NCBI RefSeq assembly: GCF_030848575.1
Contig: NZ_JAVDDX010000003.1
Span: 1-64,000 of the forward strand
Direction: 5' to 3'
Length of the DNA: 64,000 bases
From: Haloarcula sp. H-GB4
Lineage (GTDB): Archaea; Halobacteriota; Halobacteria; Halobacteriales; Haloarculaceae
Below are positions 1-64,000 of this stretch, piece by piece. How positions within the stretch are numbered: the first letter of the stretch is position 1; each line of letters starts with the position of its first letter. The notes under the pieces were generated by a model. It saw nothing but the letters and a program-made list of their open reading frames with translations, had not been told where the DNA came from and ran no database searches. Made by a program: the position numbers and the translations under genes.

Positions 1-346
1 CTCGTCGTCGGTCGGTACTGCCGTCATCCTCGACAACGATACGACTGTAGATCGGGTCGCCCGACGATGCCTGAAAGTGTTCGGTTCTGACATCACCTTC
101 GTCAATGTGCAGGTAGCGCCCGCCGTCAGCGGTCACAGCACCCTCGAATTCGAGTGCTGTCTCACTAGCCGCAACAATCGCTCCCGTCGCCCGGTAGTCG
201 TCGGACTCGGGCACCGTGAACCGTTCATCGACCGGTTTCTTTGAGTGAGGGTTTACACTAGTGAACGGATACACAGCGGCGAAGACGAGCGCGAGACAGC
301 ATAGCGCCAGCACACCGTTGAGGAGTCTCGCGGTACGACGGTCCAT
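1..346 (-). CDS. Hypothetical membrane-anchored protein (3' end cut by window)
   Basis: An open frame on the minus strand begins with ATG at 346 and runs off the left edge. The visible 115 residues start MDRRTARLLNGVLALCC, continue with a hydrophobic stretch to about residue 26, then turn into an acidic soluble region with a V-P-E-S-D-D-Y motif. This looks like a signal anchor or uncleaved N-terminal membrane segment followed by an extracytoplasmic domain. No family is recognised. It lies just downstream (same strand) of the membrane protein at 417-1292 and may be co-transcribed with it. The C-terminus is missing, so the function cannot be judged. Confidence 0.6.
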   Translation of the reverse strand, partial: MDRRTARLLNGVLALCCLALVFAAVYPFTSVNPHSKKPVDERFTVPESDDYRATGAIVAASETALEFEGAVTADGGRYLHIDEGDVRTEHFQASSGDPIYSRIVVEDDGSTDRRR

Positions 347-416
347 ATCCCAGTACAAATACTGACCAGCAAAAGCTATTCGAAAACCGCAGTGCGATCA
401 CTGGCGCCCATTCGGA

Positions 417-1292
417 TTATCGCAGCCGGGTGTACGCTACCCAGACGACGACAAGTCCCCCGATGATGATGACGAACTCGATATCGAGGTCGAAGAGGAC
501 GAACTCGAGCGGCAGCAGGTCGGCGTTTCGGGTAGCGAACAGACCGAGGACCAGAACCAGCCCGACGAGCAGGGCCGTCGGAACCAACACCTGTCGGCGG
601 GAGAAGCTGACTGCGCCGACAACCGCAAGGCACAACCCAACAAAGCCAGCCAAAAACAGGAACTGCATCAGGAACGCGACGCCCAGACCGCCCCTGCTGA
701 CGACATCAAGTTGATAGTACTCTCCCTGGTACTGGATGTAGTAGATGCCCTCGTTGAGCGACGGGGCATCGGAGCCGCCCTCGAACTCTGGTGGTGAGTC
801 ACCGTAGATTGAGACCTCATTGTCGGAGTCGGCAAGTGTCTGTGACACCACGTCCTGAGCCTGTGGCGACAGCGACTCGAAGTCGTGGACGACGGGACCC
901 GTGCCGAAGATGCGGTTCTCACAGCCTCTGGCGCTAGTCACAGTCCCCCCGTCATCCCGAGGGCCGCGGTGAGCATCAATACAGTAATACGTGTCATCGA
1001 CCGCAACGATTGTCGAGCCGTAATCGGGACGGAACTCGGTGGCTGCGTCCAGCTCCTCCGCCGAGACTGCGGCTTCACCGGAGGTATTGTGTGCTGTCCT
1101 GACCAGCGCTTGGCCACCATCTGAGAGCTCCTCGTACCGGTAGATATCGCGGTCAGGTTCGGAGATGGAGTACGTGTGCTGAGTCCGGGAGTGGTCATAG
1201 ATCTGGATGCCAGCGAACAACACGAGACCGATGCCGGCCAGTATTAACAAGAGGGCCGGGACCTGATCGCGGGTAGGACGGGCAGGGACCAT
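417..1292 (-). CDS. Uncharacterised membrane protein with extracytoplasmic domain
   Basis: The protein is about 291 aa if it starts at the ATG at 1292 (MVPARPTRDQ). A longer frame begins at 1361, but a GATATAG box lies about 20-25 bases before 1292, which fits a leaderless haloarchaeal start. It has one membrane segment near residues 12-30, an acidic globular domain of roughly 160 residues that includes three cysteines (YYCIDAH, RGCEN), and then three or four hydrophobic helices at the C-terminus. The layout is typical of haloarchaeal surface-facing membrane proteins of unknown role. The gene downstream on the same strand (1-346) also has an N-terminal anchor, so the two may form an operon. 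No catalytic motif is seen. Confidence 0.7.
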   Translation of the reverse strand: MVPARPTRDQVPALLLILAGIGLVLFAGIQIYDHSRTQHTYSISEPDRDIYRYEELSDGGQALVRTAHNTSGEAAVSAEELDAATEFRPDYGSTIVAVDDTYYCIDAHRGPRDDGGTVTSARGCENRIFGTGPVVHDFESLSPQAQDVVSQTLADSDNEVSIYGDSPPEFEGGSDAPSLNEGIYYIQYQGEYYQLDVVSRGGLGVAFLMQFLFLAGFVGLCLAVVGAVSFSRRQVLVPTALLVGLVLVLGLFATRNADLLPLEFVLFDLDIEFVIIIGGLVVVWVAYTRLR

Positions 1293-1395
1293 AGAGGACG
1301 GTTCTATATCGCTTTGTAAGTGCTTTGTCACGCCGGCTACGCAATGACCACCCTCACTCAATCGGCGTAGCCAGTTTTTCCACCCCGGTCGCAGG

Positions 1396-1629
1396 CTACT
1401 TTTTCGGGAGGGTTGCGATGAACTCGTTTGAACCGATGCGGTCGACAGTGTAGCCCTCGGCGTCGAACGATTGTCGCTCCGCGGCCATCTGGTGATAGAG
1501 CGGCGTCGGCTCGTGGTCGTTGACTATCGTCAGTGCCTCTCCGCTGTCCAGGTCCTCGAACGCATCGAAGATCTTCGGGTGTCGCTTCGGCGGTGGAATC
1601 TCTCGAAGATCGAGTTGTTGTTCTGCCAT
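1396..1629 (-). CDS. DUF2249 domain protein
   Basis: A 77-residue acidic protein. The pattern LDLREIPPPKRHPKIFDAF near the N-terminus and the block VNDHEPTPLYHQM around residues 37-49 are hallmarks of the DUF2249 family. Those small domains are found alone or fused to hemerythrin-like and denitrification-associated proteins, and a redox or metal-related role is often suggested but not proven. Length matches a stand-alone domain. The ATG at 1629 is followed by an uninterrupted frame. The neighbours are a membrane protein and an ABC exporter, which give no functional clue. The family assignment is firm; the function is unknown. Confidence 0.8.
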   Translation of the reverse strand: MAEQQLDLREIPPPKRHPKIFDAFEDLDSGEALTIVNDHEPTPLYHQMAAERQSFDAEGYTVDRIGSNEFIATLPKK

Positions 1630-1797
1630 GCAATCTATCGATCACTAGCTACTGTAGAGAGCCTTTGTGCGAATATATTCAGGGCAGGGCTCCAACAGCG
1701 ATACCACGGAGCCCGCATTCGGTTACATCGACCACATCACCGATATATTTCGGTGGGCTGTGTTCTCTTCGTCGTTACAGACGACCGCTTTTGCAGT

Positions 1798-3231
1798 TCA
1801 GGCCTGGTGATACCGGTTCAACCACTTCGGTAGCGACCGACGGTAGAGGCCGACACCGACAACGCCGAGGACACCACCAAACCCACCGAGCGCGGCAAGC
1901 AAGGTCCCAGACAGCGGCGAGATGGCGAACCCGGCGATAAGGATCGGGACTAGCGGAAGGACCATTGCCGCGCCGAAAACAGCGAACAGGGCTGTGTCGA
2001 AGAGGAACTCGTTCGGAGAGAGGCCGGTGAGGTACACAGTAGTACCGAAGATGTAGCAGGCAACGCCGACGAGCAGGACGGCCCCGACGGCTGCCTCAAC
2101 GACCGGCCCGCCACGCCAGACGAGTGCGAGTCCGTAGAACACGAGTCCGACCAGTGGGCCGAGCAGGAGGAACGCCCGAAACTTCCCCGCGAAAACGGCT
2201 TTCACAGAGAGTGGGTGGGCGAAATACAGGCTCACATCGTCGGATTGTGTGAGCCAGTTGTAGGTCGTAAACCCCGAGAGCCCGAGAATAGCACCGAATG
2301 AGATCCCAGTGGACGGTGGCACGCCCGTTATCTGTCCGGCGAAATCGACCAGTGCGGCAGTGACGCCGAACAGCACCGCCGCTGAAAAGAGGACTTTCCC
2401 GAACCCGCCAGCGCTCCGGTGGATGTCGAGCAGGCTCTTCGTTGCAACTGGGTCACCGAGCCGTCGCCACCAGCGGCGGAAGGCCGGTGTGACCGTTCGA
2501 GCGGGACGGGGCGCGGTCGCATCGAAGGTGGCAGCGCTGAGCAGAAAGACGATGAGGATACTGGCAACCGTCGCTCCGGTCCGCACAGGGGTCTGGGCGA
2601 GGAACAGACCGTAGGGGGTGTAGGAGACGATATCGACACCACTTGCCAGCGCTGCACCGACGGCGACGAGTGGGGCCGAAAGTAGCGCCAGACCGGGAAC
2701 GCCGCGGCCAGCGAGACCGAGGGCCGCAATCGTCGTTCCCATCCCGAAGACGAACGTCAGTGCCAGAGTCGTCCACAGAAGGGAGACAGTCTCAGCCACG
2801 AGGAGGGGCCCAGCGGCTCCTTGGACTGCAAGCACCGTTCCAAGAGAGATCGGCAGCAGAAACAGCACTGCGTAGTAGACACTGTCCTTGACGATGAACA
2901 GTCCCAGCAGCGTGTTCTGCGATAGCGGGAGTGTGCGGGCCGAAAAGACCAGCAGCGTCACATCACCGAGAAGATTCCGGAGCGCATCCCGTCCCACAAA
3001 GCCGATAGACCCCGTGTGGAGACCGAAGACGAATACCAGTGCGTGGAGGCCGGCGAACACGGTTTCCGGTTCGGTCCCGGTAACAGAGAGAAGTTTGGCT
3101 GCGCCTCCAGCGAGCAGACAGATAAACACCGGAAACAGGGAGAAGTGACTGCCGCGAAAGAGCCGGCTGTGGAGTCGCCACTCCTCCCGGAGCATCTCGA
3201 CAAACACCCTGCGCGCCCGTCCGTCACTCAT
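1798..3231 (-). CDS. ABC-2 type exporter permease
   Basis: A 477-aa hydrophobic protein with about 12 predicted membrane segments after a short basic N-terminal tail (MSDGRARRVFVEMLREEWRL). Its ATG overlaps the end of the upstream ATPase gene by 8 bases (3224-3231), so the two are surely co-transcribed and translationally coupled. It has no periplasmic binding-protein partner nearby, so export or membrane remodelling is more likely than import. The substrate cannot be read from sequence. Family members in haloarchaea are large ABC-2-like permeases of about this length. Confidence 0.8.
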   Translation of the reverse strand: MSDGRARRVFVEMLREEWRLHSRLFRGSHFSLFPVFICLLAGGAAKLLSVTGTEPETVFAGLHALVFVFGLHTGSIGFVGRDALRNLLGDVTLLVFSARTLPLSQNTLLGLFIVKDSVYYAVLFLLPISLGTVLAVQGAAGPLLVAETVSLLWTTLALTFVFGMGTTIAALGLAGRGVPGLALLSAPLVAVGAALASGVDIVSYTPYGLFLAQTPVRTGATVASILIVFLLSAATFDATAPRPARTVTPAFRRWWRRLGDPVATKSLLDIHRSAGGFGKVLFSAAVLFGVTAALVDFAGQITGVPPSTGISFGAILGLSGFTTYNWLTQSDDVSLYFAHPLSVKAVFAGKFRAFLLLGPLVGLVFYGLALVWRGGPVVEAAVGAVLLVGVACYIFGTTVYLTGLSPNEFLFDTALFAVFGAAMVLPLVPILIAGFAISPLSGTLLAALGGFGGVLGVVGVGLYRRSLPKWLNRYHQA

Positions 3232-3973
3232 GTGTCAGCGGTTTGGGTCCCTGGTCCACTGTCGCGTCGACGTTGTCCAGAAACACGTCGAGGAGCGTCA
3301 CATCGGCGTCGAGTTCTGTCGGCCGGACATCAGCGACGAGGTCGCCGCCGTACATGATGCCGACCCGCGAACAGAGTTCGGCAGCAACGTCTACGTCGTG
3401 TGTTGTGACGACAATTGTGTTGCCGTCGTCCCGGTACGAACGCAGGAAGCGCTTGACCCGCTCCTGAACGATCGGATCGAGATTCGCCAGCGGTTCGTCG
3501 ATGAATACGACAGCAGGCTCGTGGAAGAACGCGCCGGCGATCATCACTTTCTGCTGTTGGCCCCGCGAAAGGTCCGAGGACAGCGTGTCGAGCTTCTCGG
3601 TAAAGCCAAGCCGGTCGGCCCACGACTCGGTCTGCGCTGTCACTTCGTCGTCGGGCATATCCCGGATAGCACCGACGAAGTCGAAGTACTCGCGCGGCGT
3701 CATGAAACTCGGCGGTGACTCTTTTTCAGGGAGAATCCCCGCTCGTTCGCGGACCGCTGTTGGCTGCGTTGCCGGGTCGACACCGAGTACCGCTGCCTGT
3801 CCACTGTCCGGACTGAGTTGTCCGGTGAGGATCTCCATCGTCGTGGTCTTGCCGGCGCCGTTCGGCCCGAGCAGTCCGAAGAACTCACCATCGTCGATGC
3901 TGAGCGAGAGGTCGGCTATCGCGGTTACGTCGCCGTAGGACTTCCGGAGTGATTCGATCTCGATTGCTGTCAC
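3224..3973 (-). CDS. ABC transporter ATP-binding protein
   Basis: A 249-aa ATPase with the full motif set. Walker A is GPNGAGKTT at residues 36-44, the signature is LSRGQQQK, Walker B with the catalytic Glu is VVFIDEP, and the H-loop is TTHD. It belongs to the CcmA/NatA-like ABC-2 exporter class. The partner permease starts inside its last codons. It acts at the cytoplasmic face and powers the permease at 1798-3231. The start ATG at 3973 follows a TA-rich stretch (GTATAAGCTGTTATACTA, 4001-4020 on the plus strand) that could supply the operon promoter. The substrate is unknown. Confidence 0.92.
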   Translation of the reverse strand: MTAIEIESLRKSYGDVTAIADLSLSIDDGEFFGLLGPNGAGKTTTMEILTGQLSPDSGQAAVLGVDPATQPTAVRERAGILPEKESPPSFMTPREYFDFVGAIRDMPDDEVTAQTESWADRLGFTEKLDTLSSDLSRGQQQKVMIAGAFFHEPAVVFIDEPLANLDPIVQERVKRFLRSYRDDGNTIVVTTHDVDVAAELCSRVGIMYGGDLVADVRPTELDADVTLLDVFLDNVDATVDQGPKPLTHE

Positions 3974-4421
3974 GGAGTTCTTTCCACTATCGTGGTTCTG
4001 TCCGTATAAGCTGTTATACTAGATGAGAACATCCCAGATGATCTGATAGCGGTTTCGCGGATACGTGCATCTAACTTGACGAATCTGTGCCCTGCAGTAT
4101 CGGCCTCATCGACGGCGAGACCGCGTTTTTGACCAGCGACGGCGAACGCGATAGCGGATTCGACAGTATCTACTGTACCCTCCCGATGTGGTGGACCGGG
4201 CGTCAGGGGTACTCGATGAAGCAGTGACGGCGTCGGCTCCGCTCAGTAACCACATCGATACCGCCAAAAGTTAACTCCGGCCGGCATAGCGGACGCGATA
4301 TGTATTGAGCGGTATACTTGTCAGAGATGTATCGGCCGAAGTGTCACCTGCTGTCCGTGTTGGTATAACCGTTGTTTGAGTAATCGGTATCTCTTAACAC
4401 ATGACAGGATAGATATGTGAC
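3974..4421. other. 448-base intergenic stretch
   Basis: This separates the divergent ABC operon and the membrane protein at 4422. It holds the ABC-operon promoter region (TA-rich at about 4001-4020), a possible tiny gene at 4087-4227, and a TTAA box near 4394-4397, which is about 27 bases before the ATG at 4422 and fits a leaderless start. Nothing else is evident. Confidence 0.5.
4087..4227 (+). CDS. Possible 46-aa small protein or gene remnant
   Basis: A short open frame starts with GTG and ends with TGA. The translation contains CSIGLIDGETAFLTSDGE and a later YCTLPMWWTGRQGYSMKQ. Third codon positions are mostly G or C (about 37 of 45), like the real genes here and unlike the AT-richer flanks. 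That suggests a coding or recently coding segment. No Shine-Dalgarno or convincing TATA box is seen at the right distance. It could be a small gene missed by length cut-offs or the tail of a decayed gene. Confidence 0.3.
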   Translation: MPCSIGLIDGETAFLTSDGERDSGFDSIYCTLPMWWTGRQGYSMKQ

Positions 4422-5747
4422 ATGGCCCCGCATCGACTCCACCACCTTGCCCTCCTCTGTCTGGTCTGTGCGTCGCTCCTCTGTATCGCCATGCCCGCTG
4501 GCGCAGCGCCCCCACCGCGGCCGCTGTGTGACGCCTGCGGTGACACGTTTGAATCGACAGCCGAGTCCCACGGTGTATCGGTCACCGTCACCCACAGCAA
4601 TGCAACCGTCGCCGTCAACAACAACGGAAGCGCTACGTGGGTCGTCCACAATCGTCTGTCTAATTCAGAGGGGGTTGCACGCCTCCGGGCAAACGAGAGC
4701 CTCCGGACTGCTATCGCTGACAGAGCGATGTGGGACACCGAACTCCTGAGCGCGAACGTTTCCGGTGATGGCGTCATAACGCTACGCTACCGCGAGGCCG
4801 ACTTCGCCGAGCAGTCCGTCGGCAGGACGGTCCGGACTGGCGAGTTTACTGAAGCCTACGGCTATCGAAACCTCGATGGCCTCGGTGCTGACCGGCTTGT
4901 CGTCGTGGCTCCCGACGGGATGCGAGTCGGGCAGGGCATTGACGGCGCAACCGTCTCAGACGACGGACAGCGGATGACGCTGACCGAACTCAACGACGGG
5001 CGTGTTGTGACGTTCGTTCCCCAGGATACGGCCATTGGGCCGCTGTTGAGTCTACTCGCGGTCGGAACACTTCTCGGTCCCGTGATGGCAGTGAAAGCGA
5101 TTGCGTACATCACGCTCCCCGCAGCGGTGTTTACTCTCTTGATTGGCGCTGCTGCCGGGGGCGTTGACTGGCTTGATTGGGATTTGAAACAAGTCCGAGA
5201 CTCCGCAGGCATCGTATTCGCCGGCGTCGGCGCGCTAGCGACTGTCCTGTCGCTTCTTGGAGCAGCGGGCGTTTTGCGGGTAGGTGGCATAGCGGCACCG
5301 CTGTTCGGCGGTGGCACTGCGCTGTTCGTGTGTGGAATAGCCCTTTCTCAGCAGCGTGTCCGTGAGCGCACAAGCTATCGGGCGGTCGTTGGCGGCGCAG
5401 TAGTCGGCGCGGGCATCGCGCTCGGAGTGACGATAGCGGCGGCGCCGATGGTTGTCAGGGACGGGTTCACCTTCCTAGTGTCAACACTGTTGATTCTTGG
5501 ACCGGCGTTTGTGCTTCTCCCGGCTGGGTACGCAGTCGGCCACGGAAACCGCCGGCTGGCGTTGAAAACCGCCGCCATCGGGTTCGTGCTGTCGATGCTG
5601 CCAGTTCTTCCGATACTGCCTGCACCGGTTGGACTGGGCGTGCTTTTCATCCCCGTGGCCACGGCCAGCGCCGCCGCCGTTGCTATCGTCGGCCTGCCTA
5701 TCTTCCTTGCCGGCGTCTCGCTCGGCGTTCCCTCGTCTGGCCGTTGA
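4422..5747 (+). CDS. Secreted-domain plus multi-helix membrane protein
   Basis: A 441-aa protein. Residues 1-29 form a signal peptide ending near AGAAPPP. A Cys pair (LCDACGD) follows, and then an extracytoplasmic domain to about residue 200 with many N-x-S/T sites. The last 230 residues hold about eight membrane helices rich in Gly and Ala. The arrangement resembles haloarchaeal membrane proteins with an N-terminal surface domain, but I recognise no named family. A TTAA element 27 bases upstream supports the ATG at 4422. No operon partner follows; the next gene is 240 bases away. Confidence 0.75.
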   Translation: MAPHRLHHLALLCLVCASLLCIAMPAGAAPPPRPLCDACGDTFESTAESHGVSVTVTHSNATVAVNNNGSATWVVHNRLSNSEGVARLRANESLRTAIADRAMWDTELLSANVSGDGVITLRYREADFAEQSVGRTVRTGEFTEAYGYRNLDGLGADRLVVVAPDGMRVGQGIDGATVSDDGQRMTLTELNDGRVVTFVPQDTAIGPLLSLLAVGTLLGPVMAVKAIAYITLPAAVFTLLIGAAAGGVDWLDWDLKQVRDSAGIVFAGVGALATVLSLLGAAGVLRVGGIAAPLFGGGTALFVCGIALSQQRVRERTSYRAVVGGAVVGAGIALGVTIAAAPMVVRDGFTFLVSTLLILGPAFVLLPAGYAVGHGNRRLALKTAAIGFVLSMLPVLPILPAPVGLGVLFIPVATASAAAVAIVGLPIFLAGVSLGVPSSGR

Positions 5748-5986
5748 CCAGTTCTCTGGCGACAGCCGTAGTGCGAGCACACACTCGGTGTGGGTCTGAA
5801 CAGCCCGGCGTAGACGTGTCAGTTTATCATAGACAACCACGGTCGCGCCCTGATTTGATTAGCTGTACGTGACTGTGCTACACTATATCATGTACTTTAT
5901 ATGTACTCGAAGATAGCATCGATGTTACCTGATTGTAGTTATGTTGCCGGTAGTACATACGTGCGCAAACCGAAGAGAGATGTATA

Positions 5987-6604
5987 ATGTCACAGACGAA
6001 TGCCGCCCATAATCTCGACGACGAGATCGCAGAATACCGTGACCCTGTCCACAACGTCGACCCGCTCTTTGTCAATCGCTGGTCGCCCCGTGCGATGACT
6101 GGTGACTCTCTCGCTGACGATGACCTCCATTCGTTGTTTGAAGCCGCACGCTGGGCCCCGTCCGCGTTCAATAATCAGCACTGGCGGTTTGTCTACGCTA
6201 CTCGCGAAGACGACGAGTGGGACTCCTTCCTCGACCTGCTGAACGAGGCCAACCGCTCCTGGGCACGCGATGCTGGCGCGCTCATCGCCGTCTTCTCGAA
6301 GGTCACCCTCGACCACAACGGCGAGCCCGCTGTGACGCGCTCTTTTGATACCGGCGCGGCATGGCAGAACCTCGCTCTCGAAGGCGCTCGGCGTGACCTG
6401 GCTGTCCATCCGATGGCGGGCTTCGACTGGGACCGGATTCACGACGTCCTTGGCGTCCCCGAAGACGAATTCGATGCCGAGGCGATGGTCGCCGTCGGTG
6501 AACGCGCCGACCCCGAAACGTTACCTGACGACCTCAAAGAGCGTGAAGAACCGAGCGGTCGGAAGCCGCTGGACGAAATTGTCTTCAGCGGCCGGTTTGA
6601 GTGA
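5987..6604 (+). CDS. Nitroreductase family protein
   Basis: A 205-aa soluble FMN-dependent oxidoreductase. The family pattern is clear: RWSPRAMTGDSLADDDL (residues about 27-43), then FEAARWAPSAFNNQHWRFVYA, which carries the Arg and Ser-x-x-Asn-x-Gln FMN phosphate contacts, and later DTGAAWQNLALEGARRDL, the helix that closes over the flavin. Members reduce nitro compounds, quinones or similar acceptors with NAD(P)H. The physiological substrate here is unknown. Length is normal for the single-domain type. It stands alone, followed by the 5S rRNA region. Confidence 0.9.
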   Translation: MSQTNAAHNLDDEIAEYRDPVHNVDPLFVNRWSPRAMTGDSLADDDLHSLFEAARWAPSAFNNQHWRFVYATREDDEWDSFLDLLNEANRSWARDAGALIAVFSKVTLDHNGEPAVTRSFDTGAAWQNLALEGARRDLAVHPMAGFDWDRIHDVLGVPEDEFDAEAMVAVGERADPETLPDDLKEREEPSGRKPLDEIVFSGRFE

Positions 6605-6790
6605 GCGCCTAGTTGGATTCTGTACGCCGCTTAGATCGCAGCGACCGATATCTCTCCAGCGCTACCGAGCACGAAAATGGGTTAGCACTCCAGAACAGAA
6701 TGCCGGAGCAAGTCGTATCGTACGTTTCGATTTTCTGCTATTGAACGGGTGAACTGTGTTCGGGTAGTTTTCGTCTCCGAGTAGCTACCC

Positions 6791-6795
6791 TTATA
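6791..6795 (+). promoter_or_regulatory. TATA box of the solitary 5S rRNA gene
   Basis: The TTATA at this position is centred 26 bases before the deduced first base of the 5S rRNA (6819), exactly where an archaeal TATA box belongs. It implies independent transcription rather than read-through from an rRNA operon. Confidence 0.6.
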
Positions 6796-6818
6796 CCTGT
6801 GGCCCCCAGAGTAGGTAT

Positions 6819-6940
6819 ATAGGCGGCCACAGCGGTGGGGTTGCCTCCCGTACCCATCTCGAACACGGAAGATAAGCCCACCAGCGTTCCAGGGAGTACT
6901 GGAGTGCGCGAGCCTCTGGGAAATCTGGTTCGCCGCCACC
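6819..6940 (+). rRNA. rrf: 5S ribosomal RNA, solitary copy
   Basis: The 122 bases match the Haloarcula marismortui 5S rRNA as I remember it, except at about five places. Helix I is intact (GGCGGC near the 5' end, GCCGCC at the 3' end). The differences include 73 G to A with 108 C to T, which keeps a base pair (G-C to A-U), and 106 C to T, which turns a G-C into a G-U pair. So helix IV is preserved. The flanks AGGTAT (6813-6818) and ATACCT (6945-6950) are complementary and could extend the terminal helix as a processing stem. No 16S, 23S or tRNA gene lies nearby, so this is an orphan copy. Confidence 0.93.
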
Positions 6941-7049
6941 ATTCATACCTCTTCACAAGTACTGGTGAGCTACGCGACTTCGCTATAGCACTGCATACAC
7001 TAACATCACGGTTTCGGGGTCACGTCTCGGAATACTCAGTCTATCGAAG

Positions 7050-7922
7050 TCAGTTTCGCTCGAAGCTGAAACCGCCATCGCCGTCTCCCTGTACGGTCAG
7101 AACTGCATTCTCGGATTCTTCTGTTACGGCTGCAGTCACTGAGCCCGTTACGAACTCTCGAAGGCGGCTTTGGGTTGGTTTCCCTATCACAGTGACCGTA
7201 TAATGCGTAGACTCGTTGATTATTGCTTCCGCAACATCAGGTGCTTCGAGATGCCATGTGTCGAGGGTGACCGACTCCGGGAGACGGGTTCGCGCTGTTT
7301 CGAACAGCTTTGATGCTCTTGCCACCGCAGTCTCGTCTTTCGTTTCAGACACGTGGAAGAGGTCAAGGGGTGCGTCTGCGCCCATCGCTAACGCGCCGCC
7401 GACAACAACTCCGAGAGCAGAATGTGTGCCTTCGGCAATCGGGACAAGTACCGATGAGATTCCCGAGGCAGGTCGTGAATATGTAACGGAGACAACATCG
7501 CACGATGCTTTCTTTCGCATCCGGTCGGCTGCGTTGCCTCGAAGTCCTTCACCAAACAGTTCGGGTGTGTGCTCGTCCAACACAGCCAACTGGACGTGGC
7601 GCCGTTGTGCGACCTTGATTGCGGTCTTGAGTGGGCTATCGGTCTCTTCAACAATCAAATGCGCGTCAGCAGTGTGCGTCTCGTCCAGTCGTGCCTGCAG
7701 TAGCTTTCGACCGACTGAAGTTGTCTCTGAACTCCGGGTAGCGCCGCCCGTGAGAAAATCAAGAACGAGCAGTTCCCCATCGATACCGTCCGCGATGTTC
7801 AGCGCAGTCTCGAACGTGAAATCGTCGTGTGTACTGAAAATCGGGTAGAGAATTCGTTGTGGCGGAGCAGCAGTATCAGAGCGCTCCAGAAACTCCTGCA
7901 GACTGGTTTCTGTGTGAGTCAT
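7050..7922 (-). CDS. Tandem universal stress protein (UspA-type)
   Basis: About 290 aa from the ATG at 7922 (MTHTETSLQEFLE). A longer frame reaches 8105, but its first 61 residues are Cys/Arg-rich and not haloarchaeal in character. Two Usp-like alpha/beta domains are visible: PPQRILYPIFSTHDDFTFE opens the first, and SSVLVPIAEGTHSALGVVVG opens the second. The protein ends FSFERN. Such tandem Usps often bind nucleotides and sit with transporters. It is divergent from the Lrp-TrkA_C regulator at 8264 and near a TrkA-like gene, so a role in adjusting cation uptake is plausible. A GATAAAC-like element about 25 bases upstream fits a leaderless message. Confidence 0.8.
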   Translation of the reverse strand: MTHTETSLQEFLERSDTAAPPQRILYPIFSTHDDFTFETALNIADGIDGELLVLDFLTGGATRSSETTSVGRKLLQARLDETHTADAHLIVEETDSPLKTAIKVAQRRHVQLAVLDEHTPELFGEGLRGNAADRMRKKASCDVVSVTYSRPASGISSVLVPIAEGTHSALGVVVGGALAMGADAPLDLFHVSETKDETAVARASKLFETARTRLPESVTLDTWHLEAPDVAEAIINESTHYTVTVIGKPTQSRLREFVTGSVTAAVTEESENAVLTVQGDGDGGFSFERN

Positions 7923-8263
7923 GCTACGTACTGATTGTTTATCCGTAATAAGTGCGTGGAGATATTGCGGATAGCGTATTAGATGTATGCTGTAGCTCAG
8001 ATATACCAAAAGCCAACACCGAGGACACGCGCCTGTCCGTCTGTGTAGGCGCAACACGTTCCGGAGCGGTGTCGCAAACAGTGTTTGAATCGCTGTATAG
8101 GTCAATCGGCGAATGAACCACCTAGACCGCGGTAATAGCCCGACTCCAAGTCGACGATGTCTCGTTATGATCGGTTACTCGCCGAGTCAAATTGTCGACT
8201 GTCATCTTTAGCCGCCGTCGGGTTAAGGGAAAAAGGGATTGCCACGCCCCCTGTAGTTCCAGT
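7923..8263. other. Divergent intergenic region between Usp and Lrp-TrkA_C genes
   Basis: About 340 bases without a supported gene. It must carry both promoters. A TTAAGGG element lies near 8223-8229, about 40 bases before the Lrp start, and a GATAAAC-like box faces the Usp gene. Frames in it are shadows. Confidence 0.4.
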
Positions 8264-9028
8264 ATGAGTCGGCGTCTCGACGAAATCGACAGGCGCATCA
8301 TCTACGCGTTGCAACAGGATGCACGGAACATCTCGGCCCCGATGGTCGCTGATGAGATGGATGTCTCCCCAGGGACGATTCGCAACCGCATCGACCAGCT
8401 CGAAGATGCAAGCATCATCAAGGGGTATCACGCCGATATCGACTACGAGCGGTGTGAGAGTCGCCTGACCAATCTGTTCGTCTGTAACACCTCTGCGAGC
8501 GAGCGAGAGAATCTGGCCAGAAAGGCGCTCACGGTCCCCGGCGTGGTAAACGTTCGAGAACTCCGGACCGGCCGTGGCAACCTCCAGATCAAGGCCGTGG
8601 GCGAGGAAATGAGTGATCTCACGCGGATTGCCCACCAGCTCAGCAAGCTTGGCCTCGAGATAGAGGACGAAGACCTGATTCAGGAGGAGTATTTTACCCC
8701 CTACGAACCCTTCGGACCGGATGGCGCGAGTAAGCAGGGGGCGATGACCGACATGGTGTCGCTCTCCGGTGGTGCGGAAGTGGTCGACGTAACCGTCAGC
8801 CCGAATGCCCCGATTGTGGAGACGACACTTCGTGATGCGAACGAACAGTCACTACTCGACGAAGCGGTCCTTATCATCGCAATTGAGCGTGGCGATGAGA
8901 TGATTACGCCGAAAGGCGATACGGTAATCCGTTCCGGAGACCTTATCTCTGTGTTTTCTCGGAACGGTGTCCCCGAGTCGACGCTGGACGCGTTCGGTGA
9001 GACGAACGAAGCGATTACGCCGTCATAG
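8264..9028 (+). CDS. Lrp/AsnC-type regulator fused to a TrkA_C domain
   Basis: The protein is 254 aa from the ATG at 8264. Residues 1-50 form the AsnC-type HTH (LDEIDRRIIYALQQDARNIS, then APMVADEMDVSPGTIRNRI). The next 90 residues are the RAM-like effector domain. The last 75 or so match a TrkA_C (RCK C-terminal) domain: VVDVTVSPNAPIVETTLRD, VLIIAIERGDEMITPKGDT, IRSGDLISVFS. TrkA_C domains bind small ligands such as cyclic dinucleotides or Mg2+ in other systems. Together with the TrkA homologue 700 bases downstream, this suggests a regulator sensing the same signal as a potassium transporter. Its DNA target is unknown. Confidence 0.88.
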   Translation: MSRRLDEIDRRIIYALQQDARNISAPMVADEMDVSPGTIRNRIDQLEDASIIKGYHADIDYERCESRLTNLFVCNTSASERENLARKALTVPGVVNVRELRTGRGNLQIKAVGEEMSDLTRIAHQLSKLGLEIEDEDLIQEEYFTPYEPFGPDGASKQGAMTDMVSLSGGAEVVDVTVSPNAPIVETTLRDANEQSLLDEAVLIIAIERGDEMITPKGDTVIRSGDLISVFSRNGVPESTLDAFGETNEAITPS

Positions 9029-9320
9029 ATCCTCCTGCTGACTATTCTTCCTGCGCACGGGTTTTGTACTGAATTGCCTGTTCCTCTTGTCCTGACGGTG
9101 TTCGGACAGACAGTCACGGCAAGCACACAACGAATGTATTTCTTGTTGATTCTATTTTGGAATGCAGAATATATATTATTCAGTATCAGGATTCAGTAGT
9201 TGGTTGGCAATACTTATGACGATACAATATTCTAGCAGTGACAACGATCTCAGCGATACCAGAATAGTAGTCTGGAAGATACGCCGACTGCCGTATAAAC
9301 GAGATGGATACGACGAACAT

Positions 9321-9680
9321 ATGACTGGACTTGATACTGAACCGCCTGAGGACGTCTCTGAAGAAGCGATCACTGCGCTGCAGGACAGTAGTGACACCCA
9401 ACTCAGGGCGATCATCCACTACGCACAGCAGTTGCTCCACGACCACCCACCACTCACAGAGGCAATCGAAGCCCGTGAAGGGGAGACACTCGTGCGAACG
9501 AAGGAGTACGAGGCATACACCATTGTCGTTGTCGAACGATCTGACAGTGCTGGGGAGAGGCGTGGCCCCTTCGCCTACCGCGTCCAGTGGGAACCCGATA
9601 TCGAAGGAGAAGACGGCAAGTACCGGTGGCACTATCTCGGGAAGGTATGCAATGGTGACCGGTTGGTGAGTGACGCGTGA
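9321..9680 (+). CDS. Small conserved-type haloarchaeal protein, unknown function
   Basis: 119 aa from the ATG at 9321 (MTGLDTEPPEDVSEEAIT). The frame also extends to 9162, but that part is hydrophobic and AT-rich and probably is the untranslated leader. The protein is acidic, with an alpha-helical first half (LRAIIHYAQQLL) and a second half of beta character ending WHYLGKVCNGDRLVSDA. No catalytic motif or known domain is seen. It overlaps the long form of the TrkA-like frame and precedes that gene by 43 bases, so the two are probably one transcription unit. Confidence 0.65.
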   Translation: MTGLDTEPPEDVSEEAITALQDSSDTQLRAIIHYAQQLLHDHPPLTEAIEAREGETLVRTKEYEAYTIVVVERSDSAGERRGPFAYRVQWEPDIEGEDGKYRWHYLGKVCNGDRLVSDA

Positions 9681-9723
9681 TCCCTGCTGTATATGGACTG
9701 CAAAGCAACCACACACAGAATAT

Positions 9724-10434
9724 ATGTACATAATCACTGTCGGAGCGGGCGATATTGGAACGCCGCTCATCGAAATTGCAACAGGAACCGGAAACGAAGT
9801 CGTCGTCATCGAGCAGGACGCTGCGAGAGCGGATGAAGTCGCCAACGAGTTCGACTGTATGGTCCTCAACGCGGATGCGACCGTCAAAGAAACGCTGGAG
9901 GATGCCGGTGCCAACCGCGCAGATGCGATCATCACGACGACGGATCAAGATGCGACAAACGTCATGATCTCCCTTCTGGCACAGGAACTGGAAATCCCTG
10001 CAATTGTGTCAGTCGTCCATAATCCGGAGCACATGAACCTGTTTAAACAGATCGGCGTCAACACGATGGAGAACCCACAGCGTCTCATTGCGGAATCACT
10101 CTTCAGATCCGTGGACCGGCCATCGATTGTTGATTATATGCGAGTCGGTGATGTTGCGGAAGTGTTCGAAATCACAGTCACCGAGAAGGCACCGATTGCC
10201 GGGCTGACACTCATTGAAGCCGACGAGGAGGGACTGTTAGATGCCGAGACGCTCGTTGTCGCGATTGAGCGGAACGACGCGGACGCGCCTATCACACCAC
10301 GAGGGCAGACACGCATCGAAGCGGGTGATCTATTGACGGTGTACTCTGGTTCAGGGGCGACACCCGAAGTGACGGACATCTTCGGCCATTACGAGGACCA
10401 CGCAACGAAGAATTCGAACAGGTTCGGCCTATGA
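9724..10434 (+). CDS. trkA: TrkA-like potassium uptake regulator (RCK N + C)
   Basis: 236 aa from the ATG at 9724 (MYIITVGAGDIGTPLIEIA). The Rossmann NAD(H)-binding motif GAGDIG is at residues 7-12. The acidic residue ending strand 2 (VVVIEQD) and NADAT follow, as in TrkA N domains. The TrkA_C domain covers about residues 140-225 (FEITVTEKAPIAGLTL, AGDLLTVYSG). These cytoplasmic subunits gate membrane Trk/Ktr potassium channels. No channel gene is in this window, so the partner must be elsewhere. It likely works with the Lrp-TrkA_C protein upstream. Confidence 0.9.
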   Translation: MYIITVGAGDIGTPLIEIATGTGNEVVVIEQDAARADEVANEFDCMVLNADATVKETLEDAGANRADAIITTTDQDATNVMISLLAQELEIPAIVSVVHNPEHMNLFKQIGVNTMENPQRLIAESLFRSVDRPSIVDYMRVGDVAEVFEITVTEKAPIAGLTLIEADEEGLLDAETLVVAIERNDADAPITPRGQTRIEAGDLLTVYSGSGATPEVTDIFGHYEDHATKNSNRFGL

Positions 10435-10554
10435 GCAGTCCGCTGTCCGCCTATCTGAGGACCCGCTAATCGATATCCGATGATGAGACTCCAATTATGC
10501 CGCTGTTCCAGCCCCGACTGTGGGGCTACCCACTACAATTAAGCTCGATTGAAC

Positions 10555-11214
10555 CTACACCACGCCGAGCTTGAACACTGAGAGGTAAATCTGCCCGCCG
10601 CCAGCAAGTATCATCACGACGGCTGCGATCTGGTGTATCCGGTGCAGGTACGTGCCAAAGGTGCGCCAAATGCCGATTCCAACGCCTGCAAGAAGTGTCA
10701 CGCCGACAAGCGGAACCGCGACGCCGAGTGCGTACGCTGTGAGGACGAGAAGACTTGTGTGGACTGGCAGTGCAAGCGCCTGGGTGACCACGCCGAAGAA
10801 CAGCGGCACGACACAGCCAGCTGCGGCGACCGCGTACACAGCACCGAACACGCCAAATCCAGTTACTGATGCCGGTCGCTCTGGCAGCGGGACGCGGAGT
10901 TCAGGCTCACGGTTCAGGAGCATCACGACGCCGAACGCGATCAGACCAAGTCCGATAACTGGTTCGAGCATCGGGAGTGCGTTCTTGAGCGGTTGGCCGA
11001 GTGCGAGGACGAGCAGCGCAACGAGGGTAAGCGCAGCAAGCGCTCCGCCAGCAGCGGCGGTGGCCGGTGGCAGCATACTCACATCACCGTCGCTTTCACG
11101 CAGGTAATACCCGATGTACCCCGGAAGAAGTGGGAACGCACACGGGGCAAAAAACGTCGCGACGCCAGCGCTGGCAGCGAACGCAAGTGTCCCGAATACG
11201 GCGACTTCAGCCAT
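10555..11214 (-). CDS. ccdA: CcdA/DsbD-like thiol-electron transfer membrane protein
   Basis: 219 aa from the ATG at 11214 (MAEVAVFGTLAFAASAGV). The extended frame to 11388 is out of keeping with the operon. Six membrane helices are visible. The two conserved cysteines lie in FFAPCAFPLLPGYIGYYL (helix 1) and AAAGCVVPLFF (helix 4), the typical CcdA pair that passes reducing equivalents across the membrane. The gene directly follows the TlpA-like gene, with 1 base between them. It very likely keeps that thioredoxin or the Sco1-like protein reduced on the outer face. Confidence 0.9.
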   Translation of the reverse strand: MAEVAVFGTLAFAASAGVATFFAPCAFPLLPGYIGYYLRESDGDVSMLPPATAAAGGALAALTLVALLVLALGQPLKNALPMLEPVIGLGLIAFGVVMLLNREPELRVPLPERPASVTGFGVFGAVYAVAAAGCVVPLFFGVVTQALALPVHTSLLVLTAYALGVAVPLVGVTLLAGVGIGIWRTFGTYLHRIHQIAAVVMILAGGGQIYLSVFKLGVV

Positions 11215-11215
11215 C

Positions 11216-11743
11216 TTACACCAGTGCGTCGAGTTCGTCTCGGAGCGTCTCTTCCTCGGCGAGCCCGCTGTGACCGAACTGGACAGTTCCGCTTTCGTCA
11301 GCAATCGCGATGTACGGAAGTCCGTCTGCCCCGAACGCCGCAAGCAACTCGCTGCCGGGGTCCAAGCCGACAGTCCAGGCTCCGCCATTGCGGTTCCACC
11401 ACTCGCTGATATCAGCCCTCGTCAGTGTCTCATTCGGCCGCTCGTTCGTCACTGAGACGAACGACACGTCGGTGTACTCGGGCCGGATCGCGTCGAGTAT
11501 CTCAAGCTGGTCGTCACAGGGCGCACACCACGTAGCGAACAGGTCGACCACCGTGACAGTTCCCGGCGTCGGCACGGCCGTTTCGCCTGCCGACGAGCCG
11601 CGTGCATCGAGGGTTTCAACGCGAACCGGAAGCTGTTCTGTGTCTTGGAGCTGGATACCTGACAGCCCGTTCTGGGCAACCCAGAGACTCCCACCGGTGA
11701 GACCGAGTCCGGTCATCGCCGCAACGACCTGCCGGCGGTTCAC
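11216..11743 (-). CDS. TlpA-like membrane-anchored thioredoxin
   Basis: 175 aa. The N-terminus MNRRQVVAAMTGLGLTGGS is a Tat-type signal or anchor. The thioredoxin fold carries the redox motif FATWCAPC around residues 69-76, and a cis-Pro (DGLPYIAI) follows near the C-terminal third. It resembles TlpA/ResA proteins, which reduce disulfides on apocytochromes or on the CuA site of cytochrome oxidase. Its ATG overlaps the stop of the Sco1-like gene by 4 bases (ATGA), showing coupling, and CcdA follows. The three genes form a copper/thiol maturation operon. Confidence 0.9.
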   Translation of the reverse strand: MNRRQVVAAMTGLGLTGGSLWVAQNGLSGIQLQDTEQLPVRVETLDARGSSAGETAVPTPGTVTVVDLFATWCAPCDDQLEILDAIRPEYTDVSFVSVTNERPNETLTRADISEWWNRNGGAWTVGLDPGSELLAAFGADGLPYIAIADESGTVQFGHSGLAEEETLRDELDALV

Positions 11744-12417
11744 GCGGTTCTCACCGTTTCAAGATCGGCAATGATTGTTTCTTCGTCCGGTGACTTCGAG
11801 CGGTAAGCACGCTCGACGAACCCATCGGCGTTGACCAGTAGCGTCAGTGCTGTGTGCGTGAACATGTACATATCCATATCCTCGGGTTCAGTTCGCTGGA
11901 ACATGACCCCGAACTGGTCCTGTATGACAGCCTTCGCCCGTTTCTTTGACGCCGGTCGAAGGAACTGCCAGCTTCCGCTATCGGCGTCGACGTTCATCTT
12001 GTCAGCGTACGCTCCGAGTCGTTCTGCGGTATCACGGGCGGGGTCGAACGTCATCGGGAGGAACCGGACATCAGCGGCGTAGCCGTTGTTCTGTGCGTGG
12101 CTCTGAATGTTCCGCTGGGTCGAGATGAGGACAGGGCAGACAGTCTGGCAGTGGCTATAAAAGAACGTGAGGAGAGTCGGTGTTTCAATATCGCGCAACC
12201 GAACCTTGCGTGATTCAGTCGGTGTGGCGACACGTACGTCCGGAATCTGTTCACCCCATGCGGGATACGGAACATCGCTGCTCTCGAACTCCCGGTCGGG
12301 TTCTTCGAGCACGACATCGGGATTCGAGTCGCCGAAGCGACCACTACCGAGACAGCCGGCCATTCCGACAATTGTTCCAACCGCACCCGTCGATTTGAGA
12401 ACCGTCCGTCGGCGCAT
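11740..12417 (-). CDS. Sco1/SenC/PrrC-type copper chaperone lipoprotein
   Basis: 225 aa. MRRRTVLKSTGAVGTIVGMAGC is a Tat signal followed by a lipobox, so the mature protein is lipid-anchored outside. The Sco motif CxxxC appears as SHCQTVCPV near residue 90, and the third copper ligand His is in YMFTHTAL about 100 residues later. Sco proteins deliver copper to the CuA centre of terminal oxidases. Operon order is Sco1, TlpA, CcdA, a set that fits oxidase assembly. No oxidase subunit is in the window. Confidence 0.93.
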   Translation of the reverse strand: MRRRTVLKSTGAVGTIVGMAGCLGSGRFGDSNPDVVLEEPDREFESSDVPYPAWGEQIPDVRVATPTESRKVRLRDIETPTLLTFFYSHCQTVCPVLISTQRNIQSHAQNNGYAADVRFLPMTFDPARDTAERLGAYADKMNVDADSGSWQFLRPASKKRAKAVIQDQFGVMFQRTEPEDMDMYMFTHTALTLLVNADGFVERAYRSKSPDEETIIADLETVRTA

Positions 12418-12905
12418 ACGCGGTACTTGTGCCCTCGAATATTTGGAGAATCTGGTGTGACTCTCGTAAAACCACAGAGCAGTGAAAGAGACGATTTTCG
12501 GACCCGGTCGGACTCCGGAGGAGTGGGGCGACGCTTATATTAGCAGTACGTATCACGTTTCACCGTGACGCTGTGTACCACGTACTTTCTGGCGGGGTCC
12601 GCTCGAATCACGTAACATAGCACAGCGTCTTGTTAATTTAGGGGAGCAGTGGCATATCAACTGGTACACTGTGATAGTTGGTGTGTGGTGAATTATCATA
12701 CACCAATATCAAAAGAGAAACTATTCGAAGTTATACCGCTAGTTTGAGAAGAGTGGATTTGGATATATTCTCCGTATTAAAATGGGTTTGTAGTTATATC
12801 TCGAAGTACGGGTAGTCAATGTTTCGTATCTTGGAGCAGAAGTGTAGGTCCGAAACGTCAATCGTCCGAACACTTATGTGTAATCTATCCGATACTGTAG
12901 TCGTA
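12418..12905. other. 488-base intergenic stretch with an interlocked inverted repeat
   Basis: No supportable gene. It holds the promoter side of the Sco1 operon and of the formamidase. At 12672-12706 two pairs of complementary half-sites interlock: TGATA with TATCA (12672-12676 and 12694-12698), and TTGGTGT with ACACCAA (12678-12684 and 12700-12706). A CACTTATG element near 12870 may be the formamidase TATA region. Confidence 0.45.
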
Positions 12906-14177
12906 ATGCCAGAAACGAAGTTCGAGGTCGATGTCGACAGCGAGCCAGACGAACAGCCGGGCGCGAACCCGTTCAATCGGTGGCACCCGGACATCCCGGC
13001 GGTCGTCGAAGCGGACCCTGGTGAGAGTATGCGACTGGAAGCTCTCGACTGGACCGGCGGACAGATAACCGATAACGACAACGCCAACGAGGTCCGCGAC
13101 GTGGATCTCTCGCAAGTGCATTATCTCGCAGGGCCCGTTCACGTCAACGGTGCCGAGCCGGGTGACCTGCTGAAAGTCGAGTTCCACGACATGGGGCCGC
13201 TCAACGATCGCTCCGAGTTCGGGTTCACTGGCACGTTCTCCCAGCAAAACGGCGGCGGCTTCCTGACCGACCACTTCCCCAAAGCGGCCAAATCTATCTG
13301 GGACATCGACGGCTACACGGTCTCCTCGCGCCACATTCCCGATGTCGAGTACGAGGGGAAGATTCATCCCGGCCTCGCGGGGTGTGCCCCCAGCGAAGAA
13401 CTGCTGGAAGCGTGGAACGAACGCGAACAGGCACTCATCGACAAACACGCCGAGGACCCCGAATCGATACCGAACCATCCGACCGGGAAGGAAGAGCCAG
13501 CCGTGGCGAATCCGCCGACGCCCGACGGTGCGCTCATGGGGGAGATGGACCCCGACGAGGCCGAAGAGGCTGCCGAAGTCGCGGCCCGAACCGTTCCGCC
13601 CCGGGAACATGGCGGGAACCACGACATCAAGGACCTCTCCATCGGCTCAACGGTGTACTTCCCGGTGTACGTCGAGGGCGCGAAGTTCGGCATCGGCGAC
13701 TTCCACGCCTCGCAGGGCGACGGCGAGATATCCTTCTGTGGCGCTATCGAGATGGCCGCCTACGTCGACCTCGAGTTCGACCTCGTGAAAGACGGGATGG
13801 AGAAGTTCGGTGTCGACCACCCGATCTTCGAGCCGGGCCACCGCGGGCCGAACTTCGAGGACTACGTCACCTTCTGTGGCTACTCTGTCACGGAGGACGG
13901 CGAGCAGAAGTACATCGATTCACACACCGCGTATCGGCGAGCCTGTCTCCAGGCTATCGATTATCTCAAGCAGTTCGGCTACACCGGCCAGCAGGCGCTG
14001 CACATCCTCGGGACTGTCCCCGTTGAAGGGCGACAGAGCGGTGTCGTGGACGTTCCAAACGCCTGCTCGACGCTGGCGCTCCCGACGGGCGCGTTCGACT
14101 TCGACGCGTCACCCGAAGGTATCGAACACAACAGCACCGACCGCGGTGACCTCTGTGTCACTGACGACCCACTGTAA
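12906..14177 (+). CDS. fmdA: Formamidase/acetamidase (FmdA/AmdA family)
   Basis: 423 aa from the ATG at 12906 (MPETKFEVDVDSEPDEQPG). The frame opens earlier at 12819, but that part is not acidic. Family landmarks are NPFNRWHPDIPAVVEADPGE, HYLAGPVHVNGAEPGDLLKV, FGIGDFHASQGDGEI and a Cys shortly after (SFCGAIEM). These enzymes hydrolyse formamide or short amides to ammonia and the acid. An insertion of about 60 charged residues in the middle (EELLEAWNEREQALIDKHAE onwards) is typical of the long archaeal form. The gene ends 34 bases before the chaperonin-like gene, so the two may share a transcript. Confidence 0.92.
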   Translation: MPETKFEVDVDSEPDEQPGANPFNRWHPDIPAVVEADPGESMRLEALDWTGGQITDNDNANEVRDVDLSQVHYLAGPVHVNGAEPGDLLKVEFHDMGPLNDRSEFGFTGTFSQQNGGGFLTDHFPKAAKSIWDIDGYTVSSRHIPDVEYEGKIHPGLAGCAPSEELLEAWNEREQALIDKHAEDPESIPNHPTGKEEPAVANPPTPDGALMGEMDPDEAEEAAEVAARTVPPREHGGNHDIKDLSIGSTVYFPVYVEGAKFGIGDFHASQGDGEISFCGAIEMAAYVDLEFDLVKDGMEKFGVDHPIFEPGHRGPNFEDYVTFCGYSVTEDGEQKYIDSHTAYRRACLQAIDYLKQFGYTGQQALHILGTVPVEGRQSGVVDVPNACSTLALPTGAFDFDASPEGIEHNSTDRGDLCVTDDPL

Positions 14178-14211
14178 TGAGGGCCAGAGACAACGAGGAC
14201 TGTCGACACTG

Positions 14212-15828
14212 ATGTTGGGAGAGACGACTGAAGATGACGGCAATGACGAGCCGAATCCCACGCACACCGCCGCAGGTGAACTCGCCGACGCAATTCGGAC
14301 GACACTCGGACCTAACGGGCTGGACAAGATGGTCGTCGGTGAGAACGGGACAGTCATCGTCACGAACGACGGGTCGAGTATCGTCGAATGGATGGATATC
14401 ACGCATCCGGTCGGCCGGTTGGTCGAGCAGGCCGCGGCTGCACAGGACAGCGCCGTCGGGGACGGGACGACGACGGCAGTTGTGCTGGTCGGGGCACTGC
14501 TCGAGGAAGCCGCGGCGCTTCGTTCGGACGGGCTTCATCCGACGACAATCATCGACGGCTACGTCAGGGCTGCCGAAGCTGCCCTTGACCAGCTTGAGCA
14601 GTACGAACGTGGCCTGCACAGCCGAAACGACGACCGACTGATACAGATTGCGAGGACCGCCGTCACGGGGCGGTGGGACGACGCTTCGACCGACCGATTC
14701 GCCGAATTGACTCTTAGTGCGCTGCAGGCAGTCGAGTTCGACACATCGCGGCTCACGCTCAAATCCTACCCCGGCGGCGAACTCCGTGAATCCGTCTGTC
14801 TCGACGGAGTGGTGGTCGATCTAGAGACATCATCAACATCCCTCGAAGCGCTCAGTCACCCAAGCATCCAAACGCACGACGAGCCGGCTATCGCGATGGT
14901 CGACGCCGAAATCGGCATCGAGGAACCAAACCACATCGAATCGGTAGAGCTGCAGAATGCGACACAGCGGAGCGCGTTTCAGGACCACGAACAGGACCGG
15001 AAGACGGAACTGGTAGAGCAGGTGGTGCAGTCGGGTGCGACCGTGCTCCTCTGTCAGAAATCCATCGACGAGGCAGTCAGGACTGCGCTCGCGCAACGGG
15101 GCGTACTCCCCGTCGAGCGGACCCGGCGGGACGAGTTCGATGTCATCGCCCGGGCGACGGGAAGCACGCCAGTCATGTCCGTCGACGACCTGACCGTGGA
15201 CAGCACCGGCACTGTCGAATCGGTCACGCAGCGGACGGTCGGGACCACACAGACGCTCACGCTGCAGGGCTGCCCAGAGGAACAACGAGCAACACTACTG
15301 CTCCGTGGCGGCACGCCACACGTTGCGGACGAGGTCCGTCGCATCGTGGCGGATTGTATCGACGTTACGCGTGTCACACTCGATGACGGCGTGTTCGTGC
15401 CCGGCGGCGGTGCGGTTCCGACCGCACTGGCGATAGACATCGCTGCCCTGTCCCGTGGGATACCAGACCGGACACAGCTCGTCTTCGATGGGTTTGGAGC
15501 CGCGCTGGAAGCCCTCCCCCGGACACTGGCCACGAACGCGGGCACAGACCCATTGAGCACGCTGACAGCGATAAAACAGCGACACGACGCCGGCGCGGCG
15601 ACGGTCGGTGTCGGCCCCGATGGACATCCCCGGGATATGGTTGCGGCGGGTGTTCTGGAACCATCCACAGTGTTCAGGAGTGCTCTGCAACGGGCAGTCG
15701 CTGTTGTGACACAGATCCTCCGGGTTGACGACATCGTGCAGATTAGCGCAGACGAGCGCAGAACTGACGCTGAACACGACCACGCCCACGCGGCAACGGG
15801 TGGCTATCCGTGGGCAGTGGGGCACTGA
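14212..15828 (+). CDS. Divergent group II chaperonin (thermosome-like) subunit
   Basis: 538 aa from the ATG at 14212. ATPase elements of the equatorial domain are present: LGPNGLDKM (32-40), NDGSSIVEWM (52-61), GDGTTTAV (83-90), and FVPGGGAV with the preceding conserved Asp (IVADCIDV). The apical and intermediate domains are strongly diverged. The conserved Glu after GGGA is replaced (GGGAVPTA), and the C-terminus reads GGYPWAVGH instead of the flexible Gly-Gly-Met repeats of thermosomes. It sits next to formamidase, not with other chaperone genes. It could be a third, specialised thermosome subunit or a non-folding paralogue. Confidence 0.88.
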   Translation: MLGETTEDDGNDEPNPTHTAAGELADAIRTTLGPNGLDKMVVGENGTVIVTNDGSSIVEWMDITHPVGRLVEQAAAAQDSAVGDGTTTAVVLVGALLEEAAALRSDGLHPTTIIDGYVRAAEAALDQLEQYERGLHSRNDDRLIQIARTAVTGRWDDASTDRFAELTLSALQAVEFDTSRLTLKSYPGGELRESVCLDGVVVDLETSSTSLEALSHPSIQTHDEPAIAMVDAEIGIEEPNHIESVELQNATQRSAFQDHEQDRKTELVEQVVQSGATVLLCQKSIDEAVRTALAQRGVLPVERTRRDEFDVIARATGSTPVMSVDDLTVDSTGTVESVTQRTVGTTQTLTLQGCPEEQRATLLLRGGTPHVADEVRRIVADCIDVTRVTLDDGVFVPGGGAVPTALAIDIAALSRGIPDRTQLVFDGFGAALEALPRTLATNAGTDPLSTLTAIKQRHDAGAATVGVGPDGHPRDMVAAGVLEPSTVFRSALQRAVAVVTQILRVDDIVQISADERRTDAEHDHAHAATGGYPWAVGH

Positions 15829-15891
15829 GGGCATGACAAGAGAGTAAGCACCGGCAGCTATCCAGCCGACCGGATGCTGAGTCAGGGTGGG

Positions 15892-16626
15892 TTACCCGTC
15901 TTCGTCCTCTTCAGCGCGTTCGCGCTGGACTACGAACACCGGCCCGAGGAACCGGTTCGCGACCTGATCGGCTGGCATCCCGAACACGAACGTCGACAGC
16001 GACGGGTCGGTTTCACCCATCACGACCGTGTCAAACGCATCAGCAACGTCGACAATTGCGTCAAGGGGGTCCTGATCGCGGTCGATCCGTGTCTCGATAG
16101 TCGACGGGTCCATGCCGAACTCCGCCAACCGGTCCGCCATTCCGCCGAGTAGTGTCTTGATATCGTCGTCTGTTGTATCTTCGTCCGCAACGTGATATAA
16201 CGTCACATCGGCGTCCATGTCTCCGAACACACTGGCGACGACACGGGAGAGACGGTCAACGCCAATGGCCCCACGGACTGGGACCAGTACGTCTTCGACC
16301 GGCCCTGTGGCGTTCGGAACGAGAACAGCCATGCAGTCGTGCTCGGCAATCATGCGATCGATGGTCTTCTGGCCGTCGTGTGTGAACACGAGTCGCCGCT
16401 CGACGGTGGCCCCGGCGTCCTCGAACATCTCCTCGTAATCATCGAGCCGTTCCGTGGCCCGGTCCTCGAACTGCATCCGGGCCTGGCCGGGCGCAGTCTG
16501 TTCCGGGATGACGTGATACCCCAGCAGGACGACATGTGCATGGGCGAGCAGTTCGGGGACGCCCTCCGGGACCGATTCTCCCTCGAGGACGCGAATTGGG
16601 ACGAGTATGGATAAACGGTCAGTCAT
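15892..16626 (-). CDS. Universal stress protein paired with amino-acid permease
   Basis: 244 aa with two Usp-like halves. The first begins RLSILVPIRVLEGESVPEG, and the second begins VEDVLVPVRGAIGVDRLSRV. A near-terminal segment, VVMGETDPSLSTFVFG, resembles the nucleotide-binding loop. It starts 2 bases after the stop of the APC permease and is certainly in its operon. Haloarchaeal APC permeases are often followed by such Usps, which probably regulate the transporter by binding its cytoplasmic side or ATP. The acidic tail AEEDEDG is typical. Confidence 0.85.
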   Translation of the reverse strand: MTDRLSILVPIRVLEGESVPEGVPELLAHAHVVLLGYHVIPEQTAPGQARMQFEDRATERLDDYEEMFEDAGATVERRLVFTHDGQKTIDRMIAEHDCMAVLVPNATGPVEDVLVPVRGAIGVDRLSRVVASVFGDMDADVTLYHVADEDTTDDDIKTLLGGMADRLAEFGMDPSTIETRIDRDQDPLDAIVDVADAFDTVVMGETDPSLSTFVFGMPADQVANRFLGPVFVVQRERAEEDEDG

Positions 16627-16628
16627 AC

Positions 16629-18059
16629 TCAGATATCTCCCTTAAGTGTCACGTCCCCAGCGTAATAACGGTACCAGAGGTACGAGGCGAGCATGACCAC
16701 GATGCCGATGCCGATTGACGTGGGCTGCATGAAGATGATCAGTCCGAAGCTCGCGAGCGCGCCCACGACCGGGACCACTGGATAGCCCGGCACTCGATAG
16801 CTTGGCGAGTACCACTCGGGATTTTGACGACGCAACACGAGCAGGGCGATACACATCAGCCCGTACATAATCAGGTGGAGAAACGAGGCGACTTCGGCGA
16901 GGAGTTCGACCCGGCCAGTCGCGACGAGGACGAGGATTGGACCGCCAGCAGAGAGCAATGCGATGTGTGGCGTGCCGTATCGAAGGTTGACTTCGCTCGC
17001 CTTTCTGGGGAGCAAGGCATCCCGGCTCAGAGCGTACACGGCCCGGGAGGCACTGAGAATTGACGCGTTCGCACTCGAGAACGTCGCCAACAGCCCGGCA
17101 CCCAGAATCGCAACCGCACCGGGCAGCCCAAGGAAGTCACGGGCGACTTCGACCATCGCGGTCTCCCCGAACTCCCCCAGCCGATCGGCACCGAATGCGC
17201 TGGTCGCGACGAAAATTGTGACAACGTAAAATACGGTGACGATAACGACCGAGCCCACCATCGCCAGCGGGAGGTTCCGACTCGGTTGTTTGATCTCACC
17301 TGCGACAGTGGCGACCTGCGCGAACCCCAGATACGACGTGAACACGAGCGCAGCGGTCGTCAACACTGGGATGTATCCTTTCGAGAAGAACTGCTCCGGT
17401 ACGGTGTCGCCGCCGAACACGCCCACGGCATCGAGTACGCCGTATGAAAGGAATCCCGTGAGCACGACGAGGAGGACCCCCACCACCACGTTCTGAATCT
17501 TCGCGGTGTTTTCGGTGCCGCCGATACTCAGTGCCGTCAGTGCAGCCCCGAACAGCAACCCGATGCCGATGACCGGACTGAACGGGAGCGCGACGTTTAG
17601 CTCAGCGAACACGGCGCTCGCGTAGTGGCCGAGCCCGACCAGATAGAACGCCGAGGCGAACATCAGTCCGAGCCACAGTCCGAGGCCCACGATCGCGCCA
17701 TACGCCGTCCCCATCCCGCGCGAGATGAAGTAGTACCCGCCACCGCTCCGTGGCATCGCCGTGGCGAGTTCGGAGGTCGGAAGCGCCACGAGCAACGCGA
17801 TCAGCCCGCCGATTGCGAACGAAAGGGTAGCTGCAAGGCCAGCGTTTGCGGCCGCCAGCCCCGGAAACACGAAGATTCCAGCACCGATCATCGTCCCGAT
17901 TCCGATTGCCAGCCCACCGACCAGCCCGATAGTCCGTTCCAGTTCAACGTTGTCGTCGTGGACGACTGCGTCGTCGGTGACGGCTTCCGGTTCCTCAGCA
18001 GGTACCTCACCGGCGATGTTCTCGCCTGCAGGGTCGACGTCGACAGGCTGCTCAGGCAT
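16629..18059 (-). CDS. APC superfamily amino-acid permease
   Basis: 476 aa from the ATG at 18059 ([18 protein letters not shown]). A 45-residue acidic cytoplasmic tail leads into 12 membrane helices. The first helix has [20 protein letters not shown], the substrate-binding unwound segment of the APC fold. The [10 protein letters not shown] motif follows helix 2. It most resembles the cationic amino-acid or general APC transporter groups; the exact substrate is not readable. The operon continues with a Usp protein 2 bases downstream. The JAMM gene is divergent, sharing a 205-base upstream region. Confidence 0.92.
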
Positions 18060-18264
18060 GTGACAGAATATTCCCACCTACCCGATAAAACCGCCGACGA
18101 AATGCGTGCCGACTCCGCAGGCCACAGCGCCGGTGAACTGGATGAGCAGCCGGCGCGTAGCGCCACATAGAGAACCATCTCTGTGGGCTCGCGAAACCCC
18201 GCTTGCGGCTCCGGAAGCCAGTGAGCCGGCCACACACTACCGGCTGGCCAGTCGAAACAACTCT

Positions 18265-18741
18265 ATGTCTCGGTCACTTGCTGTGAATACTGTGCGTTTC
18301 AGTCATCGGGCCCGAGCGCTCACGGTTCCCGACGACATTCGGGACGCGATAGCGGCGCACATCGCGGCGAGTCATCCCCACGAGGCCGGAGGATACCTCG
18401 CGTGTACGCTACAGGATGACCAGTTGTATGCGACCGATCACGTCCCGCTCGAAAATGTTTCACCGAGGCCGCGGCGTCGGTTCGCCGCCACGGCACCCGA
18501 TCAGGTTCCGCCGGAGCCTCGCGTGTTCTATCACTCACACACGTCGGCGTCAACGCCGTCCGGTCTGACGGGCACCGACCGACGGAACATCCGTGACCGG
18601 TTCGCGCTCGTCGTGTTTGCCCCACACGGGGAGCCCTACAGTTACCGGCTGTTCCGACTGGGGTTGTTTAATTGGCAAGAGGTCCCAGTGATGGGAGAAG
18701 CATCCCATGAAGAGCCGACCAGACTGCCACGGCTCATCTGA
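18265..18741 (+). CDS. JAMM/MPN-type metalloprotease-like protein
   Basis: 158 aa from the ATG at 18265 (MSRSLAVNTVRFSHRARAL). The JAMM pattern is visible: a Glu in HPHEAGGYLAC and the HxH pair in FYHSHTSASTPSGLTGTD, with a downstream Asp. The spacing between the second His, the Ser and the Asp differs from the textbook H-x-H-x7-S-x2-D, so the metal site may be a variant. Archaeal JAMM enzymes remove ubiquitin-like SAMP modifiers from proteins. That function is possible, not shown. The longer frame from 18106 is dismissed because its sequence is Arg/Pro-rich. Confidence 0.75.
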   Translation: MSRSLAVNTVRFSHRARALTVPDDIRDAIAAHIAASHPHEAGGYLACTLQDDQLYATDHVPLENVSPRPRRRFAATAPDQVPPEPRVFYHSHTSASTPSGLTGTDRRNIRDRFALVVFAPHGEPYSYRLFRLGLFNWQEVPVMGEASHEEPTRLPRLI

Positions 18742-18828
18742 GGTAACTGGTCTAAGTGTGGCAACTCGGGGCTGCTATGTGCTGTTCGACAGCGTAGTCG
18801 GAAGCACTGGTGATAAAGCGGTATGTAC

Positions 18829-20421
18829 TCAGTCTTCCTCTCCGCCGGCCACGATGTTGGGGTTGCTCTGTTTCTCGACGCTGTATATCGGGTAGTCATC
18901 CTTGGTGACGAAGGCGATCACCAGGAACGCCACGAGTCCCACCGCGGCGGCGATGAACGTCGGCAGGCCGTCAAAAGCGGCGGTGAAGATGTCGTTAGGG
19001 ATGTACAGAAGCGTGTTCTCGTAGGCGTAGGTCGTCGGCACCATCACGAAGAGCACGAGACGGGTGGCGGAGCCGGCAATCATCGAGCCGAGTGCTGCCG
19101 GCGTGGTCGCGATATCGGACCAGTATAGTCCCATCACAAGCGGGACAAACGCGCCGGCCAGCATGATATCGAACGCCAGCACGAGCAACATCCCGGTCGC
19201 GGAAACCCGTATTGCGAGGAACACGCCAAGTAGCGTTATCGGGACTGACATCAGGCGCGTGACGGTGAGCAGCTTGTCACTCTCCGAACCAAAGAAGCCC
19301 TCGTCGACGCCGCCGTCCGCGGCGGCTGCCGGGCTGGCGGTACCCTCTTCGTCGACGCGGATGTTACCGATGTTCCGGGCAATAACGGCAGAGGTTCCCA
19401 GAATCGCCCCATCGCTCGTCGAGAATGAGGCGGCGACGATACCGGCGAGGACGAGTGCGGCCAGCCACGGCGGCACGGCGTTCTGGAGGAGCGTATACAG
19501 CACGGCCTGGTTCCCGGCCTCGACACCGAGGGAGGCGAGAATCGGGTTCGCCGACAGCGCAACGACGGAGAACGGGACGCCGATAATCAGCGTACCGGCA
19601 GCCCCGATGAAGCAGGCTTTCTGTGCAGTCTCGGGGCTGTCAGCCGCAAACACCCGCTCCATGAAGTCGATTGCGACGATGTCACCGAGACCGAGGGCGA
19701 CGATGGTAGCGAGGTTGATGTACGCCCCCTGACTCGGGTCGGTGAGCTGCCCGAGGTTCGTCGGCCCCATCCCGGATGGAATCGTGATGCCATAGTTCGT
19801 CGTGACGTAGACGATGAGCGCGATGGAGCCGATGAACGCGACGCCCGCCTGTAACACGTCGGTGTAGGCGACCGAGAACAGCCCGCCGGCGACAGTGTAC
19901 GTGAGCACGAGTCCGGCGATGATGAACACGCCCACTTGGAAGCTCGTCCCGACGAAAATCTGGAAGAGGTAGCCACCGGCGACGAGGTTCCCCGCAAGCA
20001 GGAACGCATAGGCGACGGACATAATTATGCTTGCGACGATCTCGGCGGTCCGACCGTACTTTCGGCGGTAGAAGTCCGGCAGCGTCGTGAGGTTGAGTCG
20101 GTTCATCGGCTTCGCAAAGAACAGCCCGGTGAGGAACAGACAGAGCGCCAGCCCGACAGGCAGTGCAGCGCCGGCCCAGAAACCAAAGCCTGCTGCGAGG
20201 TCGGTGTTCCCAAGCGTCGCGTTCGAGTCGAGCGATTGCGCCATCAGCGTCGCCGCGGCCAGCGGGAGAATGAGTCCCCGACCGGCGACGATGTAGTTGA
20301 TACTGTCGCCGTTGACCTTCTTCGCGACGTAGAACCCGATCGCCATCATCGTCACGATGGTGGCGGCAAGCCCGTAGAGGATGACGCTCACGGCGAACCA
20401 CCACTGTTGACGATTGGACAA
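18829..20421 (-). CDS. Sodium:solute symporter (SSF family)
   Basis: 530 aa with about 13 membrane helices and a LeuT-like fold. The first helix region and GRGLILPLAAATLMAQ match the SSF core motif, and the family signature lies near AGGLFSVAYTDVLQAGV. A cytoplasmic loop rich in Ala, Gly and Glu (DEEGTASPAAAADGG) separates late helices. The tail ends NPNIVAGGEED. Members import proline, pantothenate, acetate, sugars or other solutes with sodium. Nothing nearby fixes the substrate, although amidase and agmatinase genes in the region hint at nitrogen compounds. Confidence 0.9.
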   Translation of the reverse strand: MSNRQQWWFAVSVILYGLAATIVTMMAIGFYVAKKVNGDSINYIVAGRGLILPLAAATLMAQSLDSNATLGNTDLAAGFGFWAGAALPVGLALCLFLTGLFFAKPMNRLNLTTLPDFYRRKYGRTAEIVASIIMSVAYAFLLAGNLVAGGYLFQIFVGTSFQVGVFIIAGLVLTYTVAGGLFSVAYTDVLQAGVAFIGSIALIVYVTTNYGITIPSGMGPTNLGQLTDPSQGAYINLATIVALGLGDIVAIDFMERVFAADSPETAQKACFIGAAGTLIIGVPFSVVALSANPILASLGVEAGNQAVLYTLLQNAVPPWLAALVLAGIVAASFSTSDGAILGTSAVIARNIGNIRVDEEGTASPAAAADGGVDEGFFGSESDKLLTVTRLMSVPITLLGVFLAIRVSATGMLLVLAFDIMLAGAFVPLVMGLYWSDIATTPAALGSMIAGSATRLVLFVMVPTTYAYENTLLYIPNDIFTAAFDGLPTFIAAAVGLVAFLVIAFVTKDDYPIYSVEKQSNPNIVAGGEED

Positions 20422-20777
20422 CTATAATCGCCTCTGTAGCCCGATTCCACAGTTTTACGCCCAGATTGGTTCCGGGCCGGACGGTATTGAGTCACATCAG
20501 TTTCGTTTTGAGGACTACATAAAGCGATTATGACAGTATTGTTTACACAGTAGAGTTATCCCGCAACGAGCATGGACTGTAGGAGTGTGTTAGTGGACAC
20601 ATGTACGGTGCGTAACTCCTAGGACTGTTTTAATACCTTAGCTGCGCAGGCACTTGCATATCGTTCAGTTTCTTGCGAATGTGGAGAATTTGTTTCAACC
20701 GGAAGTAGAAAATGCGCCCTAATCTGATAAGAGATAGAGCGATTGATGGACGTTTCGAAAATCCATAGGAGTGGTGC
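20422..20777. other. 356-base divergent intergenic stretch
   Basis: No supportable gene. AT-rich patches near 20518-20550 and 20630-20645 may be promoters for the SSF and AbrB-PhoU genes. The AGGAGTG at 20767-20773 is a likely ribosome binding site for the GTG start at 20778. Confidence 0.4.
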
Positions 20778-21818
20778 GTGGTGACGCCCGATCCGATTCG
20801 AATGAAACGGAAAGTCCAGCAGCTGGGCTCGTCCACGCTGGCGGTGACACTGCCCGTGGACTGGGCACGGCAACACGACATCTCGAAGGGTGACGAGGTC
20901 ATCGTCCAGCGCGACGAAAATGGTGGGTCGCTGCTCGTCGTCCCCGAACAGCCCACTATCGAGGACGTAGAGGCGACCATCGACGCCGACGCGCTGACCC
21001 CTGACGCGCTGGAGCGGGCCATCATCACGCAGTACGTTCTTGGCCGACAGCTCATCCGAATCGAGGCGACGGCACCGCTGGAGACCGAACACCGTACCGC
21101 CGTAATGAATGCCGAGCGTCGACTAATGGGGCTGGGTATCGTTGAACAGGCCGAAACAACGGTGACAGTGCGATGCTCGGTCGCGCCCGAGGACTTCGAC
21201 CTCCCGACGCTGCTGGGCCGACTTAGTCGCACCGAGGCGGTGATACGTGGGGACGCGATTTCCGCGCTCATCGAGGGTGACACGGCCCTCATCGAGACGG
21301 TGGAGAGCCGCCAGGCCCAGGTCGAGAAGCTGTTTTACCTGTTCCTGCGTCTGGTGTTTACTATCTACCGGAACCCGCGACTGAACCAGACTGTCGGGCT
21401 GGAGACAGGCTTTCCACTGATCGGGTACCGCTCGGTCGCACAGGACGTGGTCTTGATGGCCGACACGGCCATCGAGATCGCGGGGCTGGCGAGCGACTCG
21501 GCGACACCCGACCAACGGACCGCCTCGAAGCTCACCGAACTCGGTGACGCGCTCGATGACGCCGCGAGCGCGACCCGGTCGGCAGTGACGACCCCCGACT
21601 ACGACGCGACCGAAGACGCCCGCGCCGCGTTCGACCTGGTCGATGACAGGATCGCCGAACTGAACGCCCACCTCGAAGCCGAACGTCCCGAACCGTTGCT
21701 GGCGCTCCAGCGCGCTGTGGTCCTGCTCGAACGTAGCGCCAGACACGCCCGCGACAGCCTCTCAGTTGCGACGCATCTGGCCTTCCGGAACGACCCTTCT
21801 CTGGTCACCGGGGAGTAA
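20778..21818 (+). CDS. AbrB-PhoU family regulator
   Basis: 346 aa. A GTG start at 20778 is favoured by AGGAGTG six bases upstream. Residues about 10-55 are a SpoVT/AbrB swapped-hairpin DNA-binding domain (RKVQQLGSSTLAVTLPVDWA, ISKGDEVIVQRD). The remainder is made of two PhoU-like helical repeats. Haloarchaeal proteins of this kind are transcription or transport regulators linked to phosphate or other ions. The substrate link is not visible here, since no pst genes are nearby. It is divergent from the SSF symporter, which could be its target. Confidence 0.88.
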   Translation: MVTPDPIRMKRKVQQLGSSTLAVTLPVDWARQHDISKGDEVIVQRDENGGSLLVVPEQPTIEDVEATIDADALTPDALERAIITQYVLGRQLIRIEATAPLETEHRTAVMNAERRLMGLGIVEQAETTVTVRCSVAPEDFDLPTLLGRLSRTEAVIRGDAISALIEGDTALIETVESRQAQVEKLFYLFLRLVFTIYRNPRLNQTVGLETGFPLIGYRSVAQDVVLMADTAIEIAGLASDSATPDQRTASKLTELGDALDDAASATRSAVTTPDYDATEDARAAFDLVDDRIAELNAHLEAERPEPLLALQRAVVLLERSARHARDSLSVATHLAFRNDPSLVTGE

Positions 21819-21850
21819 CTGCTGACCGAGAGGGGCGAGCCAGCATTAAA

Positions 21851-21862
21851 TTCCTTAAGGAA
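21851..21862. promoter_or_regulatory. Perfect 12-bp palindrome TTCCTTAAGGAA
   Basis: A perfect dyad 144 bases upstream of the agmatinase-family gene and 33 bases after the PhoU-family stop. It could be an operator; no T-run follows, so it is not a convincing terminator. Confidence 0.35.
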
Positions 21863-22005
21863 ACTCGAACGGTACATGTCCACTCGTGGTCATAAGGGTG
21901 GGTTTTACACATCCGAAGGAACGCTTATCCGTAGTTCGCAATCATCTACTTTTGTCGATACACACGCTGGGTTCGACCAGTTCGAGCCCGGGAAACCACT
22001 ATATC

Positions 22006-23112
22006 ATGACTAACCGAAACGGCGACGACATCTACGGCGAAAAGCACAAAGAAGCGAACGAACCCATTTTCAGCGGCATCCCGACGTTCCTCAAACTCCC
22101 AGAAGTCGAACGCGACGCGCTCGATGAAGAGGATGTCGACATCGGTATTCTCGGTGCACCGCTGGACACGGCGACGACTATCCGTCCGGGCACCCGCTAC
22201 GGCCCGCGTGCAGTCCGGGCCGCCTCGACGGTCCCCTCGCCCCCCTACGAGCATTTCAACATCGAGACCGGCGTCGACCCCTTCGACACATTTAGTGTGG
22301 CCGACACCGGCGATGCAGCCGTCTCTCCCGGGGACACCCGTGAGAGCCAACTGAACATCGAGGACGCGGTCTACGAAATCAGCGAGCAGGCCACGCCCAT
22401 TGTCATCGGCGGCGACCACTCTATTTCCTACCCGGACATCAAGGGCTGGGCCGAAGCGAACGGCTACGACGACATCGGCCTCATCCACTTCGACTGTCAC
22501 GCGGACACGGGCGACGAGGGCCTTACCGGCTTCGAGTACGACCACGGGGCGTGGGTCAAGCGCGTCTTCGACGACGACCTCATGGCCGGAGAGAACTACA
22601 CGCTCATCGGTCCGCGTGGGTTCTGGCCCGGTCCGGACACCTATGAGGAGATGCGAGAGGCAGATATGAAGTGGTACACCTCCATGGATGTCGGCGGGAT
22701 GGACCTCGACGATATCGTCGCCGACGCGGTCCAGCGAGCTACTGACGGGACCGACGCAGTGTGGGTCTCTTTCGACGTGGACGTGATGGAGCCGGCCTAC
22801 GCACCCGGCACCGGCGAACCCGAACCCGGCGGCCTCGTTCCGCGGGAAGCCATCTACATGGTCCGCGAGGTTGTGAAGGCCCTCGACCCAGAGGACTTCG
22901 GCTTCGACGTGGTCGAAGTCTCCCCGGCCTACGACACCAGCGACAGTAGTTCCTACAACGGGGGCGTCACCAGCGGGCTGGCCAACCGTCTCATCATCGA
23001 GGTCATGGGGAGCATGGCACTCGCAGAAAAGGGACTGGAATCGGGGGACCCGATCAAGCCCAAGGAACCGCTCGGTCCCACGGAGGAAGCCGAGACGCCT
23101 GCCGACGACTGA
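22006..23112 (+). CDS. speB: Agmatinase/ureohydrolase family enzyme
   Basis: 368 aa from the ATG at 22006 (MTNRNGDDIYGEKHKEANEP). All Mn2+ ligands of the ureohydrolase fold are present: His in GGDHSISYP, the DxHxD set in HFDCHADTGDE, and the DxD pair in SFDVDVMEPAYAPGTGEPE. The family splits agmatine, arginine, guanidinobutyrate or guanidine to urea plus amine. The substrate cannot be settled from sequence, and recent work shows that some members act on guanidine. The protein is longer than bacterial agmatinase because of an acidic C-terminal tail. The upstream frame from 21886 is probably leader. Confidence 0.9.
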   Translation: MTNRNGDDIYGEKHKEANEPIFSGIPTFLKLPEVERDALDEEDVDIGILGAPLDTATTIRPGTRYGPRAVRAASTVPSPPYEHFNIETGVDPFDTFSVADTGDAAVSPGDTRESQLNIEDAVYEISEQATPIVIGGDHSISYPDIKGWAEANGYDDIGLIHFDCHADTGDEGLTGFEYDHGAWVKRVFDDDLMAGENYTLIGPRGFWPGPDTYEEMREADMKWYTSMDVGGMDLDDIVADAVQRATDGTDAVWVSFDVDVMEPAYAPGTGEPEPGGLVPREAIYMVREVVKALDPEDFGFDVVEVSPAYDTSDSSSYNGGVTSGLANRLIIEVMGSMALAEKGLESGDPIKPKEPLGPTEEAETPADD

Positions 23113-23299
23113 CAGCACGCCGCGGTACGCGGTTCAATCGCTATTGTTGTACTCCGTTGGTGGAATGTACTTGGGGGGTGGTGTGTCGGCCGATGGACGC
23201 TGGCTCGGATGACGCGAAAAGGGGACACCGGACAGCAGCCGGTCATCAAGCGTTGCGAGTACCCGCGCATTTTTGCTTATCACAGCGCTATATCGAAAA

Positions 23300-24040
23300 G
23301 TGGTAGCAATTCAGCCGGAGCTGGACGGGCGTACTGCTCTTGTGACAGGGTCTGCGAAGCGTGTCGGCCGAGAGATGCTCCTCGAGTTGGCAGCTGCCGG
23401 TGCCGATGTCGCCGTACATTACCGGACGAGCGAAGAAGCGGCGGCGGAGACAGCAGCCGACGCACGGGCCCACGGTGTGGAGGCAACAACCGTACAGGGC
23501 GACGTAACGGAACCCGAAGCCGTTGATTCGCTGTTCTCGGACTGTGAATCGGAACTTGGCGATGTCGATATCTTGGTCAACGCAGTCGGTCCGCTCCCAC
23601 AGGGGCGGTGGGACGAGTTGTCCCTCGACGAGTGGAAAACCGCTGTGGAAGGGTGTCTGTATTCGACGTACCTCTGCTCGCAGCGCGCGCTCCCGCCGAT
23701 GCGGTCAGCCGGCTGGGGGCGGATTGTCAACTTCGGCGTGGCGGATGCGCGAGATGATAGAGCAGTCCCGATGAACTTCCCGTACTTCGCAGCGAAGAAG
23801 GCTGTCCTGCAGTTTACGCGAACCCTGGCGTATGATACGCAGGACGATGGGATTACGGTCAACACCGTGTCGCCCTTTGCGGTCGAAAACACTGTCGTGG
23901 ACGTCTCAGAGTTCCCGCGTGGGCGGGCAGCCACATTCGAGGACGTTGCGGCACCGATTCTGTTTTTCTGTAGTGATGCGGCTGACTACATTTCCGGCCA
24001 GAATGTGGCCATCGACGGTGGTCGGCTACAGGAAGCGTGA
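23300..24040 (+). CDS. Short-chain dehydrogenase/reductase
   Basis: 246 aa if the GTG at 23300 is used. A TTTGCTTATCA element lies about 25 bases upstream and supports it over the TTG at 23273. The NAD(P) motif is GSAKRVGRE (Tx3GxxxG-like), NAVGPL stands for the NNAG region, and the catalytic Tyr and Lys are in PYFAAKKAV. The usual catalytic Ser about 13 residues before the Tyr reads Asp here, so activity or mechanism may be changed. The overall form resembles 3-oxoacyl-ACP reductases. No pathway partner is adjacent. Confidence 0.85.
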   Translation: MVAIQPELDGRTALVTGSAKRVGREMLLELAAAGADVAVHYRTSEEAAAETAADARAHGVEATTVQGDVTEPEAVDSLFSDCESELGDVDILVNAVGPLPQGRWDELSLDEWKTAVEGCLYSTYLCSQRALPPMRSAGWGRIVNFGVADARDDRAVPMNFPYFAAKKAVLQFTRTLAYDTQDDGITVNTVSPFAVENTVVDVSEFPRGRAATFEDVAAPILFFCSDAADYISGQNVAIDGGRLQEA

Positions 24041-24143
24041 CCGGTCAGGAAGCGATCTATTCGCGCCCATGTGACATATATTTATTGTACATCTCTGTAG
24101 AAGCTTCGATCGCATCCTGAAAGCGGCGTCTATGTCTGAGATG

Positions 24144-24389
24144 TCAGACGCTATCAGCGGTCTCCGGTTCATCGCTGTTCTGCCGTGCAAGTACGATGCC
24201 GGCAATGAAGCACGCGGCCCCCAGTCCGTACAGGCCATAGCTCAGTGGTGCCGAAACGAGGAACCCTGCGACGATCAGTACTCCGAACGCAACGTGCAGA
24301 ATCGCAGTCTGATTCACAGCCAGTTTAGCGGGTTCAGAAGCAAAAATGACGCGGTCCGAGGCTTGCTGTTCCGGGACGAATCGGTGCAA
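24144..24389 (-). CDS. Small two-helix membrane protein
   Basis: 81 aa. A polar N-terminus (MHRFVPEQQASDRVIFASEP) is followed by two hydrophobic helices (ILHVAFGVLIVAGFLV and GLYGLGAACFIAGIVL) and a short acidic tail. Composition suits a real haloarchaeal inner-membrane protein. No family is recognised. It is the last gene of a minus-strand group after the PQQ-type dehydrogenase, with a 124-base gap. Confidence 0.6.
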   Translation of the reverse strand: MHRFVPEQQASDRVIFASEPAKLAVNQTAILHVAFGVLIVAGFLVSAPLSYGLYGLGAACFIAGIVLARQNSDEPETADSV

Positions 24390-24512
24390 ATCTGTGTGGG
24401 GCTATGCGACCGGAGCGCCACCTTGCCAGCGCTGACGCACTCCTCCAGCACCAATTCAGGCTCTGGGAACGGGTCGCCGGCCCTCCATGCCGTTGTCGAC
24501 GAATTTCCCGCC

Positions 24513-25721
24513 TCAGGCGGGCCGGAGTCGGACAATCGGTGCATTCGGCGCGTCAACAACAGCAAGGATATGGCCGCTCCCGGATTCAATCACGACATCG
24601 CGGATTCGCCACCCTCGGTCGGCAAGGAGAGGCGTCGCCTCCTCAACCGTTCGCCCGTCGACGGTGAACCGGGCGAGGTACTGCGAGGCTAGCCCGCCGA
24701 CGAGCAAATCACCGGTCCACTCGGAAAAGGCATCGCCGGTGTAGAAAGTCGCGCCGCTGGGCGGGAACCCTCCCGAACCACACTCCCACGAATACACCGG
24801 TGCAATGACATCGTCACGCTCCGCGTGGCTGACGCCGATCGGGTCGCCGCTGCCGTAGGTACAGCCCTCGTCGGCGACCGGCCAGCCGTAGTTCGCGCCC
24901 CGTTCGACGATGTTGATTTCGTCGCCGTCCTGTTCACCGAACTCAGCCTGCCAGATTGCACCGGTGTCGGGGTGGACGGTCATTCCCTGTGCGTTGCGGT
25001 GGCCGTAGCTGAATATCGACGCGACCGCGTTCGGGTCGTCAGTGAACGGGTTCGAATCGGGAATCCCGCCTGAGGGCGTCAATCGAAGTGTGGTCCCGAG
25101 TTCGTTCGTCCGGTCCTGTGCGACGTGGTCGGGCCCGAAGTCCTTGAACTGCCTGTCGCCCACAGTCATGTACACCAGTCCGTCAGGGCCGAACACGACG
25201 CGGGACCCGAAATGGCCGTCGGAGTCGACAAACGGCTCGGCGACGTGTAGTTGTTCAAACGTTTCGAACTTCGCGTCAGCCACGTTCAGGCGACCACGGC
25301 CCAGATGTGTGGCCGACTCACCGCTGTCGTTAGCCTTCGAATATGTCAGATACACCCACGCCGGGTCCGGAAAATCGGGATGGAGCGCCGCATCGAGCAT
25401 CCCGCCCTGTCCGCTCGCGTACACCGACGGTGCATTACTGATCGGTGTGACTGTGCCGTCGGCTGGATCAACCAGCACCACGCGGCCGACGCGCTCTGTG
25501 ACCAGCAATTGCGAGTCATCAGACAGCGGCGTGATGCTCCACGGCGATTCGAGCCCGTCGGCGACGGTCTCGACAGTCACAGCCGTCGCTGCATCGTCGG
25601 TCTGTCCGGAATCCGTCACTGTATCGCCGCCCCCTTGCTGGTCGTCACTGGGAGCACTACAGCCAGTCAGTGCCCCCGCAACCGTGAGCCCGCTCGCAGC
25701 GAGGAAGGTCCGTCTGTCCAT
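24513..25721 (-). CDS. PQQ-dependent sugar dehydrogenase-like Tat lipoprotein
   Basis: 402 aa from the ATG at 25721. The N-terminus MDRRTFLAASGLTVAGALTGC is a Tat signal with a lipobox, so it acts on the cell surface. The beta-propeller of soluble glucose dehydrogenase type shows LESPWSITPLSDDSQLLVTE, GGMLDAALHPDFPDPAWVYL, RVVFGPDGLVYMTVGD, YGHRNAQGMTVHPDTG and WQAEFGEQDGDEINI. These segments hold the PQQ- and calcium-binding loops. Many archaeal members oxidise aldoses, though some haloarchaeal ones lack cofactor data. The frame upstream to 25955 has no haloarchaeal character. Confidence 0.9.
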   Translation of the reverse strand: MDRRTFLAASGLTVAGALTGCSAPSDDQQGGGDTVTDSGQTDDAATAVTVETVADGLESPWSITPLSDDSQLLVTERVGRVVLVDPADGTVTPISNAPSVYASGQGGMLDAALHPDFPDPAWVYLTYSKANDSGESATHLGRGRLNVADAKFETFEQLHVAEPFVDSDGHFGSRVVFGPDGLVYMTVGDRQFKDFGPDHVAQDRTNELGTTLRLTPSGGIPDSNPFTDDPNAVASIFSYGHRNAQGMTVHPDTGAIWQAEFGEQDGDEINIVERGANYGWPVADEGCTYGSGDPIGVSHAERDDVIAPVYSWECGSGGFPPSGATFYTGDAFSEWTGDLLVGGLASQYLARFTVDGRTVEEATPLLADRGWRIRDVVIESGSGHILAVVDAPNAPIVRLRPA

Positions 25722-25794
25722 CGTGGCCACGGCTACGGCCTCAGTACTGTTAACTGCGGTCCCAACTGCGGACAGTCCATTGAATTCATGCGCT

Positions 25795-26124
25795 CTACGA
25801 CCTGGCGTGTTTGACGGCATCCTCAGCGGTGTCGCCGACGTACTCGTAGAACTGTCCGCGCAAGCTGTCGCTGTGCTGTGACATCTGTGTAATGACTGCA
25901 ACATGGTCGCTTTCGACGGCGAAGACGATGTCAAGCTGTAGTCCGTAAAACTCACCGCGCAGTGTGAATTCGTTGTCCGGGTACAGGTCGTCGTGATTCG
26001 GTGACGCGCGTCGGCACACGTAGCCGGTGTGTTCCCGCAGCACGGTTTTGAGTTGCTCTGGCGTGAGATATCGGTCAGCTTTCTCTGCAGCGGTGTGGCT
26101 TACTTCGATCCGATCGACGTTCAT
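25795..26124 (-). CDS. Small haloarchaeal protein of unknown function
   Basis: 109 aa from the ATG at 26124 (MNVDRIEVSHTAAEKADRYL). It is acidic and soluble. The layout is an N-terminal helix (LTPEQLKTVLREHTG), then beta-strand character (FTLRGEFYGLQLDIVFAVES) and a C-terminal helix ending DAVKHARS. No known domain is recognised. It belongs to a run of minus-strand genes between RNase HI and the PQQ-type dehydrogenase. Frame and composition strongly support a real gene. Confidence 0.6.
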   Translation of the reverse strand: MNVDRIEVSHTAAEKADRYLTPEQLKTVLREHTGYVCRRASPNHDDLYPDNEFTLRGEFYGLQLDIVFAVESDHVAVITQMSQHSDSLRGQFYEYVGDTAEDAVKHARS

Positions 26125-26153
26125 CAGATATCTATCCGGTAGGCAGCGACGGC

Positions 26154-26345
26154 TTATTTGGACTCCCATCCGTAGCTTCCAGTCGTTGGAGCAAACAACG
26201 CGGCAACCGCTGGAGAGCTGTACGGTATCGGCTGGTCAAGCGTTCCACGCCACCGAAGCGAATTGTTGTTCAGTTCGACAACCGCGGACCGTCCTTCCGC
26301 AAGCATTCGGTCGGCGATATCGATAGCCTGTGTGAGCTCCGTCAC
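26154..26345 (-). CDS. Small protein of 63 residues, unknown function
   Basis: A compact frame with a GTG start at 26345 (TELTQAIDIADRMLAEGRSA). The middle reads VVELNNNSLRWRGTLDQPIP, and the end is TGSYGWESK. Composition and codon use resemble real haloarchaeal genes. The frame remains open upstream to about 26410 without an ATG, so the true start is uncertain. It may be co-transcribed with the gene at 25795-26124. Confidence 0.45.
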   Translation of the reverse strand: MTELTQAIDIADRMLAEGRSAVVELNNNSLRWRGTLDQPIPYSSPAVAALFAPTTGSYGWESK

Positions 26346-26429
26346 CGAGAGATGTCCGTACGCCGGCCGCCCGTCCTTGGGCCTGTTGCGGCGAAGTGTC
26401 TTTTACCCGCCCGCAGTTACATATCATAG

Positions 26430-27104
26430 ATGGACCGTCAGGATCAGCCGGCAGGTGACAGAGAGCGTCTGCCAGCCGAGACGCTCTCGCCGCTGGCGAC
26501 GCGGGTCGATGAGCTGCTTGCGCTGTATCGATATGAACTCACCCCCGCTATCGATGCGATTAATGCGGCCGTTGCTGGCTACGGTGGCCTGTTCGACCCG
26601 GAGACCACGGCTGATGAAATACGGACCGCAATCGAGGAAGTCCTCGAATCCAGCCCGCCACCGAGACAGCAGGCTGCGGCTGCTGTCGCCGCGTCACAGG
26701 TCGTCCTCTATGTGGACGGCAGCGCGCACAGTAACGGACCGGCTGGAGCCGGTGCTGTGATTCAGGCCGACGGGACACCGATTGCCCGGCTCGGACGGCC
26801 AGTCGGCTCCCGGACGAACAACAATGTCGCCGAATACGCTGCCCTCCACCTTGGACTACAGGCGCTAGCGGCACGATGTGACCCGGAATCAGTTGAGATA
26901 CGCATCGATTCAATGACTGTCATCAACCACATCTGGGGCGACAGCGAGAGCACTGTGAAGGCGACTCCGTACAGCACCGCAATCACTGACCATCTGTCGG
27001 CACTGACGGCTCATGAGTGGACGCATCTGGCCGACAGTGATCCGAATCCGGCTGATGCACAGGCGACGGTCGGGGCTGATATCGCAGCCCTCGGTCCTGG
27101 GTGA
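26430..27104 (+). CDS. rnhA: Ribonuclease HI
   Basis: 224 aa. A predicted helical N-terminal part of about 85 residues precedes the RNase H fold. Catalytic residues are visible in order: Asp in LYVDGSAHSNGPAGAG, Glu in NNVAEYAALHL, Asp in IRIDSMTVINHI, and the final Asp region in DSDPNPADAQATVGAD. It cleaves RNA in RNA-DNA hybrids during replication and repair. The extended N-terminus is seen in other haloarchaeal type 1 enzymes. The ATG at 26430 follows an AT-rich promoter area. It is divergent from the 26154-26345 gene. Confidence 0.9.
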   Translation: MDRQDQPAGDRERLPAETLSPLATRVDELLALYRYELTPAIDAINAAVAGYGGLFDPETTADEIRTAIEEVLESSPPPRQQAAAAVAASQVVLYVDGSAHSNGPAGAGAVIQADGTPIARLGRPVGSRTNNNVAEYAALHLGLQALAARCDPESVEIRIDSMTVINHIWGDSESTVKATPYSTAITDHLSALTAHEWTHLADSDPNPADAQATVGADIAALGPG

Positions 27105-27224
27105 GACAGAGGGCCAGCGAGCCTGTCGTTCCCGTCGCTCAAGAAGTCAGTCACCAGTGACACATTACTGTGTCGATGGCCGCTGTTCTGCTGTTTTTAT
27201 TCCTTGAGCACGTGTTTTATGATA

Positions 27225-28298
27225 ATGTATACCGATGGGCAGTTCGACTATGATGTGGCCGTGGTCGGCGGTGGGCCGGCCGGACTGACGAGCGCACTGT
27301 ACACCTCCCGACTGGGGATGGACACGGTTGTTATCAACCGCGGTGGGGGCCGCGCTGCGATGATGACCGACACTCACAACGTCATCGGCGTCACCGAGGA
27401 CGTTTCGGGGAACGAATTTCTAGAGACGGCACGCGAACAGGTGCAGGACTACGGCGGAACCTATGAGCGGGGCTTCGTTGAGTCAGTGGACCCACTTGCC
27501 GACGAGGATGAGGATGGCTTCACCGTGACGACGAGCGACGGCGAGCTGGCAGTTAAGCGAGTTGTGCTGGCGACCGGGTTCGCCGACGAGCGTCCGGACC
27601 CGCCGCTGCCACGGACCGGCAAGGGGCTGCACTGGTGTCTCCACTGTGACGCGTTCATGTTTGTCGGCGAACCGGTCTTCGTCATGGGGACCGGCGAAGC
27701 CGCGGCCCACGTCGCGATGATTATGCTAAACTACACCGACGACGTTGACATCCTGACTCGCGGCGAAACGCCGGAGTGGAGCGACGAGACGCAGACGATG
27801 CTTGACAATCACCCGGTCGAGATCGTCGAGACGGAGCTCTCCGGGAAGCAGACTGACGACGACGGCTGGCTATCCGCCTACGAATTCGAGGACGGAAGCG
27901 TTCGGGAGTACAAGGGTGGCTTCCCGATGCTGGGGTCGGACTACCACGCGGAACTGGCCGATGAACTGGGGCTCAATAGAAACGACGACGGGACAGTGGC
28001 TGTCGACGACCACGGCGAGACCAGTGTCTCCGGCGTCTACGCCGTCGGCGACCTGACGCCGGGCCACAACCAGATCCCGATCGCCATGGGCGAAGGTGCA
28101 GACGCGGGTATTGCGATCCACAAAGACCTCAGGAAGTACCCGCGTTCAGTCGACGACATCGAGTCCGAGGGAGCGGTCGAAGATGCGGAGGTGCCCGCTG
28201 TCTCCGAAGAACTGTTCGCCACGGCGCTGGCGCATGAGGGACACGCTGCTGGGCCACGCTCGGAAGAAGCGCCAGAGGCCCGCGCTGACGACGACTGA
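27225..28298 (+). CDS. Thioredoxin-reductase-like FAD-dependent oxidoreductase
   Basis: About 357 aa. Candidate starts are ATG at 27219 and 27225; a TTTTTATT box at 27193-27200 supports this area. FAD-binding is GGGPAGLTSALYTSRLG, and the second nucleotide region is MGTGEAAAHVAMIML. The redox-active pair is WCLHCDAF, where bacterial thioredoxin reductase has CATC. SVSGVYAVGDLTPGHNQIP is the C-terminal FAD motif. The region after residue 310 is an acidic tail not found in TrxB. The NADPH GxGxxA motif is altered (GTGEAA), so the electron donor is open. Confidence 0.88.
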   Translation: MYTDGQFDYDVAVVGGGPAGLTSALYTSRLGMDTVVINRGGGRAAMMTDTHNVIGVTEDVSGNEFLETAREQVQDYGGTYERGFVESVDPLADEDEDGFTVTTSDGELAVKRVVLATGFADERPDPPLPRTGKGLHWCLHCDAFMFVGEPVFVMGTGEAAAHVAMIMLNYTDDVDILTRGETPEWSDETQTMLDNHPVEIVETELSGKQTDDDGWLSAYEFEDGSVREYKGGFPMLGSDYHAELADELGLNRNDDGTVAVDDHGETSVSGVYAVGDLTPGHNQIPIAMGEGADAGIAIHKDLRKYPRSVDDIESEGAVEDAEVPAVSEELFATALAHEGHAAGPRSEEAPEARADDD

Positions 28299-28440
28299 CG
28301 CTCCGGAGAACAGACGCTCGCTGATGAGCGGTGTAAAGATACGGAGAACTGGTCACCGTTTTACCGAGGCGAGGACACAGCCACAGAGATTTCCAACGAT
28401 GGACGCCGCGAGGCGACAAGTACCAGTTCCGAGAAGAAGC

Positions 28441-28839
28441 TTACTCGTCGTCGGTTTCGCGCTGTCGATAGGGTTCAAGCAAGTCATCGAGGAGCAAACA
28501 GCGAGGGTCAGTAACGGGGTACGCGGTGTCGATGTACTCCTCTGCCGTCTCGATGTCACCGCGAATAGCGAACTGTCGGACGCGCGCGGCGTTCTCGTAG
28601 AAGTTCTCGTTGATCTCTGGTGACATTTCGCCCCGGCTGGAAACCGGCTGGTGTTGAAAGACTTCTTTCTGTAGTTCGTCGAAATCAACCATCTCGGGTT
28701 CGTAGTCCTCGATTTCCGAAAGGACGTACTCAACGGCGAACCGCTGAAACTCGGACTTGTTCGAGAAGACACCCTCTTCTACCATCTCCTCAACGCAGTC
28801 CATCACCGCTTCAGGGAACCGAACCGTTGACTTGACCAC
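28441..28839 (-). CDS. Ribbon-helix-helix (CopG/Arc) regulator
   Basis: 132 aa with a GTG start at 28839. The first 45 residues fit an RHH DNA-binding domain: STVRFPEAVMDCVEEMVEEG is the strand and helix A, and FSNKSEFQRFAVEYVL is helix B. A helical acidic C-terminal part follows (DDLLEPYRQRETDDE at the end). RHH dimers bind DNA as repressors or global regulators. In haloarchaea such proteins control cell division genes among others. There are no division genes here, so the target is unknown. Confidence 0.8.
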   Translation of the reverse strand: MVKSTVRFPEAVMDCVEEMVEEGVFSNKSEFQRFAVEYVLSEIEDYEPEMVDFDELQKEVFQHQPVSSRGEMSPEINENFYENAARVRQFAIRGDIETAEEYIDTAYPVTDPRCLLLDDLLEPYRQRETDDE

Positions 28840-28979
28840 GTATTACTCATCAGACTGTCGACCCATATAAAATATACTCCCGCGGGTTTGGCACACTGTG
28901 TCTTGGCTCTGCTAAAGTCCTATTTTCAGATAGAAAACAGGCAAAAACAGTCGGTCGCAGAAAGGTGCGTATGTGCAGT

Positions 28980-29480
28980 TCAGGAACTGGTCGTGGGGTC
29001 CACTGTTCCGGGGGCAGTCTCGCAACGTTCCCAGAACGTGTAGTCACCCCACACTTCGGCATCGGTGGTTGGATCACGAATGGCGAAACTGAGTTCTACA
29101 CATCCCACGAGATGTTCGGACGACTCTCTCTGATAGGCAGATTTGAGGCTTTTAGCGATGATTTTTGCTCGCTGGGACCCGGAGACTGTGAGGTAATAAT
29201 CGTACTGGAGCGGCTCCATAATTTCACTCGGCTGGAGGACAACTTCACCATCCCCTGCAGTCGGCCCTTGAGTCCCAATCTGTCCGGTATATAGCCCAAC
29301 AGCCGTTCTTGTGTCATCCACCGCAGTCAGTTCAACCGGTAACTCCGTCTCGGAGAGATTGATGATCCGTACCATCCGAAGAATAACCGAAGGCGACTCA
29401 TTTTGCTGGCTACATCCCGAGACAACCGGAAGCGTCAACATTGGAAGGAATTGGAGGTACTTTCTTCGACGAAGGACCAT
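28980..29480 (-). CDS. Hypothetical lipoprotein
   Basis: 166 aa. The N-terminus MVLRRRKYLQFLPMLTLPVVSGC has an RRRK charged start, a short hydrophobic core and a lipobox Cys, so it is exported (Tat or Sec) and lipid-anchored. The mature part looks beta-rich (VILRMVRIINLSETELPVEL, YYLTVSGSQRAKII), with two additional cysteines near residues 127 and 152. Base composition is lower in GC than neighbouring genes, a possible sign of recent acquisition. No family is recognised. Confidence 0.6.
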   Translation of the reverse strand: MVLRRRKYLQFLPMLTLPVVSGCSQQNESPSVILRMVRIINLSETELPVELTAVDDTRTAVGLYTGQIGTQGPTAGDGEVVLQPSEIMEPLQYDYYLTVSGSQRAKIIAKSLKSAYQRESSEHLVGCVELSFAIRDPTTDAEVWGDYTFWERCETAPGTVDPTTSS

Positions 29481-29853
29481 GGGCGACTCTTCTAGGTGTC
29501 AGACAATCCAATTAAAAGACTTGTTGATAGAATTGTCCTCTGTACTGGACGGCCGGGGTACAAAACTAACACTTGCCGCTGATTGCAACAGAGCCTGTGT
29601 CTTGACTTTCTGGCATAGTCCAAGAAGTGACGGGTTGTATCAAAATGGTTGGAGGTTTGTAACGGCAACAAGCGGTGAATCTGGCGCTTACTGATAGAAG
29701 AGTTCTCCGCCGGCAACCGCTGAATAACCGACTGGCTCTGTTCCGAGTGGTCGATGTGATTCCCAGACGGGTCGAGATGGACCACCGGTGCTGTCGTGAA
29801 AGAGAACGGTTACAGAACATACTTTTGCCGTGAAGACCTCCTAAAGCCTGACA
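29481..29853. other. 373-base gap, AT-richer, possible decayed element
   Basis: No intact gene. The minus strand contains scattered open segments, but they have no haloarchaeal acidic composition. It may be remains of an insertion. The last 50 bases carry an ACATACTTTT element about 30 bases before the gene at 29854, a likely promoter. Confidence 0.35.
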
Positions 29854-31209
29854 ATGGGTCGGCCAAACGTGTTACTCGTCGTTCTTGACTGCGTACGCGC
29901 GGCGAACACCTCGCTGTTAGGTCATCGGCGCAAGACCACACCCTTCCTCGAAGAATTCGGTCGTGAGGCGACGGTGTACACGCAGGCACGGACGACCGCG
30001 AGCTGGTCGCTGCCGGCCCATACGAGTCTGTTCACCGGTGTTCCCTCAGAGGGCCATAAACTCCAGATAACTGAACGGCTGCAACCCGGCCAGACCATCT
30101 TTGATTTCCTCGATGGGGAGGGCTACGAGACCGGCGTGTTCACCGAGAACCCGTATCTCACGGTTCACCCGTCCGGACTCAGTGACAGCTTCGAGACCGT
30201 CGTTACGGAACGGCCCGATTCGACAGACGTTGACGACCCGTCCGAGACCCGCAACGGTGTCGACGGCTTCTGGTACGCTGATAGGCTGACTGAGTGGATC
30301 GACGAACAAGTGGAGTCCTGGGCTGCGTGCCTGAATCTGATGGACGCGCATATGCCGTACGTGACGCGGGACGCCTACGATGAGTGGGGGGCAGACTTTT
30401 ACTGGGCCATGCACGACGAACTCCCGATCAAGTGGGAGTGGAGCGTCTATGGGGAGCAACTCCCGGCGGGCGTCGGACAACTGCTCGAACCGCTGTACGA
30501 CGGAGCGATTCGACAGACTGACGCCATTCTAGAGCAGGTCGTCGGTGCTCTGGAGGCACGCGGTGTGTTAGACGACACGCTCGTGGTCATCACGTCGGAC
30601 CACGGTGATGGGTTCGGAGAGCCGCCACAGGCCGCCACAGAGCCACCGGCCGTCATGCACGGGATGGGCACACAGGAGGAACTGTTTCACGTCCCACTGG
30701 TCGTCCACGGACCGGGGCAGACCGAGGGACAGCGAATCGAGTCCCTGGCGACGTTAGCACAGTTTCCCGACGCTGTGCTGGCTGCCTTCGACGGCGAAGC
30801 AGACGATTCCGGGTGGTTCGCCGCACCCGATGGACAAACGACTGCATACCAAGCACCACCGACCGGCCAGACGGCGGAGTACGCCGAGCAGTACACTGAC
30901 GAACCCGACCGGTTCCGGCAGTCTGCGTCACTCGTCTATCGTGATGGGCCCGGCGACACCGTATACAAGCGCGCAGCGTGGGGGGATGATGAGTACGAAG
31001 CGGTCGTGCGGGGCCGGCGGTCTGAGTCCATCGACGGCACACCTATCGACCGCCCACCGTCCGACGTTGTCGCTGACTCCGCAGAGCGGAGTGAGACACT
31101 CGACATCACCGAACTCGCTACCGGAGAAGATGAAATGGCAGAGTACGACATCGATGGCTTTGACGACATAGATCTCCAGTCGCGGCTGGAGCGGCTCGGT
31201 TATCTTTGA
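29854..31209 (+). CDS. Sulfatase-like alkaline-phosphatase-superfamily protein
   Basis: 451 aa. RPNVLLVVLDCVRAANTSLL supplies the first metal Asp. The nucleophile region reads TTASWSLPAHTSLFTG instead of the sulfatase C-x-P-x-R, so a Ser or Thr nucleophile is likely. VVITSDHGDGFGE gives the second metal site. Family members in haloarchaea include sulfatases, phosphodiesterases and glycerol-phosphate transferases. No signal peptide is seen. The protein ends DIDLQSRLERLGYL, an LGYL terminus also found in the paralogue at 49722-50615. Confidence 0.88.
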   Translation: MGRPNVLLVVLDCVRAANTSLLGHRRKTTPFLEEFGREATVYTQARTTASWSLPAHTSLFTGVPSEGHKLQITERLQPGQTIFDFLDGEGYETGVFTENPYLTVHPSGLSDSFETVVTERPDSTDVDDPSETRNGVDGFWYADRLTEWIDEQVESWAACLNLMDAHMPYVTRDAYDEWGADFYWAMHDELPIKWEWSVYGEQLPAGVGQLLEPLYDGAIRQTDAILEQVVGALEARGVLDDTLVVITSDHGDGFGEPPQAATEPPAVMHGMGTQEELFHVPLVVHGPGQTEGQRIESLATLAQFPDAVLAAFDGEADDSGWFAAPDGQTTAYQAPPTGQTAEYAEQYTDEPDRFRQSASLVYRDGPGDTVYKRAAWGDDEYEAVVRGRRSESIDGTPIDRPPSDVVADSAERSETLDITELATGEDEMAEYDIDGFDDIDLQSRLERLGYL

Positions 31210-31328
31210 AACGGTGTCATCAGGCCGAAACCGAGCATCGTTCGCCACACTCGCGGTACAGCTACTGTATTTACAATGCCTGAACAGAATCGAAAGGGAT
31301 GTTTGTCACAACTTGATTTGTACGAACG

Positions 31329-31763
31329 ATGTATAGCGATATTCTCGTTCCAACGGATGGGAGTGCGTCAATGGAGCAGGTACTGGAACACACAATCGAT
31401 ATTGCCGACGGGCGGGATGTTACCGTCCACGCGCTGTATGTCATCGACGACCGGGCGTTCCTGTCGATGGATGACGAGATGCAGGACGAAGTGCTTGAGA
31501 ACCTGCGAGCAGAGGGCGAAGAAGCCACGTCGGCAGTCCGGGACACACTGGAACAGGAAGGAATCGAAGTCTCGACAGCGACCCAGCGGGGCAAGCCGGC
31601 AGACAACATTGTGTCGTACGTTGAAGACGCCGATATTGATCTGATTACGATGGGAACGCAGGCAGACAAATATGAGCAGAATATGCTCGGGAGCACGGCA
31701 CAGAAGGTCGTCACGAAGTCGTCCGTTCCGGTCCTCACCGTTGACGTTTCCGAGATAGAGTAA
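31329..31763 (+). CDS. Universal stress protein
   Basis: 144 aa, one Usp domain. MYSDILVPTDGSASMEQVLE is the typical opening. The ATP-binding loop is clearly seen: TMGTQADKYEQNMLGSTAQ contains G-x2-G-like and G-S/T residues. The end VVTKSSVPVLTVDV is canonical. It is a stand-alone cytosolic protein, probably dimeric and induced by stress. The start ATG at 31329 is 119 bases after the sulfatase-like gene. Confidence 0.93.
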   Translation: MYSDILVPTDGSASMEQVLEHTIDIADGRDVTVHALYVIDDRAFLSMDDEMQDEVLENLRAEGEEATSAVRDTLEQEGIEVSTATQRGKPADNIVSYVEDADIDLITMGTQADKYEQNMLGSTAQKVVTKSSVPVLTVDVSEIE

Positions 31764-32224
31764 GAGGCTGTGTAGTCACACACTGGTCGCAGGTATTTCA
31801 CCGTCGGTAGCGGTTGCTATGGGCTCAACGAACCGGCGTTGACGTGACCGACAGGGCTACAATCCCTGTAACTGCTGCTCAAAAGTTCTAACCGCTGTAA
31901 TTGCTCTTAGACCAGACCCGCTTCTCATCTGTGGTGGGAGCTACGAGTACGCCTCGGTGGGACTCATCGTAGCTTGATCAGAACGGTGTTCTGAGGATCG
32001 TTCCGCTTTTGGCGAAGTTGGTCGAGAACTGCTTGGAGTGTTCCCGAGGCGGTGCAATCCTTCTTTACTGAGCGCCGAAAACTATATCGATAATATTCTG
32101 GTATACGTATGTCTATCTACTGAGTTGATATCTCAAATAACCGTATTCTAATAGGACCATATACTACTTTCCTGATAGTTAAGTCGTAACCGAAAAGGTC
32201 CGTGCTTTCTTCGTCAAAACTGCT
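31764..32224. other. 461-base gap with RNA-like hairpins
   Basis: No intact gene. CAGAAC-GGT-GTTCTG (31979-31993) forms a perfect 6-bp hairpin, and AGCTACGA with TCGTAGCT (about 31939-31974) forms another just before it. The distal part is AT-rich and likely holds the promoter of the metallochaperone at 32225. It might be a small RNA or insertion remains. Confidence 0.35.
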
Positions 32225-32422
32225 ATGTCTACGACGTTGACCGTCGAAGGGATGAGTTGCGGCCACTGTGAGCAGACCGTCGAAGAGGCCATCGAAGCGC
32301 TCACCGGAGTGCAAGGCGCTGAGGCCGACAAAGACGCCGAGCAGGTGTCTGTCGACGGCAATGTGAGCACAGAACAGCTCATCGCCGCTGTGGAGGATGC
32401 GGGGTATGACGCGGAGGCCTGA
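32225..32422 (+). CDS. Heavy-metal-associated domain protein (CopZ-like)
   Basis: 65 aa, one HMA domain. The metal-binding loop is EGMSCGHCEQTV near residues 8-19, with the CxxC pair. The fold is the ferredoxin-like domain of copper chaperones (CopZ/Atx1). It binds Cu(I) or a similar metal and passes it to P-type ATPases. No ATPase gene is present in this window. The predicted isoelectric point is strongly acidic, as in haloarchaeal homologues. Confidence 0.93.
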   Translation: MSTTLTVEGMSCGHCEQTVEEAIEALTGVQGAEADKDAEQVSVDGNVSTEQLIAAVEDAGYDAEA

Positions 32423-32530
32423 GACAGCCTCGTCGCGAACGCTGTTATAGTTGCTGTCGATACAGCTTCGTTCCTACTGCTGAGTAGCGAATATCCATCA
32501 CGCAGTCAAGCGGTGTGAGGAACGTCCCGC

Positions 32531-32794
32531 TCAGTCAAACAGTCCTTCTTCCCGAAACCCAGTCATCAGGTCGTCAATGAGGGCCTCCGCCGTCTCGTAC
32601 GGGTACTCTTGATAGTCGGCGTATTCTGCACCGAAATCCATCACCCCGACGCGTATATCACCCGCCTCGAATGTCGTACCTGGACCGTCCGGCAGGGCTG
32701 GCACCAGTTCCATCGGTTCTTCGACGGGGTAATCCGCGTTCGTGAACACCGACTCTAACTCCGCCCTGAGTTGCTCAGCAGTATCTGTTGCCAT
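32531..32794 (-). CDS. MTH865-like family protein
   Basis: 87 aa. The pattern LRAELESVFTNADYPVEEPMELVPALPDGP followed by TTFEAGDIRVGVMDFG matches the MTH865-like family, small EF-hand-like helical proteins conserved in archaea. The C-terminal AEALIDDLMTGFREEGLFD is also typical. Function in the family is unknown. It lies in a convergent position to the metallochaperone gene and 63 bases downstream of the 70-aa gene on the same strand. Confidence 0.8.
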   Translation of the reverse strand: MATDTAEQLRAELESVFTNADYPVEEPMELVPALPDGPGTTFEAGDIRVGVMDFGAEYADYQEYPYETAEALIDDLMTGFREEGLFD

Positions 32795-32857
32795 GTCGGA
32801 GAGTTAGGTGAGAAGGACAAAAGACTTGTTCTGAGTCAACAGACAGCTAGTGTCGTA

Positions 32858-33070
32858 TCACTCAGTATAGCCAAGGTCGCGGAGGTTTTCTAGAACCGCT
32901 TCATCTTCAATGGCAGTATCGATGGCTTCATCCATGATATCCTGCCGCTGTTGAACGACTTGGAGAAGTTGTCGCGCACTTCTGAGTTTGTATCGGACTT
33001 CAGGGTCGTCCACGTCATCTAAAGCGCCTTCCAATAGTTCGTCCATCGTCGCAAGTGTCGTTTCGGCCAT
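32858..33070 (-). CDS. Small acidic helical protein
   Basis: 70 aa, largely helical and very acidic: MAETTLATMDELLEGALDDV, then VRYKLRSARQLLQVVQQRQD and a tail ENLRDLGYTE. Coding composition is convincing. No domain is recognised. It may be transcribed with the MTH865-like gene downstream. The start ATG at 33070 is well separated from other genes. Confidence 0.6.
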   Translation of the reverse strand: MAETTLATMDELLEGALDDVDDPEVRYKLRSARQLLQVVQQRQDIMDEAIDTAIEDEAVLENLRDLGYTE

Positions 33071-33265
33071 GGAAACGCTATTGCGAACGGTTCACTAAGC
33101 TTTGCTGGATTTATCGCAGGCTGAGCCGCCAATCGATAATAGAGCGGGCTTCACCCGACAATTGACTTGAAGATGGATGGACGACCTGGATCAACAGAAG
33201 AGAATTTTCGCCTCACCAGGATATCGTATTAACATTTTTTATGCAGGTATCGGAACGAACAGTCG

Positions 33266-34489
33266 ATGCCCTCCACATCGCGGCGGACATTCCTCGGAAT
33301 GGTCGCCACCGGAACAGTCGCCAGCGTCGCTGGCTGTTCGTCGACGTGTCCCGACGACGGCGCACCAGACCCATCTCATACAGTCGAACCGGGTTTCGAC
33401 AACCCCGGCTTCAAAACGGTACCCGACGGCTCGTGGCCCTCGCCGCGGTTCGACGCAGCAAACACGAGCTATGCGCCAGTGCAGATGAAGACGACGACAC
33501 CATCGGTCAGATGGCACGCAGATATTTCAACAACGTCTGGTGACAGTGAAATCACCGGTGCAAGCGCGGTGGTCGTCGCCGACGGAACTGTCGTGCTAAC
33601 GACGGCGACCGGTGTCGTCGCCCTATCGCTCCGTGACGGCACAGAACAATGGCGGCGTGATCTCACACCGGTGGCAGTCCCGTCAGTGGTCGACATCGTA
33701 GACGAACCAGCGCCACCGGTGATAGCTAACAGTCGCGTCTTCCTCGCGACGGCAGACGGTATCGCTGCATTCGAGGTTGCGGACGGAACAGTTGCGTGGC
33801 GAAACACCGACACGGCCGGGGCAGGCGTTCCAGCGGTGACTGACGACGCCCTGTTCGTCCCCACGACTGACGGGGTAGCGAGATTTGCGACCGACGACGG
33901 ACGCCGGCAGTGGACGGCGACCGCCAACGGGACGAGGCTGGCCATGGTGGACGACACCGTCGTTGTCGCCGGTGAGGAGATAGTGGCGGTAGACGCCGCA
34001 ACCGGGGCGGTCCAGTGGAGACGCTCGGACCGGCCCGGTGGATATCCTGTCCTGTCCGATGGGACGGTCTATGTGAGCAACACGTACGGCGATCTGCTCG
34101 GCCGGTCACTCACAGACGGGACCGAGCAGTGGCGTCTCGACAACAGGCGGTCGCTTGAGTTCCCGGTCGTGACGCCCGAGAGTGTGTATGCAATCGAGCG
34201 GCCCGGTGAGGCCGCCAGTGCGACGTTCGCCTTCGACCGCGTCGATAACGGTCCACCGGAGCCACGGTGGTGTTCGGAAATCAATCTCGGTGGCGCCGTG
34301 ACTGCCGCGGCTGATGACGCTGTGTTTACCTTCCAGCCTGATGATGGCCTCACCGCGTTCACAACGCGTTTTGGCGAGGCAGTATGGCAGTATCCAGCCG
34401 AGTATCAGGCTGTCTCACTGGCAGTACTCGATGGCGGAATCGTGGGTGTCTCTCCAGATGGAACTGTTGTGGCTCTTGGAGGTGAGTGA
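33266..34489 (+). CDS. PQQ-repeat beta-propeller Tat lipoprotein
   Basis: 407 aa. MPSTSRRTFLGMVATGTVASVAGC is a Tat signal plus lipobox, so the protein is anchored outside. The rest consists of repeated PQQ/pyrrolo-quinoline propeller blades: GVVALSLRDGTEQWRRDL, GIAAFEVADGTVAWR, GVARFATDDGRRQWTA and others of the form A-x-D-x-x-T-G-x-x-x-W. Such propellers in haloarchaea generally serve as scaffolds and do not prove enzymatic PQQ binding. The downstream membrane gene starts 6 bases later, so they form an operon. Confidence 0.9.
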   Translation: MPSTSRRTFLGMVATGTVASVAGCSSTCPDDGAPDPSHTVEPGFDNPGFKTVPDGSWPSPRFDAANTSYAPVQMKTTTPSVRWHADISTTSGDSEITGASAVVVADGTVVLTTATGVVALSLRDGTEQWRRDLTPVAVPSVVDIVDEPAPPVIANSRVFLATADGIAAFEVADGTVAWRNTDTAGAGVPAVTDDALFVPTTDGVARFATDDGRRQWTATANGTRLAMVDDTVVVAGEEIVAVDAATGAVQWRRSDRPGGYPVLSDGTVYVSNTYGDLLGRSLTDGTEQWRLDNRRSLEFPVVTPESVYAIERPGEAASATFAFDRVDNGPPEPRWCSEINLGGAVTAAADDAVFTFQPDDGLTAFTTRFGEAVWQYPAEYQAVSLAVLDGGIVGVSPDGTVVALGGE

Positions 34490-34495
34490 CCTGCT

Positions 34496-35119
34496 ATGCG
34501 TCACTCATCTCGGGTCGCCGCTTCGCTCCTCGGTCTGAGTGCAGTCTGTCTGCTCATCACCGCAGTGCCGCTTGAACTCTGGCCGACACCGCGGCCGGGA
34601 GATTCGTATGTATTCAACCCACCGCTGCTTAGTGCAATTTGGGTGCAACAGACACTCAGGCCCGGACTCATCATAGGCGCGAATGCGCTACTGGTGGTCG
34701 GTCTCGGTGCCGTCCTCAGGCGTGACAGCGCGTCGATGTCACGCTTGCAGCGCGGGTTCGCATTCGGCGCTCTCTGTGGGACTGGGGCCTGTTTGCTTGG
34801 AACACTGTTGTTCACCACAGCCGGCACAGACGATATCGGGAGAGAACTCACCGCCTTCCTCATCTGGGCTCTTGCGATCCCGCTCATACTCCTGGGACTC
34901 GTCGGCTGGGGCGCTGGCTACCTCCGGGCGGACAGTACTCAACTCGGTGCCGCACTCACTGTCCCACCAGTACTCGCTGTCGCATACATCGGTCTCTCGA
35001 TGGCAGGCATTGACTTCTCACCCGTTGGCAGGCTGCTGTTGATTATCCCAACGAGTGGCATGGCGCTTGTCGTCGGTTATGACCTGTGGACCGACAACAT
35101 CGGCTCCGAGGATAGATAA
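34496..35119 (+). CDS. Multi-helix membrane protein
   Basis: 207 aa. Five or six hydrophobic helices are visible, starting with VAASLLGLSAVCLLITAVPL and ending with LLLIIPTSGMALVVGY. No charged catalytic motif is seen inside the membrane. It follows the propeller lipoprotein gene after 6 bases, so the two are probably co-expressed and may form a surface complex. The gene is convergent with the large membrane protein at 35145. Confidence 0.7.
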   Translation: MRHSSRVAASLLGLSAVCLLITAVPLELWPTPRPGDSYVFNPPLLSAIWVQQTLRPGLIIGANALLVVGLGAVLRRDSASMSRLQRGFAFGALCGTGACLLGTLLFTTAGTDDIGRELTAFLIWALAIPLILLGLVGWGAGYLRADSTQLGAALTVPPVLAVAYIGLSMAGIDFSPVGRLLLIIPTSGMALVVGYDLWTDNIGSEDR

Positions 35120-35144
35120 CGACCCCCGCACGGGCTCAAACGAC

Positions 35145-36443
35145 TCAGCCGAGTAGACCAGCCCGACCGGGGAATATCTGTTCTGAACGCTCAGGTTGTC
35201 GGTCAAACACCGCCACGACTGCGGTGGTCTCAGGCAGATGTGGCAGTATATACTCGCCGTCAGCGTGTTCGATAGTAACCGTCTCTGTTCCCAGCAGCGA
35301 ATCAAGAGGCGTCTTCTCAACGCGGAGGCTGCTTTCCTCCCACGACTCGATCCGCCAGAGTGCCGTGCCAAACAGACGGTCATATGCGACGAGCGCACCA
35401 GCGTCAGAGTCAATTCGGTATTCGACCGTCCCGTATCGCAATAGCTGATCGAGACACAGCAGGAGAACCGGGATGCTAACGCTTGCGACAACAATGACGG
35501 CAACGATGTCCCACGCACCCCCAATTGCAAACAGGGCCGCAACGAGCAGCCCCAAGCCGCCGATAAGTGCACTTCCCGGGTGATATGGGAGTCGGAGGAG
35601 GCCGCCGATGACCCGTCCCCAGCGAACCGGGCAAACGCGCTCCGGTGCATCAGCGAGCATCCCGTCGATAGATCGTGCCTTCGGCGGGGCCGTTTGCCAG
35701 CCGTATTCCTGATCGTATGACTTGAAATAGACAGCAAGACGGTCGCTATAGACGCCCAGGAGATCAGAGGTGAATTTGAGGCAGACGACCATGAGTAACA
35801 GTGGGAGTCCGACGACAGTCGGATCAAGACTGCCGAGTTCCGCTTCAGGCCCTTCCGTAGCTGCTGTTAGCAGTGTCAGAGTGAGTATGCCGCCGAAAAA
35901 GACAGTACATATCCGAGGTAACAGTCCGCGAAACGCCGTCGTCGAGTTATGTTTCCGATATTCTCCGTTGTAGAAGTAATTGCGTACCGTTGTGACGCCC
36001 GTCAGAACGAAGATCCCAACAGTTGCAAGCAGCACGCCAGTTACCGTTTCTGTAGTGGGTTCCGGCAGTGGCCCGACGAGTAGGGCTCCAGTAAACAACC
36101 AGACGACCGCCAGGATGAGAATGGTAATTGGGAGCACGAGCAGCGTCGTGAGATAGACTCGCAGACCGGTTCTCGGGACGGAGAGGGAGCACTGTCGTGT
36201 CGCCAGTGACCCGATAAGTAAGGTGCCAGTCTCAATCTCCGGTGGGCGACCGGCAAACACTGCTCGGACAAGTGCCCAGACCGAGTCGACACCGAGCTCA
36301 AACCAGTAGAGAAACAGCAGTGCGGCCGCATTCCAGTCGAGAAACGCAACACCAACAATCGGGAGCGAATTCGAGGCAATAGTACCAAGTAGTTCTGTCC
36401 GACGGCTATCCTCTGTACAGAGAACCCGTCTGGTGAAGGGCAT
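35145..36443 (-). CDS. Multi-helix membrane protein, DUF6498-like
   Basis: 432 aa. The early segment DWNAAALLFLYWFELGVDSVW resembles haloarchaeal DUF6498 proteins. There are about six N-terminal helices, then a soluble segment (VYFKSYDQEYGWQTAPPKAR), two or three further helices, and a C-terminal cytoplasmic domain of about 100 residues with a beta pattern (RIESWEESSLRVEKTPLD). The latter looks like a PH-like domain. The function is unknown. Confidence 0.65.
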   Translation of the reverse strand: MPFTRRVLCTEDSRRTELLGTIASNSLPIVGVAFLDWNAAALLFLYWFELGVDSVWALVRAVFAGRPPEIETGTLLIGSLATRQCSLSVPRTGLRVYLTTLLVLPITILILAVVWLFTGALLVGPLPEPTTETVTGVLLATVGIFVLTGVTTVRNYFYNGEYRKHNSTTAFRGLLPRICTVFFGGILTLTLLTAATEGPEAELGSLDPTVVGLPLLLMVVCLKFTSDLLGVYSDRLAVYFKSYDQEYGWQTAPPKARSIDGMLADAPERVCPVRWGRVIGGLLRLPYHPGSALIGGLGLLVAALFAIGGAWDIVAVIVVASVSIPVLLLCLDQLLRYGTVEYRIDSDAGALVAYDRLFGTALWRIESWEESSLRVEKTPLDSLLGTETVTIEHADGEYILPHLPETTAVVAVFDRQPERSEQIFPGRAGLLG

Positions 36444-36651
36444 TACTCCGTGGTGATAGCTAATGACGTATGAACGAACTGATTACACAGCAACTGTGCC
36501 AAACAACAGGCAAGAGTCGGCACACAACTTCGGCTCAGGCGAGGGTAGTTCAGGGAAATAAAGGCAGATAAGTCGCGGTCCGAACTGGCCACTGACACTA
36601 CCTACGGCCCCCAATCCAACGATATATGCATCGAGAACCCCTAGTAGATAC

Positions 36652-37083
36652 ATGGCCCGTTTTAGCTCGGTTCTCATCTACGACGGCGAATGCCCGTACT
36701 GCTCGGTGGCTGCGAAAGCTCTGGAGCAGGTCGACGATATCGGCGCGATCTCGTGGTATGATGAGTCAGCTCAGTCGTTTCTGACGGCCCAGTTCGACGA
36801 GCCACCGTTTGCGATGGTGCTGGTCGATCGGCCGGCAAAGCAGGTGTACGCGGGGCGGGCAGCCGCCGAAGAACTCGCCGGCCGCGCCGGCCTCCCTGAT
36901 CTCGTCGGTTCGCTCGTCAGAGAGAACTACGAGAAGATCGCGCATGTCGTTGGTCTGGCGAGTGGGCGCGGCAGAGAACCGGATGATGTCCACGAGCGCT
37001 ACGTACTAGCAGACGACGCGAAAGACCGCTTCGGTACGCTTGCGAGGAACGCTGTTGATCGGGATATTCGCGCCGACGCATAG
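36652..37083 (+). CDS. DCC/DUF393 thiol-disulfide oxidoreductase-like protein
   Basis: 143 aa. The N-terminal LIYDGECPYCSVAAKALEQV carries the D-x-x-C-x-x-C motif that names the DCC (DUF393) family. A thioredoxin-like half follows, with PFAMVLVDRPAKQVYAGRAA. The C-terminal third is charged. The family is predicted to be a redox protein and is found near membrane protein genes. Substrates are not established. It stands as a single gene. Confidence 0.85.
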   Translation: MARFSSVLIYDGECPYCSVAAKALEQVDDIGAISWYDESAQSFLTAQFDEPPFAMVLVDRPAKQVYAGRAAAEELAGRAGLPDLVGSLVRENYEKIAHVVGLASGRGREPDDVHERYVLADDAKDRFGTLARNAVDRDIRADA

Positions 37084-37154
37084 CCGTGTGCTCACAGCCC
37101 AGCGTTCTGTGAAGGAGTTGTGCCCAGACGACAGCAGGAAGGGGCACCTGTCTC

Positions 37155-37379
37155 TTACTCACGTGCTTCTCTCGCGGCGGTTGTGAGCCGCCAGCGGCGA
37201 ACGCCTCTGTGTGTGTTGAACCCGACTAATCCCTTCAACGCGAGTTGTTGGAGGTGTGTCGTGACATACGGTTTTGGGGCCGCAAGCCGTGCAGAGATGT
37301 GTGCTGTCGGGACCGCCGTCGCCTCACAGTCTTCAAGGACCGCCAGAACTTCGTCGTTAGTCAGTGGGTCGATCGCCAT
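37155..37379 (-). CDS. Small winged-helix DNA-binding protein
   Basis: 74 aa. The pattern LTNDEVLAVLEDCEATAVPT, then ISARLAAPKPYVTTHLQQLA and LKGLVGFNTHRGVRRWRLT, corresponds to helices 1-3 and the wing of an ArsR-like winged helix. It has nothing beyond the DNA-binding part. Such single-domain haloarchaeal regulators usually act on neighbouring genes. The DCC-family gene ends 72 bases away (convergent), and the flavin-binding gene at 37565 is divergent, so the latter is a possible target. Confidence 0.6.
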   Translation of the reverse strand: MAIDPLTNDEVLAVLEDCEATAVPTAHISARLAAPKPYVTTHLQQLALKGLVGFNTHRGVRRWRLTTAAREARE

Positions 37380-37564
37380 ACCACCTGTTCGGACTGACAG
37401 GTAACAAAGTCTTGTACTCAGGTAGCAAGTGACAGGGAGTAGTGTTGGTCGTTATCTGTTATAGTGGTGGCCTGCGCTCCCCCGGGTCGTTAATCAAGAC
37501 TCGAATTCCGAGGTTCTGGGAATCCTATCACAGTTTAATCCATTATCAAGAACATATCTTAGCT

Positions 37565-38017
37565 ATGAGTTCAGATTACCAACCCTTGTTGGGTGCGGAA
37601 TTGGAAGAATCGGTCATTGATGAGGTGCTAACTGAGAGAGGTGTTGGTGTGCTGTCGATGGCCGCTGAGGGAGTGCCATACGGCGTGCCGCTATCTTTCG
37701 GGTACGACGGAGAGGACACCCTATATTTCGTGTTTTTGGGCGCAACCACCGAACTCCGGAAAGAAAGTTACGCGGAACAGACGGATGTCGCGAGTTTTAC
37801 CACCTTCGATATTGGTCAAGATGGTGCATGGCGGAGTGTGATTGTCTCCGGACCGCTCAACCGCATCGAAATCGACGAATGGGACAGCGCACGTGAGTCA
37901 CTCGCTGATAACGCGTACCAGTCAAACCTTCTCTCTGAGTACGAACTGCAGGAGAATCCTAACGTGTGGGCACTGAAAGCGCAGGAACGGTCAGGCCGCG
38001 CTGTCGGACAGCAGTGA
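37565..38017 (+). CDS. Pyridoxamine 5'-phosphate oxidase family flavoprotein
   Basis: 150 aa from the ATG at 37565 (MSSDYQPLLGAELEESVIDE), with a TTTAAT box about 30 bases upstream. The split-barrel FMN-binding fold is shown by GVGVLSMAAEGVPYGVPLSF, LYFVFLGATTELRKESY and VASFTTFDIGQDGAWRSVIV. Haloarchaea have many paralogues of this family, probable FMN- or F420-dependent reductases. The end has AQERSGRAVGQQ. Confidence 0.88.
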   Translation: MSSDYQPLLGAELEESVIDEVLTERGVGVLSMAAEGVPYGVPLSFGYDGEDTLYFVFLGATTELRKESYAEQTDVASFTTFDIGQDGAWRSVIVSGPLNRIEIDEWDSARESLADNAYQSNLLSEYELQENPNVWALKAQERSGRAVGQQ

Positions 38018-38124
38018 TTGTGTGTCTTTTTTAGCCCTGTGCTGACGGGCCATGCTGTAGTTAACGCTGCCATGGAGATGAACGAGTCGCCATGTGGGCA
38101 CGAGCGCGGGGGTTTCACAGCAAG

Positions 38125-40278
38125 CTAACTCCACAGGTTCTGCAAAACGTCATATGATTGTTTTAATCGCTCGGTATATGATGGCTGGTTCCACTGTTCC
38201 CAGCTGTACGTGGCTGTGTCCACTGTCGTACCGTTGCGTCCGGGGAGAGCGTCTATGAGATTTGTTGTGCCATCGAGAGTCTGCGCCTGACGTCCATCTG
38301 TGGTCGGACGATACGTTGCAGCGCCAACTGTTACTGTCTCGAAAGACGTTGTTTCAAGACCGTCGGACCAGTCTGATGCGATTCGCTGTTTGGTTGACGG
38401 ATCAGCAACGTTGAGTAGAACCCAGGGCAGTCGCATCTCGACTGTTCGGTCTGCCGGACTGACGTGGACATCGGTGAGGGAACTGTAATCTGGCGATGAC
38501 GGGTCCCCGTTCGCGTAGGTGAGCTGTCCCGTTTCGACGGCCTCAAACGGAACCACATCGCCGGTCGCTGGGACAGTGTATCCACGATTGATAGGCTCGC
38601 GTACCGGAACGAATCCCGCCGTTCCGTCGCGATATTCCTGCACTGGTAAGCCCGCCTGAGAACCGGATTCGCGGGCGAACGCGTCGAACGACGACTGGAC
38701 CAGCAGACGGGATGTCGCTGGTCCACGCAGGTGAACGACAAAGTCAGCAGCGGCTGTCGCACCCGTATTGAGTGGGAGAGGCGTCTCTTGCCCACGTAGT
38801 CCAACTGTCAGGATGATGTTCACCTGACTCCAGTCCATCGGGTCGGCTACGTCACCGAGCGTTACTCGCATCTCTAATCCTTCTAGACTGTGTGAGATGC
38901 GAAGCTCCTCGAGTTGTTGATCGGCTGGAACATTGGCTGCTGTTTGTGGCTTGATGACAGTGGCGTCGTTCCAGTCTGAGCTGTTGCCGGACAGGGAAAC
39001 AGAATTCTCCGGCTCAAACGCCAACAATCCGAATCGCTGTTCGGGAGTCTCAATGTTTGACCAGTACGGACGACGGCCGGGGACCGAGCGGGCATCAAGA
39101 TTCCACGTCCGCTTGAACCACTCGTCTTGCCATGCGAATGCAACGCCGCCTGCGGTGCCTGCTTTGACGATGTCCTCGTACATCGCCGCGACGATCTCGC
39201 CCTGGGACTGCTCAGTATGTTGGCCCTGATGACGCCCATGTACGTCACGGTGCGCGATACCCCGTGAACTTGGCACTCCGAACTCAGCAATGAGGAGTGG
39301 ATGGGTTGTCACACTGACCAGGTCATTGAGGTAGCCGGCGTAGCTATTGGGCTCACCACGGTGGTCAATAAAGTCGACGTAGTCCGGTGTTTCATTGAGC
39401 AGGTCGGGATAGTACGGGTAGACGTGGTAGGCCGCAAACGTGCCCGGATCGAACGCATCAGTTGTGGTAACAGTATCCGGGTCAATCGTGACTGAATCTT
39501 CGTCGACAAATGGCTCATACGGATGCTCCAGCGGATCAGTCGTCACCCAGTTGACGAACCCGACAGGGGCTTGCCAGTCATGGTTGGTTGTTTCGTGAGC
39601 GACAGTACCGTCTAACCGCTCCGCAAGCCACCGCTCGAAGGCACTCCCATCACTTTGTACGTACGACCCGCTGTACGTCCCAGCGTCGTTGGCTTGGTTC
39701 GTTGCCTCGACCACGGATGGTGGCCACTCGATACCGAATAAATACCCCAGAAGCCACTCGTGAACATCAGCATCGTAGATACCACCAGCATGCCCGGGTC
39801 GGTCCGGAAGAGTCGTGTCACCGTGGACAACGTCCACGGTACGCTGTAGCTCCTGATCGACTGTGTCTGCGATGCTGGTTGCATCGCCTGCGGTGACTAG
39901 TGGCTCGTGTGGTACCCACGTTCCCTGCAAGAGGTACAACGGATCGGTTGCATCCGCGTTGTACGCTACAAGGGCGTGATAGAACTCGGGAGGATGAATC
40001 GTATAGGTTCGTATCACATTGGCGATAGCGCCGATATCCGCTATCCAGCGGTCGTATTCGTCCCGTGTAATGGCTGCCGACCCTGGGAAATAGCCGGGCT
40101 TTGCCATACCAATGTTCAGGCCACGAACGGTCAGCGGTTCATACCCGTCGTCAGTGAGTCGCTCAAACCCTTTCCGACGGACCTGAAACATCGGTTGATT
40201 ACCGTTCTCGCTTAAACACCCCGCAACACCAGCAGCCCCAGTCACACCGACAGACGCGAGAAAGCGGCGACGTTCCAT
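38125..40278 (-). CDS. Secreted glycoside-hydrolase-like Tat lipoprotein
   Basis: 717 aa from the ATG at 40278 (MERRRFLASVGVTGAAG); a second ATG is at 40287. The Tat signal ends in the lipobox AGVAGC. Residues about 30-430 look like a TIM-barrel glycoside hydrolase: VRGLNIGMAKPGYFP near the barrel start, DIGAIANVIRTYTIHPPEFY, and HPLLIAEFGVPSSRGIAH, whose Glu could be a clan A nucleophile. GVAFAWQDEWFKRTW ends the barrel. The C-terminal 270 residues are beta-rich, perhaps carbohydrate binding. It is divergent from the receiver-HEAT-GT2-kinase operon, which makes a polysaccharide-processing role likely. Specificity is unknown. Confidence 0.8.
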   Translation of the reverse strand: MERRRFLASVGVTGAAGVAGCLSENGNQPMFQVRRKGFERLTDDGYEPLTVRGLNIGMAKPGYFPGSAAITRDEYDRWIADIGAIANVIRTYTIHPPEFYHALVAYNADATDPLYLLQGTWVPHEPLVTAGDATSIADTVDQELQRTVDVVHGDTTLPDRPGHAGGIYDADVHEWLLGYLFGIEWPPSVVEATNQANDAGTYSGSYVQSDGSAFERWLAERLDGTVAHETTNHDWQAPVGFVNWVTTDPLEHPYEPFVDEDSVTIDPDTVTTTDAFDPGTFAAYHVYPYYPDLLNETPDYVDFIDHRGEPNSYAGYLNDLVSVTTHPLLIAEFGVPSSRGIAHRDVHGRHQGQHTEQSQGEIVAAMYEDIVKAGTAGGVAFAWQDEWFKRTWNLDARSVPGRRPYWSNIETPEQRFGLLAFEPENSVSLSGNSSDWNDATVIKPQTAANVPADQQLEELRISHSLEGLEMRVTLGDVADPMDWSQVNIILTVGLRGQETPLPLNTGATAAADFVVHLRGPATSRLLVQSSFDAFARESGSQAGLPVQEYRDGTAGFVPVREPINRGYTVPATGDVVPFEAVETGQLTYANGDPSSPDYSSLTDVHVSPADRTVEMRLPWVLLNVADPSTKQRIASDWSDGLETTSFETVTVGAATYRPTTDGRQAQTLDGTTNLIDALPGRNGTTVDTATYSWEQWNQPSYTERLKQSYDVLQNLWS

Positions 40279-40326
40279 AGATAGCATATGGTTCTGTATC
40301 TGATTACTCTATTGCTCTCTAATGGA

Positions 40327-40338
40327 TAGTAATTACTA
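40327..40338. promoter_or_regulatory. Palindrome TAGTAATTACTA in a divergent promoter
   Basis: A perfect 12-bp dyad lying between the hydrolase-like gene and the response regulator operon, 7 bases upstream of a TATA-like element. It is placed to control both sides. Confidence 0.45.
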
Positions 40339-40344
40339 GCCACT

Positions 40345-40354
40345 GATATATTAT
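40345..40354 (+). promoter_or_regulatory. Likely TATA box of the receiver-HEAT-GT2-kinase operon
   Basis: GATATATTAT is centred about 47 bases before the ATG at 40397, which would give a leader of about 20 bases. A second AT-rich element at 40375-40383 is too near the start to serve a leaderless message. Confidence 0.45.
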
Positions 40355-40396
40355 TAGACGGACTTTTGACCCTGCATATATTAGCGACGACAACAA

Positions 40397-40774
40397 ATGG
40401 GTGATGAAATACTCGTAGTTGATGACGATGAAACACTTCGGCAGTTGCTCACCCACCGATTGGAGAGTGCGGGATACGCTGTCCGCGTCTGTGAGGACGG
40501 ACAGGCCGCGGCCGATCTGCTTGATACGGGGTATGAACCAGCACTGGTTATTTGTGATGTGATGATGCCGCGTCTCGACGGGACCCGACTACTACGGATG
40601 ATCCGGGGCGGTGAGTTGGCAGTGCGTTCGGACTTACCCATTGTCATGCTCACATCTCGTGGACAGGAAGAGCACGTACTAGAGGGGTTTGACTCCGGCG
40701 CGGATGATTATGTCACCAAGCCGTTTCGTGCACAAGAGCTACTAGCTCGGGTTCGAAGATATGCGACGGCGTGA
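40397..40774 (+). CDS. Receiver-only response regulator
   Basis: 125 aa, a stand-alone CheY-like receiver. Acidic cluster VVDDDE (7-12), phosphorylation Asp at residue 54 in VICDVMMPRLDG, Thr in LTSRG and Lys at 108 in DDYVTKPF are all present. No output domain follows, so the signal must pass by protein contact, most simply to the HEAT-repeat protein or glycosyltransferase encoded next. It starts an operon of four genes that ends with a histidine kinase. Confidence 0.93.
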   Translation: MGDEILVVDDDETLRQLLTHRLESAGYAVRVCEDGQAAADLLDTGYEPALVICDVMMPRLDGTRLLRMIRGGELAVRSDLPIVMLTSRGQEEHVLEGFDSGADDYVTKPFRAQELLARVRRYATA

Positions 40775-40789
40775 ACAGGAGTGCCGGTG

Positions 40790-41914
40790 ATGCAGGGTGC
40801 TGTGGCGGTAGGTGAGTATTCCGTACCCATCAGTGTCATCCTCGCTGTTATAGGACTCCTCGTTGGAATCGGACTCATAGTCTCGCTTGCACTCACAATG
40901 GGGCTGTCGAGCTACCGGTATCTCAAGGCCACACAGCGGAGTCGTGTGCGCTCGGACGTACAAGACGAGCTACTCAGCAGAGCCTTTGCACCAGAATCAA
41001 AGTGGGACGAATGGGTCCCTACTCTTTCGAAGACAGAACGGAGCGTCGCGATGGAACTTCTAGCAGAGTATCTTCGTGAGCTTGACGGGAGCGAAGCCGA
41101 CTCGCTCAAGCAGCTCGGTGCCGCGTTGGGCATCCCAGATGACGCCCGGTCTGATTTAGAACGTGGTCATACGTTCGTTCGATTACAGGCATTAACGTGG
41201 CTCATCAGACTAGATGATCCAGATCCGTATCATGCGGCATCTTACGAGCCAACGACACAGGCCGAGCGAGCGGCCGTAGCGCGTCTGCTCTTTCAGACCG
41301 GACAGTTGGATTCCCCCGCAGAGGGCGTCGAGTTACTGCTAGATGGGGCGACAACGGAGTTCAGTGTCTTTGGTCAAGATACGCTGTATCGGCTTGCACG
41401 GGAGGCCCCCGATACGATGTTTGCACTTGCAGCAAACCGGTACGAGGCGTGGTCAGATGCACTGTTGGCGCAAGTGTTACTCGTTCACGGACAACTCGGA
41501 ACCGGCATTCGCACAGCAGATATATCTTGGTTGACATCCAATTTGGAGGCTGATGACGAGGGTGTACGAGCGGCCGCAGCAAGTGCGCTTGGCAGTTTCG
41601 GCTGGCGACCGGAGCTTCGAGATTCACGGTTTCTGGCCCGGGCCACGGCTGATTCCTCGCCGCGTGTTCGGGGTGCTGTCTACGAGATGCTGGGTTCATG
41701 GGGCGATCAAGAGGCAGTGACAATCCTTCTCTATGCGCTTGTTTCCGAAGAGGATCCACGGGCGTTAGTCCGTGGAACGAACGCACTGGTGCGACGACAG
41801 GATCAGATCGGTCGTAGTGGACCAGCTATTCTCGGCGCTGCCTGGGAATGGAGCAGTGAACACGTATCATACGATAGTGTCGCCCGGGGCCACACCCGGG
41901 CCACCCAGGGATAA
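40790..41914 (+). CDS. Membrane-anchored HEAT-repeat protein
   Basis: 374 aa from the ATG at 40790, preceded by GGAG at 40778-40781; a GTG at 40781 is an alternative. A membrane helix is at residues about 10-35 (ISVILAVIGLLVGIGLIVSL), placing the rest in the cytoplasm. The remaining part is helical with HEAT-like repeats near the C-terminus: DEGVRAAAASALGSFGWRPE and SSPRVRGAVYEMLGSWGDQE, then EDPRALVRGTNALV. It lies between the receiver (15-base gap) and the glycosyltransferase (3-base gap), so an adaptor role linking phosphorylation to synthesis is inferred. Confidence 0.8.
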   Translation: MQGAVAVGEYSVPISVILAVIGLLVGIGLIVSLALTMGLSSYRYLKATQRSRVRSDVQDELLSRAFAPESKWDEWVPTLSKTERSVAMELLAEYLRELDGSEADSLKQLGAALGIPDDARSDLERGHTFVRLQALTWLIRLDDPDPYHAASYEPTTQAERAAVARLLFQTGQLDSPAEGVELLLDGATTEFSVFGQDTLYRLAREAPDTMFALAANRYEAWSDALLAQVLLVHGQLGTGIRTADISWLTSNLEADDEGVRAAAASALGSFGWRPELRDSRFLARATADSSPRVRGAVYEMLGSWGDQEAVTILLYALVSEEDPRALVRGTNALVRRQDQIGRSGPAILGAAWEWSSEHVSYDSVARGHTRATQG

Positions 41915-41917
41915 CTA

Positions 41918-43354
41918 ATGCATTCAACGACTCATCTGGCCGTCACAGTGTTTGGCGCAATTGGGCTGTTCATTCTTGCCTACTATCTCGTAGTAAACGG
42001 CTATTATCTCTGTCTCCATATTCTGGCTCTGTTCGAGTTGCGCGACGACGTGCGTGAAGCAAACTGGGATGAGCCGTTCAGGCGGTTTGCCAGCCCGTTT
42101 TATCCAGGGATTGCGCTTGTCGTTCCAGCCTACAACGAGGCAGCGACGATTGAAGAGAGTGTCCAGTCGATGCTGTCGCTGAACTACCCAGAACTCGAGG
42201 TTGTCGTCGTCAACGATGGGTCAACTGATGAGACGCTTGAGAGATTGATCGAACGGTTTGAACTCGAGGAAATCGAGGCAGCCGTGCCATTCGAAGTGCC
42301 TAGCGAAGAGATACACGGGACATACCGGTCAACCCGATACGAGGAGCTGTTGGTTGTTGACAAGGCAAACGGGGGCAAGAGTGACGCACTCAATGCCGGT
42401 ATCTGGCTGACAGAGATGGCGCTGTTCTGTGCGGTCGATTCGGATACGATTATCGACAGAGATGCATTATTGCAGATCGTCAAACCGTTTCTCAAGCGGC
42501 CGGGGACGACAGTGGCGACAGGCGGCGTCATCAGAGTAGCAAACGAATGTATTGTCAAGGATGGCCTCGTCAAAGAGGTGAAGCTTCCGAAGACTGGGCT
42601 CCCAGGACTACAGGTAATGGAGTATCTCCGTGCGTTCTACTCCGGTCGACTCGGACTCAATCGGCTCAAAGGATTAATTCTCATCTCGGGTGCGTTCGGT
42701 CTCTTTCGAACCGACGTTGTCCGCGAGATTGGTGGCTATCGCCATGACACGATTACAGAAGACTTCGACATCATCGTTCGCCTCCACCGGTATCTGACCG
42801 ACGAAGGACGGGAATACACTGTCGATTTTGTGCCCGAGCCAGTCGCCTGGACGGAAGTTCCAAGCAATAGACGCATGCTCGGCCGCCAGCGCCGTCGCTG
42901 GTTCCGTGGAATGGTTGAGACGGTTGTCACGAATCGAGGAATGCTATTCAACCCATCGTACGGCCGCGTCGGAACAGTCATTCTTCCGTTCTTTGTCGCA
43001 GCGGAGGTGTTTGGTCCACTTATCGAGGGGCTAGGCTACATTATTCTCCCGCTTGCGTGGTACTTTGGGGTGTTGAGCATCGAATTTGTCATTGTTTTCT
43101 TTTTGCTTACGACTGGGTTTGGTATCTTCCTGTCATGGTTCGGCGTGTTCAGCGAAGTCTGGAGTTTCAACCGATATGAAGACCCACGGCAGATAGGACG
43201 ATTACTGTGGTACGGCGTGCTGGAGAACTTCGGTTACCGACAGTGGAAGACTATCGTGGCCTGGCAGGGCCTCATTGAGTATTTCCGCGGAGTAGATAGC
43301 TGGGGCGTCATGGAACGGGGCGGGTTCAGCGTTGAAAACCGTGAAGATAGCTGA
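41918..43354 (+). CDS. Processive family 2 glycosyltransferase (polysaccharide synthase)
   Basis: 478 aa. One helix lies at residues 9-36, and three or four helices at about 345-410. The GT-A domain between them has all the markers of a processive synthase such as PgaC, hyaluronan or cellulose synthase: VVNDGSTDE (Asp100), DSDT (174-177), TEDFD (280-284) and QRRRW (324-328). The product would be a beta-linked polymer pushed through the membrane. PilZ is absent, so cyclic-di-GMP control is not indicated. The operon suggests control by the receiver and the HEAT protein. Confidence 0.92.
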   Translation: MHSTTHLAVTVFGAIGLFILAYYLVVNGYYLCLHILALFELRDDVREANWDEPFRRFASPFYPGIALVVPAYNEAATIEESVQSMLSLNYPELEVVVVNDGSTDETLERLIERFELEEIEAAVPFEVPSEEIHGTYRSTRYEELLVVDKANGGKSDALNAGIWLTEMALFCAVDSDTIIDRDALLQIVKPFLKRPGTTVATGGVIRVANECIVKDGLVKEVKLPKTGLPGLQVMEYLRAFYSGRLGLNRLKGLILISGAFGLFRTDVVREIGGYRHDTITEDFDIIVRLHRYLTDEGREYTVDFVPEPVAWTEVPSNRRMLGRQRRRWFRGMVETVVTNRGMLFNPSYGRVGTVILPFFVAAEVFGPLIEGLGYIILPLAWYFGVLSIEFVIVFFLLTTGFGIFLSWFGVFSEVWSFNRYEDPRQIGRLLWYGVLENFGYRQWKTIVAWQGLIEYFRGVDSWGVMERGGFSVENREDS

Positions 43355-43371
43355 GAACTGAATGTAACCAA

Positions 43372-44520
43372 ATGGCTATGGCAGCCGATGCTGACGATTA
43401 CTTTCGAGACCTGTATGAACTCGGCGCAGATCGCTCATTGGCATTAGATGAAAAAATCGAGCAGGCGATAACAATCGGACGTGATCGACTGGGGCTGGCC
43501 TACGGAGTGCTCTCATACACAGCTGAAGGCGAGTATAATGTCGTTGGGTCAACTGTTGAGACGGGCGACTACGCAGTCGGGACAGTCCACAATCTTGACG
43601 AAACGTGGTGTCGGCACGTTGTCAAGGACCACGAAATGCTCATTGTATCTGATGCGGACGCCTCGGAATATGCTGATGACATCGCCGCAGAGGCTACCGG
43701 GTTGCAGTGTTATATCGGTGCACCAATACTGGTCGACGGTGAAACATATGGAACGCTTTGTTACTCTGACGACAGCCCTCGAAAGGGCGAGTTTGAAGAC
43801 CAGGAACAACAGTTCGTCGAGCTATTAACGCAGTGGATTAGCTACGAAATAGAGCGGCACAAACACTACCAGACCGTCGAAGCGCAAAATGAGCGACTCA
43901 ACGAGTTCGCTGGGGTGCTTGCACACGATATTCGGAACCCACTGACGGCTGCAATCGGATACACAGAATATGCCTTGGAATCCGCGCCGGACGCAGTTGC
44001 GACGCACTTACAGACAGTGCTTGACTCCCTAGACCGGATTGAGACACTCATCACAAATACACTCTCGCTGGCCCGCAACGGCGCGGATGTTGGAGAGCGA
44101 GAACCGGTCGATATCGCAACGATTGCACGTGACGCATGGGATATCGTTTCGCCGCCGAGCGCCACATTGACCATCTCTGATAGTCGCACGATTATGGCTG
44201 ACAGGTCGCGTCTCCAGCAATTATTCGAGAACCTGTTCCGTAATGTCAAAGAGCACTGTGGCGAGGATGTGACAGTCACGGTCCGGGGCACAGAGACCGG
44301 ATTTGAAGTCAGTAATGACGGGCCTGAACTACCGGAGCCGATAGCAAAGTCGGTGTTTGGTGGCTCGTTCGGCCAAAATCGAGTCGGCCTCGGCCTCCTA
44401 ATCGTAGAGCGAGTCGTTTCTGGGCATGGCTGGGAGGGCGACGTAGAAACGAGACCTGAAGAAACCAAATTCATATTCTCGGACATTGGGACGGCCACGA
44501 AAGCTGGCAAGACAGTCTGA
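43372..44520 (+). CDS. GAF-domain histidine kinase
   Basis: 382 aa, soluble. A GAF domain covers about residues 25-160 (EKIEQAITIGRDRLGLAYGV, YIGAPILVDGETYGTLCYSD). The HisKA part has LAHDIRNPLTAAIGYTEYAL with His185. The ATPase domain shows LFENLFRNVKEHC (N-box), EVSNDGPELPE and VGLGLLIVERVVSGHGW. The kinase is 17 bases after the glycosyltransferase and is the likely phosphodonor for the receiver at 40397. GAF domains bind small ligands or chromophores; the ligand is unknown. Confidence 0.92.
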   Translation: MAMAADADDYFRDLYELGADRSLALDEKIEQAITIGRDRLGLAYGVLSYTAEGEYNVVGSTVETGDYAVGTVHNLDETWCRHVVKDHEMLIVSDADASEYADDIAAEATGLQCYIGAPILVDGETYGTLCYSDDSPRKGEFEDQEQQFVELLTQWISYEIERHKHYQTVEAQNERLNEFAGVLAHDIRNPLTAAIGYTEYALESAPDAVATHLQTVLDSLDRIETLITNTLSLARNGADVGEREPVDIATIARDAWDIVSPPSATLTISDSRTIMADRSRLQQLFENLFRNVKEHCGEDVTVTVRGTETGFEVSNDGPELPEPIAKSVFGGSFGQNRVGLGLLIVERVVSGHGWEGDVETRPEETKFIFSDIGTATKAGKTV

Positions 44521-44716
44521 GCCCACATGATTCGTCCATCGGCACGGGTACAAAATGTAGCGTCGCCAGACTAGACATATTTTGGTTAATTTCTCATATA
44601 CAAGACGGTATTGCGGCACATTCATCCAATACTGTGGCTATTTTTCCCACTTAAGTACACCATCAATCGGATGTTCTCCCCAAATATTAAAATACTTGAC
44701 TACAATACTACGCTAC

Positions 44717-44857
44717 ATGAAAAAGCGGTTGCGAAAAGCACTGGATACAATACCTGTCCCACGGGAGAAGCCCAGCGCAGGCCTTGACGCGTGCACAGAA
44801 TGTGGCGGGCCCTCGCTACCCGGCGCTGGCCGCTGCACTGACTGTGTAGAAAGCTAA
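44717..44857 (+). CDS. Small zinc-finger protein (46 aa)
   Basis: 46 aa from the ATG at 44717 (MKKRLRKALDTIPVPREKPS). The C-terminal half has two CxxC pairs, DACTECGGPSLPG and GRCTDCVES, a complete zinc ribbon. An AATATTAAAAT box lies about 30 bases upstream and fits a leaderless message. Very small zinc-finger proteins of this kind occur in haloarchaea and include regulators of biofilm and swarming. It lies just after the polysaccharide operon. The basic N-terminus suggests nucleic-acid contact. Confidence 0.65.
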   Translation: MKKRLRKALDTIPVPREKPSAGLDACTECGGPSLPGAGRCTDCVES

Positions 44858-44987
44858 CATCGGGTTACTGGCCCGACAGGACGAAAATCAGTACAAAGGG
44901 CAATCTAACGGTGGACCCGTACCCGCTAATGGGTAATCGTATGCAGGGTTCGGCAGGTATTTGGGTCAAGACAGATAACTGACAGCA

Positions 44988-45746
44988 ATGTCTTCTCGCA
45001 GGTCAGTGTGTCTTGAGGAACTGGCATGGCCAGAAATTGAGTCTGCACTCGAAAACGGAACACGGACAGTGATCGTAGCTGTCGGTTCGATCGAACAACA
45101 CGGCCCACACCTGCCGCTGAATATGGATACGCTAGATGGGGATGAACTCTCGCGCCGAATGGCGGTCGAGATGGGCGATGCTCTTGCCGCTCCCACAATC
45201 CGCCCCGGATGCTCGGGACATCACATGGAGTTCCCTGGAACAATAACCGTTCCACCCGAGACATTGATGGATGTCATCCGATCGTACTGCAGGTCACTCG
45301 ATACCCACGGCTTCGAACACATCGTGCTTGTCCCGACCCACGGTGGGAACTTCGGGCCGGTCAAAACCGTGGCACCAGACATCGCACGTGACCTCGAAGC
45401 CGCAGTAATTCCGCTCGCTGACCTCGATGACCACATGCAGTTGCTGAATGAGGGACTCAGCAAGGCCGGTATCGAGTACGAGCAGGATGTTATTCACGCC
45501 GGGGCCGCCGAAACAGCGATTGTACTAGCTATCGATGAGGGACTCATCAGGACGGAGGCTATCGAACCCGGGCCCGAAGGTGATATTTCGCCGGCACGGT
45601 TGCTAAGCGAAGGGTTCAAATCAATCACAGAAAACGGTGTCCTCGGTGACCCGACAGCGGCAACCACCGAGGCCGGGAAAGTGATCATTCAAAACGTCGT
45701 CGAAGCGTACGTCGAGCAGGTCAAGGCCGAACGTAGTGCGACCTAA
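44988..45746 (+). CDS. Creatininase-family amidohydrolase, possible ArfB
   Basis: 252 aa. The family metal motif is VAVGSIEQHGPHLPLNMDTL, giving Glu, His and Asp ligands, and others are in CSGHHMEFPGTI, VPTHGGNFGP and HAGAAETAIVLAI. The superfamily includes creatininase, mycofactocin MftE and the archaeal ArfB, which removes the formyl group from the product of ArfA. The arfA gene lies 9 kb away, so an ArfB role is a reasonable guess but not proven. The gene is followed by a hairpin with a T-rich tract. Confidence 0.85.
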   Translation: MSSRRSVCLEELAWPEIESALENGTRTVIVAVGSIEQHGPHLPLNMDTLDGDELSRRMAVEMGDALAAPTIRPGCSGHHMEFPGTITVPPETLMDVIRSYCRSLDTHGFEHIVLVPTHGGNFGPVKTVAPDIARDLEAAVIPLADLDDHMQLLNEGLSKAGIEYEQDVIHAGAAETAIVLAIDEGLIRTEAIEPGPEGDISPARLLSEGFKSITENGVLGDPTAATTEAGKVIIQNVVEAYVEQVKAERSAT

Positions 45747-45814
45747 CCGAATGCGTAGGCGTGCGGTCAGCCGTGTTGGACGGTAACTGCGGTGAGACGG
45801 GATGCCGACGGCAC

Positions 45815-45831
45815 AGCAACTCTCAGTTGCT
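45815..45831 (+). terminator. Hairpin after creatininase-family gene
   Basis: AGCAACT-CTC-AGTTGCT is a 7-bp perfect stem with a 3-base loop, followed by TTGTTGTG. It is 68 bases beyond the stop codon and fits a terminator or RNA-stability hairpin. Confidence 0.4.
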
Positions 45832-45940
45832 TTGTTGTGTTGGCAGATGCTGACCCAGTCCGATAGTGTCGACCCTATCAGTGCAGCAGCGTTTCAGGGG
45901 CTGTAACTCCGTGTTGTAGTTACCAAAGCAACAGGGGCGT

Positions 45941-46420
45941 TCAATCGACCAAGTCCCACAAGCTAACACGGCCTCCTCGTGTAACGTGTCTGACGGCTAG
46001 GCCCGCGGTAGTGAACCAGAGCGCGACTTCGAGGAAGAACGACGGACTCCAGAGGTAGTACACGAAGAACGGCCTTGGTGAGAGCGACAGTGGGTCCGCC
46101 GGAATGACAACAGGCCAAAACAGAAAGACTGCGTCGCCGGCGCGGCCGTTGAGAACGACGTGGACAGTGTCGAGGAGGAGATGTAATACCCAGCCAGCTG
46201 CCACCGACAAGCCGGTCCGGCCTGAGAGAGCCAGCGGGAGCACCACGATGACGAGTAGCGCAGAGTGACCGATTGAATGATAGAGAGAGGTGACACCGAC
46301 CGTTGCTAGCGGCTTGTCCACTACGTCCGGCACTGCGGTCCCGACCACAAGCCACAGCGGCGACAACCGCGACACCCGTCCCAGAAGCGCGGCCACGAGC
46401 AAGTGTGTTGGGAAGAGCAT
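45941..46420 (-). CDS. Membrane-bound metal-dependent hydrolase-like protein (YdjM/DUF457 type)
   Basis: 159 aa from the ATG at 46420 (MLFPTHLLVAALLGRVSRLS). The longer frame to 46762 is antisense-like noise over the lipid gene. Family landmarks are the His in FPTHLL, the Asp pair in VGTAVPDVVDKP, HSIGHSALL and HLLLDTVH, which form the putative metal site between four or five membrane helices. Family function is unknown although named for LexA-linked YdjM. It is the last gene of a minus-strand operon with the lipid enzyme. Confidence 0.8.
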   Translation of the reverse strand: MLFPTHLLVAALLGRVSRLSPLWLVVGTAVPDVVDKPLATVGVTSLYHSIGHSALLVIVVLPLALSGRTGLSVAAGWVLHLLLDTVHVVLNGRAGDAVFLFWPVVIPADPLSLSPRPFFVYYLWSPSFFLEVALWFTTAGLAVRHVTRGGRVSLWDLVD

Positions 46421-46445
46421 ACAGAAGGGTAGGGACAGAGACGTA

Positions 46446-47219
46446 TCAACGCTGCCGGTCGAACCACTCGCGGGGAAGGCGACCGCTGGCGACGAGGAAG
46501 TCTCGGAGGAACACCGCGAGCGACGGGGCGATGACGACCGGTGTGAGCTTGAAGACCAGTTCTGTCGGCGCCGTAGGGACGAGTGCGGCAGTAATGAACA
46601 CCATCTGGACGCCGGCGAGATACTTCCCGAGGTCACTGTCAGGCCGCTCAAAGACGGGCCGGTTTTGGTATCGCCGCCAGCGAATACCGCCGACGTAGAC
46701 GTAACGAGCAGCCGACAGTGAGAGGTACAAGGCGGGAAGCTGACCCCAAAGGACTGCGACAAGCGGTGCGACCACGAACCCGAAAGTGTCGAAAGCTATG
46801 TCCAACCGCGTGCCCAATTGGGTTTGCTTACCGACGGTTCGGGCAACGGTGCCATCAAGCTTATCCAGCACGACGCCAGCACCGTAGCAGGCCGCCGGAA
46901 CCCAGACGAGATCGGTCGTCGCCGGCACCACGAGAAAGCCAGCGACGACAGCATAAAGCCCACCGCGAAGTAGCGTCACCGTGTTCGCGATCCCGAAGGT
47001 GTAGCGCCAAGGGTTACCGGCGGCCGGCGTGACACTGAGCTTTCGGCCGACGTACCAGAGCTGTCCGGCCCAGCAACAGCCTGCGACGACCGCCGGGTGG
47101 AACATCCAATGGGTCATCGCGTCTGCGGGAAACAGCACGCCGACAATGGCAGCGATAATGAACCCGCCGACAACCGAAAGTTCGACAGGGACCCCGCCGT
47201 CACCGTGTTTCTCGGCCAT
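46446..47219 (-). CDS. CDP-alcohol phosphatidyltransferase family enzyme
   Basis: 257 aa from the ATG at 47219. A strong ribosome binding site GGAGGTG sits 4-5 bases upstream, so this start is preferred over 47243. The catalytic signature D-G-x2-A-R-x8-G-x3-D-x3-D is complete: LDGTVARTVGKQTQLGTRLD plus IAFD. Six or seven membrane helices follow the family form. It transfers a phosphoalcohol from a CDP-activated lipid to another alcohol; in haloarchaea such enzymes make archaetidyl-glycerol, -serine or -inositol lipids. The exact alcohol is unknown. It overlaps no neighbour. Confidence 0.9.
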   Translation of the reverse strand: MAEKHGDGGVPVELSVVGGFIIAAIVGVLFPADAMTHWMFHPAVVAGCCWAGQLWYVGRKLSVTPAAGNPWRYTFGIANTVTLLRGGLYAVVAGFLVVPATTDLVWVPAACYGAGVVLDKLDGTVARTVGKQTQLGTRLDIAFDTFGFVVAPLVAVLWGQLPALYLSLSAARYVYVGGIRWRRYQNRPVFERPDSDLGKYLAGVQMVFITAALVPTAPTELVFKLTPVVIAPSLAVFLRDFLVASGRLPREWFDRQR

Positions 47220-47264
47220 CGACACCTCCCGGCCGCCATTCATCCGCCGCTACAGTAGCACAGC

Positions 47265-47648
47265 TCATCGCAGCAGCGCAACGAGGACCGTCAGCAGGAC
47301 AAGCTGTGCGACCTTGTCGACTGCCCCCAGTGTTCCAACATCAGCCGGGAACGATTTTGGCCCGGTGGCGAAGTTGACGTAGTACCACAACAGTATCTGG
47401 ACGAGCGTGAACGGGACACCGACGGCGTAGACGAGTCGGCGTCGAATACCCAGGATAACCAGCACAATAGCGCCGAGAAACCCCAGCCCCGCGAGGATAA
47501 AGCTGATACCTATACCAGATGGGGCTAGCCTGACACCGAGCAGGAGGTGTATCGCGGCCGTGACCAGTGCCGCGACGACACCGATCCAGTGTCGGCTGTC
47601 TAGCGAAGCTACATCAAGTGAAGGTCCCTGTGTCTCCGTCGCGGCCAT
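47265..47648 (-). CDS. Four-helix membrane protein
   Basis: 127 aa from the ATG at 47648 (MAATETQGPSLDVASLDSRH). A TTATAT element about 28 bases upstream makes this start likelier than 47672. Four helices are visible: WIGVVAALVTAAIHLLLGV, FILAGLGFLGAIVLVILGI, LVYAVGVPFTLVQILLWYYV and VAQLVLLTVLVALLR. Haloarchaeal genomes carry many such small proteins, function unknown. It is probably transcribed with the CDP-alcohol enzyme 45 bases downstream. Confidence 0.65.
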   Translation of the reverse strand: MAATETQGPSLDVASLDSRHWIGVVAALVTAAIHLLLGVRLAPSGIGISFILAGLGFLGAIVLVILGIRRRLVYAVGVPFTLVQILLWYYVNFATGPKSFPADVGTLGAVDKVAQLVLLTVLVALLR

Positions 47649-47697
47649 GGGTTTGATTCGACTTTCAGTCATATAACAACACTCCCAAATGTGTCGC

Positions 47698-49656
47698 TCA
47701 CCGCTCGAAATCCGGCCGTTGAAGCCCGGTGATTCTGGTACAGGCCTCGGCGTCGAGTCGCTGTCCAGCGGCGTCTATGTTCTCGACGATATGAGATGGT
47801 GTCGTACTGGACGGAATTGGAACGACGCCCTGTGTGACGTTCCACGCCAGCACCGCTCCGGCTGGTGATAAGCCAAACGCCTCCGCGATATCCACCAGAA
47901 CTGGTTCGTCAAGCAATCCGGGAGCCGACAGCGGCGAGTGTGCGACGACCCTAATGCCTCGCTCGTGACAGTACTCGACGAGGTCAGTCCGTGGCTGGTA
48001 CGGATGGCGCTCAACCTGGACGAGTGCCGGCCTGACAGTCCCGCTCTCGATGACCGTCTCCAGTTGGGGCTGCGAGACGTTACAGAGCCCGAGCGTGCGC
48101 GCCCAGCCCCGCTTGTGGAGGGTTTCCAGATTCGCCCAGGCTCGCTGGAGCGAGACCGAGTCGGTCTCGATGTCGCCCGCGTCGTCCTCGGGGAAGGTCA
48201 ATGCCTCCTGGCGCTCGATTGGTTTCTCGGCCAGTCGATCTAAGCGCCCGCTGTGAGCCCACGCCTCTGGCCAGTGTAATGCGTAGCAGTCGAACGCGTC
48301 GATGCCTAACTCGTCGAGACTGCCCCGACAGGCCGTAAGCATGTGCTCCTGACGATGGTTCGTGCGCCAGACTTTCCCGAGCAGGAACACCTGATGCCGG
48401 TCGGGCGCGCCCGGAGCGGCAAGGATACGGCCGATACGGTGTTCATTACCGTACAGTTCGGCGCTGTCGAGCAGTCGGTAGCCGGCATCGAGGGCCGCCG
48501 CAATGGAGTCCGCGCGGTCGACGTACGTTCCGTTGCGGTAGCGGGAACAGCCAAACCCGACGGCCGGGAGCCGAATCGCTTGCTCTTGGCTACTGTTCGG
48601 GGTGACTGTCGGTGCTGGCTGAGGGGCGGCCGCCACGCCGTAGTCGGACACGGACTCCGGCCCACTCGTCTCCGCAGTCGTCTCAATCGCGTTACAGACC
48701 GCGACAACGTGGGCGCCACGGCGGCCCGTCTTCCGCGACGGAGAACCACGATTGACACTGGCCGCAAGCGACTCCACCGGGTCGAGATAGCGATACGGTT
48801 GTGTGGGGTGCTGGGCGGGCGCGTCGATGTATTCGCGGCCGACGCGACCATACTGAACGGCTGAGGGGCTGTCGGCCATTGCGCCGGTCCCGCGGAGATA
48901 CAGCGAGCCGTCGTCGCCGTGGAGTTCGAGCCCGTAGAACTCGCGACTCCGGTGTGGCGCGTAGAAACTCGCGGTTAGCCGCACGGTCAGACCGCCGTCA
49001 AACGCGAGCGTCGCCTCAATGTGGCTCGGGACGGACGGCCGTTTTGCCTCCCGCTCGGGCCAGCTATCGAGTGCAGTAGCGGACTGGACGGATTTGACGG
49101 GGCCAAACCACGAGATCAGCAGCGCGAGCGGATAGACACCGCCGTCGTAGAGCGGCCCAATAGAGAGAAACGAATCGGGCCGGTCGTGCCAATCGGTCAC
49201 GCGGCCGACGTGAGCGTGGGCGTATCCTAGCTGGACGGGACCCATACGACCGTCGGCGAGCAGTCGTCCAGCACGACGCTGTGACGGCCCCTGGGGCGTG
49301 CCCGGGGCACAACCAAGCGCCAGATTCCGGTCCCGGGCCAGCGCAAGCAAATCGGCGGCGGCCGCCTCTTCCAGTGCCAACGGCTTCTGCGAGTACACGT
49401 GTCGCCCTGCTTCGAGTACCGTTCGAGTCACCGATGCGTGGGCAGCGTGGTTCGTCAGGTTCACCACCAGCGGAGCGTCGACGGCGGTGAGCGCGGTGTC
49501 GAGGTCGGTAAACGCCGGGCAATCGTGTTCCGCGGCGAGTGCCTTCGCCCGGTCCGCTTCGAGGTCACAGACGCCCGCCAGCGAGAGCGGGCCATCTGCC
49601 AGCTCTGCCGCGTACTCCGCCGCGATACTGCCCGCACCGACGAACAGACAGTGCAC
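47698..49656 (-). CDS. Gfo/Idh/MocA oxidoreductase fused to aldo/keto reductase
   Basis: 652 aa with a GTG start. Residues 1-340 are a Gfo/Idh/MocA dehydrogenase: CLFVGAGSIAAEYAAELADG (NAD(P) motif), VYSQKPLALEEAAAADLL (the EKP-like motif reads QKP) and SIGPLYDGGVYPLALLISWF. After a short linker (APQPAPTVTPNSSQEQ) residues 365-652 form an aldo/keto reductase: LLDSAELYGNE with catalytic Asp and Tyr, LLGKVW with Lys, and YALHWPEAW with His. Both halves act on sugar-like hydroxyl or keto groups, so a two-step redox change of one substrate is inferred. It is divergent from the gene at 49722. Confidence 0.9.
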   Translation of the reverse strand: MHCLFVGAGSIAAEYAAELADGPLSLAGVCDLEADRAKALAAEHDCPAFTDLDTALTAVDAPLVVNLTNHAAHASVTRTVLEAGRHVYSQKPLALEEAAAADLLALARDRNLALGCAPGTPQGPSQRRAGRLLADGRMGPVQLGYAHAHVGRVTDWHDRPDSFLSIGPLYDGGVYPLALLISWFGPVKSVQSATALDSWPEREAKRPSVPSHIEATLAFDGGLTVRLTASFYAPHRSREFYGLELHGDDGSLYLRGTGAMADSPSAVQYGRVGREYIDAPAQHPTQPYRYLDPVESLAASVNRGSPSRKTGRRGAHVVAVCNAIETTAETSGPESVSDYGVAAAPQPAPTVTPNSSQEQAIRLPAVGFGCSRYRNGTYVDRADSIAAALDAGYRLLDSAELYGNEHRIGRILAAPGAPDRHQVFLLGKVWRTNHRQEHMLTACRGSLDELGIDAFDCYALHWPEAWAHSGRLDRLAEKPIERQEALTFPEDDAGDIETDSVSLQRAWANLETLHKRGWARTLGLCNVSQPQLETVIESGTVRPALVQVERHPYQPRTDLVEYCHERGIRVVAHSPLSAPGLLDEPVLVDIAEAFGLSPAGAVLAWNVTQGVVPIPSSTTPSHIVENIDAAGQRLDAEACTRITGLQRPDFER

Positions 49657-49721
49657 ACTCCGATAGAGGCGTCCTCACATATATATCATATCGACAGTGG
49701 GGTTTTATTCGCCGCCGCCGA

Positions 49722-50615
49722 ATGCCAGACGTGACAGAACCGGGGATGAGCCGGCTGGGGACGGCGTACTTGCGCGCGTTGCAGGCGCTGGGCCGGCGGA
49801 TTCCGTACGGAACGAACGTCTACGAGCGCGAGTGGGACGTACTCGTCGTCCTCGACGCCTGTCGAGCGGATCTGCTACGGACGGTTGCCCCCGATATCGA
49901 GTTGTTCGATTCCGTCTCGACGGTCCGCTCGATCGGGAGTTCGTCCTCGGAGTGGCTCGAAAACACGTTCCTCGGTCATCCGGAAACAGCCCACACCGTC
50001 ATGGTCACCGGCAACACGTGGACAGACCGGTATCTCGATGCCGATGCCTTCGCCGCGCTGGACGAAGTCTGGAAGTACGCGTGGGACGAGGATTTGAACA
50101 CCGTCCCGGCCGCGGCTATCACAGACCGGGCCATCGCGCAAACCCGGTGTCTGGACCCCAAACGGTTGGTCGTCCATTACATGCAGCCACATCACCCGTT
50201 TATTCCCGACCCGCTGGATAGTGACGGCGGGCTGGCCCGCAATGGAAGCCACAGTAACACGGCGAATCCGTGGGTTGCGCTCCGCCGCGGCGAAGTCTCG
50301 CCGGAGTGCGTCTGGAACGCCTACGAAGCAAACCTGCGGTACGTCCTTCGGGAAGTCGAAGCACTCGTCAAAAACGTCGACGGCCGAATCGCCGTCACCG
50401 CAGACCACGGTAATCTCTTCGGGGAGTGGGGGCTGTACGGCCATCCGATGCACACGCCAGTCCCGGCGCTACTGGCCGTGCCGTGGGCTGAGACGAGCGG
50501 CGTCAATCACGGCCAGCGCGAGCCCGAACTGACGCCACCCGAGCCACTCCCGGTTTCGCGTGTCTACGGTGCTGCGAGTGACAGGGACCGACTCGACTCG
50601 CTTGGATACTTATAA
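49722..50615 (+). CDS. Alkaline-phosphatase-superfamily (sulfatase-like) protein
   Basis: 297 aa from the ATG at 49722; an ATG at 49746 (MSRLGTAYLRALQALGRRI) is an alternative. The metal motif is VLVVLDACRADLLRT, the nucleophile region is SIGSSSSEWLENTFLG, and the second metal site is TADHGNLFGEWGLYGHP. There is no signal peptide. The catalytic residue would be Ser, not the formylglycine Cys. The protein ends SLGYL like its paralogue at 29854-31209. It starts the plus-strand pterin/glycosyl locus. Confidence 0.85.
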   Translation: MPDVTEPGMSRLGTAYLRALQALGRRIPYGTNVYEREWDVLVVLDACRADLLRTVAPDIELFDSVSTVRSIGSSSSEWLENTFLGHPETAHTVMVTGNTWTDRYLDADAFAALDEVWKYAWDEDLNTVPAAAITDRAIAQTRCLDPKRLVVHYMQPHHPFIPDPLDSDGGLARNGSHSNTANPWVALRRGEVSPECVWNAYEANLRYVLREVEALVKNVDGRIAVTADHGNLFGEWGLYGHPMHTPVPALLAVPWAETSGVNHGQREPELTPPEPLPVSRVYGAASDRDRLDSLGYL

Positions 50616-50750
50616 TTCTTGCTGAGATACCTTTTAGTCCGAGAAAGCCTGGATTGAAGACGTGCATCCCCGGAGCCGTCGCCGCGTTCGAGCTGGGTCG
50701 CACCGAACCATCGGCACCGGTTCACACTCACGCCGCCAGGAGCCAGTATA

Positions 50751-51731
50751 ATGCCCGCCAAAGCGCTGTACTTTACTGGCTCGGAATCAGTCAGGGTCGA
50801 CGAAGAGACGGTGCCCGACCCTGGTCCCACAGAGGTCCGTGTCCGGACAGAATTGTCGGGCATCAGTCCCGGAACGGAGCTGTTGGTGTACCGCGGTGAG
50901 GTCGATTCGGAGCTTACGACTGACGAGACGATCGACGCCCTCGACGGCACATTCTCGTATCCCCTGCAGTACGGCTACGCTGCGGTCGGCTGTGTCACCG
51001 CCGTCGGGGAGACGGTTGACGACGGCTGGCTGGACCGGCGTGTGTTCGCGTTCAACCCACACGAAAGCCACTTTCTCGCCGAGCCGTCGTCGCTCATCCC
51101 CACGACATTACCACCGGAACAGGCAGTATTCATCCCGAACGTCGAGGCGGCGGTCAACTTCGTGATGGACGCCCGGCCGCGTATCGGCGCTCGGGTGGTC
51201 GTCTTCGGCCAGGGCCCGGTCGGGCTACTGACGACCGGACTCCTAGCCGAGTTTCCGCTGTCGTCGCTCGTAACAGTCGACCCCTGTGCTGGCCGCCGTC
51301 GACTCTCGGAAGCGCTCGGTGCAAACCGGTCGGTCTCCCCGGGGAATCTCAGTGACGCCGACGCCGACATCACCTTCGAACTCTCGGGGAACCCCACCGC
51401 ACTCGACAGGGCGGTCGACGCCACTGGCTATGCAGGCCAAGTCATCGTCGGGTCGTGGTACGGCTCGAAGGACGTCTCACTCGACCTCGGGCACCACTTC
51501 CATCGGAGCCACATCCGCTTTCGCAGCAGTCAGGTGAGCCGAATCGACCCGGACCACGCGGACCGCTGGGACAAGGACCGCCGACTGGACGTTGTTCGGT
51601 CGTGGTTGAGTGACACCGACCTCTCAGCGCTGCTGACACACGAAATCGACATCGAACGTGCGGCCGACGCGTATCAACTCCTAGAGAACCGGCCAGATGA
51701 CGCAGTCCAGGTCGTGTTGACGTACAGCTGA
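50751..51731 (+). CDS. MDR-type dehydrogenase without zinc cysteines
   Basis: 326 aa, a medium-chain dehydrogenase/reductase. The N-terminal catalytic domain contains RTELSGISPGTELLVYRGEV, where zinc enzymes have a Cys-Gly-Thr-Asp; the same S-G-I-S-x-G-T-E sequence is seen in the BchC branch. The Rossmann motif is VVFGQGPVGLLTTGLLAE. No structural zinc loop with four Cys is found. It likely oxidises or reduces a hydroxyethyl-like or sugar side chain using NAD(P)H. Its neighbour in the operon, 39 bases later, is the PTPS homologue. Confidence 0.85.
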   Translation: MPAKALYFTGSESVRVDEETVPDPGPTEVRVRTELSGISPGTELLVYRGEVDSELTTDETIDALDGTFSYPLQYGYAAVGCVTAVGETVDDGWLDRRVFAFNPHESHFLAEPSSLIPTTLPPEQAVFIPNVEAAVNFVMDARPRIGARVVVFGQGPVGLLTTGLLAEFPLSSLVTVDPCAGRRRLSEALGANRSVSPGNLSDADADITFELSGNPTALDRAVDATGYAGQVIVGSWYGSKDVSLDLGHHFHRSHIRFRSSQVSRIDPDHADRWDKDRRLDVVRSWLSDTDLSALLTHEIDIERAADAYQLLENRPDDAVQVVLTYS

Positions 51732-51770
51732 CACCCGAAATTTAGGTTTGCCCCGACCGTTTGTGCAGGC

Positions 51771-52148
51771 ATGTACGCGACGACAGTGCGGACCGAGTTC
51801 GTGGCACAGCACTACCTCACTGTCCCAAACCCGGGCCTCGAAGGTGACCCACACTCACACCACTACAGAGTTGAGCTGTGTTTCCGGGGCCCCGAACTCA
51901 ACGAGTTCGATTACATCGTTGACATCGACGATGCCGACACAGCCCTGTCGTCACTCGCCGGCCGGTACCGGGACACGATGCTCAACGAACTCCCGGAGTT
52001 CAAGGGGTACAACCCCAGCGTCGAACGGTTCGCCCGGGTCATCTTCGAACGTGTCATGGAGCATGTCACCGACGAGACAGTCACCGAACTGTCAGTCACC
52101 ATCTGGGAGGACGACGAGGCTGCTGCAAGTTACGACGCCGCCGTATGA
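51771..52148 (+). CDS. 6-pyruvoyl-tetrahydropterin synthase homologue with altered active site
   Basis: 125 aa, COG0720 (PTPS/QueD) family. Zinc ligands appear as FVAQHYL and DPHSHHYRVEL. The catalytic Cys that normally stands four residues before the HxH is Glu (GLEGDPHSH), the change reported for the PTPS-III branch that releases 6-hydroxymethyl-dihydropterin. The partner His in the usual DHxxLN is also missing (YRDTMLNEL). NPSVERFA is conserved. So it probably acts on a reduced pterin but not as ordinary PTPS or QueD. The stop overlaps the glycosyltransferase start. Confidence 0.85.
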   Translation: MYATTVRTEFVAQHYLTVPNPGLEGDPHSHHYRVELCFRGPELNEFDYIVDIDDADTALSSLAGRYRDTMLNELPEFKGYNPSVERFARVIFERVMEHVTDETVTELSVTIWEDDEAAASYDAAV

Positions 52149-53212
52149 GGGTCGGACTGACGCTGTACGGGAGCCTCGACGAGCAGTCGGGCGGGTTTCG
52201 GTACGATAGAAAACTCGTCGAGGGACTTCGTGACGCCGGAAACACCGTCGAGTGTATCCAGCTCCCCTGGCGTGACTACCACAGAGGACTCCTCGACAAC
52301 GGGTCGCGCAAGCTCCGCCGGCGACTGGACGTCGACGTCGACGTTATGTTGCAAGACGAACTCGCCCATCCGTCGCTCGTCCGCACGAACCGTGCCCTCT
52401 CATACCCGATCGTCAGCATCGTCCATCACCTACGGGCGAGCGAGCCGCGCCGACTCGCGCCGCTGTACCGAGCAGTCGAGCGACGCTATCTCGGGACTGT
52501 TCGGGGCGTCGTCTGTAACAGTACTACGACCCGAGGCGTCGTGACCGACTTGGGCGTCAACCCCAACAACACCGTCGTTGCGCCGCCGACCGGGGACCGG
52601 TTCGCCCCCGAAATCGACCGGTCAACAGTCGAGCAACGGGCCACCACCGAGCCGCTACGAGTCGTTTTCGTCGGGAACGTCACGCCTCGAAAGGGACTGG
52701 ATACGCTCGTCGACGGTGTAGCCAAGGCAGATGCCGACATCGAACTGACCGTCGTTGGTCGCCCTGCCGACGCGGCCCATGTTACTGCGGTCCGGAACCG
52801 CGTCCGAGAACACGGTCTGGATGACCGCGTACAGTTCACGGGGCGGCTTCTGGATTCCGAACTGGCGAGCACGCTCCGGTCGAGCCACGTTCTCGCAGTG
52901 CCGTCCCGATACGAGGGATTTGGCATCGTCTACCTGGAGGGGATGAGCTTCGGACTACCGGCGCTCGCCACCCGGGCGGGCGGAGCAGCCGACATCATAA
53001 CTGATGACAAAACGGGGGCACTCGTCGACCCCGACGATTCGGCAGCTGTCGCCCGCGAACTGGAGCGGTTCGCTACCGACCGGGACCGACTGGCCGAAAT
53101 GGGGTGGGCCGCAAGACAGAGCTATGAGGCGCATCCAGACTGGGAGGCGACGGTAGCGCGTGTCCGCGGCCTGCTGTCCGACATCGTACAGCCCGCGGAG
53201 GTGCCGGCGTGA
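52145..53212 (+). CDS. GT4-type glycosyltransferase
   Basis: 355 aa, GT-B fold, soluble. RVGLTLYGSLDEQSGGFRYD opens the N-domain. The C-domain starts LRVVFVGNVTPRKGLDTLVD and contains the E-x7-E nucleotide-sugar motif in SRYEGFGIVYLEGMSFGLPA. No membrane helix is present, so a small acceptor or lipid-linked sugar is likely. It overlaps the previous and next genes by 4 bases each (ATGA and GTGA), showing strict coupling with the PTPS homologue and the methyltransferase. Confidence 0.9.
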   Translation: MRVGLTLYGSLDEQSGGFRYDRKLVEGLRDAGNTVECIQLPWRDYHRGLLDNGSRKLRRRLDVDVDVMLQDELAHPSLVRTNRALSYPIVSIVHHLRASEPRRLAPLYRAVERRYLGTVRGVVCNSTTTRGVVTDLGVNPNNTVVAPPTGDRFAPEIDRSTVEQRATTEPLRVVFVGNVTPRKGLDTLVDGVAKADADIELTVVGRPADAAHVTAVRNRVREHGLDDRVQFTGRLLDSELASTLRSSHVLAVPSRYEGFGIVYLEGMSFGLPALATRAGGAADIITDDKTGALVDPDDSAAVARELERFATDRDRLAEMGWAARQSYEAHPDWEATVARVRGLLSDIVQPAEVPA

Positions 53213-54105
53213 CGGGGTCCTTCCAGCGGTATCTGCGGGCCAAGCAGACTATCGACGACCGCGCGGTGGACCGCCGGCTGATCGAAACCCTCCGCGAGCA
53301 GTTGGCGGCCCGGGCAGCCGACACTGACGGACCACTACGTGTCCTCGAAATCGGGGCTGGCATCGGCACGATGCTCGCTCGCTTCGTCGAGTGGGACGTG
53401 CTTCCTGCGGGCGATATCCGCTACACAGCGGTCGATATTCAGTCAGAGAACCTGGCCCACCTGCCCGACTATCTCCGTGACTGGACCGCCGACCGGCAGA
53501 TATCAGTGGGAGACAGTCCACCCGTCCTGGAAGGCGAAAACCGACGGATTCGGATTGAGACGGTCCAGGCCGAAGCGGTTGCATACGCCGAAGCCGCCGA
53601 CGGGGAGTACGACCTCCTCATCGGGGCCGCCCTGCTCGACATTCTCGACCGTGAAGAGCTGGCGACGCTACTCGAACCGCTTGCACCCGGTGGTCTGTAC
53701 TACTTCCCGATCACGTTCGACGGCGCGACGCGTTTCCAGCCCAGCCATCCGGCCGACCGAGCGATCGAGGGTCACTATCACGACCACATGGACGCAAAAC
53801 AGGGCGGAGACAGCCGCGCCGGCGGCACCGTGCTTGCCCGACTCCAGCGCCTCGACGGCACGACGCTCTCGGCGGTGGCCGGATCAGACTGGATCGTCCG
53901 GCCTATAGACGGAAGTTACCCGGCAGACGAAGCCTACTTTCTCCGCTACATTCTCGATACAATCGGAGATGCAGTCGATGAGGTGACAGGTAACGACTTC
54001 GAGGACCTTGAGACCTGGCTGGCACGCCGGCGAGAACAGGTCGCTGCAGCCGAATTACTGTATTACACACATCAGCTGGATTTCTTTGGGTGTATCGACT
54101 CGTAA
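53209..54105 (+). CDS. Class I SAM-dependent methyltransferase
   Basis: 298 aa with a GTG start that overlaps the glycosyltransferase stop. The SAM motif I is LRVLEIGAGIGTMLARFVEW at about residues 43-62, motif II is YTAVDIQSEN, and motif IV is YDLLIGAALLDIL. The C-terminal third has charged helices (DFEDLETWLARRREQVAAAE). It is a small-molecule methyltransferase, the product of the upstream glycosyl or pterin steps being the likely acceptor. Its target atom is unknown. Confidence 0.88.
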   Translation: MTGSFQRYLRAKQTIDDRAVDRRLIETLREQLAARAADTDGPLRVLEIGAGIGTMLARFVEWDVLPAGDIRYTAVDIQSENLAHLPDYLRDWTADRQISVGDSPPVLEGENRRIRIETVQAEAVAYAEAADGEYDLLIGAALLDILDREELATLLEPLAPGGLYYFPITFDGATRFQPSHPADRAIEGHYHDHMDAKQGGDSRAGGTVLARLQRLDGTTLSAVAGSDWIVRPIDGSYPADEAYFLRYILDTIGDAVDEVTGNDFEDLETWLARRREQVAAAELLYYTHQLDFFGCIDS

Positions 54106-54162
54106 ACCGGTGCTACTGACTGATTTCCAAACACAAACATAGGTCAGTTCCTGAATACCTAT

Positions 54163-54921
54163 GTGACAAATACGCAGGTAACTCTGGTTCAGATTGACAA
54201 CTATGGCCCGTGGACAACAACGCCCGAACCACGCCGCGAGGTTGACCTCCAGACGTTACAGTCGCGTCTGTTCGCTGATGTCTCGCAGTTGGTTGGCAAC
54301 ATGGACGGGTACGCCTTCTTCGGCAGGTTCGACAACATGGTCGCCGTCACAAACGGCCTCGATGCGTCCGATCATATCCGCATCCAGGAGTCGTTAGGCA
54401 ACCGCTATCCGGTGACGGTAAGCATGAGTCTCGAAGCCCGTTCCTCGCCCGTCCAAGCCCTAGGTACCGCCTCCCGTCGCCTCCAGGATACCGGAAGCGC
54501 TCAGGACAGTACCCGCCGGGAAGTCCTCCAGGGGGACCCCGCTACCAGTCGGAGTGACGATGATGTTCAGATTGCGCATTTCGATGTCAACGACGCCACA
54601 GGCAAGTACACTGACCGCCTCAACGAGTTCGATACTTTCATTCGCATCGAGCAGGGCTACGCGGAACTGATGCGATATCTCCGGGAAGCGCATGAGTCAC
54701 TGGCATTCTTTGTTGGCGGCGACAACGTCATTGCCGTCTGTTCGGAGATGGGCGCATCGGCATATCGGGATACGATCACCCACGTTCGAGATACCGTAGA
54801 TGTAGACCTGAAGGTCGGCGTCGGTCGGGCACGCACCGCCCAAACCGCGGGCATGACTGCAAAACACGAACTCGAACACTGTCGAGACACCGGTTCGGCC
54901 GTTGAACTCGGCTGGCAGTAG
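54163..54921 (+). CDS. arfA: GTP cyclohydrolase III (ArfA)
   Basis: 252 aa with a GTG start. VQIDNYGPWTTTPEPRREVD, LQTLQSRLFADVSQLVGN, FFGRFDNMVAVTNGL and RIQESLGNRYPVTVSMSL are hallmarks of archaeal GTP cyclohydrolase III, which resembles two nucleotidyl-cyclase palms. It converts GTP to the formylamino-pyrimidine nucleotide, the first step toward riboflavin and the deazaflavin of F420. FFVGGDNVIAVCSEM near residue 185 is the second palm motif. It ends a run of plus-strand genes including the PTPS homologue and is 57 bases after the methyltransferase. Confidence 0.95.
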   Translation: MTNTQVTLVQIDNYGPWTTTPEPRREVDLQTLQSRLFADVSQLVGNMDGYAFFGRFDNMVAVTNGLDASDHIRIQESLGNRYPVTVSMSLEARSSPVQALGTASRRLQDTGSAQDSTRREVLQGDPATSRSDDDVQIAHFDVNDATGKYTDRLNEFDTFIRIEQGYAELMRYLREAHESLAFFVGGDNVIAVCSEMGASAYRDTITHVRDTVDVDLKVGVGRARTAQTAGMTAKHELEHCRDTGSAVELGWQ

Positions 54922-55229
54922 CGAATACGGGCACGTACCCGAACATAGACCGAATTCGGCTGAGTGCCATTGGGTGTGGAGAAGGAATGTCATATAAGTG
55001 GTACTCGGATGTGGTATACTCCTTTGCTACCTCAGGGGCGCATATTTGTATCTAAGCTTCCGCATACAGCCAGCATATCGATGTGAAAGGGTACACTCAT
55101 CGACAGGTGCCCATACCGAGAGTTGTTTTTGTAGAAATGTTATTGAAGCAGATATCAATATGTAGCTGCCAACGAACGCCGCCAGTTCAACGAGTTACAC
55201 ACAGGAATGCAGACGGCTTGCGTGTGTCG
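54922..55229. other. 308-base gap between convergent genes
   Basis: Between arfA and the MaoC-like gene, both ending here. It is AT-richer, with no supportable gene. ACACAC and GTGTGT at about 55198-55228 can form a wide hairpin near the MaoC stop, perhaps a terminator. Confidence 0.35.
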
Positions 55230-55673
55230 TCACTCGTCGGTTTCGCGGCGGATCATGGCTGTCGCCTCGTATGAAATAACCAGTTCGTCGTCCTGATTCA
55301 GACCTTCGTAGCGGGCGGTGAGGTACCCCCGGCTCGGATCACTGTCAGAGGGACGTTTGTCGATGATTTCGGTTCGTAATCGTAGCGTATCACCGGGCTG
55401 GAGTGGCTGGTGCCAGCGGAGATTGTCGACGCCGACGCCAGCCTGTGTTGCCATGTCCTCGCTGGTCTCGACGTTGAGACGCATACAGATCGCGGCGGTC
55501 TGCCACCCGGAGGCGACTAGCCCGCCAAAGACTGAGTCCTTCGCTGCCTCCTCGTCGGTGTGGAACGGTTGTGGGTCGTATTTCTTGGCAAATTCGACGA
55601 TCTCGGATTTCGACACAGTGTAGCCATCCGACTGGCGCACGTCGCCGACTGCGACATCCTCGTAAAATTGCAT
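55230..55673 (-). CDS. MaoC-like (R)-hydratase
   Basis: 147 aa from the ATG at 55673 (MQFYEDVAVGDVRQSDGYTV). It has a hot-dog fold with the catalytic D-x4-H in KKYDPQPFHTDEEAAKDS and the following SVFGGLVASGWQTAA. Members hydrate enoyl-CoA or dehydrate (R)-3-hydroxyacyl-CoA and may supply PHA synthesis, which is common in Haloarcula. Others in haloarchaea act on mesaconyl-CoA. There is no neighbour with a matching pathway. The upstream part to 55769 is hydrophobic and not part of the family. Confidence 0.9.
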   Translation of the reverse strand: MQFYEDVAVGDVRQSDGYTVSKSEIVEFAKKYDPQPFHTDEEAAKDSVFGGLVASGWQTAAICMRLNVETSEDMATQAGVGVDNLRWHQPLQPGDTLRLRTEIIDKRPSDSDPSRGYLTARYEGLNQDDELVISYEATAMIRRETDE

Positions 55674-55829
55674 ATAATTATGAAGATGATGGACAGATAA
55701 AAATCCGACGTGGTACAGCCGCTGGTAAAATCCGAGTTGCCGCGATGAGATTGACGACACGGGATACATGTATATCGTATATCCATCTTAAAATATATAT
55801 TGTAGTTGTTACATAGATACGATGTCGAT

Positions 55830-56180
55830 ATGCCCTCCAGCAGTCTTGCACTCCTCTCGGCGACCAGTGAAGAGTGGCGTTTAGCACGCGAAGACCTCCA
55901 CATCAGAAATGCCACTGACACCAAGCATGATATCCAGGTGAAAATATACGATGACGAGGAATGGTGTCATACAGCACACTATCATCTTCTGGCAGGCCAG
56001 TCGGGGTGCTCGGTCAGCCTGTTACAGGACGGCTGTTACAAGGTTAAGGCCGTTCTCGACGGACAGCACGAGTCAGTCACTGCCGTTACAGTCTCTGATG
56101 AGCCTGAACAGACCATCTTCATCCACATTCAGAACGACAGGCTCACCATTGAACAAGGAGTGACTCCCTCGAGTCACTGA
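55830..56180 (+). CDS. Small beta-sandwich-like haloarchaeal protein
   Basis: 116 aa from the ATG at 55830 (MPSSSLALLSATSEEWRLAR). Beta pattern throughout: LHIRNATDTKHDIQVKIYDD, HYHLLAGQSGCSVSLLQDGC and YKVKAVLDGQHESVTAVTVS. No signal peptide or transmembrane helix. It resembles small haloarchaeal proteins annotated only as hypothetical. The end of the gene forms a hairpin. It is divergent from the MaoC gene and shares a TATA-rich spacer of about 155 bases. Confidence 0.6.
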   Translation: MPSSSLALLSATSEEWRLAREDLHIRNATDTKHDIQVKIYDDEEWCHTAHYHLLAGQSGCSVSLLQDGCYKVKAVLDGQHESVTAVTVSDEPEQTIFIHIQNDRLTIEQGVTPSSH

Positions 56181-56350
56181 ACCGACTTGTCGCTTCGTCC
56201 TACTCGAAGTACTTCCGCGCTGAAGCGCGAGGAGTCCCACGGTGGGACAGGGGGTCCAGAAACGACCTGTTCTCGCGGGCATACTCCGCCCGTATACTTG
56301 TCGAACAGGCGTGGTACGAATCCCAATTGTCAGCTTTATTCCCGCCGTGA
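56153..56350 (+). pseudogene. 3' remnant reading frame after the small protein gene
   Basis: The frame lacks an ATG or a convincing start but stays open for 65 codons, reading LNRLVASSYSKYFRAEARG and later SARILVEQAWYESQLSALFP before TGA at 56348. It looks like the tail of a protein and could be the truncated 3' end of a mobile element. I do not recognise the family. The same bases form several RNA hairpins, so it may instead be noncoding (see next entry). Confidence 0.3.
56159..56178 (+). terminator. 8-bp hairpin over the stop of the small protein gene
   Basis: AGTGACTC-CCTC-GAGTCACT forms a perfect 8-bp stem covering the last codons. It may act as terminator or as a processing boundary to the structured region that follows. 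Confidence 0.4.
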
Positions 56351-56365
56351 AAGGCGGTTTCGCCT
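56205..56365 (+). ncRNA. Structured RNA candidate, possibly an IS200/IS605-type omega-RNA relic
   Basis: Four hairpins follow one another: CGCGC-TGAA-GCGCG (56216-56229), GTCCCA-CGG-TGGGAC (56234-56248), CGGGC-N7-GCCCG (56276-56292) and CCGCC-GTGAAA-GGCGG (56342-56357), with T-run TTT at the end. UGAA and GUGAAA loops are common in real RNAs. Similar hairpin trains end haloarchaeal tnpB elements. No tnpB is nearby. It could also be a terminator complex of a decayed gene. Confidence 0.35.
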
Positions 56366-56432
56366 CGAGTTATCGTAACTAAGATTGAGTTAGCTCATCT
56401 TTAACACCCATCCGAACAAAATAACAAATTGA

Positions 56433-57389
56433 ATGAGCCCTGCATCTACATCGAACAGGTCCCCTGAATCTGCCGATCCTGTGTCGGGCTATCGCGACAG
56501 GCTCAGGTCGATTTATCGCGATTATATCGGCGAACCGGATAAAGAGCGAGACATCTATATCGGGTTTGGCCTCTTTTTCGCAGGAGTCACCCTGGCCGTT
56601 GTCGGATTCGGCCTCTTTTTGTACAGTAACGCTCTGGAATCCGGGAGTACGCTGTACTGGCAGATCCGAGAGGTCGCACTCGTCGTCGGATTCATCGGAC
56701 TGCCCTCCGTGCTATTGAGCGTCGTCGTGCTCCTCCCAGTGGGTTTGAAGACCCGAGTTATCAGTGCCGCTGGCACAGTGTTCTGTCTCGCTGCAACTGT
56801 GATTCTGGTTGACGTTTTTCCGTACGGGTGGACGACCAGTGAGGGAATCAACGGGAGCGTCTGGACGATCAGCGTCTACGCTACTGGCCTAGTTACACTT
56901 GTCGCTTCGACAGGAGCGGCACTGGTCGCACACTACCTCGAGCGCGCGACAACGCCAGCTGAGTCAGCCGAGCCGGTTGACTCGGCCGAGAGTGAGTCAG
57001 AGTCAGTCAGCAAAGCAGACGTAGACAGCGACATAGAGCAAGCGATGGAAGGGGCGGAGCTATCCTGGGGCGGCGTCGAACAACAGCCCAAGACCAAGCG
57101 GCTGAATCTGGATATGCCGGACACAGACTCCGACCTCGACCAGACGGCCATCGAGAACTCCGAGGCGACCACGACACGGGCCGACAGCAACGATGTTGAC
57201 GACGCAGTAGATGGACTCAGGCAGTTGCAAGGTGGCCAATCAAAGACGGATCGAAGTACTGGAACCGAAGAGCAGGTCAACGCTCTTACCGAGTTCCGGA
57301 ATGAGCAGGCCGAAGACGATGATGTGGAAACTGGTGTCGAAGAGCAAAAGGGCCTTATGAGCCGTCTTCAGTCATTGTTCTTCGAATAA
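56433..57389 (+). CDS. Four-helix membrane protein with long acidic tail, salactin neighbour
   Basis: 318 aa. After an N-terminal segment (YRDRLRSIYRDYIGEPDKER) come four membrane helices (residues about 43-65, 73-97, 105-128, 142-168). The cytoplasmic tail of 145 residues is strongly acidic and low in complexity (SAESESESVSKADVDSDIEQ), containing ELSWGGVEQQPKTKRLNLDM, then a final helix QKGLMSRLQSLFFE. This terminal helix might bind a partner. The gene directly precedes salactin (167-base gap, same strand), and may anchor the filament to the membrane. Confidence 0.75.
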   Translation: MSPASTSNRSPESADPVSGYRDRLRSIYRDYIGEPDKERDIYIGFGLFFAGVTLAVVGFGLFLYSNALESGSTLYWQIREVALVVGFIGLPSVLLSVVVLLPVGLKTRVISAAGTVFCLAATVILVDVFPYGWTTSEGINGSVWTISVYATGLVTLVASTGAALVAHYLERATTPAESAEPVDSAESESESVSKADVDSDIEQAMEGAELSWGGVEQQPKTKRLNLDMPDTDSDLDQTAIENSEATTTRADSNDVDDAVDGLRQLQGGQSKTDRSTGTEEQVNALTEFRNEQAEDDDVETGVEEQKGLMSRLQSLFFE

Positions 57390-57555
57390 ACAGTCTAATT
57401 GGTCCCTACGCCGTCTACTGTGGCAGTTTCGTTGGGTTGGTTTTACCATGTTAGTATCCCCCTACACTTTCTTCGCTCCAAAGTTGGTACGTAAGTTGTA
57501 ATTTGTTCTATAGTATAGGCTAGTTTTTTCAACTTGGTGGGAGGAATACAACCGT

Positions 57556-58584
57556 ATGCCCCAAGGTCTCGATGTCGGTACGATGAACCTCCTGTCTGCA
57601 CGTCAAGATGGGAACGAGACAGTGTTCGTGCAGCAGCGGAACTCCTTTGTTGAAATTGACTACAGCGACATGGCCGAACAAATGCTGTCGAGAAGTGACG
57701 TTCTCCACATTCGCAAGGATGATCGGGTCTATATCGTTGGCGATGACGCTCTGAATTTCGCGAACATCTTCAGCGAGGAGACACGCCGACCGATGCAGGC
57801 CGGGATTCTCTCAAGCGACGAGCAATCAGCCATTCCGATGATTAAGCTCATTACTGAGCAGGTGGTTGGGCAACCGGAGTACCCGAATGAGCGTCTGTTT
57901 TTCTCAGTTCCTGCAGACCCCATCGACGCTGATGTTTCAACGCTTTATCATCAAAAGACGGTTGAGTCTCTCCTTACTGATATGGGATACAGCCCAGAGC
58001 CGATCAATGAGGGGATGGCCGTCATCTACTCGGAACTTGCAAATCGTGAGTTCACTGGTCTCGGCATCAGCTTTGGCGCTGGGATGACCAACGTTTGTCT
58101 GTCGTACTATGCAGTCCCCGTAATGAAGTTCTCCATCGCACGCGGTGGTGACTGGATCGACGAGCAAGCTGCACAGGCGACCGGCACGCCCGTCGATAAG
58201 GTTACTTCTGTCAAGGAAGAAGACTTCGCACTCAACTTTGAGACGGATGTCGGTGGTATCGAGGGGGCGCTGAGCATCTATTACGACAATCTCCTCGACT
58301 ATGTCATCGAAAACATCATCAGTGAAGTTGATGAGGAGGACGTCGAGGAAGGATTGGATGTCCCGGTCGTTGTGACTGGCGGAACATCGAGTCCTGATGG
58401 CTTTGAAGAGTTGTTCGCCGAACGGATCAATGACTCCGAGATACCGTTCTCGATTAGCGATGTCCGCCAGGCCGAGAATCCACTGTATAGCGTTGCGCAG
58501 GGAGCACTCGTTGCAGCGCGGTCGGAAGAAGAGCGCGAAGGGCAAACCGAGCAGCCCGAAGAACCAGACGCCTCCGCTGAGTAA
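57556..58584 (+). CDS. Salactin (haloarchaeal actin homologue)
   Basis: 342 aa with the actin/MreB-like ATPase fold. [15 protein letters not shown] is a phosphate-1-like start, [20 protein letters not shown] is phosphate 2, and [20 protein letters not shown] is the adenosine motif. It matches the salactin family described in Halobacterium salinarum, which forms dynamically unstable filaments extending from the cell pole and is linked to DNA inheritance under phosphate limitation. A disordered acidic tail ([18 protein letters not shown]) follows the fold. The upstream membrane protein and downstream Zn-ribbon proteins are potential partners. Confidence 0.92.
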
Positions 58585-58674
58585 CGGGTACTCCCGCATC
58601 GAAGCACTGCTCGCCGGCATCAACCAGTATCTTCGCTTGGTCCTCGTTCCAGATGACACAACTGACGTTGAATG

Positions 58675-59148
58675 TTACTCAGTTTCGTCTCCGTTTTCGT
58701 CGGCTTCAGTGTCCCCGTTTTGACTGTCCGCATCGTTCTCGTCAAAACTGGCTGTACCCTCCTCGCTTGATTCACTTTCGCTCTCGTCGATAACGCGGTT
58801 CAATTCGTCAGCAGCGTCCTGTCGGAACTTGTTAGCATCAGACCCCAGAGAGATGCCGACCGCAACACCAGCCTGTTCAAGCGAGAACTCTGGTCGGTCT
58901 GTGGATTCGTCACTCTCTGGAATCGGGACACTGGGTGTCCGGCCAGTATTCTCGGGTTTACCGGGGGTAGGATCAGGATGCTGGTTGAACCGGGCAAAGG
59001 CGAATTCCCAGGACTCTGGAGAAGGTGCCTCGTTGTGATGAGACGTAGAGAGGTCTGCGAAGCCGCACGATTCACAGACAATCGCCGTCTGGTTACCGGT
59101 AGCAAGCGTATACGTGCTGAGGTCGGAGTCGCAGCGGGGACACCGCAT
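58675..59148 (-). CDS. Zinc-ribbon protein with acidic tail
   Basis: 157 aa. MRCPRCDSDLSTYTLATGNQ then IVCESCGFADL forms a four-cysteine zinc ribbon at the N-terminus. The middle part (PESWEFAFARFNQHPDP, and later EFSLEQAGVAVGISLGSDAN) may make a small helical domain. The tail is acidic and low in complexity. It is convergent with salactin. A protein with the same plan is at 59984-60760, so they may belong to one functional set. Confidence 0.7.
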   Translation of the reverse strand: MRCPRCDSDLSTYTLATGNQTAIVCESCGFADLSTSHHNEAPSPESWEFAFARFNQHPDPTPGKPENTGRTPSVPIPESDESTDRPEFSLEQAGVAVGISLGSDANKFRQDAADELNRVIDESESESSEEGTASFDENDADSQNGDTEADENGDETE

Positions 59149-59241
59149 ATAAGATCATGCGTGTCTCTGCTATACAATGGTTCCGTCAGTTCTCCCCCTC
59201 TAGGGAACGAGTTATGAGTTGGGCGACCGATGTTGAAGGCA

Positions 59242-59931
59242 ATGCCGGAGATCGAGATTACGGACACACAACAGGCGGATTTAACGGCAATTCAAGAGGA
59301 CCTTGAAGACGCATTCATCGAGACATACGGTCATATTCGTACGCAAGATGTGGTTGACTACCTCCTCGATACATACAGACCGCCGGAGCAGCTCGAAGGC
59401 GAGCAAGGCCTGAGCCGTCCCGACTACGAGCGAATCGCCTCAGCTGAGTATCCGGAACTCCAGCGAATCGCATCTGAGGTGTCGGAGGTTCCCGGAAGCG
59501 GTATTGAAGCCGACGAAATGCGAGGGAAGCTGCTCTCGGCGCTCGGGACAGGTGAACTTGCGACTCGCCTTGCAGATGTCGAACCCGAGACGAAGGCGGA
59601 CAAAGGTGATGAAGAAGCGGCTACTGGTCCAAATAACTCGGCGGATGCGCCCGGCGACGGACACGATAAGACACAAAGCGATACGTCGGGACAGGCTGGT
59701 CTAGCACCCGATACCGGCGAAACAGGTGATGCAACCAAGCCCAACGAGACGGCCAATAACGCCCCGGGAGACACCCTGTCGGTCGCTAACCGTTTGCTGA
59801 CTGAACATGACGAAAAGTGGACTCGGTCAGATGAAACCGACGAACCATACGAAGTCACGCTCCCAGACGGTTCAACAGTGAGCGCACGGACAAAAGATGA
59901 CGTACGAAAACTGCTGTTCCAGAACTATTGA
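59242..59931 (+). CDS. Acidic protein with two small domains and a disordered linker
   Basis: 229 aa from the ATG at 59242; an ATG at 59230 is the alternative. Residues 1-110 are helical (DLTAIQEDLEDAFIETYGHI, TQDVVDYLLDTYRPPEQLEG). Residues 110-180 are a low-complexity acidic linker. The C-terminal 45 residues (YEVTLPDGSTVSARTKDDVR, then KLLFQNY) form a compact beta-helix unit. The gene is divergent from 58675-59148 and convergent with 59984-60760. No family is recognised. Confidence 0.65.
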   Translation: MPEIEITDTQQADLTAIQEDLEDAFIETYGHIRTQDVVDYLLDTYRPPEQLEGEQGLSRPDYERIASAEYPELQRIASEVSEVPGSGIEADEMRGKLLSALGTGELATRLADVEPETKADKGDEEAATGPNNSADAPGDGHDKTQSDTSGQAGLAPDTGETGDATKPNETANNAPGDTLSVANRLLTEHDEKWTRSDETDEPYEVTLPDGSTVSARTKDDVRKLLFQNY

Positions 59932-59983
59932 GCGGACACTCATTGTAACACTACTATTCCACGGTGACCATCTCTCTATGGGG

Positions 59984-60760
59984 TCACGTCTCGTCGAAGG
60001 CTTGCGACTCGCCGTCGGATGTGTCCTCGAGGTAGCCGACTCGACACTGTGGACAGACATCGCCGGGAAAGTACGACGATTCACTCACAGGGAGTTCGAA
60101 CTCACATCTTGGGCACCGATATGTGGGATCTGAGTCAGTTGTTGTACTCTCTAAGTCGTCCGCTGTGTGCAAACTCTCGTCTCGGCTGTTTTCAGTACTT
60201 GATTCTTCAGAAGTTTCAGACGACGGGTGCACAGTGTCTGAAGCATCGTCAATGATGACTGCATCATCGCTATTCGGTGGCGTAGAGTCATCATCATCTG
60301 GCTCTTGTGTCGCTGATTCAGACAGGATCACAGCATCGTCGGTCCGCTCCGGTGGTGTCGATGCGGTCACCGCCGTGGATGCATCACTCATTTCTGCATC
60401 CGAGGATGGGTCTGCGACCGTGTCCAGAGCGTCCGCCGTCGGTTCGGAAGCATCGGTTGATTCCGTTTCCGCCGCCTGACCCGTGTCTGTTGCCTCGGTC
60501 TTGCCCTCTGCATTCTCTCTCCGTCCCACTTGCCGCTCGGTTTCGGCTGTGTATTCGGCATCGTCCGACCGCTCGTCATTTGCTGTCGATTCCGCTATGT
60601 TGGATATCAAGCCTCGATTCTCAGAGATATGGCGGATATGTCCACATCGCTGGCAAGACCTGTATTCCCGAACGGTTAGAACAGTGCCGCGCTCGCCTTC
60701 ATCGTACGACTCCTCTATTTTCGAATCTCCAAATTCATGTCCAAATAGTTCACAGCGCAT
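59984..60760 (-). CDS. Double zinc-ribbon protein with long acidic linker
   Basis: 258 aa from the ATG at 60760 (MRCELFGHEFGDSKIEESYD). The N-terminal domain carries REYRSCQRCGHIRHI with a first Cys-His near CELFGHEF. Residues 60-210 are a Ser/Thr/Asp/Glu-rich linker. The C-terminus has a second ribbon, TYRCPRCEFELPV and GDVCPQCRVGYLED. Two nucleic-acid or protein-binding ribbons joined by a flexible linker suggest a tether. The closeness to salactin is suggestive but not proof of a cytoskeletal role. Confidence 0.7.
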   Translation of the reverse strand: MRCELFGHEFGDSKIEESYDEGERGTVLTVREYRSCQRCGHIRHISENRGLISNIAESTANDERSDDAEYTAETERQVGRRENAEGKTEATDTGQAAETESTDASEPTADALDTVADPSSDAEMSDASTAVTASTPPERTDDAVILSESATQEPDDDDSTPPNSDDAVIIDDASDTVHPSSETSEESSTENSRDESLHTADDLESTTTDSDPTYRCPRCEFELPVSESSYFPGDVCPQCRVGYLEDTSDGESQAFDET

Positions 60761-61067
60761 CCCCATGCATGGCCATTTACTTCGTGTAGGTAAGAAGGTA
60801 TTCACACTCAATGACACCTATATCTCGGTAGGCTCAGGCGAAGCCGTCTATGACTGTGATCGCTAAATGCAGTTGCTGATACTGACGGGGAACTTGCCCG
60901 GGTAGATAGCCCCGATAGCGATCTTGCTGCTCCCTGCTCACAGTCCAGTGAGTGGTATGGCTCCGTCGGAAGGCGTCTCAGGCAAAATATAGAGTCGGCG
61001 TGGACCAGCGCGGGTCAAAACCGAACGAGGTCGGTGTCTTGAAGTCGGTCTGGGCCTTGGCAGGGAT
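60761..61067. other. 307-base gap between divergent genes
   Basis: Between the double zinc-ribbon gene and nth. No supportable gene. An AAAATATAG element near 60986 lies about 80 bases before nth and could be its TATA box with a leader. Confidence 0.35.
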
Positions 61068-61769
61068 ATGTCGATGACTGAGGAGTGGGACGCCGCCAGT
61101 GTTCGTGACCTGCACGACGACCTCGTCTCGCTGCACGGCCCGGTCGAACGCACAAGCGACCACGGCGCCGACGCCAGCGCCGACCCTGGCGAGGGAGTTC
61201 GACAGCTGGTGACGACGATTCTCTCACAGAACGTAGCTGACGAGAACACACGCCGCGCTTCCGAGGCACTGTTCACGGCATACGGCGACTTCGCGGCTAT
61301 TGAAGCCGCAGACCACGACGAACTGGCCGACACTATCCGCGTCGCCGGGCTCCCTGACCAGAAGGCCGCCCGCATTCAGCGGGCGCTTGCGGCCATCCGC
61401 GAGGAAACCGGTGGGGCCTACTCGCTTGCCTTCCTCGACGCCATGCCTACCGACGAGGCGAAAGGCTGGCTCACCGACATCAAGGGCGTCGGCCCAAAGA
61501 CCGCCAGCGTCGTCCTGAACTTCCACTTCGGGAAGCCGACAATGGCTGTCGACACCCACGTCGAGCGGGTCTCCAAGCGGTTTGGGCTGGTGACCGAGTC
61601 GGCAACCAACAAGCGCGCCCACGACGAGCTAGGCGCACTCATTCCCGACGAGCTGACCTACCCGCTGCACGTCCTGCTGATTACCCACGGCCGGGAGTTC
61701 TGCTCAGCACGTAATCCCGACTGTGCTAACCCCGTCTGCGAGCGCTACTGCAGTTGCGAAGAGTGTTAG
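61068..61769 (+). CDS. nth: Endonuclease III
   Basis: 233 aa. The helix-hairpin-helix DNA-binding motif and catalytic Lys144 are in IKGVGPKTASVVL. The catalytic Asp162 is in AVDTHVERVSKRFGL. The C-terminal iron-sulfur cluster loop is FCSARNPDCANPVCERYCSC; spacing is C-x6-C-x4-C-x5-C, two residues longer in the middle than the bacterial C-x6-C-x2-C-x5-C. It removes oxidised pyrimidines and cleaves abasic sites in base-excision repair. A second ATG at 61074 is possible. It has no operon partner. Confidence 0.94.
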   Translation: MSMTEEWDAASVRDLHDDLVSLHGPVERTSDHGADASADPGEGVRQLVTTILSQNVADENTRRASEALFTAYGDFAAIEAADHDELADTIRVAGLPDQKAARIQRALAAIREETGGAYSLAFLDAMPTDEAKGWLTDIKGVGPKTASVVLNFHFGKPTMAVDTHVERVSKRFGLVTESATNKRAHDELGALIPDELTYPLHVLLITHGREFCSARNPDCANPVCERYCSCEEC

Positions 61770-61980
61770 CGCCGGACGACGGCACAGAATGTCGGAACAC
61801 ATTGTATGGGCTAGTGCTGATTTTCAACGGTAAGCTGGTGACAGACAAAGTCATCAACTTGTGATCGGGAGATAATTTCACCGCCGTTTCAGGCGAGTGG
61901 GTCGAGGTTGTCGTGGCCCGTAGTTGTGCGTGAGACGGACACCGATTAGACGGCTTCTGGAGATGAACGAAATCAGGACG

Positions 61981-63396
61981 CTAGTGCGAACTCAGCCGGT
62001 CGCTCCGGCTTCCACTTCGAACGATGACAGCCAGCGCGACGGTGCCGATGACAGCGATAATCGCTCGGCCGCCGAGTCCCAGCGACATCCCGGCGAGCGA
62101 CGCGAGCGTGTTTGTCAACAGGAACAGCACGACGACGGGGAGAACCCAGCTAACGGTCAGAAGCCACGGCTTTGCTACCCATTCGAAACGGTCAGTTCCA
62201 GCGCGAAACTCGGCCAGCGCTTCCCCACGCAGCAGCCAGCCGACGATGACAGTGAACGCGAACAGCCCGACGGTCAACATCAGGTCTGCGAGCGTGCCGG
62301 AGACGAACTGGAACACCGAGCTTGTGAGTGCCAGCCCGCTCCCAGTGGCCGCAAGCAGGACCGAGACCAGCACTGTGGCCCGACGTCGTGGGACGCCGAA
62401 GCTGTCGACGAGCGTTGCCACCGGCGTCTCAAGCAGGCTGATACCGCTGGTCACCGCAGCCATCAGCACGGTTGCGAAGAACGCAGTCGCGACGAGTTCA
62501 CCGCCCGGGAGCGTCGCAAATGCCGTCGCGAGCGCGACGAACAGCGCACCGGGGCCGCCCTGTCCGGGGTCGACACCCTGAGAAAACAGCAGCGGAATGA
62601 CGACCAGTCCAGCGAGGACACCGATGAACGTGTTCGAGACTGCGATGACAAGTGTATCCCGCGGGAGCGATGCGTTGTCGTCGAGGTACGAGGCGTACGT
62701 CAGCATGACTCCGGCGCCGAGCGAGAGGGTGAACAGTGCCTGTCCCGCCGCTGGCCCGATGACGCTCAGGAAGTTCGCGGCGAGGTATTCGGCGTCGAAA
62801 CTGAGATAGAACGCGTAGCCGGCGGCCGTCCCCGGTTGGGTGGCCGTCCACACGGCGAGGCCGAGCAGGATAATCACGACACCGGGGAGCATCACCTTCG
62901 AGACGCGTTCGATACCGTTGCTGATGCCGAAAAAGACGATGGCGGCAACGATACCGAGGAACAGCAGGTGAAAGGCGACCGCTTCGAGGCCGAAGCTCAT
63001 TGCCCCGAAGTACTGCTGGGGCTGCGCGAAGTACGTCCCAACCGGCGAGACCAGTGTGTATCGGAGAATCCACCCGCCGACGACAGAGTAGAACGAGAGG
63101 ATGACCAAGGTCGTCAGGACGTTGAACGCGCCCAGCCACGACCCCCAGCGGGAGCCGGTGAGCGAGCGCAACGCCGCGGTTGGTGTCTGCCGGCCACAGC
63201 GTCCGAGGACGAACTCAGCGAGCAGTCCCGGGACGCCGATGCCGACGACGACAAGCAGGTAGACGATGAGGAACGCGCTGCCACCGTTTCCGGCGGTCAG
63301 CCACGGGAACCGCCAGATGTTCCCCAGACCCGCCGCACCGCCGACGGCGGCAAGCACGAAACCGAGGTTCGATATCCATGAGTCACGATCGGACAT
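61981..63396 (-). CDS. Neurotransmitter:sodium symporter (NSS) family transporter
   Basis: 471 aa, about 12 helices. The N-terminal GFVLAAVGGAAGLGNIWRFP is the NSS signature with the unwound helix 1 that binds sodium and the amine substrate. YLLVVVGIGVPGLLAEFVLG and SFYSVVGGWILRY are also typical. Prokaryotic members import amino acids such as leucine, alanine or tryptophan with sodium. The substrate is unassigned. The start ATG at 63396 is followed by a short polar tail. It is upstream of no obvious partner. Confidence 0.93.
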   Translation of the reverse strand: MSDRDSWISNLGFVLAAVGGAAGLGNIWRFPWLTAGNGGSAFLIVYLLVVVGIGVPGLLAEFVLGRCGRQTPTAALRSLTGSRWGSWLGAFNVLTTLVILSFYSVVGGWILRYTLVSPVGTYFAQPQQYFGAMSFGLEAVAFHLLFLGIVAAIVFFGISNGIERVSKVMLPGVVIILLGLAVWTATQPGTAAGYAFYLSFDAEYLAANFLSVIGPAAGQALFTLSLGAGVMLTYASYLDDNASLPRDTLVIAVSNTFIGVLAGLVVIPLLFSQGVDPGQGGPGALFVALATAFATLPGGELVATAFFATVLMAAVTSGISLLETPVATLVDSFGVPRRRATVLVSVLLAATGSGLALTSSVFQFVSGTLADLMLTVGLFAFTVIVGWLLRGEALAEFRAGTDRFEWVAKPWLLTVSWVLPVVVLFLLTNTLASLAGMSLGLGGRAIIAVIGTVALAVIVRSGSRSDRLSSH

Positions 63397-63572
63397 TCGT
63401 GTACAGGTCTGTTCAGTGGGTACTCAAGTTCCTGTTGATTCGGTTGCTTGCGTGTAATCAGGAAGGAATTAGGTAGCCGACAGTCCAGCCCGCGTCCGAA
63501 CTGCCGTCCGTCGTTCCACAGGCGACCGCCCGCAGGTGGGTGCCAGAGACGCGATACAGCTGAGAGTCCGTC

Positions 63573-64000
63573 TCAGACCGCGAGGTACTCCGCGATCGCG
63601 TCCTCGTCGGCAATCGTGGACGGGCCGAGTTCATCGACGACCGTGCCCCGCTCCATCGCGTAACAGCGGTCGGCCATCTCACGGATGACTCCGAGGTTCT
63701 GTTCGACGAACAGAATCGTTGTCCCGAGGTCATCGTTGATCGTCTGCATATCCTGGCTGATCTGGTCAACGATCGAGGGCTGGATGCCCTCGGACGGTTC
63801 ATCGAGCAAGAGCAGATCGGGGTTCGACACCAGTGCGCGGCCGATGGCAAGCATCTGCTGTTGCCCGCCTGAGAGCGTCCCGGCCTCTTGACTGGCTCGT
63901 TCTTCAAGCACGGGGAAGTAGTCGTATATCTGGTCGTACAGCGTTTCGTCGCTGTCCGACCGGATGGTCTCGCCCATCTTGATGTTCTGTTCGACGGTTA
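63573..64000 (-). CDS. LivF-like ABC transporter ATPase, C-terminal part (cut by window)
   Basis: The frame enters from the right edge and ends at 63573, so about 142 C-terminal residues are visible, starting TVEQNIKMGE. The ABC signature is TLSGGQQQMLAIGRAL, Walker B is DLLLLDEPSEG, and the H-loop position reads FVEQNLG, as in the LivF/UrtE subgroup that replaces the His. Such ATPases power uptake of branched-chain amino acids, urea or short amides. The formamidase and agmatinase genes elsewhere in the window make an amide or urea substrate tempting but unproven. Walker A lies outside. Confidence 0.9.
   Translation of the reverse strand, partial: TVEQNIKMGETIRSDSDETLYDQIYDYFPVLEERASQEAGTLSGGQQQMLAIGRALVSNPDLLLLDEPSEGIQPSIVDQISQDMQTINDDLGTTILFVEQNLGVIREMADRCYAMERGTVVDELGPSTIADEDAIAEYLAV

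Follow-up and report, generated by a model that had tools for sequence, protein, structure and literature searches.

A receiver, HEAT-repeat and processive glycosyltransferase gene cassette found in haloarchaea and bacteria

The Haloarcula locus and its products

The window analyzed here is a 64,000-nucleotide stretch of Haloarcula sp. H-GB4 (contig NZ_JAVDDX010000003.1, positions 1 to 64,000). A first-pass annotation, made from the sequence by itself, had proposed five neighboring ORFs, and all five were recovered at the positions it gave. Four of them lie on the forward strand: a single-domain receiver, REC (40397..40774, 125 aa; PF00072, 3.8e-29); a HEAT-repeat protein (40781..41914, 377 aa if read from the GTG at 40781, or starting from the ATG at 40790; HEAT_2, 3.7e-10); a processive family-2 glycosyltransferase, GT2 (41918..43354, 478 aa; PF13641, Glyco_tranf_2_3, 9.7e-22); and a histidine kinase, HK (43372..44520, 382 aa), with Pfam GAF, HisKA and HATPase_c domains. 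The Pfam scan supports the identities originally given to these four products. The fifth gene, HYD (38125..40287, reverse strand, a 720-aa ORF), encodes a hydrolase-like protein. The gaps of 15, 3 and 17 bases reported between the forward genes, and of 118 bases between HYD and REC (40279..40396), hold with the HEAT start at ATG 40790 and the HYD start at ATG 40278; if the upstream starts are used, the REC-HEAT gap becomes 6 bases and the divergent one 109. Shortly upstream of the REC start, the divergent region contains a TATA-like sequence, a putative promoter element judging from its letters.

REC displays the residues of a phosphorylatable receiver, that is, an acidic pair (D9-D11), an acceptor aspartate (D54), a threonine or serine (T86) and a lysine (K108), and the same residues are present in its archaeal homologues read in frame. 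In the hydropathy profile of the HEAT protein, a single N-terminal hydrophobic stretch (residues 6-45) is followed by positive residues, and the repeat domain is predicted to be cytoplasmic and anchored by one N-terminal transmembrane (TM) segment. HK has no TM stretch and is a soluble GAF-HisKA-HATPase_c protein.

The DGS, DSD, TED and QRRRW motifs previously claimed for GT2 were all located, and DGS, ED and QRxRW are invariant in an alignment of 27 GT2 relatives from archaea and bacteria. With hydrophobic blocks at its N- and C-terminus, GT2 has the full set of features that defines processive enzymes (D, D, TED/GED, Q(R/Q)xRW and flanking TM segments). Its best family model is PgaC/IcaA (TIGR03937) with 132.3 bits, far under the curated equivalog cut-off of 422.3, and membership in that family was therefore rejected. 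As the first-pass annotation had stated, no PilZ domain is reported by Pfam in the proteins of the window, and none was found in the Bacilli GT2 either; on these scans, we rejected PilZ-domain control of the synthase.

HYD had been described as a Tat-exported, TIM-barrel hydrolase-like lipoprotein. It bears both a Tat motif (RRRFLA) and a lipobox (VAGC), and its AlphaFold model (mean pLDDT 89.8, pTM 0.90) shows a catalytic domain like that of glycoside hydrolases, a clan GH-A TIM barrel, together with a beta-rich C-terminal part. It matches no Pfam family, and a sequence match to a Pga family was found neither in Pfam nor in NCBIfam. Among 55 HYD homologues, E335 is invariant and E187 is kept in at least 90%; the two residues are likely the catalytic pair, at the positions expected for nucleophile and acid/base. 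On fold and conservation, HYD has the TIM barrel and the two glutamates of clan GH-A and is a predicted enzyme.

Conservation in Halobacteria and bacterial relatives

We found GT2 relatives (E up to 1e-30) in 51 of the 292 Halobacteria genomes searched, belonging to 22 of 77 genera; in two of the 51 genomes (G279 and G145) the sole relative is a weak one, at about 31-39% identity. Outside Halobacteria, no GT2 match was found in 247 genomes drawn from the same phylum. Within the genus of the window, GT2 is present in 4 of the 15 sampled genomes. Such patchy presence would suit chance neighbors that form no functional unit. However, profile searches of the 20 kb around the GT2 matches revealed REC, HEAT and GT2 in this order on a single strand in 49 of the 50 loci that carry the GT2 family, as in Haloarcula sebkhae, H. 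argentinensis, H. halophila, Salinirubellus, Halosolutus and Halovivax asiaticus. Together with the recurrence of the trio in both archaea and bacteria, this collinearity led us to reject chance adjacency, which is also at odds with the joint presence or absence of GT2 and HYD and which we regard as practically negligible. The earlier view of the genes as a unit is thus upheld by the conserved REC-HEAT-GT2 core.

The hydrolase was found in 35 of the 292 genomes, 34 of which are also GT2-positive, the exception (G275) having only a 206-residue fragment. This pairing is significant by genome (Fisher p = 1.6e-30, a value that ignores shared ancestry) and by genus (10 of 10 genera, hypergeometric p = 6e-7). 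In several genomes (e.g., G268, G115, G270, G015 and G170) the hydrolase is on a different contig from GT2, so that shared location alone cannot account for the association. HK follows GT2 in the family of the window and is found on the opposite strand in a second haloarchaeal family. Kinase and hydrolase had both been listed as cassette members: they are present, and the hydrolase co-occurs with GT2, but they are better seen as accessory, the hydrolase lying inside the same 20 kb in 25 of the 50 loci and the kinase varying in its placement. Since an adjacent kinase is not always present, the pairing between HK and the receiver is uncertain.

A check of the conserved neighborhood showed that the trio spans Halobacteria and also occurs in several phyla of bacteria, which refutes a restriction to the genus and means that the cassette is not specific to haloarchaea. 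In Bacillota, REC-HEAT-GT2 is found with homologous HEAT and GT2 proteins; the homology of archaeal and bacterial HEAT proteins is also apparent from hhalign (probability 97.3, E = 2.1e-11, 290 columns). Full-length HYD relatives, with about 40% identity, occur throughout Bacillota, and many of them adjoin a GT2 (roughly 35-43% identity) with a TM-HEAT protein directly upstream of it. The gene order of Rossellomorea and Bacillus runs from an Hpt-GGDEF-REC protein through HEAT, GT2 and a hydrolase with an N-terminal extension to a REC-hybrid kinase. By annotation, the trio is also present in Alphaproteobacteria and Bacteroidota (Mesorhizobium, Erythrobacter, Devosia and Emticicia, the last with a weak HEAT match), and it appears without REC in Deinococcota, where Deinococcus has TPR-HEAT-GT2 and no neighboring receiver. 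Cassette loci of diderms additionally encode TPR proteins, YaiO beta-barrel proteins or both, which would suit a polymer that has to cross an outer membrane.

The GT2 ORFs of Heliophilum, Acholeplasma oculi and a clostridial MAG, three bacterial loci in all, have room for a HEAT part besides the synthase. Pfam calls HEAT repeats within this ORF in Heliophilum and the clostridial MAG, the two that were scanned, and the A. oculi ORF was judged by its length. The AlphaFold model of one natural fusion (L101) has a mean pLDDT of 81.4 and a pTM of 0.66, with a domain placement that is not fixed by the model. The occurrence of HEAT and GT2 in a single ORF suggests that the two proteins are in contact where they are encoded separately.

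Against bacterial cassette receivers the window REC reaches up to 81.3 bits (median 63.5). Its scores are lower, up to 63.9 bits (median 40.4), against 26 further receivers encoded in the same genome and drawn from the best 30 receiver loci, and this difference fits inheritance of the cassette as a unit. In the receiver tree most cassette receivers group apart from other genomic receivers, with few columns and poorly resolved deep forks; in Halovivax (L041/L154) the nearest receiver by distance differed from the cassette receiver.

Candidate polymer and the hydrolase fold

Genes for GlmS, GlmM and either one or two enzymes of GlmU type adjoin the cassette at the loci of family f4 (genus g17, tentatively called Halorubrum-like). 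At locus L133, the scores exceed the curated cut-offs for glmS (706 vs 418), Arch_glmU (529 vs 292) and Arch_GlmM (463 vs 439), and a second nucleotidyltransferase falls just under its own (264 vs 292). A run of HEAT, GT2, REC, nucleotide-sugar dehydrogenase, GlmS, GlmU and hydrolase genes was found in Brevibacillus formosus, with scores of 815 for glmS (cut-off 418), 598 for glmU (367) and 433 for the dehydrogenase (190). No precursor genes lie beside the cassette of the window, and the single strong glmS of that genome is on another contig. This linkage had escaped the first-pass annotation and indicates the substrate. Considered with the PgaC/IcaA model as the best match of GT2, it makes UDP-GlcNAc the most likely donor; in some bacteria, a uronic sugar may possibly enter the polymer as well.

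The nearest solved fold to HYD is that of GH157 (Z 32.3, rmsd 2.4, 307 aligned residues), represented by the endo-beta-1,3-glucanase LaGH157 (PDB 9g4n), with 17% identity; a likeness of this kind gives no indication of what HYD acts on. GH2 enzymes (glucuronidases) come next. As to GH157 membership by sequence, the profile match of HYD to 9fz9 has an E value of only 0.032. Given that GH157 and GH2 are the closest folds among those listed, an assignment of HYD as a poly-GlcNAc hydrolase from its fold is unsupported. The absence of a known poly-GlcNAc hydrolase from the nearest folds is a point against the explanation that we prefer.

These folds, and the nucleotide-sugar dehydrogenase of Brevibacillus-type cassettes, by which uronic acid could be included, would be in keeping with a GT2 that makes a glycolipid, a glycoprotein sugar or a beta-glucan instead of a GlcNAc polymer. 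We consider such products rather unlikely, as the QRRRW motif and the multi-TM layout are what processive synthases typically show, PgaC/IcaA is the best family model, and GlmS, GlmU and GlmM in archaea, and GlmS and GlmU in bacteria, are linked to the cassette.

A synthase, an exported TIM-barrel hydrolase and, in diderms, a TPR-beta-barrel exporter make up the Pga architecture. The cassette resembles PgaABCD/IcaADBC in each of these parts and in its best GT2 model, TIGR03937, but differs in the score of its GT2 (132 vs 422 bits) and in having receiver and HEAT proteins as partners. With moderate confidence, we interpret the cassette as a synthase-dependent surface-polysaccharide machine with UDP-GlcNAc as donor, gated by the receiver via the HEAT protein and served by an external hydrolase.

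Control of the synthase

The cassette probably switches the production of a surface sugar polymer on or off by direct protein contact. GT2 would polymerize the sugar, most likely from UDP-GlcNAc, and extrude the chain, with the membrane-anchored HEAT protein as its constant partner on the cytoplasmic side. The soluble GAF kinase may phosphorylate the lone receiver at D54, and the phosphorylated receiver would act on the HEAT protein, in a positive or negative sense, and so switch the synthase without transcription. Outside the cell, the exported GH-A-type lipoprotein might cut or remodel the polymer. We infer this relay from receiver to HEAT to synthase from the gene order, the HEAT-GT2 fusions and the conservation of the receiver.

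Lone receivers can serve in phosphorelays, and the part of the HEAT protein could be confined to the structure or assembly of GT2, with the receiver acting elsewhere, on a transcription factor, and the gene order reflecting co-expression. Several cassette receivers of Brevibacillus, Paenibacillus and clostridia have a glutamate at the acceptor position, which might mimic phosphorylation. Such a glutamate is common in bacterial variants without an intact GGDEF and argues that phosphorylation is not universally required. On the other hand, the receiver stays beside HEAT-GT2 across domains while GGDEF, kinase and hydrolase vary, and no DNA-binding gene is prominent among the most recurrent neighbor clusters. 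We therefore regard an action of the receiver elsewhere as unlikely.

The contrast that the first-pass annotation drew with c-di-GMP schemes was too strong, given that many Bacilli fuse the receiver to an intact GGDEF (GGEEF), as in Rossellomorea/Bacillus-type loci. Those loci would fit a bacterial signal consisting of c-di-GMP made by the GGDEF-REC protein, the archaeal receiver being a remnant without cyclase. Against this, GT2 has no PilZ domain, the receiver persists in bacterial cassettes where GGDEF is degenerate or absent, as it is outside the Bacillus group, and no residue of the phosphorylation triad is missing from the archaeal receivers; a c-di-GMP signal of this kind seems quite improbable to us. 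Receivers of archaea and of GGDEF-bearing Bacilli retain D54, K108 and, at the position of T86, either T or S. With the Asp acceptor retained in both while GGDEF domains are gained or lost, the receiver is the constant input. Of the original interpretation, what stands is a synthase with conserved receiver and HEAT partners, a co-occurring hydrolase and no PilZ domain; its contrast with c-di-GMP schemes does not, and the cassette extends beyond haloarchaea.

The proposed control is also not without precedent. In Myxococcus xanthus, the single-domain response regulator EpsW activates the phosphoglycosyl transferase EpsZ post-translationally (PMC12802240). EpsW is encoded in a polysaccharide locus, contacts a glycan enzyme when phosphorylated and raises synthesis, and a single-domain regulator is likewise encoded in 49 of the 50 haloarchaeal loci. 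The target of EpsW, however, is a phosphoglycosyl transferase of monotopic type that belongs to a Wzx/Wzy pathway, the account of which describes neither a HEAT protein nor a processive GT2, and the EpsW-EpsZ contact is backed experimentally (PMC12802240). In the cassette, the candidate target is GT2 rather than a large monotopic enzyme, and contact with the receiver is a proposal. An archaeal receiver is also linked to a PF13641 glycosyltransferase in REC-PF13641 fusions of Methanobacteriaceae such as MTH_548, which a survey, in the part available, reports from three methanogen genera only (PMC5847659). These are single polypeptides for which that part of the survey mentions no HEAT repeats, whereas REC and GT2 are separate ORFs in the window. 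In the light of these two cases, direct receiver control as such is not new, but the HEAT unit appears to be.

BcsA and other PilZ-controlled synthases share with GT2 a processive D,D,D,QxxRW layout, but no PilZ domain was found in the cassette GT2 and its candidate control is the receiver. Exopolysaccharide synthesis is known in Haloarcula itself, where the acidic EPS protein AepG of H. hispanica resembles dolichol phosphate mannose synthases (PMC9943897), in contrast to the processive GT2 with its receiver and HEAT partners. No account of a receiver-HEAT-GT2 cassette was found in the open-access literature searched, a scope with most subscription journals outside it. A synthase-dependent polysaccharide under post-translational control is known ground; what appears to be new is a control unit made of receiver and HEAT protein, and its occurrence in archaea as well as bacteria.

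We also put forward tentatively, giving it a little less than even weight, a wider claim: archaea and bacteria would share a module, independent of c-di-GMP, whose processive polysaccharide synthase is switched by a lone receiver once this is phosphorylated, by way of a membrane-anchored HEAT protein dedicated to the task. If this is true, processive polysaccharide synthases of archaea and bacteria would have a common means of control beside c-di-GMP/PilZ. According to the survey that reports the methanogen fusions, lone receivers account for about 40% of archaeal response regulators, and most have no conserved neighborhood from which their targets could be read (PMC5847659). The cassette supplies one with a conserved and testable target and, if the proposal is correct, would provide a concrete target for a class of archaeal single-domain receivers. 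It also gives a probable role to a widespread Bacillota hydrolase family outside Pfam coverage. For haloarchaea, it would represent a route to a GlcNAc-based exopolymer, and a GlcNAc-derived surface polymer is predicted in these organisms.

Hydrolase copies and a fused oxidoreductase

In one haloarchaeal genome (G089), we found three hydrolase genes organized in a tandem array adjoining the receiver, HEAT-repeat and GT2 synthase genes (locus L118:12457-19412). Many bacterial hydrolases carry an N-terminal extension of ~380 residues, such as that at L045:8846-10100, for which no Pfam match was found. Within the window, the product of a single 652-aa ORF (47698-49656, minus strand) has a Gfo/Idh/MocA oxidoreductase at residues 1-330 and, in the same chain, an aldo/keto reductase at residues 366-645.

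Genes upstream of the receiver

Natrialbaceae-like loci have a gene 5' of the receiver with weak HisKA and/or weak receiver matches (L148:6547-7626, L157:6765-7760 and L170:4500-5516), which possibly encodes a divergent phosphotransfer protein.

Receivers and regulators of bacterial cassettes

Glu replaces the phospho-acceptor Asp in the receivers of eight bacterial cassettes (L093, L094, L095, L066, L088, L062, L101 and L103). Regulators of bacterial cassettes at L101:3776-5782 and L089:15870-17888 contain an ODP-type beta-lactamase-fold domain fused to GGDEF and receiver domains, a combination hinting at oxygen or redox as the input.
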